Notes under the pieces: model-generated
The model's database searches: none
Told to the model about the DNA's origin: nothing
Seen by the model: only the letters and a program-made list of their open reading frames with translations
Assembly (NCBI GenBank): GCA_030605085.1
Contig: JAUWBH010000014.1
Location: forward strand, 1 to 54,040
Direction: 5' to 3'
Origin: Promethearchaeota archaeon
GTDB taxonomy: Archaea > Asgardarchaeota > Lokiarchaeia > Sigynarchaeales > SOKP01
Length of the DNA: 54,040 nucleotides
Translations under genes and position numbers: made by a program
Part shown: positions 1 through 54,040 of the stretch, piece by piece
How the letters are laid out: each line of letters opens with the position of its first letter
Position numbering within the stretch: the stretch's first letter is position 1

Positions 1-278
1 TTTCCCTAACCCATTATCGAATATCACGGTTCGAGGATTGCATCCATTCTTGCTCAATCGCTTGCCGCACTTAAGACATGTGTTTCCATAATATAGACCG
101 TTCCATCCCTCTTCATTCCTAAATGATATGGATCTCCGTTAAAAAGTGCCATTCTACTCTCTATTTCGGATGGTAAACTGTCATCTGTAGGTTCAGGTAA
201 TTCTGGAAAAAATTTATTAAGGGTAATTTGTTCTATCTTAATGGGAGTTAATTTTTCTCTTAATTTTGATATTTGCAT
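1..278 (-). pseudogene. zinc-ribbon protein fragment with a frame break; runs off the window start
   Basis: The minus-strand frame opens at ATG 278 and reads an E/P-rich N-terminus (M-Q-I-S-K-L-R), ending at a stop at 54. From about position 120 down to 1 the neighbouring frame is open and looks more protein-like: it contains E-E-G-W-N-G-L-Y-Y-G followed by C-L-K-C-G-K, a C-x2-C zinc knuckle, and stays open to the window edge. The switch lies near 118-126, and one extra T in the short T run there would join the frames. I therefore read this as one gene with a one-base break, cut by the window edge. I do not recognise the family. A zinc-binding role is inferred only from the cysteine pair. Confidence 0.45.
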
Positions 279-457
279 ATTTAAATTATGGGAAAAGCTC
301 CCTATAAATCTTTCCCTTATTATAAATTACTTTTCGCGGGAAATTCTAACTGTTTAATCTATTTCTACTGGAAAATCTATCCGTATCACGATCTTGATGC
401 ATTTCAGGATCAAATCCTTTCGTCATCACTGGATTTTGCAACCATCCATATTTAAAC

Positions 458-466
458 ATTTAAATA
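458..466 (+). promoter_or_regulatory. TATA-like box upstream of the beta-helix gene
   Basis: The run ATTTAAATA lies in an otherwise gene-free 309-base gap (279-587) and resembles an archaeal TATA box. It is about 120 bases before the start at 588, so the mRNA would have a leader of roughly 95 bases. The gap holds nothing else I can name. Confidence 0.35.
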
Positions 467-587
467 GAAATAAATACATATATTAAAATTATACTTTAAA
501 AAAAATCTCATTTAACAAAAAACTCAAATCTTAAAAAAAAATAATTGAATTAAAATTTTAATAAAATAAAAATTTAAAGGTGAAATT

Positions 588-2108
588 ATGAACGAAAAAA
601 ATTTATTAGCGTTAGCGATTATAGGCGTTCTTATTGGAGCTATCGGGCTAGGGCTTGGAGCGTATTCTACAACACAAATTCAAACGGGAGCAGCCCAAGG
701 ACCATCGGGAGACGATGGAGACGATGGAGACGATGGAGACGATGGAGACGATGAAACGGATGTAGAAGAGCCCGCAAATATGTATTATTGCTCTTCCCAA
801 TCTGAAATTGAAGGTGCGTTAGTTACAATCGGTACCGGTCATGGTACAATTATTATAACGGAGAATATTACGCTGAGCTCAGAAATAAATCTTGATGGCG
901 GAGGTCGTTATATTATCCGAGGTGCTGGTCCTATTACACTTAATCGCAATGCGGATGACGAAACATTCAATGTTACGAACGTGCAATCCTTGACTATAGA
1001 AGATTTAAGCATTGACGCAAGTGATACTACATCATTAACATCATCAATACACATAGAAGAAGGGAACAATAATACTGTTTACATTCAAAACATTCACACT
1101 GGTGGTGGTGGTCAGGGTCGAGGATTTTATGTTAATTCTGAAAATGTCTGGATACAAAACTGCTACATTAATGGTTTTTACTACGGGATTTCTTTAGGGC
1201 CTAGTAGTGCAAATTGCCATATTCTTGATAATTCAATATTTGATACTATTGTTACTGGCGCAAATACCGCATACGGTATTAGTTTATCCAATTCCAATTA
1301 CAATACGGTTACCGGTAATATGGTTGAAGATCTTTATTCTACTAATAGTCTTGTATATGGTATTTATTTAGATAATTCCGATTCCAATACACTTACCGGT
1401 AATAGTGTTAATAATATTACTTCTACATATGAAGATAAACCAGCACATGGTATTCGTTTATACTCTTCCTCTCATAATACGCTTAGTGGTAATGTGGTTA
1501 AGGATATTGAAGCTGATAGTAGTTACGCATACGGTATTCGTTTAACTGATACTTCCGATTACAATACACTTACTGGCAATAGTGTTGAAGATATTGATTC
1601 TGTTAGTGGTGTTGCAATAGGAATTTATCTGTACAGTTGCGATTACAATACGCTTACTGGCAATAGTGTTAATGATATTGATTCTGTTGATAGCAACGCA
1701 AACGGTATTTGGTTAGCCTATTCCTCTCATAATACGCTTAGTGGTAATAGTTTTAATGATATTAGTTCTGGAACTGGTCCGTTTATTAATAATGCATACG
1801 GTATTCGTTTATTTTCTAATTCCCATTACAATACGATTATAGGGAATACGGTTGAAGATATTGATTCTATTGATGACAAGGTTTACGGTATATATGTGGA
1901 CACTAGCGATAACAATACGATTATAGGGAATACGGTTGAAGATATTTATTCTGCTTCTGATTTTGGATATGGAATTTATGTGTATATTTCCGATTACAAT
2001 GCGGTTTTAGTGAATATAATTTATTTATGCACGACTGATACTATTTTAATAACTGGTGGCACGGGGAATATTGCTGATCATAATATTCCTGAATATATTG
2101 TTCCTTAG
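588..2108 (+). CDS. secreted or anchored right-handed beta-helix (NosD-like) repeat protein
   Basis: 506 residues. ATG 588 is preceded by a good Shine-Dalgarno site, AAAGGTGA at 576-583. Residues 7-27 form one hydrophobic segment, a signal anchor. Residues about 40-56 are a tandem G-D-D linker. From about residue 80 to 490 the protein is built of repeated strands with the signature N-T-x-T/S-G-N-x-V-x-D-I, typical of NosD/pectate-lyase-type parallel beta-helices. These families usually sit outside the cell and bind or cleave polysaccharides; no catalytic site can be named here. The gene stands alone on the plus strand in accessory DNA. Part of it (1008-1090) is duplicated at 2789-2871. A cell-surface or adhesion role is inference. 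Confidence 0.75.
   Translation: MNEKNLLALAIIGVLIGAIGLGLGAYSTTQIQTGAAQGPSGDDGDDGDDGDDGDDETDVEEPANMYYCSSQSEIEGALVTIGTGHGTIIITENITLSSEINLDGGGRYIIRGAGPITLNRNADDETFNVTNVQSLTIEDLSIDASDTTSLTSSIHIEEGNNNTVYIQNIHTGGGGQGRGFYVNSENVWIQNCYINGFYYGISLGPSSANCHILDNSIFDTIVTGANTAYGISLSNSNYNTVTGNMVEDLYSTNSLVYGIYLDNSDSNTLTGNSVNNITSTYEDKPAHGIRLYSSSHNTLSGNVVKDIEADSSYAYGIRLTDTSDYNTLTGNSVEDIDSVSGVAIGIYLYSCDYNTLTGNSVNDIDSVDSNANGIWLAYSSHNTLSGNSFNDISSGTGPFINNAYGIRLFSNSHYNTIIGNTVEDIDSIDDKVYGIYVDTSDNNTIIGNTVEDIYSASDFGYGIYVYISDYNAVLVNIIYLCTTDTILITGGTGNIADHNIPEYIVP
711..755 (+). repeat. five-copy 9-nt tandem repeat encoding a Gly-Asp-Asp linker
   Basis: The unit GACGATGGA occurs five times in tandem (the last copy ends GAA) and encodes (D-D-G)n. 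It lies between the membrane anchor and the beta-helix domain of the 588-2108 protein. Such short in-frame repeats can change copy number by slippage and so alter linker length. Confidence 0.85.
1008..1090 (+). repeat. source copy of an 83-bp duplication (second copy at 2789-2871)
   Basis: This stretch of the beta-helix gene matches 2789-2871 at 77 of 83 positions by hand count. The other copy lies outside any intact gene, so this one is the likely source, or a common relative is. Confidence 0.85.
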
Positions 2109-2410
2109 TGTATATTATTCCTAATAGAATTCAAATTTAAATTTATACAATTTTTTTTTTTTTCTTTATTCTTTAAAATTCAAATTTCTGTTTAATTCGC
2201 ATATTATTTTTATTTAATAAATTATAATATAATTAGAATCAATTAGGGCTTTCAACAGTTTCCAAAAAACTAGAAAAATCTGGACATTCGAAATGTAACA
2301 TATGTCAAGATATTACTTGTTTTTATATATGGAGCCTACTAGTCACTACAATTAAAATCTGAACTATAATTTTTAAACTAAAAATATGGTAAAATAAATA
2401 CGGTAATTTA

Positions 2411-2751
2411 TGGGGTTAATGCCTTTTAGGTGATAACCCAATTTTTTTTCATTTCGTTATTTTGTAAAAATTTAGATGGATTTAATATAAACCTTTGGAT
2501 TTGTTAAATTCTTGCTCTATGGACTATCATTCTTTGGGCAATTAAGCGCCTCAGCTTTCGGGGAAACATTAAAATAAAAGATCTCCCCAATATTAATTAG
2601 TTGTTAAAAAATGGTGGGAGAAAACAATGAGTTATCCTAGTTTAGATAAAAAAATGCGAATAAACTTTTTTTCGGGTCCTAAAAAGTGGAACTCAAAATC
2701 TACTTCTCAACATATGTGCGCCCATGTGGGTTCTATTACACTTATACTCTA
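2411..2751 (+). mobile_element. remnant 5' end of the IS element found intact at 52160-53722
   Basis: Reading the plus strand, the sequence begins with a degenerate copy of the IS terminal repeat (CCTTTTAGGTGATAACCCAA at 2422-2441). It continues with the same non-coding leader, including the GC-rich hairpin patch near 2545-2570. From ATG 2627 it codes for about 40 residues (R-I-N-F-F-S-G-P-K-K) matching the N-terminus of the intact transposase, then meets a stop at 2749-2751. The rest of the element is missing. The copy is inverted relative to the intact one and clearly diverged, so it is an old truncated insertion. Confidence 0.85.
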
Positions 2752-2788
2752 ATTTATTTATTTTTTTATTAATTCCATTACTTTCAAA

Positions 2789-2871
2789 AGCATTGACGCA
2801 AGTGATACTACATCATTAACATCATCAATATACATAGATGAAGGGAACGATAATCCTGTGTATATTCAAAA
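2789..2871 (+). repeat. second copy of the 83-bp beta-helix gene segment
   Basis: It is about 93 percent identical to 1008-1090. It lies directly after the truncated IS fragment and runs into a foreign coding fragment, so it is out of context. Confidence 0.85.
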
Positions 2872-3113
2872 GGATAAAAAGTAAGGAAGAAAAAAAAGAG
2901 ATAAGACAGGAGCTTATTTATAGGTTTAAAGAAAAATCCATTATAGATTGTATTTATAGAGGTGTTTGCCCTGTTTGTGGAGAATTTAACACAAAAGATC
3001 ATTTATTCGCATTTGAGTTTAATCATTTATACGAATTGCAAAAAATTGTAAGAAAACTCTCACCCAACAAAGTCGGTCACCCACCCATAAGCTTTTTTAT
3101 TTTCTTAGAGTAG
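2868..3113 (+). pseudogene. fragment of a CxxC...NH (HNH-like or zinc) protein
   Basis: An open frame of about 80 residues with no plausible start of its own begins where the duplicated beta-helix segment ends. It contains C-P-V-C-G-E-F, then H-L-F-A-F-E-F-N-H. A cysteine pair followed by a histidine/NH cluster resembles HNH-type nuclease zinc sites. The lysine-rich N-terminal part looks like the interior of a longer protein, so I call it a truncated remnant. The HNH assignment is tentative. Confidence 0.4.
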
Positions 3114-3184
3114 AGGGCTGGTGATCCTTGTAGGATGATAGTTTGATGATTTAAAAAAATAAAAAAGGTATAAAAATAATTTGA

Positions 3185-4390
3185 TTAACTATATTTATTT
3201 AATTTACCTGAAGATTCATTAGGATAATTTTCAAACATTTTTCCCCAGCTAGTTTTCATAAATGCTTTTATCCTTTTTTTGCCGATAGTTGGATACCAGA
3301 ACATATCGTGATAAATGAGCGAGCCCAAAATAGGTAAAGCCATAAAGAGCTTATTATGCATTAATGGATGTAAGAAGGATAATTTTCCTTTTCGTACCAT
3401 TTGATCACCCCAAATTACCAGACTCCGTTTTACTTTAAAGTTCCAATTAATTTTAGTTATGTCTTCCCCAATTGTTTCAATTTGATCAACATCTCCACAT
3501 CCTAAGCCTTCGTCGTGAGCTAATTTTATAGCCGGTAATTTCATAGGGTCAAAACCCATCATTTTTGCAACAACGGCATCAACTGCAACCTGATCATATC
3601 CCGCTAGCAAATGATTCTTAATTCGCGGCATCATGGTTCGCGGGCCAGCAAGATCACCACAAACGGTTCCATCAACTATCGCCATAATACTTGGATGTAT
3701 CTGTTTTTGTATTATGAGAAGATCTACCAATACTTCTGATAAAAATTGATGGCTAAAATGACGCCGTTTTGTCAAAAGTCCGCCAAAGGCGTTTTTCATT
3801 GCACAGGTTATGCCACCATGTTTTAGCGCATCTTTAGTGTGTTTTAAAGAGCCTCCGATAACTCCAGTATGTCCGTGCGTTTTAATTGTGGGCAAATGTA
3901 AAATTGGCTTGCCCATATAAAACGATGGAATGCGAAATCCTGCTGGAAAGATTTTCGAATCTAAGACGTGTAATTCTTTATCTTTCAATGTTTCGAATTT
4001 CGATCTTAGATCGTCATCATATGGAATGAATGGAACTCTAGTTAAAGGAACAAACCACGCGCCATATTTAGAAATTAATGGAGCCCATTTGTTTTTTTGT
4101 ATTTTTTTGGCAATATTAGTCACTATGGTGCGATTCTCGGCTGTAAAAAGGTTTTCTGGGTCATAACCATCCTCTATCATAGTTTTAAGCACACCTTCAA
4201 CCTGCCAAGGAGGGCTAGAGCACGCAGGAAAGAACTTGGACCAGCTAAGATTGAGTTTAATAATTGTTCTAAGGTTTTTTGGGAATCTTTCTTGATAATT
4301 AGCCATATGCATGAGTCTTGCGTAGTCGCTTAAGACAGTTTCGCTTGATGTCTTTACAACAAATATTTGAGGTTTTACCGACATAATCAT
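3185..4390 (-). CDS. DUF362-family protein
   Basis: 401 residues, with the real start either at M1 or at M3 (M-S-V-K-P-Q). The body matches the DUF362 pattern: an early stretch I-I-K-L-N-L-S-W-S-K, a central G-G-I-T-C-A-M-K-N-A-F-G-G, and the conserved A-G-Y-D-Q-V-A-V-D-A segment. DUF362 proteins are widespread in archaea and often carry ferredoxin domains; this one shows no cysteine-rich ferredoxin tail. Biochemical function is not known. It is the last gene of a tight minus-strand set with PHP (4 bases away) and UbiA upstream. Confidence 0.8.
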   Translation of the reverse strand: MIMSVKPQIFVVKTSSETVLSDYARLMHMANYQERFPKNLRTIIKLNLSWSKFFPACSSPPWQVEGVLKTMIEDGYDPENLFTAENRTIVTNIAKKIQKNKWAPLISKYGAWFVPLTRVPFIPYDDDLRSKFETLKDKELHVLDSKIFPAGFRIPSFYMGKPILHLPTIKTHGHTGVIGGSLKHTKDALKHGGITCAMKNAFGGLLTKRRHFSHQFLSEVLVDLLIIQKQIHPSIMAIVDGTVCGDLAGPRTMMPRIKNHLLAGYDQVAVDAVVAKMMGFDPMKLPAIKLAHDEGLGCGDVDQIETIGEDITKINWNFKVKRSLVIWGDQMVRKGKLSFLHPLMHNKLFMALPILGSLIYHDMFWYPTIGKKRIKAFMKTSWGKMFENYPNESSGKLNKYS

Positions 4391-4394
4391 AAAA

Positions 4395-5081
4395 TTAAAA
4401 GTATAGACTTTTCTTAAATTTGTTGAATAATGTTATAACATGGACAAATGGCGAGGACAATTTGCCCTTACTTTCTGATTTTTTTGCTAACAGACTCTTT
4501 TTAACCGATTCTAAAGAAACATCGGAGATATCACGGATTAAAGTGTAACCATTTCCAATTTCTTTTAAAGTATGGGCATCAGATCCTCCAGTTTCGAAAA
4601 GCTGATACTTTTCATTGAATTTTTTCGCTTTTTTTACACAATATTTAAAAATTATTCTAGAATTCATGATTTCTATGCCATCGATAAGTGATTCTATCAT
4701 TTCTTTTGTAATCAAATCCATTTTCAAGTGGTTGCTTCTTAAGAAATCAAATGGATGGGGTATTATTATTAAACCGTTGTTTTCCTTGATTTTTCTAACA
4801 ATCGAGAAAAAGTTGTTATCCTTTGTATCAATTTCATTTTCTAAAAATAATCCGATTACTTCTCCAATATCCGTTTCTATTTCCATCCCTGGTATAAGAA
4901 TTATATCATCGTCCTTAATTGCATTTTTTAAAGTATAGTAAGCTTTTAAATTTCCATGATCCGTAATCGCAAAGCCATTAAGACCTTTATATTTTGCATA
5001 TTTTAAAAGATCAAAAGGTTTGGTTAGAGAATCCCCAGAATAAATTGTATGAATATGTAAATCTAATTTAATGTCTGGCAA
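4395..5081 (-). CDS. PHP-domain metal-dependent phosphoesterase
   Basis: 228 residues. The PHP metal-site motifs are visible in order: D-L-H-I-H-T (H9, H11), S-G-D, T-D-H (H42), I-P-H-P around residue 108 and G-G-S-D-A-H around residue 165. The size fits a stand-alone trinuclear-metal phosphoesterase acting on small phosphate esters. It lies 13 bases downstream of the UbiA-like gene. In mycobacteria the DPPR synthase is likewise followed by a phosphatase step, so this enzyme could remove the phosphate from a prenyl-phosphoribose product. That link is inference from context. Confidence 0.85.
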   Translation of the reverse strand: MPDIKLDLHIHTIYSGDSLTKPFDLLKYAKYKGLNGFAITDHGNLKAYYTLKNAIKDDDIILIPGMEIETDIGEVIGLFLENEIDTKDNNFFSIVRKIKENNGLIIIPHPFDFLRSNHLKMDLITKEMIESLIDGIEIMNSRIIFKYCVKKAKKFNEKYQLFETGGSDAHTLKEIGNGYTLIRDISDVSLESVKKSLLAKKSESKGKLSSPFVHVITLFNKFKKSLYF

Positions 5082-5093
5082 TTTTCTTTAACC

Positions 5094-6044
5094 TTATTGA
5101 AGGAATATAGAAATTAGTAATTTGATAATTATTTCGTAGTAAAACGCAAATAATAGAATAATAAAGAGAAATACACCTGCGATTACCATCCCCTTATCAG
5201 TAAAAAGCTTTTCTGCACTCCTTGCTATTTTAGGCTTTTCCGTTGACAAATACAAATACCGCATAATTATATAAAGTAGTAAAGGCACTGTTAAGAATAC
5301 AATGTAATCCCTAAAATAGAGTGATGCTTCTGTGAAGAAATTAAATTTTATAATTAAATATAAAGTCCAAGTTATAAAGATTGAACTTGAAATAATTGTT
5401 TGAAATTGGTTTAGTAGCATAATATTATATTTCTCATAGATTTTTTTATGTTCTATGGCATTCTCTGTTCCTAATAATTCTAAATCGCCTTTTCTTTTCG
5501 CGATTGATAAAAACATGGCAATTTCAAAAATGGCTAATAATAACCATGGAGAAACTACTACTTCAATTAAGACGGCTCCCGCAAGAGCTCTCCATAAATA
5601 ACCTAAAGACAAGACTACTATGTCCATAAAAGCGATATTTTTAAATAGGTGATTGTACAACTGTCCGGTAATAAAGAGCAGGATAATCATTGTGATAAAT
5701 AAAAAATTATGAATAAATAAGACGATTATCATGATGGCAATCGCAGTTAAAGCTATGATAATACCAATTGCTACAATAACAGATATTTCGCCCGAAGCAA
5801 GGGGTTTCTTTTTTATTTTTTCTGAATGTCGTTTGTCTTTTTCAACATCTCTAATGTCATTTATAATGTAATTAATTGAAGATACACAGCATAACACTAT
5901 GAAACCTAAAATGAGAAGTGGATAAAGAGAAAGGTTAAATAAACTTACGCTAAAAAATAAGCCGACGAAGAGCAACCCATTTTTAAAGTATTGCTTCACT
6001 CGTAATAAGTTCAAAAGATTTTTAATTCTACTCATACTAATCAA
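5094..6044 (-). CDS. UbiA-family prenyltransferase, decaprenyl-phosphate phosphoribosyltransferase-like
   Basis: 316 residues with about eight to nine membrane helices. The first Asp-rich UbiA motif is N62-D-I-R-D-V-E-K-D70, followed by K-K-P-L-A-S-G. This version is the one seen in the mycobacterial Rv3806c (UbiA/DPPR synthase) branch, which transfers phosphoribose to a polyprenyl phosphate. The protein would sit in the membrane and make a lipid-linked pentose or a related prenylated product. It is the first gene of the UbiA-PHP-DUF362 run. A role in other prenyl transfer, such as ether lipid or quinone synthesis, cannot be excluded from sequence alone. Confidence 0.8.
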   Translation of the reverse strand: MISMSRIKNLLNLLRVKQYFKNGLLFVGLFFSVSLFNLSLYPLLILGFIVLCCVSSINYIINDIRDVEKDKRHSEKIKKKPLASGEISVIVAIGIIIALTAIAIMIIVLFIHNFLFITMIILLFITGQLYNHLFKNIAFMDIVVLSLGYLWRALAGAVLIEVVVSPWLLLAIFEIAMFLSIAKRKGDLELLGTENAIEHKKIYEKYNIMLLNQFQTIISSSIFITWTLYLIIKFNFFTEASLYFRDYIVFLTVPLLLYIIMRYLYLSTEKPKIARSAEKLFTDKGMVIAGVFLFIILLFAFYYEIIIKLLISIFLQ

Positions 6045-6076
6045 TTCTCAGAAAAGCGCATTTGTATTAAACTTTA

Positions 6077-8618
6077 TTAAATCATAACCTTTTCTGGTTT
6101 AAATTTTTTTACTAATTTATAACCGAAACGGCTAAAAATACTCGTTTCAGATTTCTTCTGAATCATTGCTGTACCATATTCAAAAGAGATTGTTTCAATT
6201 GTTTTATAGTCAATGGATTTTTCTTTTCTAAAAATATTTCTAATAACGATTTCCCCCTTGATATTATCTTCTATTGAACCTTTTTCCACTTGTTCAATAT
6301 TAACATTAATTACATTTTTAATTACTCCTACTTCCAAGTTGTTTACTGGCTTTTTGAGAAAAATTGTAGTTCTAAGCTGATTTTTAATCAACCAACGAAT
6401 CAATTCAATCTCAGATTTTCGGTAAGAGATATTTCTTCTTAACGGGAGATAAATATTTTTTGGATGAATAATCAATTTACCGAGCCTAAATTTTAGCGAT
6501 TCTTGATCTTTTGGATCTTTCTCAGAAAAATTAACAAATTCTAGCATATAATCTTTAAAATTTTCAGCGGGAATTATATTTGTACATTTATACACTTTCA
6601 TTTCGCTCTTAATTCTTAAAAAAACATCGTTGTCTTTAAATTTTTTAACGAAATCAATTGAGGTGGGTAATTTTGTCTTACTTATTTGTTTAAGGATTTT
6701 ATTTTTATTCTCATCAAAAAAGATATAATTTCCATCTTTAGCGTCTTGATGTAATTCAACATCAGATAAAATTAGGGAAGTTTCATTTTTAAGGAAATAA
6801 GAATCGTTCAAATTTATTTGTTTTTTTGAGTAAAGTGAACTTTTTAATTGTAGCTTTTGTTTTGTTTTTATATCATTAATAATATATTGTTCCGAATCGC
6901 ATATATCATCATGAAATTGAATATCTTCTAGTGTTCCAATAATAATTTCTTCCGTAATTTTATTTTTAAAAATAAAATCATTATTGAGGTCTAATTTATA
7001 TAGTTCTCGTCTTCCAAGGTCCTCTAACATTAACGATACATCTTGAACTCTAAAAAAATCTTTAAATTTTTCGTTTGCGATTATTTTGAATGTATTGCGC
7101 GCTTCTTCAAATTTCTTTGCGTATTTAATTTGTTTCGATCTTTTTAGGCATATAAATGGTAATAAAGCTTCTTCGCTTGGTTTTAAATCATCGCCTAAAA
7201 GAGCTGCTATACGATGAAAGGTAGGAGGATGCGAATTCATTAAATTAGATAATAGAGACGCTCTTGATGGTTTAATCATAGAACGATAGAGATATTCCGC
7301 AGTATCCATATAATCTAAAAGTTGATTATCCTTCGATATTTTTTCATCACAGAGGAGCATTGTATTAAATCCTATTTCTCGACCGTTTGCGTAAAAGCTT
7401 TCTAAATTATAAAGAGCTTTAGCAAGTTCTCTAGCATATCCTGCCGTTTTTGCTTTTAAATCAGCTTTTCCCTCTAATATTCTTACAAAAATAAAAAAAA
7501 AACATATATATTACAAGGTTTAAAAAGATAAAAGTAATCATCGGAATTTGTGGATCGCCAAATGTATAATCGTAATAAGTAGCAGGTAAACCAAGAAGCA
7601 TACGAAACACCAAATCGGCCGTAGTAATAAAAGTTAATATTAGCGTGTGTTTACCTTTTGTATGTGCTAATTCGTGAGCAACAATACCTTTCATCTCATC
7701 TTTGGGAATTTGATTTATATCTTCAGCGATAATAGCAATTCTTTTGTCAAAAAACGAACCATAAGCCATAGCGTTTAATATTGGATACTTTCCAAAACCT
7801 ACCTTAACTTTTCCTTTAATTCCGAGATCATTTTTTATATTTTCTACAGTTGATAATAATTCCTCATTTTCAACTCTTTTAATTCCCAAGAGTTTGTCAA
7901 GAATAGAACCAGATACAAAATATACAATCCAATTAACGACTATCAATACAAAATATATATTATAAATGAAATTGAGGGGATTTATATTATCGGAGCTAAG
8001 AGGAGAACTATAAATGAATTCTATTGGGGTATATTGATTAATAAACACTATAGCTAACCATGCAATGATGTATAGAAATAACAATAAATAGGCGGGACTC
8101 ATAAATCTCCAGACTATAATGTACTTTCTACCAAAAAATAAAAATCCTAAAGCAAGGATTATCCAAAAAGAAAATGCAAAGGCGGTATTAACATAAAAAG
8201 GATCTTCTAAATAAAAAGATACTAAACCCGCAACAAAGATTACGTTGTATGTAACTAAGCTGATTATTAAAATTTTATTTATTACAGGATATTCTCTTAA
8301 CTCATAAACACCAAACCAGAGATAAATAGAAAAAGCACCCATTATCGATGTTAACAAGTCCTTTGTGACGAACAAAATAAGAAAAAATAAAAAAGCAATT
8401 GCGACTAAATCACTAAGTTCGGAGCGTCTGCTTATTTTAGCCCAGTGATAAATTTCATTAATCGATAATAAAAAAAAGAAAACAACAGGATAAAATGTCC
8501 AGTCCATTAAAATATCAATCCATTGAAATTGAAATAAAATGAAATAGAAGAAATAAAAAAGACCTATAGACATAAATAGATAAACAACAAATAGAAAATA
8601 CCTAATTAACTTTTTCAA
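6077..8618 (-). pseudogene. M48-family (HtpX-like) membrane metalloprotease with a one-base frame break
   Basis: Two frames encode one protein. The first (8618 to 7461) has about nine membrane helices, then N-A-M-A-Y-G and the zinc motif H315-E-L-A-H319, and stops shortly after. The second, reading on to 6077, supplies I-L-E-G-K-A-D (third zinc ligand, ExxAD type) and the M48 signature S-H-P-P-T-F-H-R-I-A-A-L, plus a C-terminal region of about 300 residues of unknown fold. Removing one base from the T10 run on the coding strand (A10 at 7493-7502) joins them into a clean 846-residue reading. Without the join the protein lacks a zinc ligand and should be inactive. Sequencing error, slippage or true mutation cannot be told apart here. 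Confidence 0.8.
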
Positions 8619-8807
8619 AATGTTTGCTTTTCTTTCAATTAAAGTTAAAATAGAAAATAAATAATTTAATTTAAATTAAATTAAAAACATCATACTAATT
8701 AAGAACAGAAAGTAAATCCTTTAAAATGAGAATAAAAAAAAATTAAATAAATTAGATTCGATGAGAGGATGGTTTTTATTCTTTTTATTTTAACTTTTTT
8801 AAATTAA

Positions 8808-9881
8808 TTAATTAATTAAATTTTTACCTTCAATTAAATGTTCAGAACAGTCAATATGACGAATCCAATAAATATCTTTTGGTATCACATTATATTTTGG
8901 ACCTTCTGGAATTTTTTCGTTATAAGCAAGTTTAATTAAAATATAGGGCATATTTGCTTTAGGAACATTAAATTTTTTTCCAGCGTAAGAGAAAAAAAAG
9001 CAGGTGGTAAAAAATCTTCCGGCGTTTATTTCGGTGGGACACACATTTCCTCGCTTATCCTCTTTCAGATCTACGCAAAAAACGCCTGTTGCATCGGAAT
9101 CAATAGTCAATACTGCTTGTATAGCCATTTTATTTACTTTATCATCGTGTATAGTTTTTGCTACGATTGGAGTTCCTGTGATACCTGAAGGAGCTAGATA
9201 TGGATAAATATATTCAATCCGTTCTCGAGCTTGTGATGTAATTAATTGTCCCTCTTTAAAAATACTCTGAAATGCAAGATTTCTACCAGGTAAATATTCT
9301 TGAGCAATAAATTCCCAATTATTACCCCTTGAAAGCCAATACTTTATCCAATTTATTCCCGTGTCGACATTTTCCACAGGCGTACTTCCCTTGCCGCCAG
9401 CACCTTTTTTCGCTCTTACCCATATTTTATTTCCTAAAGTATTTAGGGCTTGTTCCATATCTTCTTCTAAATGGTCATTTCTAATTTTTACTGCTTTAAC
9501 TGAAGGAAATCCTTTATCTTTCCAAATATCAGCGCTTTTATACTTGTCTTGTAATATTCGAACAGTCTCTTTTTTTGGAAGGAATGTCATTGCGTTAAGA
9601 TTTTCTCTATTTTCTGATATAACAGAGACTTCTATATCGGGCTGAGCGTGCAAAAATTCAATTTGAGATTTATCAATTATTTCGTTAAGCTTTGGTATAT
9701 ATTCTTTTGAAGTTGCTCGAGGAATTATAAAGGTTTGATTCGTCCATGGCTTGGCAAATTCTATATGATAAAAATTAATGTCTGTGCCATATAATTCCAT
9801 TTTCTCATCAATGGAATTTAGTGATCGTAAAAAATTAACTCCCGCTGGACCTCCGGCACCTGTAACGAGAATTTTCTTCAT
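8808..9881 (-). CDS. ATP-grasp domain enzyme (carbamoyl-phosphate-synthase-like)
   Basis: 357 residues. The N-terminus is a Rossmann-type pre-ATP-grasp domain (I-L-V-T-G-A-G-G-P-A-G). A central ATP-grasp segment follows with a glycine-rich loop, A-K-K-G-A-G-G-K-G-S, near residue 160, and the metal-binding end motif P-T-E-I-N-A-G-R-F near residue 285. Such stand-alone enzymes ligate a carboxylate to an amine or thiol. They are often found next to sugar and cell-envelope genes, as here beside the AglH-like gene. The substrate cannot be told from sequence. Confidence 0.8.
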   Translation of the reverse strand: MKKILVTGAGGPAGVNFLRSLNSIDEKMELYGTDINFYHIEFAKPWTNQTFIIPRATSKEYIPKLNEIIDKSQIEFLHAQPDIEVSVISENRENLNAMTFLPKKETVRILQDKYKSADIWKDKGFPSVKAVKIRNDHLEEDMEQALNTLGNKIWVRAKKGAGGKGSTPVENVDTGINWIKYWLSRGNNWEFIAQEYLPGRNLAFQSIFKEGQLITSQARERIEYIYPYLAPSGITGTPIVAKTIHDDKVNKMAIQAVLTIDSDATGVFCVDLKEDKRGNVCPTEINAGRFFTTCFFFSYAGKKFNVPKANMPYILIKLAYNEKIPEGPKYNVIPKDIYWIRHIDCSEHLIEGKNLIN

Positions 9882-10000
9882 GAAATTTTAGTAATTTTTG
9901 AGAGTAAATGATTATCATAAAAAATAAACCAAGAAATATGAATTTTACTCATCAATGAAAGTGATATTAATACTATTAAAATCTAAATTAATTCTAGCGC

Positions 10001-11368
10001 TCAGACATCTTCCATTTTTTTCATTTTATTAATTTGTATCCAAAAATATTTTATTGTAATATAATACCATAGAATTAATATAGGAATATAAAGTAAAATT
10101 GAAAATAGTATATTTACTGGAATTTTAATGATGAAAAGATCAATATCAGCTATTTTTAATGTCATTATATAAATATCAATTAAAATTAAAAATACAGCAC
10201 TTACTACTAACAATAAGAGCATTATAAAAACAATTCCCCTAATTCTATGAAATCTATAAAATAACAAGAAGAAAGGTACTCCAAGAATAAATATAGATAT
10301 GATTATGATAATCACATTTAAGGCTCCTTTTGAGAATTGCATAAATAAAACAGCAACTATTGAAAGGAATCCGCATATAATTGAAATGATATAAATATTT
10401 ATGACTAACTCTTTCTCTGTTAACGAACCTTTTGCTAATATTAATCTTGGCAATGTCAATGCCGCCCCTTTTTGATCTGAAGCTTTAATTTTATCATTTT
10501 TGAGCAAAATAATATCATCTTTTGATTTTTGAATTTTAGAACTTTCAATAAACCCTTTAACAGAATAAATTACATAAAAACTGTTTAATATGTGAAGAAA
10601 AAGAGCACAGAATACAGCAACCTCAAGAGACCCAAACAAAGCAATACACGCAATCATGACCCCCATAGTAAGCGTTCCTACATCTCCAGGAAATGTCTTT
10701 GCTGGATATTTATTATAAATGAAAAATGGGATTATAACTGCTATTAAGATTAATGTAAAAAGCATCGCTTCAGCAGAATCCCATATTAATGCACATACAA
10801 ATAAAAAGCATGCGGCAATTAAAACAGTTCCAGAACCTTCTCCATTATAACCTTCTAGCATATTCACGGTATTAGCAAATACAGCAACAATAATAGGAAT
10901 AAGTAGCGGATAAATTATTGTTAATCTTGTTTTTCCAATGAATGGAATTGTTGGCGATGTAATATGTATAAAACCAATATAATTTGCAAAAAAGATTATA
11001 CCCCCTGTAAAAATTGTAAGACCTATTTTGTAACGAGATTTTAGCTTTCTTAAATCATCGATAAAACCAATTATGCCCGCAAGTATTATTGTTAAAAGGA
11101 AAATTAGAATTTCTTTTATAAAAATTGGGAAAAAAATCATTAATAAGATGGATGTTAAAGATGCTCCTATAACAATACTTATCCCCCCAGATTCAGCCAC
11201 TTCAGGTTTAGAATTTTTATGTATGTCAATGCCCACATTTCCTTTTTTTTTCATGTATTTTATAAGGCGAGGGATAATTAAAAATGTTGAAAGAAATCCT
11301 ACTGCAAAAATAATTATTAAATAAAATACTTCCAAAATACCCCAATTGAGTTCAGTTAAGCTCGTCAT
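10001..11368 (-). CDS. aglH: MraY/Alg7-family GlcNAc-1-phosphate transferase (AglH-like)
   Basis: 455 residues and 10 or more membrane helices. Family motifs are present: the DD pair in F-I-D-D-L (102-106), N-M-L-E-G-Y-N-G (169-176) and F-P-G-D-V-G-T (226-232). The last two are the nucleophile and Mg site of the polyprenyl-phosphate N-acetylhexosamine-1-phosphate transferase family. The extra C-terminal helices and overall layout resemble the eukaryotic Alg7/archaeal AglH branch rather than bacterial MraY. It should start the lipid-linked N-glycan by adding sugar-1-phosphate to dolichyl phosphate on the cytosolic side. A ribophorin-I-like gene at 15246-17111 fits the same pathway. Confidence 0.85.
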   Translation of the reverse strand: MTSLTELNWGILEVFYLIIIFAVGFLSTFLIIPRLIKYMKKKGNVGIDIHKNSKPEVAESGGISIVIGASLTSILLMIFFPIFIKEILIFLLTIILAGIIGFIDDLRKLKSRYKIGLTIFTGGIIFFANYIGFIHITSPTIPFIGKTRLTIIYPLLIPIIVAVFANTVNMLEGYNGEGSGTVLIAACFLFVCALIWDSAEAMLFTLILIAVIIPFFIYNKYPAKTFPGDVGTLTMGVMIACIALFGSLEVAVFCALFLHILNSFYVIYSVKGFIESSKIQKSKDDIILLKNDKIKASDQKGAALTLPRLILAKGSLTEKELVINIYIISIICGFLSIVAVLFMQFSKGALNVIIIIISIFILGVPFFLLFYRFHRIRGIVFIMLLLLVVSAVFLILIDIYIMTLKIADIDLFIIKIPVNILFSILLYIPILILWYYITIKYFWIQINKMKKMEDV

Positions 11369-11526
11369 CTTTCGTTATAGTTTTTAGTTAATAATAAGAA
11401 ATTTTTCTGCCAGCAAATAGATTTAACAATTAAAATATTTGTTTTTTTAAAATCTTTTATTTTTAACAATTTTTTTAAAATTTTAAAAAATTTAGAAATA
11501 AAAATATTTTATTAGCCCGGCACGGA

Positions 11527-11555
11527 ATTTCGAAATTCGACTTATGCCGAAATTT
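11527..11555 (-). other. BHB intron of 29 nt in the T-loop of tRNA-Gln (between positions 59 and 60)
   Basis: All parts of a canonical motif are present. The outer helix is the T-stem CACGG:CCGTG. The central 4-bp helix is UUCG:CGAA (11561-11558 with 11532-11529). The bulges are AA|A (11557-11555) and AU|U (11528-11526). The inner helix is AAUUUCG:CGAAUUU with one U-U mismatch and an 8-nt loop. Cutting after the second base of each bulge yields the standard T-loop UUCGAAU. Confidence 0.85.
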
Positions 11556-11566
11556 TTCGAACCGTG

Positions 11567-11598
11567 TTCGCGATTCGAATTATGAGGTGATTCGAATA
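11567..11598 (-). other. BHB intron of 32 nt in the variable loop of tRNA-Gln
   Basis: The central helix is CGCG:CGCG (11604-11601 with 11572-11569). The bulges are AC|U (11600-11598) and AA|C (11568-11566). The inner helix is a perfect 8-bp AUUCGAAU:AUUCGAAU with a 9-nt loop. Cutting at the standard positions leaves variable loop CGAC joined to T-stem CACGG. The outer helix is weak, as in relaxed (HBh') motifs of other non-canonical tRNA introns. Confidence 0.8.
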
Positions 11599-11726
11599 GT
11601 CGCGGGGTTCAAGGCCCCATATGCTTGGCCACTACACCACCGGGCTTCGGTTAAAAATTTAGTATTAGATCTTGTTTTAAAAATTTTTCATTTAATAAAT
11701 TTTTAATGGTTTGTAAGAAGTGAATT

Positions 11727-12440
11727 TCAATAGTTATAACCACAGTATGGGCATATATTTGCTTCTAATGGTATAGATTTACCACAATTTAGACAATTTT
11801 TATTTTCGTTTTCTTTATATATTTTAAAAGGTTTTAATTCGTGGTTTAGAAGTTCTTGATCTAATAAATTCACATTTGATTTGAGGAATTGAACTTCTTG
11901 TTTTCTTACTCTATACTCGTCAGGGAGCATTTGCGGTATAGTTTCTATAATTGGGAACCATCGCTTGCATTTCTCACAGAAAAGCAACCCTGTTTCGATT
12001 TCTGTTTCAATCTTAAATTTATTGATAAGGAATAACTCTGGTAATATATTTTCGATGTTATTAATATTCAAATCCTTTGAAAATTCTAAAAGCTTTTCCT
12101 TAATTTCTATTAAAATAATGTTAAGACACCGTTTGCTTATATCGTAAGGCGTTTTATCGTAAATATTAGTTAATTCGTTAATACTTGATATTATAAGTTT
12201 AAAGTATTCTTCAATAGGTTTTTTTTCGATTACAATATTATCTTTTATATGCAAAATTCCATCTTCACTCGAAATTTCAATTATTTTTTCTGCTTTAATG
12301 ATATCAATATCTCTCTTCTCGTATATTTCAATAAAGGATTGAAATTCATCTATTTTAGTCTCAAATGAAAAAATATATAATTTTAGAGGATATGCTTTGT
12401 CTATAGGGCAGGCAAGAATGTCAAACAACCAGGGTTTCAT
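11727..12440 (-). CDS. Trm112-like zinc protein with an added C-terminal zinc ribbon
   Basis: 237 residues. The N-terminus (M-K-P-W-L-F-D-I-L-A-C-P) and a later segment (G-L-L-F-C-E-K-C-K-R-W-F-P-I then I-P-Q-M-L-P-D-E, about residues 150-175) are the two halves of the Trm112 zinc-binding fold. They are separated by a long helical insert of about 110 residues, as eukaryotic Trm112 has a shorter one. The last 30 residues add a double C-x2-C ribbon (C-L-N-C-G-K ... C-P-Y-C-G-Y). Trm112 activates methyltransferases acting on tRNA, rRNA and release factor. The same role is likely here, though the partner is not in the window. The extra ribbon is unusual. Confidence 0.7.
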   Translation of the reverse strand: MKPWLFDILACPIDKAYPLKLYIFSFETKIDEFQSFIEIYEKRDIDIIKAEKIIEISSEDGILHIKDNIVIEKKPIEEYFKLIISSINELTNIYDKTPYDISKRCLNIILIEIKEKLLEFSKDLNINNIENILPELFLINKFKIETEIETGLLFCEKCKRWFPIIETIPQMLPDEYRVRKQEVQFLKSNVNLLDQELLNHELKPFKIYKENENKNCLNCGKSIPLEANICPYCGYNY

Positions 12441-12663
12441 TTCAAATGAATCCTCTTCAATACTTCAACTATAAAGAAATTATAAAATAATAAGTAAAAC
12501 TATAATGTTAATTTTTTATCGAAATTAATATAATAGTGTAACCTTCCAATTATTTATAAAAATTTATAATTCTTTATAAAATTGACTTATGATATTTTTC
12601 TATATAGTTAAGAACGATATTGTTAACAATATAAATTTGAATTAATACGAATTTTTCGTTTAA

Positions 12664-12813
12664 GACCTATTTCTACGCATAGAACAAACTAGTAGATCTC
12701 TATGTAGTATTCTCTATTCCTCATTTTGTCGTAACACCACTCCCACTAAGAACTCGGGTGGGAACCGTTCGAACGTGTAAAACGAAAATGATCAAAAAAA
12801 AAATTTGATCATG
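12664..12813. other. gene-free, hairpin-rich stretch
   Basis: Most of 12441-13282 is gene-free. This part holds three inverted repeats: CTAC..ATAGA with TCTATGTAG (near 12672-12707), TCCCAC with GTGGGA (12741-12746 and 12758-12763), and ATGATCAAA with TTTGATCAT (about 12789-12812). It also has the palindrome CGTTCGAACG near 12767. GC content is locally high for this genome. I cannot assign a function. It could be part of an RNA gene or a regulatory leader. Confidence 0.35.
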
Positions 12814-12838
12814 AAAAAATCGTCCCACATACTAAAAA

Positions 12839-12846
12839 TTTAAATA
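12839..12846 (+). promoter_or_regulatory. TATA box for the candidate ncRNA
   Basis: TTTAAATA, preceded by an A-rich stretch, lies about 25 bases before the G-rich start of the structured segment. That is the normal archaeal TATA-to-start distance. Confidence 0.5.
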
Positions 12847-12863
12847 CTATTCATGTAAAATTA

Positions 12864-13045
12864 GGAAGGGAAGATAAAGAAAGTGAGAAAGGGTGACTCC
12901 TGCCAGCGAGACCAAAGAGAGACCATTAAATTTTATAGGACAAGTTAAGTATTAAGCGTATCGAAATACACTAACCAAAAGACAAAAATCCAGGGTGCAT
13001 GGCAGGAGCCTTGATTTTGTGGAGTACGCTTCATTTTTGTTTTTT
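12864..13045 (+). ncRNA. candidate structured non-coding RNA with its own promoter and U-tract terminator
   Basis: No coding potential is seen. The segment is GC-richer than its surroundings and has long-range complementarity. CTCCTGCCA (12897-12905) pairs with TGGCAGGAG (13000-13008). AAGCGTA (12954-12960) pairs with TACGCTT (13025-13031). The order A-B-A'-B' implies a pseudoknot. A third helix, ACAAAA..ATC with GATTTTGT (12982-12990, 13013-13020), is also possible. A T-rich run (13034-13045) directly after the last helix fits archaeal termination. I see no RNase P, SRP, C/D-box or H/ACA consensus. The 9-bp inverted repeat could instead be the ends of a small mobile element. Confidence 0.5.
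13034..13045 (+). terminator. oligo-T terminator of the ncRNA
   Basis: TTTTTGTTTTTT follows the last predicted helix. Archaeal RNA polymerase terminates at such oligo-T tracts. Confidence 0.5.
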
Positions 13046-13282
13046 GCGTCTAATATTATTTTATGCAACCTTCGATTAAATACTTACGTGTATAATGGAT
13101 CTTCTAACCTTATATAAAGCTAATCCGAGGCGAATTAATAATTTCTCTCAACGCTTAGGGGATCTTATCTTGACTTTAATAATATAAGTATCGTTGTATT
13201 TAAAAAAAAACACAATCACTAACTTTTGCAAATACCCAAAATTAGGGAAGTTTAAGTACCTGAAATAGAATTTAGTTCTGTC

Positions 13283-13507
13283 ATGCAGGTAAAAAAAGCT
13301 CTAAAAACGGTTGGAAAAAAAGTTAAAGATAAAATTAAGGAATTCTTTGCGGACGAATACGGCGGGAACCTCGTAGAGTACGCGTTGTTAATCGGTTTTG
13401 CGCTGTTTATATTTTTCCTTATAATTACGGTGATTATGTCGATGTTGGATTGGACCATAGGTCAGTCGAACGAGTTTTTCGACACAGTTTCGGGACTTGG
13501 AGAATAA
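13283..13507 (+). CDS. Flp-type (type IV) pilin
   Basis: 74 residues. A charged N-terminus ends in A-D-E-Y-G-G, followed by N-L-V-E-Y-A-L-L-I-G-F and a single hydrophobic helix. Cleavage between the two glycines leaves Glu at position 5 followed by Tyr, the Flp/Tad pilin signature. The C-terminus is short and acidic. No prepilin peptidase, secretion ATPase or platform protein is nearby, so the assembly genes must lie elsewhere. TATATAAA at 13111-13118 is a possible promoter but leaves a long leader. The GGCGGGAACC context is GC-richer than the neighbourhood. Confidence 0.7.
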   Translation: MQVKKALKTVGKKVKDKIKEFFADEYGGNLVEYALLIGFALFIFFLIITVIMSMLDWTIGQSNEFFDTVSGLGE

Positions 13508-15220
13508 CTTTTTAGAAAAATTACACGAGAATTGAAAGTTCCAGAATTATCTTCAACAAGATTCCTTGAATTTCGAGTAGTTTGTTCTGAACTAATTCCA
13601 TTCTGGGCTCTTTTTCTATGGTCTTGTTCGAATCATATATCAATAGAACCAAGGCAGAAATAAAGGATATTCGATTAAAGCAAGAATTCAATAATACATT
13701 TATTGAATATATTAAGAATTTATATAATATAGATGTTAATAAAAATAACTTTCCAATTTTAAATTTAGTAAATTTAGATGAAAACAGAGAGACTCATAGA
13801 TATTGCTTTCCACAATTTATGGCGTTGACGCCATAAATTTCTAAATATCATTTAGAAACCGAATTTTTATTTAAGTTGTATAACCTTTCTAAATTTACAG
13901 AACCATTTCTTTTTTGTAAAAAACTAAAAGTTTGGGACCGATGCAGTGTACCTGTAATTCTAGACATTGCGAAAAATAGAATCCCTTTCAGAAAAAGTAG
14001 TAGTTTTACTAGTCTCAAGAATTTCATTATTAAAAACATTGAAGGCAAAGCACAGAAAATTGCTTTAGAATTATTGCATGGCTTAAAAGACAAAAGAACA
14101 AGAGAGAAAGGATATATATGGGATTTAATTTATGACGAATTGATCATTAATAATAACAAAATTATTAAACCTAATTATATTCCAAACCAGCTAGATTTTT
14201 TAATTGAAACTCCTCTCATAATTGAACAAATAACAAAGTTTACGGAAATAATTAGATTAGTGTTAGACTATGATCAGATGCTAAATAATAAAGAGATAGC
14301 TACCAAGTTAGCGCCTAAATTTGATATTACTAAAGAAGCACTTGCAATTCAGATTCAAAAAATTACATCATATCTCGATAATAAAGATTCTTTTAATAAA
14401 AGAGAACATTTTCCGCAAATTACTTTTCCAAAACTACCACCAATGATTTCAGGATTTGCCGAGAAATTGTTATTACCGAGTTTTCCTAAATTGCATTCCC
14501 ATTTATGTAATATAAATAAACTTAAGGGTTTTCCCGATCATATACTCGAGAGCTTCAAGGATCCGAACACTAATGATGGGCGAGTTTCTAATTTCAGCGG
14601 CAGACTTACAAACATTCACGAAAACAGAAAAATACAAAGATCAGTTTGTAGAAGGACTAATAAATAAAGGCATTATAAATCCTTTTTTCATGGATGAACA
14701 TCCAAATCCATCTGGATTAGACTCTTTTAGCAAGATATTATGGAATTTATGCTACTATTGCAGAAATATTCATTATAAAAAGAAAGATATTTGGGCAGGG
14801 CACGGGAGTCCTGCTCACGAAGTAGTATTGCCTAAAGTTTTTGATAATCTTGTAAATGTTATGGCAATTGAACTTCCGATTTGGAATAAGTACGGAGGTA
14901 AATATTTAACAGGGCACATAGATTCACTTCTAAAAATTGTAAACGTGATTGGTATTGGGGATTATAAGCCTAACGAAACTCCATATTTTTCAAAGAATTT
15001 TGCAAATTCTAGTTTCTTAAACTCCGTACCTCAAGTTGCTATGTATGCTTTAGAAACGAGCAATTTATTTGATATTAAAAACATTCTCTGCATCACTTAC
15101 AATAAGAAAGGAGCATGGTATTATAAACCGAAACCTGTTTTAAGGGAATTAAAACTATTTCTTGATAAGCATTTTATACCTGCTGAAAAAAGGTCTTGGG
15201 AAGATTATATTAATTTTTAA
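13508..15220 (+). pseudogene. decayed PD-(D/E)XK-superfamily nuclease gene
   Basis: Several frames together encode one protein. A first segment (about 13508-13615, with V-P-E-L-S-S-T-R-F-L-E-F) shifts frame near 13610. The second (from 13618) hits an in-frame TAA at 13834-13836 but stays in frame to about 14570. A third frame then runs to 15220. The last part holds G-H-I-D then G-D-Y-K-P-N, the Asp ... (D/E)xK core of this nuclease fold, plus C-Y-Y-C. At least two frame changes plus a stop make a functional product unlikely. The TAA sits in a perfect 11-bp hairpin (13814-13839) followed by another hairpin (13838-13858). Confidence 0.65.
13814..13858. repeat. two adjacent perfect hairpins inside the decayed nuclease gene
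   Basis: AATTTATGGCG and CGCCATAAATT are separated by TTGA (13814-13839). TTTCTAAAT and ATTTAGAAA are separated by ATC, directly after and overlapping by two bases. The first contains the in-frame TAA. No 4-bp central helix with 3-nt bulges can be drawn around it, so it does not fit the BHB intron rule seen elsewhere in this window. Confidence 0.7.
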
Positions 15221-15245
15221 ATTAAAAGCTATAAAAAGTATGACA

Positions 15246-17111
15246 CTATAAGAGGTAAGCCTTCAGCGTTTGGATAGACTTATCAATACTTCTATCTATT
15301 TTCCTTCTTCTTCTTAAAAAATTGTCCGTTAATTTTAAATAAGCTGCCTTTGAGGGAAGGCGCCCTCTTTTATACCGTGCTTCAAGAAGGTTTAGACTAT
15401 CATTAACACTTATTCGCTCAGCTTCCAATACCTCTAATTTACTTAAAATATTTTCGAAGGTTAGGCTAGCTTCGACAACTGCTTTTTTAAAGGGAATTAG
15501 TTCATTTTCAATTTCTTGAATTTTTACTGTATTTTTATTTAATAGGTTTTTATACTTCTTTTTTACCATTTTCTTTCTCTTTGTTAGTTCTTCTGCTTCT
15601 CTAATCTCTAATATTAGGGCATTTTTTTCTTCATATAAAGAACAAAATTGACGAAGTTCGTTTACAGGAATTAACTCTTTCAGAAGAATATCTTCTGCCA
15701 CTTCCTTTTTTGATTTAATTATTAATACATAAGCAGTTGATATTAAACCAACTAATAACATGAAAATAAAAGGCCTGAATAATAAATCAAAATAATTAAC
15801 TGTAAATGTTAAAAGAATTTCTTTTCTCTCTAACGGACTTAAATAATCAGATTCATAGACTAATATAATAGAATTTTGTGTATTTTCTATAGCATCTGGA
15901 GGATCGCTCACATAATCTATACTATAACATCCTTCGATAATTATTTTTATTGTTTGCTCTCTTCCTAAAAACTCATTGGCAGTGCCTATGACATCGATGT
16001 AAAATGATTCCTGAAACCAATTTATAGAGAAGTACTTTTCAAAAGGTAAAAAATATCGCACACTAAACCGATATTTAGAACCTGGAGTAATTTGGACTCG
16101 ATTTTCGGACAAATCAATTTTCAAATCTTTTTTTTCCACTTTAGTATAATTAATTTCAGGATCAAGCGTAATTCCTGTAATTTCACCTAAATCGTCGTAT
16201 ACATATACTTCTTTAGCAGGTCCAGGGATTTCGAACGATAACTCGTCTATATTTATTTCACCTTTGTTTTTTACTAAAAACTCGTCCGTAACTTTCAAAA
16301 TACCCCATGGAGAAATAAAAATCTCTCTATTTATTTCGATAAACTCCATTTTAGTTACATATTCTTCAGTAAAACTAATGTTAATTAACTTATTAAAAGC
16401 TAAATTTTCTAAGAAAGGATCGACTATATCACTATGGTCATATGTAATAGTGTCTCCTTTAACATCCCCCCAATCCGAATAATCAGCAAAATCTGATGTT
16501 GTTGGTATATCAAATTTCGCAATTATTTTTCCGTCTATTTCGTAAGGCAAAAGAGGAAAGACATAGTATTCAAAGCTAACAAGTTGTTCAGGATCATCTT
16601 CATCTTTTTGGTCTTCAGGGATTTCATAAGTTAACAAATTCTTGTATGTTTGTTTAAACTCAATAGTTTTTGATTGATCAGGTAATAAAGGTGAATCGAA
16701 ATAAACCGCAATCAATTCGAAATCGTCCATAACATTGTCACTGGCCTCGGTTAATAAGGTACTTTTATCCTCTCCTATTGCTTCATAGTAAACTAAATCC
16801 TCAGAATATTCTTCTGGGATTCCTATAAAAAAGGAATCAATAGAGTTATGATTATTATTTTCAACTTCAATTTCATCTTCAATATGTACTAAACCATACT
16901 CATTTAATTCTACATCTCGTTCGATCTTAGTAATTGTTATATCGTCCAATCCTTTCAAATTTGCTGAAATACTGGGATATTCAATTTTATTGCTATTTTT
17001 ATTATCATCATAAGAAACTTTTGAAGAGGAGGGTATTTTAGAAAATAAAACAATAAATAATAGAATTCCCATCAATAATAAAAAAAGCTTTTTTTTTCTT
17101 AACATATACAA
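15246..17111 (-). CDS. ribophorin-I-like (OST1/RPN1) membrane protein
   Basis: 621 residues. There is an N-terminal signal anchor (8-25), a large all-beta extracytoplasmic part built of two similar halves (residues about 55-440), one membrane helix (about 450-472) and a coiled-coil cytoplasmic tail of about 150 residues. Human ribophorin I has the same length (607), the same helix position and the same coiled tail. Details also fit: I-E-R-D-V-E-L-N-E-Y-G-L-V-H-I-E-D early, R-Y-F-L-P-F-E-K-Y-F before the second half ends, and T-F-T-V-N-Y-F before the helix. Ribophorin I is an oligosaccharyltransferase subunit, and Asgard homologues are known. With AglH in the window, a role in N-glycosylation is likely. 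Confidence 0.6.
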   Translation of the reverse strand: MYMLRKKKLFLLLMGILLFIVLFSKIPSSSKVSYDDNKNSNKIEYPSISANLKGLDDITITKIERDVELNEYGLVHIEDEIEVENNNHNSIDSFFIGIPEEYSEDLVYYEAIGEDKSTLLTEASDNVMDDFELIAVYFDSPLLPDQSKTIEFKQTYKNLLTYEIPEDQKDEDDPEQLVSFEYYVFPLLPYEIDGKIIAKFDIPTTSDFADYSDWGDVKGDTITYDHSDIVDPFLENLAFNKLINISFTEEYVTKMEFIEINREIFISPWGILKVTDEFLVKNKGEINIDELSFEIPGPAKEVYVYDDLGEITGITLDPEINYTKVEKKDLKIDLSENRVQITPGSKYRFSVRYFLPFEKYFSINWFQESFYIDVIGTANEFLGREQTIKIIIEGCYSIDYVSDPPDAIENTQNSIILVYESDYLSPLERKEILLTFTVNYFDLLFRPFIFMLLVGLISTAYVLIIKSKKEVAEDILLKELIPVNELRQFCSLYEEKNALILEIREAEELTKRKKMVKKKYKNLLNKNTVKIQEIENELIPFKKAVVEASLTFENILSKLEVLEAERISVNDSLNLLEARYKRGRLPSKAAYLKLTDNFLRRRRKIDRSIDKSIQTLKAYLL

Positions 17112-17327
17112 TCTAATCTTCTTTTTTTTTATAAATTAAACAATTTATAAAATATTTATTATATTTTTATAGATGAAAAAATATCAATTACAATTATAGC
17201 TAACAAAATTTTACAAGTAAATGTAAGGTGCGTGAAAATTAAAACAAAATTTTAAATTTTGTCGTTACTACATTTTTAATATATTATTTTTAAAATAATT
17301 ACAAACAATTTTGAGTGTAATCTTAAG

Positions 17328-17582
17328 ATGTCTAAACGGTCTCGCCCATCAAGGCGGAAAAAAAGAAGGAGTGGAACTTCTCCAATGCCTCTTGGAGGCG
17401 CAGGTCTAATTTTTACAGAATAACTGCGAAAAGATTATATGCGCTTTTTCGAGGATTCTTCAATTGGCGTAAAAATAGGACCAATTAGTACGGTATTATT
17501 GTCGGCAGCTTTGATATTAACAGTAATTGTAGCACATCTGGGCTGGTTTGACATAATTTTCACACCTGGAGCAGGCGGATAA
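17328..17582 (+). CDS. secG: Sec61 beta (SecG-type) translocon subunit, interrupted by a 30-nt BHB intron
   Basis: From ATG 17328 the frame encodes a basic N-terminus and M-P-L-G-G-A-G-L, then meets TAA at 17421-17423. The same frame resumes as R-F-F-E-D-S-S-I-G-V-K-I-G-P, a membrane helix and a short tail, ending at 17582. Archaeal and eukaryotic Sec61 beta has G-x-G-L/M-x-R-F/Y-(x)-E-D exactly here, with no gap. Removing 17409-17438 gives G-A-G-L-M-R-F-F-E-D and a 74-residue protein of normal size. The S-x-G-x-K-x-G-P stretch resembles the eukaryotic version. Sec61 beta is the small tail-anchored subunit of the protein translocation channel and is encoded in nearly all archaea, so a functional gene is expected. 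Confidence 0.85.
17409..17438 (+). other. BHB intron (30 nt) in the Sec61 beta mRNA
   Basis: A complete hBHBh' motif can be drawn. Outer helix: GGCGCA (17397-17402) with UGCGCU (17440-17445). Central helix: GGUC (17403-17406) with GAUU (17433-17436). Bulges: UA|A (17407-17409) and AU|A (17437-17439). Inner helix: UUUUUACAG (17410-17418) with CUGCGAAAA (17424-17432), one A-C mismatch, loop AAUAA. Cutting after the second bulge base on each side removes 30 nt, falls between codons, deletes the TAA and joins CUA to AUG. Confidence 0.88.
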
Positions 17583-17636
17583 TTATTAAAGTAGAGTATT
17601 TTTTTTTTACTTATAAATTAAAAAAATTTTATATTT

Positions 17637-17954
17637 ATGAAAATTTCTGATTTTCAAAAATTAATGAAAGATCTTTATTTTCATCAAGATTCAAAAAGAG
17701 GCATTAAAAACACATTTGTTTGGTTAGTAGAAGAGATTGGAGAACTAGCAACAATAATAAAAGAGAAAGAAATAGATAAAGAAAAAGCTTCAGAGGAATT
17801 AGCTGATGTTTGCGCATGGATCAACTCTATCGCAAATTTATTAGATATTAACATGGAGACAGCTTTATTACATAAGTATCCAAATAAATGTTTAAAGTGT
17901 AATAACAATCCGTGTCGATGTTCAACAAGATCTGGAATAAAGTATCAAACTTAA
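17637..17954 (+). CDS. MazG-like nucleotide pyrophosphohydrolase with C-terminal Cys cluster
   Basis: 105 residues. The all-alpha NTP-PPase metal motif is present: E-E-I-G-E-L (about 29-34) and E-E-L-A-D-V (about 53-58), i.e. ExxE...ExxD. The tail K-C-L-K-C-N-N-N-P-C-R-C-S adds four cysteines likely to bind zinc. Such enzymes hydrolyse non-canonical or damaged NTPs, and the size suits the short single-domain class. It follows Sec61 beta by 55 bases on the same strand. Confidence 0.8.
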   Translation: MKISDFQKLMKDLYFHQDSKRGIKNTFVWLVEEIGELATIIKEKEIDKEKASEELADVCAWINSIANLLDINMETALLHKYPNKCLKCNNNPCRCSTRSGIKYQT

Positions 17955-18041
17955 AATTAGAAAATTTTAAATCACTTCAAATCTATTTTTGATTAGAAGT
18001 ATGTACTAATTTATTTATAAACTTAAACTGAGGATTGTATA

Positions 18042-19043
18042 GTGGAAATCGAAGGAAAAAACATATTAGTAACTGGAGGAGCAGGATTTATTGGTTCACA
18101 CTTAGTAGATCGCTTAATCAGTGAAAAGGCGAATAAAATCATTGTATACGATAATTTTTCGTCAGGTAAAAAAGATTTTATAAAAGGAAAGCCCATAAAG
18201 GTTGTAGAGGGAGACATTTTAGATTTTAAAAAGTTAAACAAAAACATGAAAGATGTTGACATCGTTTCACATCACGCAGCCGAATTAGAGGTTTTTACGG
18301 GGATAAAAAATACTATTCACGATCTAAGAACTAATGCTGAGGGAACTCTAAATGTATTGAATGCCGCGTTAAAAAATAATGTCCGAAAATTAATATATGC
18401 TTCTTCTGGTGGAGTGTATGGACAAGCACAGGTTATCCCTGAGACTGAGAATCATCCATTAATGCCTCATTGGCCTTATGGAGTGAGTAAATTAGCTGGA
18501 GAAAAATATTGTCTTCAATATTTTTTGTTATATGGTTTTCCTACAATCTCTTTTCGCTATGGAATTGTGTATGGACCTCGTGAATGGTATGGTAGAGTTT
18601 TAACATTATTTATTAAAAGAGTCTTAGAAGGTAAGCCACCTATAATTTTTGGAGATGGAAATCAAAGGAGGGATTATGTATATATAGATGATGTTGTTGA
18701 TGCGAATATTCTTGCCATAAAAAGCGAAAAGGGAAATGGAAAAGCCTTTAATGTAGGTGGAAATGCTCATTATACTATTAAACAAGTCGCAGAAATAGTA
18801 ATAAAACTTATAAATCCAGAGATAAAACCTATATATGATGATCCAAAACCCGGAAAATCCAGTAAATATCAACCTAACCGAAAGAGACTTCCAGGAGAAT
18901 TGAGGGATTTCATTTTGGATAACACATTAATTAATACTATTTTAAAATACAATCCTAAAATTAGGTTTGAGAAGGGTGTTAAAAAGGAAATAGAATGGAT
19001 TAAAAATAATATAAAATTATGGGATTACAAACCTCGAGTATAA
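18042..19043 (+). CDS. NAD-dependent sugar epimerase/dehydratase (GalE-like SDR)
   Basis: 333 residues with a GTG start. The N-terminal NAD site is T-G-G-A-G-F-I-G-S-H, and the catalytic Y-G-V-S-K (YxxxK) sits near residue 148 after an S-S-G-G-V-Y-G segment. This is the extended short-chain dehydrogenase family acting on nucleotide sugars (UDP-glucose 4-epimerase or related). It is followed 21 bases later by a DUF354 gene. The pair probably prepares sugars for surface glycans; the exact sugar is not known. Confidence 0.85.
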   Translation: MEIEGKNILVTGGAGFIGSHLVDRLISEKANKIIVYDNFSSGKKDFIKGKPIKVVEGDILDFKKLNKNMKDVDIVSHHAAELEVFTGIKNTIHDLRTNAEGTLNVLNAALKNNVRKLIYASSGGVYGQAQVIPETENHPLMPHWPYGVSKLAGEKYCLQYFLLYGFPTISFRYGIVYGPREWYGRVLTLFIKRVLEGKPPIIFGDGNQRRDYVYIDDVVDANILAIKSEKGNGKAFNVGGNAHYTIKQVAEIVIKLINPEIKPIYDDPKPGKSSKYQPNRKRLPGELRDFILDNTLINTILKYNPKIRFEKGVKKEIEWIKNNIKLWDYKPRV

Positions 19044-19064
19044 TTAATAAGAGGAGAAACTTTA

Positions 19065-20138
19065 ATGAAAATCTGGTTGGATTACTGCGAACCTAAAAGC
19101 GTGACTATGCTCAGACCACTTTACGAAAAATTAACAAACGAGCACGATGTATTTATAACCGCGAGAAACTTTGACTCAACTTATTATTTATTAGAAAAAT
19201 GGGGTATTGATTATATCCCAGTAGGAAAATATGGCGGAAGTACATTATTGGGAAAATTGAAATCATATTCAGAGAGGATCTCAAACCTTATAAAAATAAT
19301 AGAAGTACAAAAACCAGATTTTTTATTTTGTATAACTTCACCCGAAGCAATGAGAATATCCTTTGGTCTTCAAATTCCGAATATTATGTTTAATGATGAA
19401 CCGAGATCCTATGGTCCTTGTACAACTACTTTTCCCTATATCAATCAAGTTATTGTACCTCGTTGTATTCCTTTAGAATGGTATTTAAATTATGGTCTAA
19501 AAGAAAAAAAAATAATTAGATTTAATGGAATAGATGAAGTTGGATGGCTTTCTGATTTTAAACCTAATCCAAAAATATTAGAAAAATTAAATTTAACAAA
19601 AGAAAAATATATAATTTGTCGAACAGAGCCAACTAAAGCAGGATATTTAGCTGATAAGATGGTACCTCACGAAACTCAACTATCGGAGGTAATTCCTGCC
19701 TTAATTAAGCACACACATGAATTTAAATATTTAATATTAACTAGAAATGAAGAACAATTCAAATATTTAAATAAATTGTTTAAATCTGAAATTGAAAAAG
19801 AGATTATCCAAATCTATCAAGGATTAAATCAATTAACACATTTAATGTATTTTTCTAAATTTGTGATATCTGGAGGTGGAACAATAGTAAGAGAATCTGC
19901 ATTATTAGGAGTTCCCTCAATTGAAATTTTTCCACTCGAAACTTATCCTCAAGAACAATTTCTCATTGACAACGGTTTTCCATTAAAACATTTTCACATT
20001 GCAAAGGATTCTATAACCCAAGCAATTAAATTCATTGAAGGACATGATAAGATAGATTCATTCCAAAAAATTAGAGATTTAGAAAATCCAATTGACCTTG
20101 GTATAAGAGAATTTGAAAAAAGGACGGCGAACCAATAA
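19065..20138 (+). CDS. DUF354-family, GT-B-fold putative glycosyltransferase
   Basis: 357 residues. It starts with M-K-I-W-L-D-Y, the usual DUF354 opening, and carries the C-terminal S-G-G-G-T-I-V-R-E-S-A-L-L-G-V-P segment (near residue 268), which matches the nucleotide-sugar binding end of GT-B folds. AGGAG lies upstream of ATG 19065. It belongs with the epimerase upstream. Biochemical activity of DUF354 proteins is not established. Confidence 0.75.
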   Translation: MKIWLDYCEPKSVTMLRPLYEKLTNEHDVFITARNFDSTYYLLEKWGIDYIPVGKYGGSTLLGKLKSYSERISNLIKIIEVQKPDFLFCITSPEAMRISFGLQIPNIMFNDEPRSYGPCTTTFPYINQVIVPRCIPLEWYLNYGLKEKKIIRFNGIDEVGWLSDFKPNPKILEKLNLTKEKYIICRTEPTKAGYLADKMVPHETQLSEVIPALIKHTHEFKYLILTRNEEQFKYLNKLFKSEIEKEIIQIYQGLNQLTHLMYFSKFVISGGGTIVRESALLGVPSIEIFPLETYPQEQFLIDNGFPLKHFHIAKDSITQAIKFIEGHDKIDSFQKIRDLENPIDLGIREFEKRTANQ

Positions 20139-20146
20139 AAAAATTT

Positions 20147-21256
20147 TTAGTCAATTAAGAACTTCTCATATAGTTCTTCGAGTTTTTTCCCAACAGCGTC
20201 CCATGTATATCTTTTTATAAATTGCTGAGCGTTATTAATCATATCTTTACGCCTTGCTTCATTTTTAAGAAGATTTACAATCTCATTAGCTAATTGCTGA
20301 GGGCTCCTTGGAGGTACAAAAATTGCGTGGTCTTGCAACACTTCTCTATAAGCGGGGATATTTGAGGCAATCACGGGGGTTCCACACGCAATTGCTTCTA
20401 TTGGCGTCAATCCAAATCCTTCAGAAGCATAAGAGTAAGTAATAAAGATATCTCCCATCGAATAATAAATGGGGATTTTATCATTAGGTACAAAACCAAT
20501 AAAATGAATGTCTTTATATTTTCTCTTCCATTTTTCATAAATTTTTAATGTTTTATAATCTGGAATGCCCCCCACAACTAAATTGAGATTTGAAATTTCT
20601 TTTTTTGCTATATAATAAGCCTTGATTATATCTGGTACTCCTTTATAGAATGCGATACGACCAATATAAAGTAATGTTGGTCCTGTAATTTCAAGAGACT
20701 CTTTTAATTTGTTGGATTCTTTAGGATATGGCTTAAATTTCTCCTCAATTGCAGAATATACATTATGAATTTTATTAAGATCAATTTCAGGTATGTAATA
20801 TTTAAGTTCTTTCCTTATAGATTCGGAACAAGTTGTTAAATAAGAAGCCCTTTTAACAATAGTTTTAATAAGTATTGGATAAAATGGAAAAAAAGTAAAT
20901 ACTGTTTCAAGTGGACCTAAATCATGCATACTAGTTACAAATCTTTTTTGGCCAGACATAAGAATTGGTAGCGATCCTTTTGGACCATTTCCATGAAATA
21001 TATCAAAATTGTTGCTTCTTAGATATTTTATTGTTTTTAAGATAAATTGAGGTGCCCAAAGAAAGCGTTTTCTAATTAAGTTTAGCTGAATTATATCAGG
21101 ATCTCTTAAATCGAATTTCCATTTGATTGTAACTAAAGTTACATTATGACCTCGATTTTTAAGATAATCAAATATCCCTTTGAAAAATTTAGCTTCTCCA
21201 TCTTGCCTATCTGGAGGGATTGCTAAAAAAACTAAACAGATATTTAATCTATCCAT
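20147..21256 (-). CDS. glycosyltransferase family 4 (GT-B)
   Basis: 369 residues. The C-terminal half has the GT4 signature E-G-F-G-L-T-P-I-E-A-I-A-C-G-T-P-V-I-A-S (about 270-290), with the E-x7-E pair that contacts the donor sugar. The N-terminal half has the acceptor-side pattern D-I-F-H-G-N-G-P-K-G. It should add a sugar from a nucleotide donor to a lipid or glycan on the cytosolic face. It converges with the DUF354 gene (8 bases between the ends). Confidence 0.85.
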   Translation of the reverse strand: MDRLNICLVFLAIPPDRQDGEAKFFKGIFDYLKNRGHNVTLVTIKWKFDLRDPDIIQLNLIRKRFLWAPQFILKTIKYLRSNNFDIFHGNGPKGSLPILMSGQKRFVTSMHDLGPLETVFTFFPFYPILIKTIVKRASYLTTCSESIRKELKYYIPEIDLNKIHNVYSAIEEKFKPYPKESNKLKESLEITGPTLLYIGRIAFYKGVPDIIKAYYIAKKEISNLNLVVGGIPDYKTLKIYEKWKRKYKDIHFIGFVPNDKIPIYYSMGDIFITYSYASEGFGLTPIEAIACGTPVIASNIPAYREVLQDHAIFVPPRSPQQLANEIVNLLKNEARRKDMINNAQQFIKRYTWDAVGKKLEELYEKFLID

Positions 21257-21289
21257 ATTGATTTTAAAAAAAGATTTACTAAATATGAT

Positions 21290-22261
21290 TTATGTTAATT
21301 GCTCAAAACTGTCCGCTGTAATGATGATAGTTTCCTCAGATTGGGCCACATATTCACCTTTATTTTCTGCCAGTACGTAATGAGTTTGTAATTTGCCTTG
21401 TTTTACAAGTTCTTGAAGTCCAAAAGCAATGCCCATTCTAAATTCTTTTCCAAGCCACCTTTCAGCGAAAGGTAAAGTTTTATAGTTTTTATTAATAAAA
21501 CCCAAAATTTGTTTGGAGGCTTTCCTACGCAATGGTACTCTTCCTACAAATGGATTTAATTCATATATATATATGCTATTTGTCGTATGAACTGATCCTT
21601 CACCAGTAGAGGCAAAAACTTCAACAGCATAAACTTCACCTTCTTCCATAACATCGCCACTTTGGCTTCCTAATTCTGGTAATTGCTTTTTCCCGTGAAC
21701 CGTCCATCTTTCAACCTGATGACCACCAAGTTCTTTGATGGGATTATATTTAAATCCCTTAATTATACTTTCAATCTTTTTTCCTATTTTTTTAGTATTC
21801 ACTTTTGGTTTAGCCATCATTTTTCCAGCTTCAACCGCAACCTCAGTAGCTTGAATAATATTCTCGAGAGCTTTATCTTCGTTAAAATTAACAGAAAACG
21901 CGGTATCAACTAGGAATCCTTCAACATGAACACCTATATCAATTTTAACTAAATCTCCCTCCGTAATAGTTAAATTATCGTCTTTTAGTGGGGATGTGTA
22001 ATGTGCTGCGATATTATTTATACAAAAATTAACGGGAAATGCGCACAAACCACCTAATTCTATAATTCTTGCTTCCGTAAGAGTAATTATGTCTATAGCT
22101 TTTGCTCCAACTTTAATTTTTGGCTTTACGAACTTTTTGACTTCCTTTGCAATATCTCCAGCTTTTCTAAGAGATTCAATTTTAAATTCTTCTTCTTTCT
22201 CTTTTTCTAAGTCTTTCTTGCTTTTTTCATTAAGAACGTTACTTTTTTTATCTTCACTCAT
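21290..22261 (-). CDS. map: type II methionine aminopeptidase
   Basis: 323 residues with a charged, Lys/Glu-rich N-terminal extension of about 25 residues, as in eukaryotic MetAP2. The active-site elements follow: A-A-H-Y-T-S-P, the metal Asp residues in K-I-D-I-G-V-H and F-L-V-D-T-A-F, the His in G-G-H-Q-V-E-R-W, and Glu in E-G-E-V-Y-A-V-E and A-Q-S-E-E-T. The roughly 60-residue insert typical of type II is present between the His and the last Glu. It removes the initiator Met from new proteins. Residue S in Y-T-S-P replaces the usual Y-T-P or T-P-N, which is unlikely to matter. Confidence 0.88.
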   Translation of the reverse strand: MSEDKKSNVLNEKSKKDLEKEKEEEFKIESLRKAGDIAKEVKKFVKPKIKVGAKAIDIITLTEARIIELGGLCAFPVNFCINNIAAHYTSPLKDDNLTITEGDLVKIDIGVHVEGFLVDTAFSVNFNEDKALENIIQATEVAVEAGKMMAKPKVNTKKIGKKIESIIKGFKYNPIKELGGHQVERWTVHGKKQLPELGSQSGDVMEEGEVYAVEVFASTGEGSVHTTNSIYIYELNPFVGRVPLRRKASKQILGFINKNYKTLPFAERWLGKEFRMGIAFGLQELVKQGKLQTHYVLAENKGEYVAQSEETIIITADSFEQLT

Positions 22262-22473
22262 TAAAATATGTAATATACCGAGAGTTTTAAGTTCCTCTAA
22301 AATACTAGAATAAAAATATTTTTAAAAAAAGTAAAATTCAAATTAAAGTTTAATAGTAATAAATAAAAGTTAAATAAAGTAAATATTAAAATTAAATTAT
22401 TATTTAATACTAAAAATTATTAAAGTCAAATTAAATTATTTTATTATTGTATTAAGATTATATTAAGATACCA

Positions 22474-22483
22474 TTTATATAAG
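22474..22483 (+). promoter_or_regulatory. TATA box upstream of the Roadblock gene
   Basis: TTTATATAAG lies 54 bases before the TTG start at 22537. A GA-rich ribosome site (GAGGGAAG) follows near 22522. Confidence 0.5.
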
Positions 22484-22536
22484 TTGAGTAATCATTTTAT
22501 GTTATCGTTAAGAAAAAACATTGAGGGAAGACCTAT

Positions 22537-22908
22537 TTGAGCGAAAACATTAGCGAACTCATCGATTTGTTAAGAAAGATGGAAGCGGTTAACTCTGAAA
22601 TTCAAGGGAGCGCAATCGTGAGCATACAGGGGCTTCCAATTTGTTCTGTTTTAGCGAGAGACATCAACGACGGGATAGTTTCTGCAATGTCAGCGGCAAT
22701 ATTAAGCGTTTCAGAGCGAGCTGTAGAGGAGCTCTCCCGCGGAGATTTAAAGAGAATTTTGATCGAAGGTTTGGATGGAATAATAATATTGTCCAAAGCG
22801 GGAAGCAATGCGATTCTTTGTACCTTGGCGAAGAGTGATGCGTCTTTAGGGATGGTCTTCTTAAACATCCAAAGCGTGTCACGAAAAATTGCAGAGCTCT
22901 TAGATTAA
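22537..22908 (+). CDS. Roadblock/LC7-domain protein
   Basis: 123 residues from a TTG start, chosen because the domain begins right after it. The pattern fits Roadblock/LC7: an amphipathic first helix, then S-A-I-V-S-I-Q-G-L-P-I-C-S-V, a central helix with S-A-A-I-L-S-V-S-E-R, then I-L-I-E-G-L-D-G-I-I-I-L-S-K-A-G. These proteins dimerise and regulate small GTPases, and Asgard archaea carry many copies. Codon use here is noticeably GC-richer than in flanking genes. No GTPase gene is in the window. Confidence 0.85.
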   Translation: MSENISELIDLLRKMEAVNSEIQGSAIVSIQGLPICSVLARDINDGIVSAMSAAILSVSERAVEELSRGDLKRILIEGLDGIIILSKAGSNAILCTLAKSDASLGMVFLNIQSVSRKIAELLD

Positions 22909-23094
22909 TTCTTATTTTAAACTGAAAATCTTAAGGTTTATACCTTTTTATTTGAAATATTTTGTAAATTTATGTTAAAATATTTAGTCTTCATTTCAAA
23001 TGAATATTGATAATAAGGATTAAATCAAATCTTTTTTTTACCTTATAACCATAAGTTTATTATCAAATTCTGTTTTAATTTCATTAGTTATATT

Positions 23095-25332
23095 ATGCTT
23101 AAAGAAGATTCATTTTTTGACGATGTAAAATCTAAGATTAAGATTGGAATAAAAAACAAGAAACTTAATATAGCAGAAATTAGAAATTTATTAAAAAAAT
23201 ATAACTACGAAATTTTAGATGAATTCAGGAATCTTACGAATAAATTAAAACGCATTGATTTTACTCAAAATTTGAATTTTTATGGTGATATCTTCAAAGC
23301 AATACAAAATACACTGAAGAGTTTTAAAAAATTTAATAAGTTACAAAAAAATTTAATTTTGACAGATCGTTTCATTGAAGAATTCATTGAAAAAATAGTT
23401 AATTCATTAGTTATAGAAAAATTATGTGGAGAATGTAATTCAGGAAATATATACCAAACGGTTAATCCTTTTAATGAAAATTTTATAACTTACTACTGCA
23501 GAGAATGCCGGAAAAGTGTAAAGGTCCTTAAAAATACCCTAAATTTACCTTATTTTTTGAAATATTTGCAAAAATGGGAATTAAGTGAAAATAATTTTCA
23601 GTTTAAAAGGAAATCGAATTATACGAAAGAATTTATTCATTATTTATTTTCAGATTGCCTTGATTATTTTAATGATTTGGGTAAATTTAACTCAATTTCA
23701 TTATTTTATGAAATCGCAGAAAGAAATAAAATTTACCATGAAATTTTAGAGAACAAATCGGTATTTAAGGAGATTCTAATCGATAATTTAAAAAATTCCT
23801 TAAAACATCAAGATTTTTTCAACTTTTTTGAAGGCAGTATCTTTTATAAGAAGGAATTTGGAGATATTCCCGAAGATTTCAAAGGAAAAATTGTAGATTC
23901 TATAATAATGTCATTAAAATCGGGAAATATTGCTAAGATTAAACATGCTATAGACAATCTTAAGGAAGAAATTTCTTCAGATTTAATTTTTTTAACCTCA
24001 AATAAAAAAATTAAACAGAGAATAGAGAATAATTTTTACGATGGACTTTCTAAGTGTTTAAAAGAAAGCGAATTTGAGAACTTCAGGCAAATGGTTAATT
24101 CTTCTGATATATTTGATATTTTTATAGATGTACGAAAAATTCCTAAACGATTCGATACAATCTCCGAATTGTTTAGAAAAAATCTGCAAGAAGTCACTGA
24201 AAGTTATCAAACTTCGAGCTTAGGTAAAAATATAGAGCTTTTAAGATTTTGCAACGAATTCAATTTGTTTGATAGAGACTTATCTAAAGAGGATTCAAAC
24301 CTTATAAAAGAACTTAAAAAAGATAAATTGCTTATTTCAAATTTGAACGATTTGTTTGGAAAGGTATCTAATTCGTTTATCTTGTATGCTCGCAATGTTA
24401 TGCCAAGAGATCTCTACGATTTTTTCATTGATGATACGATGTCATATTCATTTTTAGCAAATACAGAACAGATGGTATCATATATTATAATATTTTTTGA
24501 TAGGTATTTTATTTACGGTCTTAGTGTTGAAAATTTAGGTACAGTTAAGAGATTTATAGGTAAATTTGAAAAAACCTTAAATGAAAAAAAAGAGCCATCT
24601 CAACAAGGAACAGAACATTCAGATGGAGATTTAAAATTTATTGAATTTTATTTTAAAAACAAAAAGCATCTGGTGTCAACAGAAAATCTGATAAAAAATA
24701 AGGACAAAATTTTAGCTAAAAATGATTTTAAATTCTATAACTTGTCAATGGTTTTATTAGGAGGGCTTGGACCTCAAGGACACGGTTTTACTTATTCTAC
24801 TCCAAAAGGAGAAGTCATTGAAGTTTGTAGTGATATTCGAGAGAACGATGCAATAATTGTGAAATATCGTCAATTTTTAAAGCAGCAATTTCTAGTTAAG
24901 CTTCGAAAAGAATTGACGAATTTAGAAATCAATTTGAACAATATTGAAAAAATTATAAATTATCTTTCAGAAACTTTGAATCAAAAAGAGATAATTACTT
25001 ACCGTAAAAAAGAGCCAATTTTAAGAGAGATTAGGGGTTTTCTGAGAGAAGATCCAAATTATCAAAAAATATCCATAAAAGAGTATCAAGATTTAATAAA
25101 TAAAATCTCGAATGCGATGGACCTTATCTTAAGACCTATAAAAATGATAGATCAGTTCAAATGCAGGATGGATTTAGCTGACGAAAATAAAATCAGATCA
25201 GAAGATATAGCAAAATTAACAAGTTTAAAGGGCAAATCTCATTACGATGTTCTTCGAGAAAGATTTTTCTTTCAATACATCGTAAAATGGTTCTATGGAG
25301 TATATGCTTCTGAAAAGTTATTGAATAGATAA
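23095..25332 (+). CDS. large alpha-helical protein of unknown function with a zinc-knuckle pair
   Basis: 745 residues. I do not recognise the family. Visible features: an N-terminal helical part; a C-x2-C...C-x2-C zinc ribbon (L-C-G-E-C ... Y-C-R-E-C) at about 117-145; a long run of helical segments to about 540 that could be a solenoid; then a distinct conserved-looking motif G-G-L-G-P-Q-G-H-G-F-T-Y-S-T-P-K-G-E-V-I (about 562-581) and a coiled-coil tail. There are no membrane segments. It stands alone, with AT-rich gaps on both sides. A nucleic-acid or scaffold role is possible but not shown. Confidence 0.6.
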   Translation: MLKEDSFFDDVKSKIKIGIKNKKLNIAEIRNLLKKYNYEILDEFRNLTNKLKRIDFTQNLNFYGDIFKAIQNTLKSFKKFNKLQKNLILTDRFIEEFIEKIVNSLVIEKLCGECNSGNIYQTVNPFNENFITYYCRECRKSVKVLKNTLNLPYFLKYLQKWELSENNFQFKRKSNYTKEFIHYLFSDCLDYFNDLGKFNSISLFYEIAERNKIYHEILENKSVFKEILIDNLKNSLKHQDFFNFFEGSIFYKKEFGDIPEDFKGKIVDSIIMSLKSGNIAKIKHAIDNLKEEISSDLIFLTSNKKIKQRIENNFYDGLSKCLKESEFENFRQMVNSSDIFDIFIDVRKIPKRFDTISELFRKNLQEVTESYQTSSLGKNIELLRFCNEFNLFDRDLSKEDSNLIKELKKDKLLISNLNDLFGKVSNSFILYARNVMPRDLYDFFIDDTMSYSFLANTEQMVSYIIIFFDRYFIYGLSVENLGTVKRFIGKFEKTLNEKKEPSQQGTEHSDGDLKFIEFYFKNKKHLVSTENLIKNKDKILAKNDFKFYNLSMVLLGGLGPQGHGFTYSTPKGEVIEVCSDIRENDAIIVKYRQFLKQQFLVKLRKELTNLEINLNNIEKIINYLSETLNQKEIITYRKKEPILREIRGFLREDPNYQKISIKEYQDLINKISNAMDLILRPIKMIDQFKCRMDLADENKIRSEDIAKLTSLKGKSHYDVLRERFFFQYIVKWFYGVYASEKLLNR

Positions 25333-25459
25333 TAAAATAATTGGTGAAAGACTGCTACTTTCTAATGAAATTGAACATTTTGTAATATATAAGAATTTAA
25401 TTTATGATAATTGATTTCTACAATTTACAATGCAAACTTTAATTGTTAACATTAAAAGG

Positions 25460-25638
25460 AATTCATTAGACGATGGAGTTACTGTTTATTAGCATTTGCG
25501 GCCTTTTTAGAAGTTACGATTCCTATTATACTCATACTCATTTTGGCAAGAATTCTTGTAATGATTTATGCAATACTTTATTACGGAGGTTTCATCTTGC
25601 CTAAGTGGATGGAGAGGACTTTTTTAAGGGAGAATTGA
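25460..25638 (+). pseudogene. remnant of a small membrane protein
   Basis: This open stretch has no usable start codon. It encodes two hydrophobic runs (L-A-F-A-A-F-L-E-V-T-I-P-I-I-L-I-L then M-I-Y-A-I-L-Y-Y-G-G-F) and ends E-R-T-F-L-R-E-N. It looks like the tail of a membrane protein. Family unknown. Confidence 0.3.
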
Positions 25639-25655
25639 TGAAAGAATGTAATTAA

Positions 25656-25796
25656 TTTCTTCTTTTAGTAGGCGCGGGGTGTTCTCATGACTCTCCATCA
25701 AATATACCATTAGCAAGGGAAATGATAGAATGTATTATTCGATATATTTGCTATAAATCTGAAATTAAAAAAATTAAAAATCAAAAAACAAAGTAA
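25656..25796 (+). pseudogene. truncated SIR2-like domain start
   Basis: The frame reads F-L-L-L-V-G-A-G-C-S-H-D-S-P-S-N-I-P-L-A, then A-R-E-M-I-E-C-I-I, and stops at 25794. GAG-x-S followed by I-P-L-A is the first NAD-binding strand-loop of the SIR2 fold, in the form seen in defence-type SIR2 proteins. There is no start codon and the other nine-tenths of the domain is absent, so this is a relic. Confidence 0.5.
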
Positions 25797-25841
25797 CCTT
25801 ATGAAGTATTTAAAAAATAGTTTTATTTCAATTTCCAAATT

Positions 25842-27296
25842 CTATTTTCTTATTTCTTGAATCTGGTCAAATACATTATCGAGCCTCTCTCTTATGGAAC
25901 CGTATAATCCTTCTTCTTCTGAAACTACTGAATTTATTGCCGTTTTTAATCCGTAATGGCTCTCAGAGATTAATACTCTAATAGGAAGGGTTAATATCTC
26001 GTTAAAAATCATTAGAATCTCTTGTATTATATTTATAATTTTAGGGAATTTCTCTCGTGTTTTATCAATTTTGGATGGTTCCGAGGGGATTAACCCATTT
26101 TCTCTTTCTTTCTTTAATTCTTCCCAAATATTTTCTTTTAACTCAGTGAAATCTATACCTAAGTTTTCAAAGGCAATTTGGGCACCCTCAAAAAGATAAT
26201 TAAGAGTATCTTTTCCTGAGAACTGTTTAACATTCTCAACCATTTCGGGAGGAGCTAATCCATCTAAGAAACTGACCATTAATTGATTATAATCACTAAT
26301 AACATCTAAAGGGATAAATAATAACACTATTTCTTTAAAATGTTTAAAAGCATATCCAAAAATTTTTGCAAATACATCATTACTTAATGATTTTTCTACG
26401 AGACTTCCATACTCGTTCATAATATGCACAGCCAAGAATCCAATGATTCTTATCATGTCGTCTTCGTAATTCCTAAAATAATCGAAAAAATTTTCAGGTT
26501 CGAGGTTCAATTTATCCCTTATAAGATCAGCTGTTTTCTCTTTTACGCTTTCTAAGGGAGTTTCAAGAAGTTCATCTAATTTATCTAAAGTAATAACATC
26601 TTGTAATTTATCAATAAAATCTAATTTAGCCTCTTGCGGAATTCCTTCTTCTAATATTTCTTCGAAATGTTTAAGTTTAGGTTTAGATTGAATGAATTCT
26701 TCCCATTCTAAACTGTCGTAAATTTTACAGTAAAGTTGCAGGGAATCGTCGCCCTTGGCGATACATTTTTTTTCAGTTATACCAATTCGATAATCGCTTT
26801 TTTTAATTTTTAAAATATAATTTGCTACGCTTTCCAACATTCCACATAAACCGCAAGCCATACCTTCTGAATCTTTTTCTTTTAATTTAGTGAAATCAAA
26901 AGTATCTTCTTTATCTTCACCATATCCTGCGCAAATGGGACATTGTTCAATATTTAAAATGTAATCGTTATATTTTGCTCCTTCTTTAATGATATCTTCG
27001 TAAGAATAATCTCCCATTTCTATTCCGAACACGATTGACCATAATATCTCGAAATAATTTAAGACTTTTTTAGGGGTTCCAGGCATAAATTTTAAGACGG
27101 AAGATTTACGTTCACAAGATTCATACGCCGCTCTCTTTCCAATTTCTCTCAAGATTTTTAAGCTTTCGTCTTCCTCCTTAGCAATTTCGTTAATCTCTTT
27201 AAGAATTTCTCGATAAAGTAATGTGCAAAATAATGCATTAGTGCTACGACCAAAAGCTTTTGTAATCTTTTTCATTAACCATTGAAATGCTCCCAT
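25842..27296 (-). CDS. V4R/TRAPP-like domain protein, long form
   Basis: About 484 residues when started at M-G-A-F-Q-W (27296). This start is chosen because AGGAGGT lies 8-12 bases upstream and avoids a 90-base overlap with the previous gene. Residues about 120-190 contain C-P-I-C-A-G ... G-M-A-C-G-L-C-G-M-L and E-K-K-C-I-A-K-G-D-D-S, the V4R-type end (Cys, G-D, C/L-x-F). The rest is helical, with no membrane segment. V4R/Bet3-like folds bind small hydrophobic ligands or form TRAPP-like dimers, and Asgard genomes have several. It is translated right after the 177-residue relative, so the two likely act together. Confidence 0.55.
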   Translation of the reverse strand: MGAFQWLMKKITKAFGRSTNALFCTLLYREILKEINEIAKEEDESLKILREIGKRAAYESCERKSSVLKFMPGTPKKVLNYFEILWSIVFGIEMGDYSYEDIIKEGAKYNDYILNIEQCPICAGYGEDKEDTFDFTKLKEKDSEGMACGLCGMLESVANYILKIKKSDYRIGITEKKCIAKGDDSLQLYCKIYDSLEWEEFIQSKPKLKHFEEILEEGIPQEAKLDFIDKLQDVITLDKLDELLETPLESVKEKTADLIRDKLNLEPENFFDYFRNYEDDMIRIIGFLAVHIMNEYGSLVEKSLSNDVFAKIFGYAFKHFKEIVLLFIPLDVISDYNQLMVSFLDGLAPPEMVENVKQFSGKDTLNYLFEGAQIAFENLGIDFTELKENIWEELKKERENGLIPSEPSKIDKTREKFPKIINIIQEILMIFNEILTLPIRVLISESHYGLKTAINSVVSEEEGLYGSIRERLDNVFDQIQEIRK

Positions 27297-27300
27297 ATCC

Positions 27301-27834
27301 TTAGCGACCTCCTGTTTTAAACTTAAAAACTTGTATACACGAATCATTTCCAAGAGCCCGAGAAGCCTGTAAGTTATATGGTTCCAAGACAATTGAAGAC
27401 AGATTGTTTGATTCCTTACTAATAAGAGATATAAATTCAGAAACTAAGCCTAACAATATCTCACATCCACCTACATTTATATCATCGTAATGATACTTAC
27501 ATAAAGCACATTTATTATCTTTAACTCTTATCAGTTTCTCATCGCCGTGTACTTCTATTGAGACCGCACTCCCGACGATTTTTTGATAAATCGTCGAAAG
27601 AACATCTTTTACATTTAACAAAGTTACATCTTCTATGGGACTCCAGTAATTAATGAATGTTTGAGCTATATTTCTCCCCATTCTGCGCAATCTTTCTTTT
27701 ATTTCCGTCTCTCCGCAACCATTTTGAGTCATAAAACGCTCAAGATGATATATGCTATTGCGCATTTGATTCATGGTTGCCTCAGTGTCAATTAATAATG
27801 ATTTAGATTTGTTCATAATCCTTAACTTCCACAT
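27301..27834 (-). CDS. V4R/TRAPP-like domain protein, short form
   Basis: 177 residues (or 171 if started at M-N-K-S-K-S). After a helical N-terminal half come C-A-L-C-K-Y-H-Y and G-G-C-E-I-L-L-G-L, then E-P-Y-N-L-Q-A-S-R-A-L-G-N-D-S-C-I-Q-V-F-K-F. This spacing (Cys, G-x-L-x-G, then G-N-D-x-C-x-x-x-F) is V4R-like. The stop is 5 bases before the start of the long form, a typical co-translated pair. Exact ligand or partner unknown. Confidence 0.55.
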   Translation of the reverse strand: MWKLRIMNKSKSLLIDTEATMNQMRNSIYHLERFMTQNGCGETEIKERLRRMGRNIAQTFINYWSPIEDVTLLNVKDVLSTIYQKIVGSAVSIEVHGDEKLIRVKDNKCALCKYHYDDINVGGCEILLGLVSEFISLISKESNNLSSIVLEPYNLQASRALGNDSCIQVFKFKTGGR

Positions 27835-28057
27835 TTATTTTAAAGATTAATTTATAAATGAAAAATATCCATGTATTTTAATCTTTTTAATCTGAATCAA
27901 ATTATTATTAATATTTAATTATATGCGTAATTTACGGTATTTACTAAATTTTGTATAAATAGCAATGTTGAAATTCAAGACTAATTTTATTATAGACTTT
28001 AAAAAATTAAATATAAAATAAAATAAAAAAAAAGAGATCCACATAAATTCTCGTACT

Positions 28058-28459
28058 TTATATTTGTTCGATTATTTTCCGGAGCGTTTCCTCTCCTGCG
28101 GCTCCAACCATTATTCCTTTTTGTACAAGGGGTTGACCATCTACTTCAATAATTCCATCAACAAGCTTACCATCTTTAAAGAATAGCAAAGTAGGGATAG
28201 CTGTTATGCCAAACATATAGTGATTAAAGTTCCATAATTAAGAGCTTTAATTTTCACCTAAAGGTCTATTCTGGTCAAGATCTACTTGTATTAATTTAAA
28301 TAATCCCTCATCTCTAAGTTTATGTAAAATTGGTGCAACAAACTTACAAGGACCACACCATACGGTATATACATCAATTAACACGATTCCCTTATCTGCT
28401 TCTTCAGGGAGTTCAACATTAACCGATTTTAATTCCTCTATATTCATTTTTATAGTCAA
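28058..28459 (-). CDS. thioredoxin, interrupted by a 36-nt BHB intron
   Basis: The frame from ATG 28459 encodes a thioredoxin N-terminal half with W-C-G-P-C-K, then D-L-D-Q-N-R-P-L-G-E, and meets TAA at 28249-28247 and a second TAA at 28240-28238. In the same frame it resumes M-F-G-I-T-A-I-P-T-L-L-F-F-K-D-G (with the essential cis-Pro) and runs to 28058. Removing 28252-28217 joins G-E to M-F-G-I. The distance from D-Q-N to I-P-T then equals that in E. coli thioredoxin (17 residues, D to T). The spliced product is 121 residues. It should reduce protein disulfides in the cytosol. The C-terminal insert before the last helix is a little long. Confidence 0.85.
28217..28252 (-). other. BHB intron (36 nt) in the thioredoxin mRNA
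   Basis: Central helix: GGUG (28258-28255) with CACU (28222-28219), one G-U. Bulges: AA|A (28254-28252) and AU|A (28218-28216). Inner helix: AUUAAAG (28251-28245) with CUUUAAU (28229-28223), seven perfect pairs, 15-nt loop. The outer helix is weak (A-U and U-G only). Cutting after the second bulge base on each side removes exactly 36 nt between codons GAA and AUG and deletes both stops. Confidence 0.85.
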
Positions 28460-28753
28460 TTTTTTAGATCTATTTTGATATAATAATTAATAGAAAAATA
28501 AAGTTTTACTCCTATATTTGTATCTATTGATTTGATTGCTTTTTAATTTTTGATTTTTAAAATATTAAGAAAAAATGTGATCATTTTTAAAAATATTTGA
28601 AAGTTAATAATGTTTTATCCTACGAAAAGTAGTTTTTAAATCAACAAAAATTAATGATTTAATTAAAAAAAATAAAAAGTTAGGATTTATATCATCTTTC
28701 TTTTAAAAAGATTTTTTTTATCCAATCTGGCAACATAAAACCGATTTGAACTA

Positions 28754-28917
28754 CCACTCGCTAAAGCGTGTGGATTCCTAATTCACAGAAAACAGCTCGT
28801 AAAGATTCGGGGAATCGTGCCAAGTCTTACGCTTTCTCCAAAGGCTTAACTTCCCGCTATTCCATCGGTAGAATTCCGTTTCTTTTTGTAGTCGTTGATG
28901 ATCCGACCAAAGAATAG
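28754..28917 (-). pseudogene. TnpB (IS200/IS605-type) C-terminal remnant with right-end hairpin
   Basis: On the minus strand the sequence reads T-T-K-R-N-G-I-L-P-M-E, stop, R-E-V-K-P-L-E-K-A, stop, D-L-A-R-F-P-E-S-L-R, ending C-E-L-G-I-H-T-L. This is the usual C-terminal tail of TnpB proteins, broken by two stops. Just past it, CCACTCGCT (28754-28762) and AGCGTGTGG (28765-28773) form a nearly perfect hairpin, as at the right ends of these elements. No TnpA or left end is present. The patch is much GC-richer than its surroundings. Confidence 0.65.
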
Positions 28918-28989
28918 GAATTAATTGTAATATATTTTAAGAGAATTTAAAAAAAAGGAGTGCGAAGATTTAGTGAATTCTCCTCAAGC

Positions 28990-29757
28990 TCAATTCATCA
29001 CCTTCCTAAAGAGAAGGTGTTTTCTTGAGCGGTCAGGATAAAATTCTATTGAACTTGAGATTAAAACTATTCTACCTATTACATTAATTATTAACACAGG
29101 GATTGCTGCCTCTATTACTGTGCCGAATATAATAGATATAAAAGCTATTAAGAGAAATCTTCCTTTCAGATTAATTTCTGGATTGTCTGATTTTAAGGCT
29201 TTTCCTGTAAACCACAAACTGAGTATTACGAATATTACCAAAATTATTAAGATATGAATGGAAAATATTGGAGGAAATTCTATACGAAAAGTTCCCGTAA
29301 ACGTTCCGATATAAGATGTATCTGTAAAGACTAAAATTAGAAAGAATATCTCAAAAATGAGAGCAACTGTTAAACCGAAGATCGCAATTAATTTTTGATT
29401 TTGTATCTTTACATTCATAAATTTAGCTATGGAAAGTACCCAGCATACTGCAGTAAAAGAAACAAACCCTAGATTGATAATAAAAAAGATTTGCTCACTA
29501 AGAGGAGTATTTACAATAATTACCATAAGAAAAGAAATCGCAATCGGTAACCAAGGTAATGCTAACCCAATAAAAGTAATTCCAACTAAGATCAATTCAG
29601 GTTTCCTATATTTGAGATATTTAGAAATTATAATTAGCGATAATATTAATGTAATACCAGAGAATATTAAGCTAAATATTCCCTGTAAATATTCCTCTAA
29701 ATTCCATTTAAAAACACTAAATTCGTTAAATAAGATATTAATGAAGAGACATAACAA
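28990..29757 (-). CDS. seven-helix membrane protein, unknown function
   Basis: 255 residues with about seven evenly spaced hydrophobic helices and short loops, ending in a basic tail (S-I-E-F-Y-P-D-R-S-R-K-H). The layout resembles 7-TM sensory input modules, but there is no attached signalling domain and no retinal-type Lys can be assigned. Proteins of this look are common in Lokiarchaeia. Family not recognised. Confidence 0.6.
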   Translation of the reverse strand: MLCLFINILFNEFSVFKWNLEEYLQGIFSLIFSGITLILSLIIISKYLKYRKPELILVGITFIGLALPWLPIAISFLMVIIVNTPLSEQIFFIINLGFVSFTAVCWVLSIAKFMNVKIQNQKLIAIFGLTVALIFEIFFLILVFTDTSYIGTFTGTFRIEFPPIFSIHILIILVIFVILSLWFTGKALKSDNPEINLKGRFLLIAFISIIFGTVIEAAIPVLIINVIGRIVLISSSIEFYPDRSRKHLLFRKVMN

Positions 29758-29967
29758 TAATAATTTATAGTTTTTTGTTTGTAGTTATTTGTATTAGGAA
29801 TAAAACCCATTTAATTAGATGATTTGTTGAAAAAAAAGATAAACTTAAAAAAGCTTTTATCGAATTTAAGCTTAAAATTTAATTATAAACTTTTTTAATT
29901 ATCAATAATTTGTAATCTTGACATTATAAAATATTGAATAATAACTTAAAAAATTAGATTTATTAAA

Positions 29968-30471
29968 ATGGCAACTATAGATTTTAATTTTAGGAACCAA
30001 ATTCTAGGCAACGACATCGGCGGAACTTTAAGCTATTGTTATCAATGCGCAACTTGTAGTGGAGCGTGTCCAGTAGCACAAGTTACTGAGGGCAGGTATA
30101 ATCCACGCCGACTAATTTTAGATGCTTTATTGGGACTCAAAGAGAAAATTTTTGGACCTGAAAATGCGTTTAATATTTGGGGTTGTACAGTGTGCGATAC
30201 TTGCGACGAAGTTTGTCCTCAAAAGGTTGAACTTACAGAGATCTTTATAATTTTAAAAAATATGAGCATAGAAAGAGGAGAAGCTCCTGAACATTATACT
30301 GGTCAAGCATCAATGGTATTGGAGCATGGTAAAGCAATACCAATGCAACCTGCGATTGAAAGGAGACGTGAACAATTAGGATTACCTAAAATAATGGCTC
30401 CCGATGTAAATGAAGTGCAAAAGCTTTTAGCGGCAACAAAGTTATCAGAAAAACTTCCTAAGAAAGAGTAA
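29968..30471 (+). CDS. hdrC: heterodisulfide reductase subunit C-like iron-sulfur protein
   Basis: 167 residues. Two complete 4Fe-4S motifs are visible: C-Y-Q-C-A-T-C-S-G-A-C-P (about 22-33) and C-T-V-C-D-T-C-D-E-V-C-P (about 72-83). The R-Y-N-P-R-R segment between them is typical of HdrC. HdrC passes electrons between HdrB and a flavin partner. Neither HdrB nor HdrA is adjacent, so it is a stand-alone copy. TATAAACT near 29884 may be its promoter. Confidence 0.85.
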   Translation: MATIDFNFRNQILGNDIGGTLSYCYQCATCSGACPVAQVTEGRYNPRRLILDALLGLKEKIFGPENAFNIWGCTVCDTCDEVCPQKVELTEIFIILKNMSIERGEAPEHYTGQASMVLEHGKAIPMQPAIERRREQLGLPKIMAPDVNEVQKLLAATKLSEKLPKKE

Positions 30472-30596
30472 TTTTTTTCAAATTTCTTCTTATTATAATT
30501 ATTTTCGTTAGGAATTTAAAGATTTTAAAACTTAATTGTATTATACTATTTATTTCAATTTCTAAATTAGAAATTTCTTATATGAGGTAATTTAAG

Positions 30597-31364
30597 TTGA
30601 GAAAACCTATAATAGGAGGTAATTGGAAAATGAATAGGGGTTCTCCAGCAGAAGCTAAAGAAATGCTGGAAAAGCTTATTCCTTTAGTAAAAGATATCAA
30701 AAGAGTTGAGGTAGTAATTTGCGCTCCTTTTACAGCGCTTCCTATCGCATACAATACGATTAAAGATACTAATATTAAGTTAGGAGCTCAAAATATGCAT
30801 TTTGAAGAGAGAGGCGCGTTTACTGGTGAAATATCTCCAATATTTTTAAAATCTGTGGGATGTGAATATGTTCTCTTGGGACACAGCGATAGAAGAGAAA
30901 TTTTTAAAGAATCTGATGAAATAGTTAATAAAAAGCTTAAAAAAGCGCTGTCCATAGGATTAAAACCTATTGTGTGTATTGGAGAACATTTAAAAGAAAG
31001 GGAAGCGGGAAAAACAAAAGAAATTGTACAAAACCAAATGTATAACACATTTAAGGATCTTTCTAAAAAAGACTTGATTAAAACAATTATAGCGTATGAA
31101 CCAATATGGGCAATTGGTACTGGAAAAACGGCTACTCCAGAGCAGGCAGAAGAAATTCACTCTTTTATACGCGAATTTATAGCTAAAAATTACGCCCAAG
31201 AAACCGCAGATTTAATTAGAATTCAATATGGTGGATCAATTAACCCGGATAATGCTTTAGAGCTATTCAAACAAGTAAATGTAGATGGTGGTTTAGTTGG
31301 AGGTGCCTCTCTAAAGGCAGATTCGTTTTCACAAATTATAAAAGCTGCTGATATAAAGAATTAA
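30597..31364 (+). CDS. tpiA: triosephosphate isomerase, bacterial/eukaryotic type
   Basis: 255 residues from a TTG start, preceded by TATGAGGTAA. Catalytic elements: G-N-W-K-M-N, G-H-S-D-R-R, and A-Y-E-P-I-W-A-I-G-T-G-K with the loop-6 motif, then Q-Y-G-G-S-I-N-P. It interconverts DHAP and glyceraldehyde-3-phosphate. Typical archaeal TIMs are about 225 residues and lack several of these helices. This one has the full 250-residue bacterial layout with S-D-R-R, so it was probably acquired from bacteria. Confidence 0.95.
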   Translation: MRKPIIGGNWKMNRGSPAEAKEMLEKLIPLVKDIKRVEVVICAPFTALPIAYNTIKDTNIKLGAQNMHFEERGAFTGEISPIFLKSVGCEYVLLGHSDRREIFKESDEIVNKKLKKALSIGLKPIVCIGEHLKEREAGKTKEIVQNQMYNTFKDLSKKDLIKTIIAYEPIWAIGTGKTATPEQAEEIHSFIREFIAKNYAQETADLIRIQYGGSINPDNALELFKQVNVDGGLVGGASLKADSFSQIIKAADIKN

Positions 31365-31394
31365 AAGTTTCCATTTGGTATCGTTTAAAATTAT

Positions 31395-32247
31395 CTAACC
31401 AAGTACCAAATTGAATCTTGTTGTAAGTTTCAATGGAAATTCACCCAAATAAGACTGAGCATCAGCAAATAAGAGGTAAAAATACGGTTCAAACAAGCTT
31501 TCAACAGTTACTCCAATACTGCTGTTTATAATATAAACCCATACTTGATTTTTGTTATAAAAACTTTGGCGATATTTCCATTCCATAGGATCTATGCCCG
31601 GAATCTCTCCAATATTTCTTAAAATTATCTCAATATCTTTAAAAGAATATTTACCAAAAACAATAATGGGAGAAAGGTCAAAAGAGGTAATAACTATACT
31701 ATATAATCCATACTTTCCCATTTCTTCCAAAAAATTATTTGCTAAAACGCGTATTTCTGATTGATTATTTAAAACACGAGTTCTTGCGGCTGCATCTGTT
31801 AATATCTCAATAATCCCTTGTTTTTCTTTGTTATTAATCTTATCTGCTGATTCAAGAGGGATTTTTGAAGAGATAATTGTATTATATATTAAATTAATTT
31901 TTTCTCTAATAGATTTGTGGAGAAGATATGTTTCCGTTTGAGTTGTTATTAAAACTTTTCCTTTATACTTTTTTTCGTCCTCTCGTTGCCGATTGTTATC
32001 TTTAAAAGACTTAAACTCGAGTGTTTTAATTTTTTTATCCATATTTTTAGCAAATTCAAACAAAGCAGATATTAAACCTGCATTTAATTCAAAACGCGAG
32101 TTATATGAAATTTCACGAGGTTTTTTTTTTTTCAGTAAAATCAAAAAATCTCTGAAATAATTTTATTCCCTTAGGTAAATTTTTGATTTTTTTTTCATAG
32201 TAAGGAAAACCGGTGCTAGTAATAATTGAGATATTATATATAGTCAT
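31395..32247 (-). pseudogene. longin-like domain protein with a one-base frame break
   Basis: The upstream frame, from ATG 32247, encodes a longin-like first strand (M-T-I-Y-N-I-S-I-I-T-S-T-G-F-P-Y) and reads to F-D-F-T-E-K-K-K. The downstream frame carries F-E-L-N-A-G-L-I-S-A-L-F-E-F-A and continues to 31395. The switch is in an A12 run (T12 on the plus strand, 32121-32132). Removing one A gives one open frame of 283 residues. Longin-like proteins pair with Roadblock-type proteins and small GTPases. The break could be a base-calling error, slippage or real damage. Confidence 0.7.
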
Positions 32248-32395
32248 ATCGTAATTAGTTTCTTATATATAAAACATTTAAATAATTTAAGAGAATCAAT
32301 TTTAATACTATGAATATAATTTAAATAATCATATTTAAAAGAATTTTGATCAAAAAGTTAAGAGAATTCCCATTTTTCTAAAAATAAATCCTGTA

Positions 32396-32998
32396 TTAAT
32401 ATGAGACATCTACTAGCTCGTGTCCTCTAATTTTGAATTGCCGATCAAAATAAAGAAGTATAGCGTGACCAGAATGGTTATAAACAAGAGGGATATTTGT
32501 CTTTTCAGAACTTTCAATTAAAGAATTTTTTACTATAACTGGAATAGTCTTGTTGCAGCCTTTACAATTTACTAATCTTGTTTTGATTAAATTAAGATTC
32601 TCGAAATTTTTTAAAGCATTTTCAACTGTATGGGCAAAAGCATTGAAGATATCACATTGATCTCCAAAACACGACAATAATAGTGATTCGTCGTATGTTT
32701 CGAAAAATTTTTTAATTAAATACTCTAAAATTGCCTCTAACAATTGTGTTTGAATTTCTGGACTAGCTCCTATTGAAAATATATTATCTTTTTTTAAATA
32801 ATATACAAGTTTCAAATCAATTTTTAGAATAGTGTAAAAGACTCCTTCTGTGGCAGCGGCAGCATTTCTTGTCATTTTTACATCGAATATATTAGCTTTT
32901 TGAAATGATTTCGATGTCCAATTAAAAAATGAATCGTTCGACTGGTATCTACCTAGATTGAAGAAATATATATCGGTTAATAAATCAAAGTTAATCAT
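32396..32998 (-). CDS. longin-like protein with C-terminal zinc ribbon
   Basis: 200 residues. The opening M-I-N-F-D-L-L-T-D-I-Y-F-F-N-L-G and the middle part (two strands then L-L-E-A-I-L-E-Y-L-I-K-K-F-F) resemble longin-like folds. Then come C-K-G-C-N-K-T-I-P and P-L-V-Y-N-H-S-G-H-A-I-L-L-Y-F-D. The Cys pair plus His pair probably binds zinc. It is the neighbour of another longin-like gene on the same strand, which supports a shared GTPase-regulation context. No enzymatic site seen. Confidence 0.5.
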   Translation of the reverse strand: MINFDLLTDIYFFNLGRYQSNDSFFNWTSKSFQKANIFDVKMTRNAAAATEGVFYTILKIDLKLVYYLKKDNIFSIGASPEIQTQLLEAILEYLIKKFFETYDESLLLSCFGDQCDIFNAFAHTVENALKNFENLNLIKTRLVNCKGCNKTIPVIVKNSLIESSEKTNIPLVYNHSGHAILLYFDRQFKIRGHELVDVSY

Positions 32999-33065
32999 AA
33001 TGAAATCTCAACTCAATTAATATTAATAATGAATTGCGTAATAATTTTTAGTATAAAAAAAATTA

Positions 33066-35858
33066 TTATAAAATTATTATAGCAGGCCTTCCTGGAAGTG
33101 CATGACTCGCTTTTGCCTCTTTTGAATTTTTTTCAAGTTGTATTTCAATAGTACACCTGTATTTTTTCTCTAAAATAGGTTTTATGTCCGAGAAGAATTC
33201 GAATTCTTGATTCGTAGATAACGAGAATTTAGGATATTTTCCTACATTTTTTAAGATGTTTCCAATGGTTTGATTAATGATCTTACCATGTTCTTTCAGA
33301 TCCTTTTCTTGCATAACCTTCTTCATTATTTCTCCTTGATTTTTCGTTTTTTCTACTAATGACATAACAATTTTATAAAATTTGAATTTCCAATCGTCAG
33401 CAACAACGATTTCAATTTTGTCTATTTTCTCCTTTACTTTTTTCCTTATTAAAGCAATATTATTGATATCATCCATTATATTATTCATAAATTTCCATTT
33501 AAAATTAGATTCCTCAGTAAGTATTTTCCCATCAAATTTAGGCCACGAGGCGAGGCTGACATAACCTTTTTTGCTCATTATCTCCCAAATTTCTTCTGTA
33601 ATATGGGGTGCAATTGGATGAAGTAATAAAGTCAATTTATCCCTACATTCTTCAAAGATTTCTTTATTTGCACCTTCAAGCTTGTACTTATTTAATTCTG
33701 AAGAAAATTGTACAATATCGTTTACCGCGTTTCTAATTGCGATTTTATTAAGATTTTCAGTTACATTTTTAATCGTTTTATTTAAAATATAGGTAATTAT
33801 AGTATCCCTAACTGTTTTTTCTTTCCGAAAAGTAGGGGGGGGTTCTGCTAAAAGTTGAAATGTATTTTTCATAAACTTATTCGCAAAGCCAACTCCCTCA
33901 TCTGACCACTCCAAACCTGAAGATGGACTTGCTCCAAACAGAATGAAAAATCTAGCTGCGTCTGCTCCATACTTATCCATAATTTCATTTGGATCAACAG
34001 TATTACCATAACTTTTGCTCATCTTCACGCTTTTCAACTTATATTCTGTACCACATAGTTTACACATTTTGTCTTGCATCTCTGCTTTCATTGCAAATCT
34101 ATCACATTTTGGACAATAAGGATGTGCCTTATTGATCATCCCTTGAGTTAATAATCTCTGAAAAGGTTCGTCAAATTTTTGTAATCCTAAGTCCCGGGCT
34201 ACTTTTGTGAAAAATCTAGCATATATTAGATGCATTACGGCATGTTCTATTCCACCAATATATTGATCAACATTTCCCCAATAATTTACGATAGCCTTAT
34301 TATAGGGTACATCATTTTCAACCGAAGGGGGATCGCAGAAAGCAAAGAAATACCAAGAACTATCAATAAATGTATCCATTGTATCAGTCTCTCGTCTTCC
34401 CTGTTTATCGCACTTAGGACATTTAGCGTTTAAAAAACTCTTGCTTGTTTCTAAAGGGTTACCAGAACCAGTAAATTTAACATCCTTAGGTAAAAATACT
34501 GGCAGATCCTCATAAGGCACTGGTACTGTTCCACAATCTTCGCAATAAATAATTGGTATAGGACAACCCCAATAACGTTGGCGAGAGATACCCCAATCTC
34601 TCAATTTATAATTTATTGTTTCGTATCCAAATCCAATTTTATCTAATTTTTCTGTGATTGCATTTATTGCATTTCGATTCTCCATTCCGTTAAATTCCTC
34701 AGAATTTATTAGTATTCCATCTCCTTCATAAGCACGAGTCATCTTTTCAACATTTAACTCATAATCATGAGGCTGTATTACGATTTTAATAGATACACCG
34801 TATTTTTTTGCGAATTCAAAATCTCTTTGGTCATGAGCTGGAACCGCCATGACTGCACCCGCACCATACTCGTATATAACGAAGTTCGAGATATATACGG
34901 GGATCTCCTCTTTGATTATAGAATTTACGCAATACTTTCCAATAAACATCCCTTTCTTTTCAATTTCAATATCAGTTCTTTCGAATTTGTTCTCTTTCAT
35001 AACTTCGTTGTAAAGTTTTTCAAATTCCTCCTCGTATTCTGTGCCTGTAACCCATTCACGAACCCATGGATGCTCAGGGGCGAATATCATAAATGTTACA
35101 CCATAGAGAGTGTCAGGTCTTGTTGTAAAAATATCTATCGTTCTATCTTCTCCAACTATAGGAAATTTAATAATAGAACCCTCAGACTTAGAGATCCAGT
35201 TTCGCTGCATGATTTTCACTTTTTCCGGCCAATCTACCGTATTCAGACCATCCAAAAGCTCATCTGCATATTCTTTGATCTTTAAAAACCACTGTGTTAA
35301 GTATTTTTGTTCTACATCGTTATTACATCGCCAGCATTTCCCTCCTTGCGCTTGTTCATTTGCAAGGACAGTTACACATTTTGGATACCAGTTTACATAA
35401 CTCTCTTGCCTATAAGCTAGTCCTTTTTCATACATCTTAAGGAAGAACCATTGATCCCATTTATAATAATTAGGGTTGTGACTGAATAGTTCTCGAGTCC
35501 AATCATATGAAAGACCAATACGTTTTTGCTGATTTTTCATCGTATTTATATTTTTATCAGTCCATTCTTCAGGATTAGCACCATGATCAATCGCAGCGTT
35601 TTCAGCGGGCATACCAAAGCTATCATAGCCTGTCGGGTAAAGAATATTAAAGCCGTTCATACGTTTAAATCTCGCGTAACAATCACCAATAGTATAATTT
35701 CGAAGATGACCCATATGAAGCTTTCCAGAAGGATAAGGGTACATTTCCAGCACGTAATATTTCTTTTTCTTTGGATCTTTCTTTACCTCAAATATTTTAT
35801 CCTTTTCCCATCGTTCTTGCCATTTCTTTTCAATTGTTTGAGGATCGTAATCTATCAT
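33066..35858 (-). CDS. leuS: leucyl-tRNA synthetase, bacterial type
   Basis: 930 residues. Class I signatures: H-M-G-H-L-R-N-Y near residue 48 and K-M-S-K-S about two thirds along. The editing domain has T-T-R-P-D-T-L-Y-G and M-A-V-P-A-H-D-Q-R-D-F, and a zinc knuckle follows C-W-R-C. The start Y-D-P-Q-T-I-E-K-K-W, the M-P-A-E-N-A-A segment and the position of the editing insert match bacterial LeuRS, not the archaeal/eukaryotic one. It charges tRNA-Leu. As an essential enzyme of bacterial type in an archaeal setting, it is likely acquired. Confidence 0.92.
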   Translation of the reverse strand: MIDYDPQTIEKKWQERWEKDKIFEVKKDPKKKKYYVLEMYPYPSGKLHMGHLRNYTIGDCYARFKRMNGFNILYPTGYDSFGMPAENAAIDHGANPEEWTDKNINTMKNQQKRIGLSYDWTRELFSHNPNYYKWDQWFFLKMYEKGLAYRQESYVNWYPKCVTVLANEQAQGGKCWRCNNDVEQKYLTQWFLKIKEYADELLDGLNTVDWPEKVKIMQRNWISKSEGSIIKFPIVGEDRTIDIFTTRPDTLYGVTFMIFAPEHPWVREWVTGTEYEEEFEKLYNEVMKENKFERTDIEIEKKGMFIGKYCVNSIIKEEIPVYISNFVIYEYGAGAVMAVPAHDQRDFEFAKKYGVSIKIVIQPHDYELNVEKMTRAYEGDGILINSEEFNGMENRNAINAITEKLDKIGFGYETINYKLRDWGISRQRYWGCPIPIIYCEDCGTVPVPYEDLPVFLPKDVKFTGSGNPLETSKSFLNAKCPKCDKQGRRETDTMDTFIDSSWYFFAFCDPPSVENDVPYNKAIVNYWGNVDQYIGGIEHAVMHLIYARFFTKVARDLGLQKFDEPFQRLLTQGMINKAHPYCPKCDRFAMKAEMQDKMCKLCGTEYKLKSVKMSKSYGNTVDPNEIMDKYGADAARFFILFGASPSSGLEWSDEGVGFANKFMKNTFQLLAEPPPTFRKEKTVRDTIITYILNKTIKNVTENLNKIAIRNAVNDIVQFSSELNKYKLEGANKEIFEECRDKLTLLLHPIAPHITEEIWEIMSKKGYVSLASWPKFDGKILTEESNFKWKFMNNIMDDINNIALIRKKVKEKIDKIEIVVADDWKFKFYKIVMSLVEKTKNQGEIMKKVMQEKDLKEHGKIINQTIGNILKNVGKYPKFSLSTNQEFEFFSDIKPILEKKYRCTIEIQLEKNSKEAKASHALPGRPAIIIL

Positions 35859-35993
35859 TTTAATCTAACCAAATTTTTTCAAATTTTTTGCATATTTATA
35901 TTTAGGTTTTTTTTGTTTTATTTTTTAATTTTTTAATTTTTTAATTTTTTTTCGAAAGATCATTTAACCTCTTTCATATAATATTCATGTACC

Positions 35994-36046
35994 AAGCAAA
36001 CAAATCCGTGGCAATTTTATAAGAAAAAGGTCAGATTCGCTTGCTT
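35994..36046 (-). promoter_or_regulatory. hairpin in the leader of leuS
   Basis: In the gene-free stretch 35859-36204, the minus strand can form a 13-bp helix (AAGCAAGCGAAUC with GAUUUGUUUGCUU, two G-U pairs) around a 27-nt loop, about 140 nt before the leuS start. On the plus strand the same pairs are A-C mismatches, so the helix is specific to the leuS sense. The rest of the gap is A/T runs (35908-35952) and nothing else recognisable. Confidence 0.35.
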
Positions 36047-36204
36047 ACTTCATAATAATAAAACTAACCCTAAGAGTTGTAAATCCAATGGGTTTTTCAT
36101 ATTATTATTATTTGAAATCATTATTATAAATCATAAAATTAAACTAAGTTATAAATTTTTTCCTATAATAATCTTTAAACCATAAAACTCAAGTAAAAAT
36201 CGAT

Positions 36205-37302
36205 TTATTTGCCGTTTCGTTTCTTATCCCATAACTTTTTTATTGATAGAGCTTTCTTATAAAGATTTTCGATTTTATCTCCAATCTTAGTAAAGTCGTG
36301 TAATTCTACAGCGGTTTTATAAGCATTTTCTATAATTTTATTTCTAAAATTAATATCGGATAAAACTTTTTGGATACCCATAACAAAATCATCCACATTT
36401 TTTGCTTTATAGCAAGAGTGATTATTTTCTACCCAATCGTAAGCCGGTAAATCGCTTACAACCATTGGAAGCTTACAAATTGCTGCCTCTATAAGTGGTA
36501 TACCCTGATTCTCAACTCTTGATGTGTTCAAAAACATGTCTGCTCCATAATAAGGTTCGCGTATATCATCGTAAAATCCTGTAAAAATAACATTCTTCAG
36601 TTTTAATGCCTCGTCAATATCTGGGTTCTTATTAATGGGACCAATCCATATAAAATAATAATTTGGAAACATTTTAGCAACTTTTCCGAAGGTATCAACT
36701 CCTTTTTTCTTCCAACTTAATCCTACATTAATAATAAGTGTTGCATCTAAGGGAATACTATATTTTTTTTTTAAATAATCTCGAAATTTAGGTCGAAATT
36801 CGTCTTTCTTTTTAAATTTCTCAATTCGAATTCCATTGCTTACTGCATAGATTGGATATGTCATAGTTGATTGTATATTTTCTATACATTGTTTCGAATA
36901 TGTGCTAGGAGTAATTAAAAGATGAGCGGTTCCATATAATATTTTTAACCAATATTTAAAAATTGTATTAAATATTGGTTTATCGGGTAAAAAATTTCCT
37001 TTTAAATCTTCTAAAGTAGTGTGGGCGTGTAATACAACTGCAGCTCTATCGCTAAACTTCTTTTTAAATTTTTTTACTTTCATGTATGTTAGTGGATCAA
37101 AAGTTGGAGCAGCGATAATATCGATATTTCCATTTTTAACCCATTCTGGTTCTTTTGATCCTTTTTCAGTGTTCCAAACATTATGTCCTCTATTTCCAAG
37201 TTCTTGGATTACATCATTGGTGTTTGTTTCTATTCCTCCTACATGTTTGATATTTGTGCGATTTTTATACCAAGCAAAATTGACAATAAAAATAATATTC
37301 AT
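36205..37302 (-). CDS. glycosyltransferase family 4 (GT-B)
   Basis: 365 residues. The N-terminal G-G-I-E-T-N-T acceptor-side loop and the later I-N-V-G-L-S-W-K-K-K-G-V-D-T and N-T-S-R-V-E-N-Q-G-I-P-L-I-E-A segments are GT4 hallmarks; the last carries a variant of E-x7-E. A cytosolic enzyme adding sugars to surface glycans is likely. It is divergent from the neighbouring plus-strand cofactor operon (59 bases between starts). Confidence 0.8.
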   Translation of the reverse strand: MNIIFIVNFAWYKNRTNIKHVGGIETNTNDVIQELGNRGHNVWNTEKGSKEPEWVKNGNIDIIAAPTFDPLTYMKVKKFKKKFSDRAAVVLHAHTTLEDLKGNFLPDKPIFNTIFKYWLKILYGTAHLLITPSTYSKQCIENIQSTMTYPIYAVSNGIRIEKFKKKDEFRPKFRDYLKKKYSIPLDATLIINVGLSWKKKGVDTFGKVAKMFPNYYFIWIGPINKNPDIDEALKLKNVIFTGFYDDIREPYYGADMFLNTSRVENQGIPLIEAAICKLPMVVSDLPAYDWVENNHSCYKAKNVDDFVMGIQKVLSDINFRNKIIENAYKTAVELHDFTKIGDKIENLYKKALSIKKLWDKKRNGK

Positions 37303-37361
37303 TAGTTTATTTTATGAAATTTAGGAAAAAAATATTTACTTAATTAAAATTAAGAAAAATA

Positions 37362-38360
37362 ATGACGATAGAGAAGATTAGAGTTTCAATAGGTTCTGCT
37401 GCAGTTTTAGGATTAGAGACTATAGAATTTAAAGATCCTCCTACTACTTGCTACATTATGACATTTAAATCGGGGCATTGTAAAGCAAACTGTGGTTTCT
37501 GTCCTCAAGCGCGAGAGTCCGATAGTTCTACATACAAGCTCTCCCGTATTTATTGGCCAATATATCCTTTCAAGGATTTTTTAACTAAATTAAGGTATGT
37601 AACTCCACTAAAAAGGTTTAAAAGAATTTGTGTTCAAACGCTTAATTATCCCGAAAATTTTGCAGATCTAATGGAAATTATTACTCATATTAAAAGAAGT
37701 TCAGATATCCCTATCTCAGTAGCAATTCCTCCGATTGCTCGAGAAGAATTATCAGAACTAAAATTAAAAGGAGTTCAAAGGGTTGGAATTGCTTTAGACG
37801 GCGCAACACCAGAAATTTTTGAAAAAATTAAGGGAAAAGAGGTTAATGGCCCGTATAGATGGGAGACCCATCTTCAATGTTTAAAAGACGCTGTAGACAT
37901 TTTTTCTGAGGGTTATGTAAGTACTCACATTATAGTCGGATTAGGGGAAACTCAAAAAGATATTATAAAGCTTATAATAAAGCTTAAAAGTCTCAAGATT
38001 TTACCTGGATTGTTTGCGTTTACTCCGGTAAAAGGAACAAAATTTGAAAGTGTGGAACAACCAGATGTAATAAATTTTCGAAAAGTACAACTTGGTCGAT
38101 ACCTTATTTTGAATAAAGATAAAGAATTAGGCGATTTTGCTTTTAACTCAAAAGGAGAAATCATTAATATTAATATAAATAAAAATGATTTGAGGAATCT
38201 TGTAGAAGAAGACGAAGCATTCTTAACTTCTGGTTGTCCTGGTTGTAATCGACCCTATTATACATCAAAACCATCAGGTCCGATATATAATTATCCAAGA
38301 AAATTAAAAGAGAACGAAAAAGAGGAAATCTTTAATTCCTTACAAAGATTTGTTAAATAG
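37362..38360 (+). CDS. radical SAM protein, BioB-like; probable lipoyl synthase component (LipS type)
   Basis: 332 residues. The SAM-binding cluster motif C-K-A-N-C-G-F-C-P-Q-A-R sits at about 40-51, followed by BioB-like E-S-D. A second cysteine set near the C-terminus (S-G-C-P-G-C-N-R-P-Y) may hold an auxiliary iron-sulfur cluster. It directly precedes a lipoate/octanoyl transferase and a second radical SAM gene. In Thermococcus kodakarensis two different radical SAM proteins, LipS1 and LipS2, together form a lipoyl synthase unrelated to LipA. This cluster fits that system. Which of the two this one is I leave open. Confidence 0.7.
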   Translation: MTIEKIRVSIGSAAVLGLETIEFKDPPTTCYIMTFKSGHCKANCGFCPQARESDSSTYKLSRIYWPIYPFKDFLTKLRYVTPLKRFKRICVQTLNYPENFADLMEIITHIKRSSDIPISVAIPPIAREELSELKLKGVQRVGIALDGATPEIFEKIKGKEVNGPYRWETHLQCLKDAVDIFSEGYVSTHIIVGLGETQKDIIKLIIKLKSLKILPGLFAFTPVKGTKFESVEQPDVINFRKVQLGRYLILNKDKELGDFAFNSKGEIINININKNDLRNLVEEDEAFLTSGCPGCNRPYYTSKPSGPIYNYPRKLKENEKEEIFNSLQRFVK

Positions 38361-38403
38361 TAATATTAGCAAAATTGAACAAATAATAATTTTTTGGGAT
38401 TGT

Positions 38404-39183
38404 ATGGATGCTTGGCGGTTTTTGCCTTTAGATATCAGAGATGGTTTTTGGAATATGGCGCTTGATGAAGCCATTCTAAAGGCAGTTATAGAAAAGAGAT
38501 CGCCTAACACATTACATTTTTACAAATGGAATCCTTCTACGATAAGTCTTGGAAGAAATCAAAGTTTTTCAGAGGAGGTAGTCGAAAAAGTTGCTAAGGA
38601 AAAAGGTTTTAACATTGTTAGACGGATTACAGGAGGAGGAACTGTATTTCACGACTCCAACGGCGAAATTACATATTCTATTGTTTGTCCAATAAAATTT
38701 TTAGAAAACCTAAATGCGCATAAAGTATTGGATCAATTTGAGTTAATTACTCAAGGTATAGTAGCAGGTCTTATAAATTTTGGATTAAAACCTGAGAAAG
38801 GAAAAGTACATTGTCCAGTTCTATTTATTGACGGAAAAAAGTTTTCAGGAAATGCCCAAGTTAGAAAAAGAGGGTATATACTTCAACATGGAACGATTTT
38901 ATTAAAAATCGATCCAGAACTCATGTATTCTGTGTTAAAAGCACCTTATATTGTAAGTCAATCAAAGATGGTCAAATCTGTTTATGCAAAATGTATAGGG
39001 ATTAGAGATTTATTAGAAAATTATAATGAAGAAAAGTTTCTATCTTCGTTAATAGTAGGATTTGAAAATACATTAGGAATTAAATTAAAAGTAGGAGCAT
39101 TTTCAGATTACGAATTCAAGATTGCTGAAAAATTAGTAGATGAGAGATATTCAAATATAAAATGGTTAAAAAAATTTGAGTGA
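38404..39183 (+). CDS. lipoate-protein ligase / octanoyltransferase (LplA/LipM family)
   Basis: About 259 residues from ATG 38404 (M-D-A-W-R-F-L). A TTG further upstream would add 18 residues that do not fit the family. It shows R-R-I-T-G-G-G-T-V-F-H-D (lipoyl-binding loop, about 77-88), G-K-K-F-S-G-N-A-Q (catalytic Lys region) and H-G-T-I-L-L. The fold attaches lipoate or octanoate to a carrier lysine. With the flanking radical SAM genes it probably supplies the octanoylated substrate for sulfur insertion. It overlaps the next start by 8 bases. Confidence 0.85.
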   Translation: MDAWRFLPLDIRDGFWNMALDEAILKAVIEKRSPNTLHFYKWNPSTISLGRNQSFSEEVVEKVAKEKGFNIVRRITGGGTVFHDSNGEITYSIVCPIKFLENLNAHKVLDQFELITQGIVAGLINFGLKPEKGKVHCPVLFIDGKKFSGNAQVRKRGYILQHGTILLKIDPELMYSVLKAPYIVSQSKMVKSVYAKCIGIRDLLENYNEEKFLSSLIVGFENTLGIKLKVGAFSDYEFKIAEKLVDERYSNIKWLKKFE

Positions 39184-40231
39184 TTCGTTAGATTTATTAG
39201 AAAAAATTAAAGCTAAAAAGGCAAAGTGGTCAGATTTTTCGAAATTTTTGAAATTAGATTTTAAAGAATTAAAACCTTTCCTCAAATTAGCTCAAGAAAT
39301 TAAATTTCAGAATTTTGGCAACAAATTGAAGATTTATATACCTAATAAGAAATTTCCTGCAATTAGTGTTACAGGTAGGGAGTGCGCTTTACATTGCGAG
39401 CACTGTAATGAAAAATACTTACATAATATGAAACCTATTTTAAATAGTATTGATTTAGAAAACTTTTTACTTGAACATGCGAAAAATGGAGGGATTGGTG
39501 TATTACTTTCTGGAGGATGCGAACCAGATGGTTCTGTTCCTTTATTAAATTTTTTAGACACAATTAAAAAAGTAAAAAATCAAACTGATTTAATTATCAA
39601 TACTCATACAGGTTTATTGAACGAAGAAACAGCAAAAAAATTAGCAGATGCTAAAGTTGATATTGTATCTTTTGACATAAATGTGGACGAAGACATTATT
39701 AAAAATATATATCATTTAGATAAGGATTTAAAGGATTATAAACGCGCTATAAATTTATTAAATAAATATCAATTGAACATTGTTCCTCATATTTGTATCG
39801 GTCTGTATTATGGAAAATTACATAAAGAATTAGAATCTTTAAAATTTATCAAAGAGACAAATATCGATCCTAATCTAATAGTTATAATCGCATTGATACC
39901 TCCTAAAAGTTCGCGAATGCTATTTGAGAGACCAAAACCAGTTGACATAGCAAAAGTAATTTCTGTCGTAAGATTTTTATTCCCTAAAACAGAGATTTCA
40001 TTAGGATGCATGAGACCAAGAGGAAATATAAAGTGTGATATTGAGAAAAATGCTATAAGAGCGGGAATTACTAGGATTGAAATACCTTCAAAAAAAACTC
40101 TATTATGGCTCAATAAAACACATCCAGATATCAATTTGAAATTTTATTCAGCATGCTGTGCAATCCCACACGAGTTTGAAAAATTTGCCAAAAGTAATGT
40201 TGCTGATATTAGAAGATATATAAATATTTAA
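39176..40231 (+). CDS. radical SAM protein; probable second lipoyl synthase component (LipS type)
   Basis: 351 residues from a TTG start overlapping the transferase gene. The cluster motif is C-A-L-H-C-E-H-C-N (about 71-79), then a long TIM-barrel-like body with L-L-S-G-G-C-E-P-D-G and I-V-P-H-I-C-I-G. Extra cysteines (G-C-M-R-P, A-C-C-A-I-P near the C-terminus) suggest an auxiliary cluster. Tight linkage with the two upstream genes supports joint work in lipoate synthesis. Molecular role is inferred from context. Confidence 0.7.
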   Translation: MSDSLDLLEKIKAKKAKWSDFSKFLKLDFKELKPFLKLAQEIKFQNFGNKLKIYIPNKKFPAISVTGRECALHCEHCNEKYLHNMKPILNSIDLENFLLEHAKNGGIGVLLSGGCEPDGSVPLLNFLDTIKKVKNQTDLIINTHTGLLNEETAKKLADAKVDIVSFDINVDEDIIKNIYHLDKDLKDYKRAINLLNKYQLNIVPHICIGLYYGKLHKELESLKFIKETNIDPNLIVIIALIPPKSSRMLFERPKPVDIAKVISVVRFLFPKTEISLGCMRPRGNIKCDIEKNAIRAGITRIEIPSKKTLLWLNKTHPDINLKFYSACCAIPHEFEKFAKSNVADIRRYINI

Positions 40232-40249
40232 GTATAAATTTGAAATATT

Positions 40250-40684
40250 ATGGACAAGTTGGAGATTATTAAAGAAAAATTCAAAAACGATAAATTTGCT
40301 CAGAGTCTTGGAATAAAATTAGACGAGCTTACAGAGGATACTGTAAAAATGCACATGGAATTAATACCAGAAATGAATAACTTTAATGGGAGGCCACACG
40401 GAGGAACGATTTATGCTTTGGCTGACGCGGCTTTTTCTATTGTTGGTAATAATCAAAATAACATTTCAGTTGCTTTAGATTGCAATATATATTACCACGC
40501 AAGCCCAAATCTGGGTCAGATTCTTTATGTGATAGGTCAGCGAGTTAAACAAACCCGAAAAATTGGAACATATATGTTTACTATTTATACGATGGAGAAT
40601 GAAAAAGAGAACAAAGTAGCAACTATGATGAGCAATTTATATAGAACTGGGAAACCACACGACCCAAATATAGAAATTGAGTAA
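40250..40684 (+). CDS. PaaI-type hotdog-fold thioesterase
   Basis: 144 residues. The hotdog signature is G-R-P-H-G-G-T-I-Y-A-L-A-D-A-A-F (about 44-59), with the catalytic-type H-G-G and Asp of PaaI enzymes. It hydrolyses acyl-CoA or similar thioesters. It sits between the lipoate and F420 genes in one operon (18 bases after the radical SAM gene, 9 before the next). Its substrate is not clear. Confidence 0.8.
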   Translation: MDKLEIIKEKFKNDKFAQSLGIKLDELTEDTVKMHMELIPEMNNFNGRPHGGTIYALADAAFSIVGNNQNNISVALDCNIYYHASPNLGQILYVIGQRVKQTRKIGTYMFTIYTMENEKENKVATMMSNLYRTGKPHDPNIEIE

Positions 40685-40693
40685 TAGTAAGAT

Positions 40694-42112
40694 ATGACAA
40701 ATGAAGTATCCATAATTGGTCTCGAAGGAATACCACTTATAAAACCTGGGGATAATATTCCAAATATTATTCTCGAAGCATTAAATAGGAATAATCTCAT
40801 TTTAGAGAATGGAGATATTTTAGTTATTGCTCAATCAATAATTTCCAAGAGTACTGATAGGATTAGAAATTTAAAAGAGATTATTCCAAACAAAGAAACC
40901 CTCGAAATTTATAAAAAAATTACACCTAAAGCGAAAAATGCAGGAATCCCAATCAAAGAACCAGAACTGATTCAAGCAATTTTAGATGAAGCTAAAGAAA
41001 TCATTAGAGCAGAGCATGTGTTAATTACGGAAACTAAGCACGGATTTATATGCGCAAATGCAGGAATCGATAAGTCAAATGTTGAGGGTAAAGATAACAT
41101 TACTTTATTACCAGAAAATCCAGACGAAGAAGCGGATAAGATTAGAAAGGTATTAAAAGACGAAACTGAAAAAAATGTAGCAATAATCATTTCAGACTCC
41201 TTCGGAAGAGCATTTAGAGTTGGAGCTACAGGTGTAGCGATAGGAGTTGCTGGGATTAATCCTATTTTAGATAAGAGGGGTCATCGCGATTTGTTTGGAC
41301 ACGAGCTCCAAAGCACCATCATTGGTCAAGTAGATAATATTGCTTCAGCTGCTCAATTAGTCATGGGAGAGGCAGACGAGGGTTTACCTGTCATTTTAAT
41401 TAGAGGATATAAATTTGAATTAACTGAGAATGCTTCAATAAAGCCTGTATTAAGGGACAAAAAAATTGATTTATTTCTGGAGAAGAATAAAAGTATTCAA
41501 TTTGCCAATATCTTAAAAGAGCGAAGAAGTTATAAGTTAAAATTCAATTCTAAAGTTGTAGATGAGAAAATTATAGTGGATTGCATTGATCTCGCTAGAT
41601 GGGCTCCAAGTGCGCATAATGGTCAGTTTTGGCGCTACATTCTTTTGGAAAAAGGTAAGATTCGTGAAAGATTAATTGATAACATGAATGAAAAGTTAAA
41701 GAGAGATTTGCTAAAAGATGGAAAATCAGAATTATTCATTCGAAACAAAATCAAGAAAACTAGGAGAAATTTTCAAGAAGCGCCATATTTGATTTTATTA
41801 TGTTTAGATACAACAGAGTTAGAAAAATATCCCGATCCCGAACGGTATGAAAATGAATTCATTTTAGGGGTTCAAAGTATAAGTGCATCCGCAACATATT
41901 TACTACTCGCCTTTCAAATGAATAATTTAGCGGCGTGTTGGTATTGTGCTCCATTATTTTCAAAGGAAATAATTAAAGATAACTTAAATTTACCAGATTC
42001 TTACATCCCTATGGCATTCATAGCTGTAGGATATCCTTTAAAAAAAATTGAAGCTCCCGAGCGCAAAAAAGTAGATGATATATTTTTCAAACTAAAAAAA
42101 CAATTGAAATGA
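40694..42112 (+). CDS. cofE: F420-0:gamma-glutamyl ligase fused to a nitroreductase domain (FbiB-like)
   Basis: 472 residues. Residues 1-250 are CofE: G-L-E-G-I-P-L-I-K-P-G-D near the start, then I-S-D-S-F-G-R-A-F-R-V-G-A-T-G-V-A-I-G. Residues about 275-472 are an FMN nitroreductase domain, beginning with R-R-S-Y-K and A-R-W-A-P-S-A-H-N-G-Q-F-W-R. This two-domain order is that of mycobacterial FbiB, whose second domain reduces dehydro-F420-0 while the first adds glutamates. Archaeal CofE is usually single-domain. CofD follows 6 bases later. Confidence 0.88.
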   Translation: MTNEVSIIGLEGIPLIKPGDNIPNIILEALNRNNLILENGDILVIAQSIISKSTDRIRNLKEIIPNKETLEIYKKITPKAKNAGIPIKEPELIQAILDEAKEIIRAEHVLITETKHGFICANAGIDKSNVEGKDNITLLPENPDEEADKIRKVLKDETEKNVAIIISDSFGRAFRVGATGVAIGVAGINPILDKRGHRDLFGHELQSTIIGQVDNIASAAQLVMGEADEGLPVILIRGYKFELTENASIKPVLRDKKIDLFLEKNKSIQFANILKERRSYKLKFNSKVVDEKIIVDCIDLARWAPSAHNGQFWRYILLEKGKIRERLIDNMNEKLKRDLLKDGKSELFIRNKIKKTRRNFQEAPYLILLCLDTTELEKYPDPERYENEFILGVQSISASATYLLLAFQMNNLAACWYCAPLFSKEIIKDNLNLPDSYIPMAFIAVGYPLKKIEAPERKKVDDIFFKLKKQLK

Positions 42113-42118
42113 AGAGGT

Positions 42119-43051
42119 ATGAGCGAACATTATTACTTAGTGTTAGCTGGCGGAGTTGGAGCAGCAAAATTCATAGAAGGATTAGCTAATGTAGTTAACC
42201 CCGAGCAACTTAAAATCATTGTAAATACTGGTGATGATATAGAATTATTTGGTCTAAAAATCTGCCCTGATTTGGATATAATAACTTATACTTTAGCAAA
42301 TGTTGTCGATAAAGAAAAAGGTTGGGGATTTATTAATGAATCTTTTAATTGTTTGGGTATTTTGAAAAATTATTACGATATTGGGTGGTTTAACGCAGGA
42401 GACAAAGATTTAGCTACACACATTTACCGTAGTGATTTATTTAAGCAAGGATTTAATAAAGCAGAAATTACAAGTAAAATTTGTGAAAAATTAGGTGTAA
42501 AATCTCAACTGATTCCAATGTATAATGAACCTGTAGAAACATTTATTAAAACACCAATAGGGACTATGCATTTTGAGGAATATTTCATAAAACATCGATT
42601 CGAACCCGAGATTCTCGATGTAGAATTTAGAGGAATTGAGCAGGCAAAACCCGTTGATGGTATTCTGAAATTTATAAAAAATTCGAAGAGAATAATCATT
42701 TGTCCTTCTAATCCTATTGTTTCAATCGGTACAATACTACAAATAAAAAACATTAAAGAAGCTCTTATAAAAGTAAAAAGTAAGGTTTTCGCGATTAGTC
42801 CTATAATAGCTGGTTCGCCAGTTAAGGGACCTGCTGATAGATTAATGAGAAGCATAGGTTTAGAAGTCTCTTGCGTCGGAGTAGCGAAATATTATAAAGA
42901 ATTTTTAGGTCATTTTGTTATAGATAGTAATGATTGTAATTTAAAAGTAAAAATTAAAAATTTAGGTATAAAAGTATATTGTTTTGACACTTTAATGACA
43001 AATTTGAATAAAAAAATAGAATTAGCACAGTTCATTATTAATTTAAAGTAA
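42119..43051 (+). CDS. cofD: 2-phospho-L-lactate / phosphoenolpyruvate transferase (CofD/FbiA)
   Basis: 310 residues. The CofD family opening L-A-G-G-V-G-A-A-K-F (about 8-17) is followed by V-N-T-G-D-D-I-E-L-F-G-L (about 36-47), C-P-S-N-P-I-V-S-I-G and S-P-I-I-A-G-S-P-V-K-G-P-A. The enzyme joins the activated three-carbon unit to Fo, giving F420-0 or dehydro-F420-0. Partner CofE-nitroreductase is upstream. The enzymes making Fo and the activated donor are not in the window. Confidence 0.92.
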   Translation: MSEHYYLVLAGGVGAAKFIEGLANVVNPEQLKIIVNTGDDIELFGLKICPDLDIITYTLANVVDKEKGWGFINESFNCLGILKNYYDIGWFNAGDKDLATHIYRSDLFKQGFNKAEITSKICEKLGVKSQLIPMYNEPVETFIKTPIGTMHFEEYFIKHRFEPEILDVEFRGIEQAKPVDGILKFIKNSKRIIICPSNPIVSIGTILQIKNIKEALIKVKSKVFAISPIIAGSPVKGPADRLMRSIGLEVSCVGVAKYYKEFLGHFVIDSNDCNLKVKIKNLGIKVYCFDTLMTNLNKKIELAQFIINLK

Positions 43052-43074
43052 GGAATAAAAAATTAAAGGTAAAG

Positions 43075-44523
43075 TTAAGCTGTTTCTGTCGCAACTGTCT
43101 CAGTTTCGACACCACTTTCTTCTTGTTCTTCCTTTACTTCTTCCGTTTTGACATAATCTCCAACAGATGTAAGAATTTCTTTAATGCGTCCTTCTTGTTT
43201 TAACCTTATTATCAAATTTCTATGCTTAGAGTAACTAATTAATTGAGCTATCACAGGAAAAATCAAAATGAATGGAATCAAAAGTATCAAAATAGCTTCA
43301 GGTGAGTACATCTCTACGCTTTCGGTGATTGCTGGAGGAAGATTAAAAACATTAACAAAAAACCAGCGTGGATGTATAATGATATAGCTTATCGCTATAA
43401 GCAAACTAAGGCGGAAGGCAAAAGTGAAGGCTGTAGAAGTTGCTAGGTTTTTTGCTCTTGGTGCCGAGCTTTTCGCGGTCAATGTCTCATTAGCTTCAGG
43501 ATCTTCTCGAAATAATTTATTTACATAGTGTCCTAATTTCCTTGTTTTTGACGCAGCAGAAACTAATTTCTTCTCCTCTTCTTCTAACTTTTTCCTCTCT
43601 ATCATTTCTTTTATGTACGAAAATCTTTCTCCAACCTTAGCGAAAAATTTTCCGACTGTTTCTTTTTCTTCCAATTTAAGTTCTTTTCTTCTTTTTTGTG
43701 CCTCTTCTTTAATTTTGTCAACGGATAAGGTTATGGCTTTTGATTCTTTGCTCAACACATCTAACTGTCTTTCTAATCTTGCACTTCTTTCCAAGGATGG
43801 ACGAGTTACCATATCTGTATAATTAATTTGAAATGACATTTCCAAATAAATATAACACATTATAGCAAGAAGGGTTCCGGAGGATAATAAAAAGGCAAAA
43901 AAATCATTAAGAGGTATCTTAGTTAATTTGGGAGATACAGGGTTTATTAAATCTTCTAAAACCTCAGGTTGAATCAATAATAAAATCAGCATATCCTTCA
44001 AACCAAAAACCATTAAAGGAATGATAATCATCATTACTAAGCTACCTATTGCCACAAGATTATACTTCGGGTCGTTTTGAAAAATAGCTCTCACAAAATA
44101 TACGAAAGCAAACATGATGGCAATTTGAAATGCAAATAAGTAAAAATTGTTAAAAAATACTAATCCTTCTTCTGTGATTAAGGCAGGAGCGTCACCAATT
44201 TCAGGAGCTTCCTTTGTGGGTAAGGCAAACCACAAGCTTAAATAACCTCTAAAAAAAGATTCAACAAAATCATATATTAAAGGTGCGTTAAATATTCTTG
44301 CTACAACCCAGGCACAACCAATAGCGATTCCATATAGAAAGAAATAAAAAATGTATGCCAAAATATTTTTTAAAGCGTAGAAAAAATCGAACATAACCAA
44401 ATGTCCCGCAGAGGTCCAAAAGATTTTTCTAAAATTAAAAATTGAACTAAAAATAAATAAGATAAGGATAAAAATCAATGCGTTTACAATATTTAAAACT
44501 AATAAATATTTTCGTGCGAACAT
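43075..44523 (-). CDS. multi-pass membrane protein of the MoxR-DUF58 cluster
   Basis: 482 residues. About six helices are followed by a long charged coiled-coil loop (about 240-340), then three more helices and an acidic C-terminal tail (V-K-E-E-Q-E-E-S-G). No known catalytic motif. It ends a run of four minus-strand genes with spacings of 16 to about 160 bases. In other genomes MoxR-DUF58 clusters include such membrane partners of unknown role. Confidence 0.65.
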   Translation of the reverse strand: MFARKYLLVLNIVNALIFILILFIFSSIFNFRKIFWTSAGHLVMFDFFYALKNILAYIFYFFLYGIAIGCAWVVARIFNAPLIYDFVESFFRGYLSLWFALPTKEAPEIGDAPALITEEGLVFFNNFYLFAFQIAIMFAFVYFVRAIFQNDPKYNLVAIGSLVMMIIIPLMVFGLKDMLILLLIQPEVLEDLINPVSPKLTKIPLNDFFAFLLSSGTLLAIMCYIYLEMSFQINYTDMVTRPSLERSARLERQLDVLSKESKAITLSVDKIKEEAQKRRKELKLEEKETVGKFFAKVGERFSYIKEMIERKKLEEEEKKLVSAASKTRKLGHYVNKLFREDPEANETLTAKSSAPRAKNLATSTAFTFAFRLSLLIAISYIIIHPRWFFVNVFNLPPAITESVEMYSPEAILILLIPFILIFPVIAQLISYSKHRNLIIRLKQEGRIKEILTSVGDYVKTEEVKEEQEESGVETETVATETA

Positions 44524-44539
44524 TTTTTCATTCCACCCC

Positions 44540-45874
44540 TTAATACGCTCGCCCCTTCTTTTTGGCTTCGAGATATGTACTCAAAACAATACGCATCATA
44601 TCGTCAGGTCCTACAGTTATGATATTAACTCCAAAAGTCTTAGCTTCTTGTCTTATGGTAAGTATGTGTTCCATCATTTCTTCAGCAATTGCCTCTCCAA
44701 GTGCCTTATCCGTAGAGGATAAGTCTATTTCGTGTATCTCAAACCATGGAGAAAAGGGATTAAAAACGATTATTGTGTGATTGTAAGGTACTAATTTTTT
44801 AATGGCCATGTTAACCTCCTTAGCGTTTGCTTCCAAATCAGAAACAATAAAAATTAAAGATCGTTTACGTAATCTTCTAGTAAAATAATCTACTGCCTCA
44901 ACTATCCTGCATTTACCAGTGGGTTTAATTCTAGCAATAAAGTCTAATACTTGGTAAAAATGATCATCACCTCTACCTGGTTTTAAGAAATTAAAATTCT
45001 TTTTATCTGAGAAGGTAAACACTCCAACATTATCTCTTCGACTCAGAGCAACTTTTGTTAATAGCATACAAGCCCTTATTGCGTATTCAAATTTCGTATT
45101 CTCTATCGCACCACCAGCCATTGTTTCTGATGAGTCAATTAAAATCATAACAGTAACATCGCGTTCAGTTTCAAATTCCTTTACAATTAATTTCTGTACT
45201 CGGGCACTTGCTTTCCAGTCAATAAGACGGAATTGATCGCCGAAAACATAGCGGCGCATCATAAAAAACTCTTGACCATATCCCTTTAGCTTAGACCGTT
45301 GAATGCCGTAATTTAACTGTAGCGATCTTTTAGAACCTAAAATTTCAATTTTTTTAATATCTTCGTATGGTGGATAAACTAATACATCAGTAACGCTATC
45401 TGGAACTATTCGTTCCAACGAATTAAATCCTAATCGATCTTTCACTATTACTGTGAGAGGTCCAATCGGATATTCACCTCTTACTTTCGGTTCAAGAACA
45501 TAAGAGAATTTGATCGTGTCTTTAGGGCCAATTCTAGTTGAAATAAAGTTTTCTCCTAAAATTAATCTAAAAATCTCTGGACTATAACGGTCCCTAATCT
45601 CTACGAGATCAAAGCTATTTTTCCCTGTGTTTTTAATAATTACTTTCACATGAAGGAAGTCGTCTCTGAATATTTTTTCTTTCTCTAATTCTCTGTGAAC
45701 TTTTAATTCTTCGACATTCATTTGATAGTGGAAAAGAGGTAAGCTAATTATAGTACTGAATAATAGAAGAAGCGCAAAATATATTAAAAAATAATTAACG
45801 AAGGCAAAACCACATGCCAAGAACCAAACTGAAAAAAGAACAAGTATTCTACCTTTTCCACCTAACATAAACAA
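44540..45874 (-). CDS. DUF58 protein with VWA-like fold
   Basis: 444 residues. Two N-terminal membrane helices (about 9-45) are followed by a beta-rich part and the DUF58 core: G-Q-E-F-F-M-M-R-R-Y-V-F-G-D then R-L-I-D-W-K-A-S-A-R, and a metal-site-like M-I-L-I-D-S-S-E-T-M. DUF58 proteins work with MoxR ATPases, probably as adaptor or substrate-presenting partners at the membrane. It is co-directional with MoxR, 63 bases apart. Confidence 0.88.
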   Translation of the reverse strand: MFMLGGKGRILVLFSVWFLACGFAFVNYFLIYFALLLLFSTIISLPLFHYQMNVEELKVHRELEKEKIFRDDFLHVKVIIKNTGKNSFDLVEIRDRYSPEIFRLILGENFISTRIGPKDTIKFSYVLEPKVRGEYPIGPLTVIVKDRLGFNSLERIVPDSVTDVLVYPPYEDIKKIEILGSKRSLQLNYGIQRSKLKGYGQEFFMMRRYVFGDQFRLIDWKASARVQKLIVKEFETERDVTVMILIDSSETMAGGAIENTKFEYAIRACMLLTKVALSRRDNVGVFTFSDKKNFNFLKPGRGDDHFYQVLDFIARIKPTGKCRIVEAVDYFTRRLRKRSLIFIVSDLEANAKEVNMAIKKLVPYNHTIIVFNPFSPWFEIHEIDLSSTDKALGEAIAEEMMEHILTIRQEAKTFGVNIITVGPDDMMRIVLSTYLEAKKKGRAY

Positions 45875-45937
45875 TCACTAAAATATTAGTTGCTTTTTTT
45901 TTTTCTTCATAAAGAATACTAAATTTCCATAAATTTT

Positions 45938-46912
45938 TTATATAGGAACCGGAATTTCCTCTATGATCTTTTTAATTACTGCCAGCACATCAAGACCTTC
46001 TAATTCTGCCTCAGGTTTTAATAGAATTCGATGGTTAAGCGTAGGTACTGTTAAAGCTCTTACATCGTCAGGAGTAACATATGTTCTTCCTAAAATGCTC
46101 GCTCTTGCCTTTGAACATTTCATTAAAACTAAGCTAGCTCGTGGACTGCAACCTAGCGCAATTTGAGGGTGATTTCTTGTTTTCAAAACAATATCTCGTA
46201 TGTATTTTAGGATGCGTTGGTCTATGTACACCATTGAACACAGTTTCTGAGCGTTTAAAATTTCATCGCTGGTAGTCACTGTATCTACATTTGGAGATTC
46301 TCCACTTAACTGTCTTCTAATAATCTCTATTTCCTCATCTTGTTCGGGATAATCAAGCCAAAGCTTGAAAAGAAATCGATCTATTTGAGCTTCAGGTAGA
46401 GGATAGGTTCCCTCCATTTCTACGGGATTTTCCGTTGCTATTACTATAAATGGCGATTCTAACTTTAAAGTTTCACCTTCAATCGTCACTTGGCGTTCCG
46501 CCATAGCTTCAAGACAGGCAGATTGAGTTTTGGGTGATGCTCGATTAATTTCATCTGCTAAAACTACATTTGCAAAGATAGGTCCCTTTTGAAGGACAAA
46601 CGTACCTTGCTCTTGCGAAAATATTTTTGTACCAGTAATATCAGATGGTAATAAATCTGGAGTAAATTGAACTCGATTAAAAGATATGCCAAGAGTTTTT
46701 GCAAAGGTCTTTGCTAAAACTGTTTTTCCAAGTCCGGGAACACCCTCCAAAATAACGTGCCCATTTACAAGAAGAGCAATAAAAAGTTGCTGCATTATTT
46801 CTCCGTTTCCTACGATAACTCTTGATACTTCAGAAAGAACATCTTGTGCCATTTCTCTAATTGGAGATACATCCAAATCTTGATCACGATACGCTTTTTC
46901 TGGAACTTCCAT
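45938..46912 (-). CDS. moxR: MoxR-family AAA+ ATPase
   Basis: 324 residues. Walker A is G-V-P-G-L-G-K-T-V-L (about 58-67), Walker B V-V-L-A-D-E-I-N-R-A (about 114-123), sensor 1 I-A-T-E-N-P, and sensor 2 lies in G-C-S-P-R-A-S. MoxR proteins act as chaperone-like motors that help assemble or activate complexes, with a DUF58/VWA partner. It is the second gene of the cluster. The DUF4350 gene lies upstream across a repeat-rich 157-base gap. Confidence 0.92.
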   Translation of the reverse strand: MEVPEKAYRDQDLDVSPIREMAQDVLSEVSRVIVGNGEIMQQLFIALLVNGHVILEGVPGLGKTVLAKTFAKTLGISFNRVQFTPDLLPSDITGTKIFSQEQGTFVLQKGPIFANVVLADEINRASPKTQSACLEAMAERQVTIEGETLKLESPFIVIATENPVEMEGTYPLPEAQIDRFLFKLWLDYPEQDEEIEIIRRQLSGESPNVDTVTTSDEILNAQKLCSMVYIDQRILKYIRDIVLKTRNHPQIALGCSPRASLVLMKCSKARASILGRTYVTPDDVRALTVPTLNHRILLKPEAELEGLDVLAVIKKIIEEIPVPI

Positions 46913-46942
46913 AAAAATTCACTTCCTTTTTTTTCTATTTTC

Positions 46943-47027
46943 TTTATTTTGTTTTATTTTGTTTTATTTTGTTTTATTTTGTTTTATTTTGTTTTGTTTT
47001 ATTTTATTTTGTTTTGTTTTATTTTTT
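46943..47027. repeat. decamer A/T repeat in the moxR leader
   Basis: GTTTTATTTT is repeated four times exactly (46951-46990), then in degenerate form to about 47027. It fills the space between moxR and the upstream DUF4350 gene, so on the minus strand it is an AAAATAAAAC array in the moxR leader. Copy number is likely variable. Confidence 0.85.
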
Positions 47028-47069
47028 ACTTTAGATTTTTTTTGAATTTTAAACATGATTAAATATTAT

Positions 47070-48824
47070 TTAGATTGCATCTACTACCCATTCCATCTCA
47101 AAAAATAAATTTTCAAATTCCCGTTCATTTCTGACTTTCGATTTCCCTGCTTTAATTGACAAAATCCGATCCATAAATTTATTTATTCTTCTAATTTTGT
47201 GTCTAGATATACCTGGTTCTTTGGCAGTTACCATATTTATTACATTTTTTGTAGTTAATTTAGCACCACCTAAGAGGGAATTTAATTTCCTTTCTAATCT
47301 TCGGTAAATTAAGGCTAATGCTTTATCATATTTTCTTTTGTCTCTATACCATTCAATCTTTTTAGCAAAAAATGATGATGTTCTAAATTTTAATTTTTCT
47401 TCTTCTTTTTCCTGCTCAGCTATTTTTTTCTCTTCTTTTTTGCCTTTTTTAGGCAAATATCTTCTTAAAGTGTAAACTGCTAAGACAGGATACATGAAAC
47501 TGGTGAAGGGATTAGTAGAAAGTTGAATTACATATTGAAGGATAAAGCCGAATATTCCCGCAGAAGATAAATCTCTTGACTCCTCTGGACGCAGGTGAGC
47601 CTCATCAAATACTACAATCCAGTCGTCTTTCTCTCTATTTTCGTAACTTGTAAGCCATTCAACTATGTTAAGAGCAAATTTTTGGTTGTCATAACCATCC
47701 TCGTTGATTAATTCGTTGTTAAATAAACTAGCATCCCCAGATACAAAAATTCGCGAAGTGCCCGTGTCTTTGGCCATGAAAACCGCTTGTTCCCAACAGA
47801 GGGGGATTTTCTTCAATTCATCGGGAAAATCGGGAACAGCGTCTAAAATATAACTAATATCATAATTGTCATCGTCGTAATCATACATTTCATCGTCGTT
47901 TCTATCAATGAAACTATAAGCACTTGAATATCCTACAACATCCCAGCCCGAATATTCGACAAATGGACCACCCAAAGCAGCAGTACTCTGTGAAAGAATT
48001 ACTTCGTCAATCCCGGATGTAATTGGATGAGATGGAAAGTCTACAATTACAGGAAATTCTGGGCTCGTATCGTAAGACTCGTTATCGCGCAATGTTCCAT
48101 CAGGAAAAATTGTTAATGGTATTTCATCTTTTACATCTGGATCAACCATATTTGCTAAAAATATTTCCCACAATAAAGTACTGGTACTGCCTTGGTCATG
48201 CAATAATAGAAGCGAATTACTTTCGTTAAAAAATTTTATGAAGTAAGGAATTTCGTGAAGAGGGTTATAATATTGATTAGCTCCAAAAATAATTAATAAG
48301 ATATATTTATCTTCTTCTTCGGCCAAACGTTCGGTTGCTGATAATGATGATTGTAAATTGTAACAATCGTATCCTTCCTCTTCTAATAATAGCATAAAAT
48401 CCGCACCTCCGTTCCAGTCTTCGTTATATGCTGAGAAATTCTGATCAGTTTTACCTTGATCAACTATTGGAGCTAATAATGGAATAAAAGAAAAAACAAA
48501 TATTATCAAGAATAACGCTTGTTTGTATATTGAACCAGCCCTTACTTTTTTTCGAGATTTTGTTTCGCGTGCTTTTGGCATTCTGACATTTTTAATAAAA
48601 ATTAGGAAACTAAGGCCCAAAAATGCTGCTCCAACATAACAAGCAAATGGAAGATACGAAATATACACTGGAAGCTCGCCAGGATGGGATTTTTGGTAAG
48701 AAGCAATGAAGAATTGAACTACAATTCCGTAAACCACGAGATAGAATATGAAAAAAATGTAAACGATTCCCTTTGAGATATTAATACTTTTTTTAGACGA
48801 TTTACCGCCTTTAACTTTTACCAT
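47070..48824 (-). CDS. DUF4350-type membrane protein of the MoxR cluster
   Basis: 584 residues. Two N-terminal membrane helices are followed by an extracytoplasmic GATase1-like Rossmann part (W-N-G-G-A-D-F-M-L-L-L-E-E-E-G-Y; L-L-L-L-H-D-Q-G-S), a conserved W-I-V-V-F-D-E-A-H-L-R-P, a third helix and a cytosolic lysine-rich tail. This is the DUF4350 layout that accompanies MoxR-DUF58 genes. It probably senses or presents an external ligand; this is inference. Confidence 0.8.
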   Translation of the reverse strand: MVKVKGGKSSKKSINISKGIVYIFFIFYLVVYGIVVQFFIASYQKSHPGELPVYISYLPFACYVGAAFLGLSFLIFIKNVRMPKARETKSRKKVRAGSIYKQALFLIIFVFSFIPLLAPIVDQGKTDQNFSAYNEDWNGGADFMLLLEEEGYDCYNLQSSLSATERLAEEEDKYILLIIFGANQYYNPLHEIPYFIKFFNESNSLLLLHDQGSTSTLLWEIFLANMVDPDVKDEIPLTIFPDGTLRDNESYDTSPEFPVIVDFPSHPITSGIDEVILSQSTAALGGPFVEYSGWDVVGYSSAYSFIDRNDDEMYDYDDDNYDISYILDAVPDFPDELKKIPLCWEQAVFMAKDTGTSRIFVSGDASLFNNELINEDGYDNQKFALNIVEWLTSYENREKDDWIVVFDEAHLRPEESRDLSSAGIFGFILQYVIQLSTNPFTSFMYPVLAVYTLRRYLPKKGKKEEKKIAEQEKEEEKLKFRTSSFFAKKIEWYRDKRKYDKALALIYRRLERKLNSLLGGAKLTTKNVINMVTAKEPGISRHKIRRINKFMDRILSIKAGKSKVRNEREFENLFFEMEWVVDAI

Positions 48825-49003
48825 TTTTTTTAAAATTAAATCTTAAAATTGCTTAATTAGTAATCTCATTATAGACTTTCAGTAATAAATATTATATTTA
48901 AATTTTAGTAATTTTTGTCGAATTGCTAACTAAATGATTAAACTTGATAACATTTCTTTAATAGCCACAAAAAAAGAAAAACTCTTCTGTTAAAAAAGTT
49001 TAA

Positions 49004-52000
49004 TTAAAAAATTAAGTGATATTTACCTTCCTCAAAAACAAGAAAACCATCTTTCAATAATCCATCAATAAGAGAATTTAAAGTGCCTTCAATTAACCTG
49101 TGTTCACTCCCAGTACAAATCCATAAATTTTCTAATGAATTATCGAAAGGATCCAAATTGACATGGTGAACTATATATTCTGATTTCAAGTATTTACCAT
49201 CAATAAGGTATTTTTGAGAAATTTCTCGAGATTGAAGACTTGCTAAGTGTCGTTCCATAATATAACGATATTCAAGCATCCAACCATCATTTCTTATTGC
49301 AAAAGGATTTCCATATTCTCTCGGCACTCTTTTCCAAACTCGATTGTCTTTAACATACTTATTAAAGCCATGTTTACTTCGACGAATATTGTGAACATTT
49401 TCGCGCCAATGTCTAGCTCTATCTATTGAAATCCCGCATAATTTTCCCAATCTTCCATTAGTTAAATTGAATCTTTCATCACGAACAATGCGTTTGACCC
49501 ACGCTTCGTGCATGTATAAAGGATTTCCGTCTGAGCAATATTGCTTAGGATTCAGCAGAAATTCTTTATATGGTGCATTTCGACCAAGTCGATGCTTGAC
49601 AGTCCAGAATTTGTTAGGCATGTCATCCCAAACGAGATTCTTGATAGTATCCTTCAAAAAATCTATGTCTTTATAAGGAATTACAGATATTGGTCTCAAT
49701 TTTTCCTTAATTTCACGAGGGCTTAGTGTTTTTCTAAAATCAAAATATTTATTAAAATAATACTTACCTTCTTTGAAAAAAACTTGACCTAACTTAATTA
49801 AAATGCTCATATGTTTAAATAAATCTCCCTTTAAGTTTAGATGTGATTTATCGTCTTCATAAACCCATAAATTTTCTAATATATTATTACTAGGGATAAA
49901 ATTGATATGGTGAACAACACAATCTATGTCTAAATACAACCCACTATGTAAATACTTTTTAGCGATTTCTAAATCTCGATATTCTCGTTTTGTTAAGTTT
50001 GGATCTTTTTCACGAGATAAAAGTTCCGCCAGATATCGTTCCATTACAATTACATGTTTAGGTCGAATATATTTACCTCCACTTGTTTTATGTGGCAGTA
50101 TTTGTGGATGTTGATACTCTATTGGCATGAGTATTGTTTTATAACCTTTTCTGGTAGTATATTCTCCTTTTATTGCTCTTGCTGGAATATTATGTCTAAT
50201 GTGCCGCCAATAGCCCATCGCAGTTCTGCTTAATCCACATATTTGACCTAATTCAGTATCGTTTAATTGTAATTCCTTATCATTATAAACTCGTTTTAAC
50301 CACTCTTCATGTCTATATAAGGGATTCGTTTTTGAACAATCTGAAAAAGGATCTAAAGAAATTGTAATATATGGCGACTTCTGATTTTTACGATATTTAA
50401 CAGTCCAGTCAATCGACTCGTCCCAATCAAATTTTTTTATTTTTTCTTTAAAATTTTCTAAATCTTCTATATTTATAGCATATATTTCATCAATTTCTTT
50501 ATTTTGTTTTTCAATTTCTTCGTTTCTATATATTAACTCTCTTGATTCACTTAAAAGATCTGATTTTTCTACTGTATATTCTTCTTCTTTCCTTGAATTC
50601 GATTCCTTCTCTCCATTAAATTCGTAATTTTTATTATCTTTCATCGTATCTTGTTCTATAAGTTTCTTATTATACTCCTCGATTTTTTCGTTTAACATTA
50701 ATTGGCTGATGGGTTCGCGCGATAAAGTTGCTTTAGGTATCCATTTGTGTTTTAAATTCGCATCCCAATTTCTTAGTAAATCCTCTCCTATAAAGCGTAT
50801 AAAGTTAGTAGAGGGAATTTTCCCGCATTTGCTTTCAATTAGATCGAACACTATAGTTGTGAAATAACGCACATCGTCCATAAAGGTCAACCCGTATATC
50901 TGATCTAAATTCAATCTAAATTGTAATTTCTTGTAATACTCGGCAAATTCTTTCCTGCTAACCAAATCGACCTCATCAAAATATTTGTATTTTATTTCGC
51001 TATCTAATATATTTAACTTAATCCCAATAGACCCGTTCTCTGTCAAATCGGCTCTAATTCCCTCCCGTTCCGCTTTAGATTTTTTGAAATAGCCTTGATT
51101 TACTATTGAGTCGTATGTGATTCTACAAATAACGATTATAAAGCTCCATTTAAAGTTATACGAGAATTCTTCGTCGTACATAAAAGTATCAAGACCTCCC
51201 AAATACTTCGCGACTTCGCGATAGAATCCTTCAAGTTCTGAAACATTGAATTTGCCAACGACTAGATTGAAAACAAATTGCGCTAAATTACGTAAATTAG
51301 TTAAATATTCGCAACTGAAAATCTGATCTAACCTTAATCGAGTGCGCAATTTCTCGTAATTCTCTTCAAATTCTTCCCTGCGAACTTTGTCCAGCTTTTT
51401 TAACCACTCGTAAGGAAATGGTCGTCTAATTACCTTCCGTCTTAACCATTTCGCAATTCTATTTAGCTGAGAAGTTGTAGGGTTTAGCAGATTTCTTTTG
51501 AAATCTAATTTGAACGTAGGATGTATAATAAAACGGTAAATGTATCTACTAAGAAATAGCATTACCTTACGATTAAATTCGTTGTCTTCGATACAAGCTT
51601 CGTCCTTTAATAAGTAATTAGTAATCGTTTGGTTAATCCCGCTAAGTCTTGAGATTTTGTATTTCCCCGAAACTAACCTAAAAACGGTATTTACTAACGT
51701 TTGTAAATAAGTTAAAAAGGTTGAGTTGTACGCACTATCCGATTTTAACCGAGATTGCAGTTTCCTGAAATCTTTATGAAACCTTTTCCTGCTTACTTTG
51801 TCCAAACCTTCCGTAAAATTTTTTCCTAGTGATCCTTTAGATATTAAATTTCTTAAGTCCTCGGCAATTTCGTTTATTTGCAATGCTGTCAAGTCTTTCT
51901 GACCTTTTTTTAACTCAGAAGTAAAATCTGGATCTATTAGCCAACAGTAAATATTTCTGCTAAGAAAAATCGTTAAATTACGGTTAAAATCGTTATCTTC

Positions 52001-52045
52001 CAAATATTCCATCAGATTATTATCGTTACTTATCTCTCTTATCAT
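49004..52045 (-). CDS. 1013-residue modular protein: three N-terminal repeats plus tandem HTH-HNH modules
   Basis: The N-terminal half holds three repeats of about 140 residues with the pattern D-N-E/D-F-N-R-x-x-x-x-F-L-S-R, then V-S/R-R-x-x-F ... L-Q/R-x-R-L (the third more divergent). After a charged linker come two similar modules. Each has W-T-V-K-Y/H-R, N-P-L-Y-x-H-E-x-W-x-K-R, a helix-turn-helix (L-G-Q-I-C-G-L-S-R-T; L-G-K-L-C-G-I-S-I-D) and an HNH core (V-V-H-H-I-N-F-I-P-S-N-N and I-V-H-H-V-N-L-D-P-F-D-N), both ending L-E-N-L-W. It is probably a DNA-binding nuclease. It is next to an IS element in accessory DNA. Confidence 0.65.
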   Translation of the reverse strand: MIREISNDNNLMEYLEDNDFNRNLTIFLSRNIYCWLIDPDFTSELKKGQKDLTALQINEIAEDLRNLISKGSLGKNFTEGLDKVSRKRFHKDFRKLQSRLKSDSAYNSTFLTYLQTLVNTVFRLVSGKYKISRLSGINQTITNYLLKDEACIEDNEFNRKVMLFLSRYIYRFIIHPTFKLDFKRNLLNPTTSQLNRIAKWLRRKVIRRPFPYEWLKKLDKVRREEFEENYEKLRTRLRLDQIFSCEYLTNLRNLAQFVFNLVVGKFNVSELEGFYREVAKYLGGLDTFMYDEEFSYNFKWSFIIVICRITYDSIVNQGYFKKSKAEREGIRADLTENGSIGIKLNILDSEIKYKYFDEVDLVSRKEFAEYYKKLQFRLNLDQIYGLTFMDDVRYFTTIVFDLIESKCGKIPSTNFIRFIGEDLLRNWDANLKHKWIPKATLSREPISQLMLNEKIEEYNKKLIEQDTMKDNKNYEFNGEKESNSRKEEEYTVEKSDLLSESRELIYRNEEIEKQNKEIDEIYAINIEDLENFKEKIKKFDWDESIDWTVKYRKNQKSPYITISLDPFSDCSKTNPLYRHEEWLKRVYNDKELQLNDTELGQICGLSRTAMGYWRHIRHNIPARAIKGEYTTRKGYKTILMPIEYQHPQILPHKTSGGKYIRPKHVIVMERYLAELLSREKDPNLTKREYRDLEIAKKYLHSGLYLDIDCVVHHINFIPSNNILENLWVYEDDKSHLNLKGDLFKHMSILIKLGQVFFKEGKYYFNKYFDFRKTLSPREIKEKLRPISVIPYKDIDFLKDTIKNLVWDDMPNKFWTVKHRLGRNAPYKEFLLNPKQYCSDGNPLYMHEAWVKRIVRDERFNLTNGRLGKLCGISIDRARHWRENVHNIRRSKHGFNKYVKDNRVWKRVPREYGNPFAIRNDGWMLEYRYIMERHLASLQSREISQKYLIDGKYLKSEYIVHHVNLDPFDNSLENLWICTGSEHRLIEGTLNSLIDGLLKDGFLVFEEGKYHLIF

Positions 52046-52164
52046 TTTTCACACTTTCCTCCCTTTATCGTTTAATATTTTCAATTGAATTCAATTTTAC
52101 TTTAATGAAAAGTAGATAATAGATCTTTATAAAGAAAAAAAAAAATTTTATACATTTTTGGGTA

Positions 52165-52182
52165 TAACACCTTTTAGGTGAT
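52165..52182. repeat. left terminal inverted repeat of the IS
   Basis: TAACACCTTTTAGGTGAT, matched in inverse orientation at 53699-53716. Confidence 0.85.
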
Positions 52183-52198
52183 CATCGAATTTAAGTTT

Positions 52199-53509
52199 TT
52201 ACTCGTAGCCGCTTAGAATGGTTTGAACGAGAACTCGCTTGCCTTCAGGGATTCTATACCCTATATTTTTCTTTTTATCATCTCTCATTAAATATTTGTA
52301 CAAAGGGCGCCCTGCCAGATTAGTAAATGGGATATGTCCATATTCCACGAGGAACGCATGTAGTGTAAATAATTGATGACCGTACTCTTTATCTCTCTGT
52401 TTTTTCCCCGCCCCGTTCCCCTTTACTTGTGAATGTTTGCTTTCTATTAAGTTGGTGGTAATGTGTTTTCCCTTAAAAATTTTAAAGATAGGCGTGAGCA
52501 TCTGAAGCATCCACTTTTTAGCGCCACTCCTCATTGATAATTTGTTTGACTCGAAATTTACATATATTTTGGCTATACCTTCTTTCTGGAACGAGTCGGA
52601 TTGGTAATTTTCCGATTTTTGCCGCCATTTTGCGTTCTTATTTTGAACTTTATCTGAATTTCGAGATCTCCCTCTCTTTGCTTGAATTTTCCCCTTAATG
52701 AACTTGATCTCCCATTTAAATTTTAGCTCGTGCTTATTATGATAAAATGCTTTCCAATGCGTATAGATCTTATAATGTAAGAAGTGAAGCCCGAGGTTTT
52801 TAAATCTACTGATAATAATTTCTCCGCGTTGATCTTTATTGTGTAATTGAGCAACATGGATTACATTACTGCCAAATTTTTTAGCAATTGATTTATAGGA
52901 AGGCTCTCCATCGGTGATGAGGATTTTAAGCCTTTTTCTACACGCTTCAGGGATTTTTTCGAACGCTCTAAGAATCGATTCCTTCAGATTTCCCTCGTCT
53001 ACGGGATCCGTAGAAAGCGTTTCAAAATTATTGTTGATAAATACGATTTCTGCATTGGAATTACCCCGAGAACCCATATATGTCTCGTCTCCTAATATGA
53101 CCCCTCTTGGAAGTGCCTTGATTTTTTGTTCAATTACCTTCGAATTCTGTTGAAATACTTGCAAAATAAACGATTTCTTGAATTGGCTTAACTTTTGTTG
53201 TGTAATTCCCCATAGTATTGCTACTCCTATGAGTGGATATTTTAAAATAAATAACTCGTAAAGGATCTTTTTAATTCTTTCTTGATAAAGTAATAAATTT
53301 ATCATTTTAAGATCGTTTCCAAACCGTTTCCCGCATTGTGAACATTGGACTCTATGATCTTTTTTGTGCTCTAAGGTGTTAAATCCATCCCATATAATAG
53401 AGCCGATATGAGCGCACATTATTTGGGAAGTAGATTTTGAATTCCGCTTTTTAGGACCGAAAAAAAAATTTATCCGAATCTTCTCATTTAAAGCAGGATA
53501 TACCATCAT
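52199..53509 (-). CDS. IS transposase (zinc ribbon plus DDE domain)
   Basis: 436 residues. An N-terminal zinc ribbon (M-C-A-H ... C-S-Q-C-G-K-R-F, about 32-66) is followed by the DDE core: G-D-E-T-Y-M-G-S-R-G (first Asp, about 145), L-I-T-D-G-E-P-S-Y-K (second Asp, about 200) and N-L-I-E-S-K-H-S-Q-V-K (Glu, about 362). D-E-T-Y-x-G and N-x-I-E-S-x-x-S-x-x-K suit the IS1595 (ISXO2-like) group. The frame is intact, so the enzyme may be active. The first residues (V-Y-P-A-L-N-E-K-I-R) are also found in the remnant at 2627. Confidence 0.8.
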   Translation of the reverse strand: MMVYPALNEKIRINFFFGPKKRNSKSTSQIMCAHIGSIIWDGFNTLEHKKDHRVQCSQCGKRFGNDLKMINLLLYQERIKKILYELFILKYPLIGVAILWGITQQKLSQFKKSFILQVFQQNSKVIEQKIKALPRGVILGDETYMGSRGNSNAEIVFINNNFETLSTDPVDEGNLKESILRAFEKIPEACRKRLKILITDGEPSYKSIAKKFGSNVIHVAQLHNKDQRGEIIISRFKNLGLHFLHYKIYTHWKAFYHNKHELKFKWEIKFIKGKIQAKRGRSRNSDKVQNKNAKWRQKSENYQSDSFQKEGIAKIYVNFESNKLSMRSGAKKWMLQMLTPIFKIFKGKHITTNLIESKHSQVKGNGAGKKQRDKEYGHQLFTLHAFLVEYGHIPFTNLAGRPLYKYLMRDDKKKNIGYRIPEGKRVLVQTILSGYE

Positions 53510-53569
53510 TTTATTCTACCAATTTTTAACTTCTAATTAATATTGGGGAGCCCTTCTATTTTAATGTTT

Positions 53570-53584
53570 CCCCGGAAGCTGGGG
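53570..53584 (-). promoter_or_regulatory. conserved GC-rich hairpin in the transposase leader
   Basis: Within an A/T-rich leader, CCCC and GGGG close a 7-nt loop. The upstream GGGC can instead pair with the GCCC that overlaps the same CCCC. The pairing is kept by G-U wobbles in the diverged copy near 2552-2566. Confidence 0.4.
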
Positions 53585-53698
53585 CGCTTAATTGCCCAAA
53601 GAATGATAGATTACGAAATAAAAATGTATCAGATCCAAAGGTTTATATGATATCCATCTAAATTTTTACAAAATAAGGAAAAGAAAAAAAATTGGGTT

Positions 53699-53716
53699 AT
53701 CACCTAAAAGGTGTTA
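53699..53716. repeat. right terminal inverted repeat of the IS
   Basis: This is the reverse complement of 52165-52182. The right end is followed by the possible target duplication ACATTTTT. Confidence 0.85.
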
Positions 53717-53899
53717 ATGCCACATTTTTAGTTTTTTGGTTATTTACATTTTTGGAAAATTCTTCTTTTTAAAAAAACGATCCCATAATATTAGGGCAAG
53801 AAAATATCTTCAAAAATGATTAATGTGGATTCTTTACTACAACATTTTTTGTTTATAAAGATATACAAATTGTTACTATAAAGCATCTTCAAAAAGGTG

Positions 53900-54040
53900 A
53901 TGAAAAATAAATTTACGAAAAAAATTTGTTATGGTCGGGATTTTTATCTTAGTGTTTATTCTTATGAGTTTTAACGTTCAAAACAACTCTGAAATATATA
54001 ATCATTATTTTCCGCATAAACTTAGACATCATTGTCTATT
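53900..54040 (+). pseudogene. start of a secreted or anchored protein with a one-base frame break; cut by the window edge
   Basis: ATG 53900 follows AAAAAGGTG. It encodes M-K-N-K-F-T-K-K and then, in its own frame, stops after about 17 residues. If one A is removed from the A7 run at 53918-53924, the reading becomes M-K-N-K-F-T-K-K-F-V-M-V-G-I-F-I-L-V-F, a clear signal peptide, and stays open to the end of the window (N-N-S-E-I-Y-N-H-Y). Alternatively ATG 53931 starts the protein directly. The family cannot be told from this length. Confidence 0.45.

Follow-up and report, generated by a model that had tools for sequence, protein, structure and literature searches.

A split Sec61 beta gene with a predicted bulge-helix-bulge intron

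The window, the whole stretch of 54,040 nt that was analysed, carries on its + strand a Sec61 beta gene whose reading frame starts at 17328, runs through MSKRSRPSRRKKRRSGTSPMPLGGAGL and then IFTE, and meets a TAA at 17421-17423. It opens again at 17439 (MRFFEDSSIG), and the gene closes at 17582. An earlier note on this DNA had described a Sec61 beta gene broken by an in-frame TAA, and this is borne out both by direct reading of the frame and by a Pfam Sec61_beta match after splicing. The parts of the gene and of its predicted fold are as follows.

17328-17582, + strand: split Sec61 beta gene, from direct reading of the sequence
17328..17408, + strand: exon 1, 27 codons, MSKRSRP...GGAGL, from sequence reading and alignment
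17409..17438, + strand: candidate bulge-helix-bulge (BHB) intron, 30 nt, phase 0, matched by same-site 32-nt insertions in the related loci L046 and L057
17439..17582, + strand: exon 2, MRFFED...GAGG, stop codon included, from sequence reading and Pfam
17396..17402, + strand: outer helix, 5' arm, in exon 1
17403..17406, + strand: central helix, 5' arm GGUC, in exon 1
17407..17409, + strand: 5' bulge UAA, proposed cut 17408/17409 by the rule given in the part of PMC2738675 available to us
17410..17432, + strand: inner stem, 17410-17418 with 17424-17432, and loop AAUAA at 17419-17423, containing the in-frame TAA 17421-17423
17433..17436, + strand: central helix, 3' arm GAUU, in the intron
17437..17439, + strand: 3' bulge AUA, proposed cut 17438/17439 by the same rule from PMC2738675
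17440..17446, + strand: outer helix, 3' arm, in exon 2

The outer helix has seven pairs, one of them G.U. The central helix GGUC:GAUU has four, and we count it as a weak point that two of these are G.U. The nine-position inner stem includes a mismatch (A17415.C17427) and a wobble (U17414.G17428). These elements, together with the two opposite 3-nt bulges and the AAUAA loop, confirm the 30-nt structure that had been proposed; the stop codon had been placed across the loop and the inner helix, which is wrong, as the TAA lies wholly within the loop. Cutting between the second and third base of both bulges removes 17409-17438 exactly between codons and restores GAGLMRFFED, as predicted. In an alignment of the spliced protein with 23 relatives (selected among 120 listed, of 412 found) the junction is free of gaps, and GAGLMRFF (G24 to F31) is invariant. 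The spliced protein computed from the sequence has 74 aa and scores 42.4 bits against Pfam Sec61_beta; exon 2 by itself scores 33.9 bits, and exon 1 by itself gives no Sec61_beta score.

Strict BHB motifs (outer helix of at least 6 bp, inner helix of at least 5 bp, intron of 16-60 nt) numbered 10 on the two strands of the window; 40 dinucleotide-shuffled versions had 5.2 on average. Motifs with at least four G-C pairs among six outer pairs numbered one in the window, that of Sec61 beta, and were absent from all 40 shuffles. The fold energy is a further weak point: at -13.7 kcal/mol the BHB is 1.3 kcal/mol less stable than the best fold of the same 58 nt (-15.0), in which the central helix is open; the corresponding differences are 2.3 kcal/mol for L046 and 1.3 kcal/mol for L057. 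Fold z-scores of the region were -2.47 (63 nt) and -3.24 (66 nt). A group I or group II intron was rejected, as no Rfam family reached its gathering score in the window; introns of either group are also much longer than 30 nt. Similarly, a cbf5 intron was rejected because the interrupted gene is Sec61 beta by Pfam.

Insertions at the same site in related genomes

A scan of genome contigs for Sec61 beta, in which 80 of 157 loci were kept, identified two loci that match only from residue 28, the first past the junction: L046 (SDNY01000019.1, in genome G001) and L057 (JAHPZI010000030.1, in genome G002). A third locus, L050, matches from residue 27, yet its frame is unbroken. Both L046 and L057 carry, at the identical site, a 32-nt insertion that contains a TAA. 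Its inner stem and loop are altered, but the two bulges and the central and outer helices are retained. Such insertions, of different length at one site, support the suggestion in the earlier note that this mRNA would be a substrate of the tRNA splicing endonuclease; its description of the host as Asgard-like was right, because the relatives are Lokiarchaeota/Promethearchaeota.

Comparison of relatives with and without the insertion, which had also been proposed, was extended to the whole order. Sec61 beta matches were obtained in 74 of 79 order genomes, 72 of them with an open frame of at least 69 aa and G001 and G002 with one of 48 aa, so that L046 and L057 are split and 72 of the 74 matching genomes are unbroken. 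Eight rows of this listing show a stop inside the match and were inspected in part. G001 and G002 each have a single Sec61 beta match, the split copy, and the objection that a second, intact Sec61 beta might exist elsewhere in the genome fails for these two. Across the phylum 213 of 227 genomes match; among the matches listed, a short frame in G166 was rejected as a split gene, since it lies at a contig end. Viral contigs were scanned for relatives of the split gene, and none was confirmed there.

Taken as they stand, the sequences make it very probable that the Sec61 beta pre-mRNA contains an intron, 17409-17438, spliced by EndA with ligation of the exons, and that the gene encodes an ordinary Sec61 beta. 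The transcript would fold into the bulge-helix-bulge, the tRNA-splicing endonuclease EndA would cut each 3-nt bulge between its second and third base, and an RNA ligase, most likely RtcB, would join the exons, so that the spliced mRNA would encode ordinary Sec61 beta. We infer the cutting, the ligation and the translation of the spliced mRNA alike.

Recurrent interruption of rpl11

Genome G002 (2.47 of its roughly 3.2 Mb) was scanned for BHB motifs that leave one continuous coding frame when excised; the gene for uL11 (rpl11) was among the 10 best-structured candidates, with 30 nt containing a TAA within GPPIGPVV^GPTGIN. The L11 N-terminal domain was matched in 68 of 79 order genomes, 40 of them within a single open frame and with the match starting no later than profile position 4, and 28 broken or shortened. 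G054 was excluded as a split gene, since its rpl11 is cut off by the end of the contig close to site II (see below). The gene is interrupted in 27 of the 68 matching genomes, and the DNA was inspected for all 27 (20 regions, six regions, and G002 from its pieces). The loci are L316 (G001), G002:C30 126508-126807 and L317-L341.

Four insertion sites were distinguished: I after GGS, II after PPI, '27' in G001 and G002, and III after GIN. Hand-written sequence rules, made with the sequences already seen, placed 34 insertions in 25 genomes (12 at site I, 5 at site II, 2 at '27' and 15 at site III), and in G048 and G055 a site II insertion was assigned by eye. Three insertions are present in G036 and two each in G057, G043, G032, G053, G056, G068 and G062. 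Spliced uL11 of G036 and G002, the two tested, matched both L11 domains above the cut-offs. An automatic splice finder gave wrong or no junctions in G036, G053, G057 (partly), G064, G003, G038, G043 and G005, and one spurious extra junction in G063.

The insertions are 28-37 nt long; of the 34 placed by rule, 27 have a length that is not divisible by 3. These lengths bear on ribosomal read-through or bypass of the TAA, in which the insertion would be translated or skipped and the RNA left uncut. The 30 nt of the window are a multiple of 3, and recoding of the stop codons UGA and UAG exists in Asgard archaea according to the available part of PMC9723677, but the stop in question is a TAA, which is absent from the codons named in that part. 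Moreover, the 32-nt insertions of L046 and L057 shift the frame, so neither stop read-through nor TAA as a sense codon can explain them; most rpl11 insertions likewise break the frame, and two or three bypasses would be needed in some rpl11 genes. We give this explanation almost no credence.

All four central-helix pairs form at 33 of 37 cuts (rpl11 and the three Sec61 beta genes together), a figure measured at cuts chosen in knowledge of the protein and the motif, because the rpl11 rules were set after the sequences had been seen. When both cuts were slid by 1-9 nt, four of four pairs formed in 11 of 666 cases, and when only the 3' cut was slid, in 16 of 666. By site, the full central helix is found in 12 of 12 insertions at site I, 2 of 2 at '27', 15 of 15 at site III and 3 of 3 in Sec61 beta; site II is weak, with 1 of 5. 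Outer helices are poor at sites I and III. The rpl11 BHB lies 4.7 kcal/mol above the minimum fold in G002 and 0.1 kcal/mol above it in G001. Among the 15 site III sequences (14 distinct), both partners have changed in 5 of 14 pairs, every one of these in the inner stem, a count that none of 500 shuffles reached; the number of further pair types did not go beyond the shuffles (208 of 500).

Across the phylum uL11 was matched in 207 of 227 genomes, and among the matches listed none outside the Loki order has a broken frame. As a control, cbf5 was matched in 75 of 78 order genomes (G002 being without a match), and among the matches listed none has a stop inside it. The insertions in rpl11 of the Loki order, G001 and G002 included, are added support for the proposed splicing of Sec61 beta, and their pattern makes the predicted Sec61 beta intron more than an isolated case.

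Selection on the split gene and alternative explanations

Both arms of the Sec61 beta outer helix are exon sequence. All seven pairs form in the three split genes (3/3), compared with none of 45 distinct intronless junctions, where 26 have four pairs, 9 have three, 3 have five and 7 have six. The last five codons of exon 1, which lie inside the motif, are identical in the window, L046 and L057. By plain counts, the first 44 codons of exon 2 show 16-18 silent differences between the window and L046/L057 vs 9-10 residue changes, and the last 24 codons of exon 1 show 7 silent differences vs 4-5 residue changes. Covariation among the three introns is limited to one pair (A-U to U.G), which is not beyond shuffles (183 of 500).

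An assembly error or a pseudogene might be suspected, in that all three Sec61 beta genes come from metagenome assemblies and an in-frame stop is the usual sign of a dead gene. However, three records carry different inserts at one site, and an rpl11 insertion is also present in G040, by its coordinates the single-chromosome record CP070831.1, the two lengths stated for it being 100 bases apart. The excess of silent differences in both exons, the presence of the split gene as the only copy found in G001 and G002, and the listed cbf5 matches of the same order, none with an internal stop, likewise speak against decay, and we consider either explanation extremely unlikely.

A protein search with exon 2 returned 63 clusters, including the window's own 47-aa piece. 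Six clusters of 48 aa, P0124, P0126, P0127, P0130, P0131 and P0134, begin at MRFFED, and 10 other shortened clusters that were inspected start further up, at the MP preceding GAGL or SGAGL. The six are probably further carriers of the intron, judging from their sequence, although a gene caller picking that ATG in an intact gene could also produce them. The full-length proteins P0017 and P0025 share 87-90% identity with L046 and L057 Sec61 beta after splicing, so that either intronless close kin or spliced transcripts are represented in the databases.

These short proteins are also what translational restart would yield, with exon 1 as a decaying remnant and synthesis starting at the ATG of exon 2 to give a 47-48-aa Sec61 beta that keeps its membrane helix. 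Exon 2 opens with ATG in 3/3 split genes and still scores as Sec61_beta by itself, and both exon 2 of the window and the six similar clusters are entered in the protein database as proteins of 47-48 aa. In contrast, the conserved basic N-terminus and PMPLGGAGL are still encoded by exon 1 in all three genes, and the perfect outer helix is confined to the split genes. Restart in rpl11 past sites I-III would lose the conserved N-terminal domain, yet insertions recur there. Restart is thus very unlikely, and splicing remains our preferred reading of the Sec61 beta gene.

Head to head with Sec61 beta, the window encodes on the - strand (15246-17111) a 621-aa protein with a Ribophorin_I match (PF04597, E 1.1e-18), a relative of a eukaryotic oligosaccharyltransferase subunit; a ribophorin match is present at 47 of 51 Asgard Sec61 beta loci searched. 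In a tree of this ribophorin-like neighbour (48 rows), the intronless L028 is the sister of L046 plus L057 (99/95) and the window stands apart from them, so the intron label needs at least two changes. As the intron sequences of the window, L046 and L057 are alike, we think that one gain followed by loss is likelier than two gains. The ribophorin proteins of the window and L046 have 57% of residues in common, and the predicted intron is therefore not very recent.

Splicing machinery and tRNA genes

EndA (PF01974) was found in all five genomes tested, with two copies each in G001 and G002, and RtcB (PF01139) in four of the five, that of G002 not being found. One EndA paralogue of G001, G002, G003 and G005 has in place a tyrosine, a histidine and a lysine, which we take to be the EndA active site. 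The best solved-structure match of G002 EndA is 3p1z (E 4e-36); in the alignment, chain 3ajv has an alanine at the histidine position. In G003 and G004 the other paralogue was read as well; it is without that histidine and looks like a structural subunit. The occurrence of histidine-bearing and histidine-less paralogues indicates that the enzyme is probably of the two-subunit type, a type that the available part of PMC2738675 links to cbf5 introns.

G001 and G002 have seven tRNA genes with lengths of 101-107 nt, from which tRNA introns of 25-30 nt may be expected in these genomes. A tRNA search of the window with ARAGORN returned none; by eye, 11514-11646 on the - strand reads as a tRNA with anticodon TTG (Gln) and two insertions outside the anticodon position. 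In G002:C22, 26 tRNA matches lie within 3 kb on both strands (30303-33334), the tRNAs of G002 being scattered elsewhere, and this cluster is perhaps of viral or foreign origin.

Scans for further split genes

A first BHB scan of 1.01 Mb of loci plus the window gave 41 frame-restoring candidates, including the three Sec61 beta genes. A second scan, combining BHB and frame restoration, returned 1022 candidates; it covered the window, 40 kb of G001 and 2.47 Mb of G002. Among its 10 best-structured, three are the window Sec61 beta, the G002 Sec61 beta and the G002 rpl11; the other seven were judged by eye to be chance, one of them recurring in G001 and G002. Looser criteria gave 47 candidates, of which the others were judged by eye to be neighbouring genes or chance. 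By design, introns with irregular BHBs would escape these scans.

Additionally, split matches were sought by tblastn with 1349 ORFs (90 aa or longer) taken from the window and 180 loci, against 2.47 Mb of G002 and the same loci. This gave 68 groups; L287 and L302 aside, those read as real are Sec61 beta and rpl11. The ORFs of families L016_859, L025_976 and L024_961 proved, in the examples inspected, to lie in tRNA genes or in intergenic DNA; a split match in L108 is a run of N. Elsewhere in the window, the overlapping + strand ORFs 13876-14667 and 14573-15220 (together 13876-15220) resemble one frame-changed gene; neither has a Pfam match, and no DNA match to 12.45-15.28 kb was found in the L046 and L057 loci.

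Relation to known introns

The introns in cbf5 of Crenarchaeota, as described in the part of PMC2738675 available to us, are of 16-44 bp with mostly unconventional BHBs, are predicted to be cut after the second of the bulge residues and before the third, and were shown by cDNA to be spliced. The candidate Sec61 beta introns resemble them in being short (30-32 nt), in interrupting a single protein gene, in following the same cut rule with restoration of the frame, and in their patchy gain and loss among relatives. They differ in gene and phylum and in having a canonical 3-4-3 BHB; moreover, splicing of cbf5 is known from cDNA, whereas that of Sec61 beta is proposed here from DNA sequence alone. 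With archaeal tRNA introns they share the BHB, a similar size and the same proposed enzyme. Unlike in tRNA genes, the product would be an mRNA and the outer helix is built of codons.

Two other cases are comparable. In the HVO_1309 mRNA of Haloferax, the splicing endonuclease cleaves BHB sites in the 5' untranslated region (PMC7714728, from the part available); this is likewise an mRNA with BHB sites, but Sec61 beta is interrupted in its coding sequence. Putative 12-bp introns of an archaeal virus, whose splicing is unproven (cited in the available part of PMC2738675), are also short insertions in protein genes proposed as introns; they keep the frame, while two of the three Sec61 beta insertions do not.

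In the accessible text of PMC7714728, a 2020 paper, the cbf5 mRNA is given as the only reported additional archaeal BHB intron, and in the literature searched cbf5 is the one established archaeal BHB intron in a coding sequence. Reports of introns in Sec61 beta or uL11 were not found in the open-access literature, preprints and subscription papers aside, and the word 'intron' is absent from the available part of PMC10833476, which concerns Asgard ribosomal gene clusters and names bin108. A wetland dataset containing Asgard RNA, PRJNA1247515, is mentioned in PMC12918454.

We consider it likely that Lokiarchaeia routinely use the tRNA endonuclease for protein-catalysed splicing of pre-mRNAs, that more than one essential gene (Sec61 beta and uL11) is involved, and that the introns occupy several independent positions, with as many as three in one mRNA. 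If true, this would be multi-gene mRNA splicing in the archaeal phylum closest to eukaryotes, where it may be more frequent than has been realised. Two further genes, another phylum, several independent sites and multi-intron genes would make a system of what was a curiosity; intron gain and loss, dependence on the type of EndA, and regulation of secretion and ribosome genes by splicing would then become testable. Gene calling in Asgard genomes would, moreover, be truncating real proteins, as with the Sec61 beta of the window, which is listed as its 47-aa exon 2.
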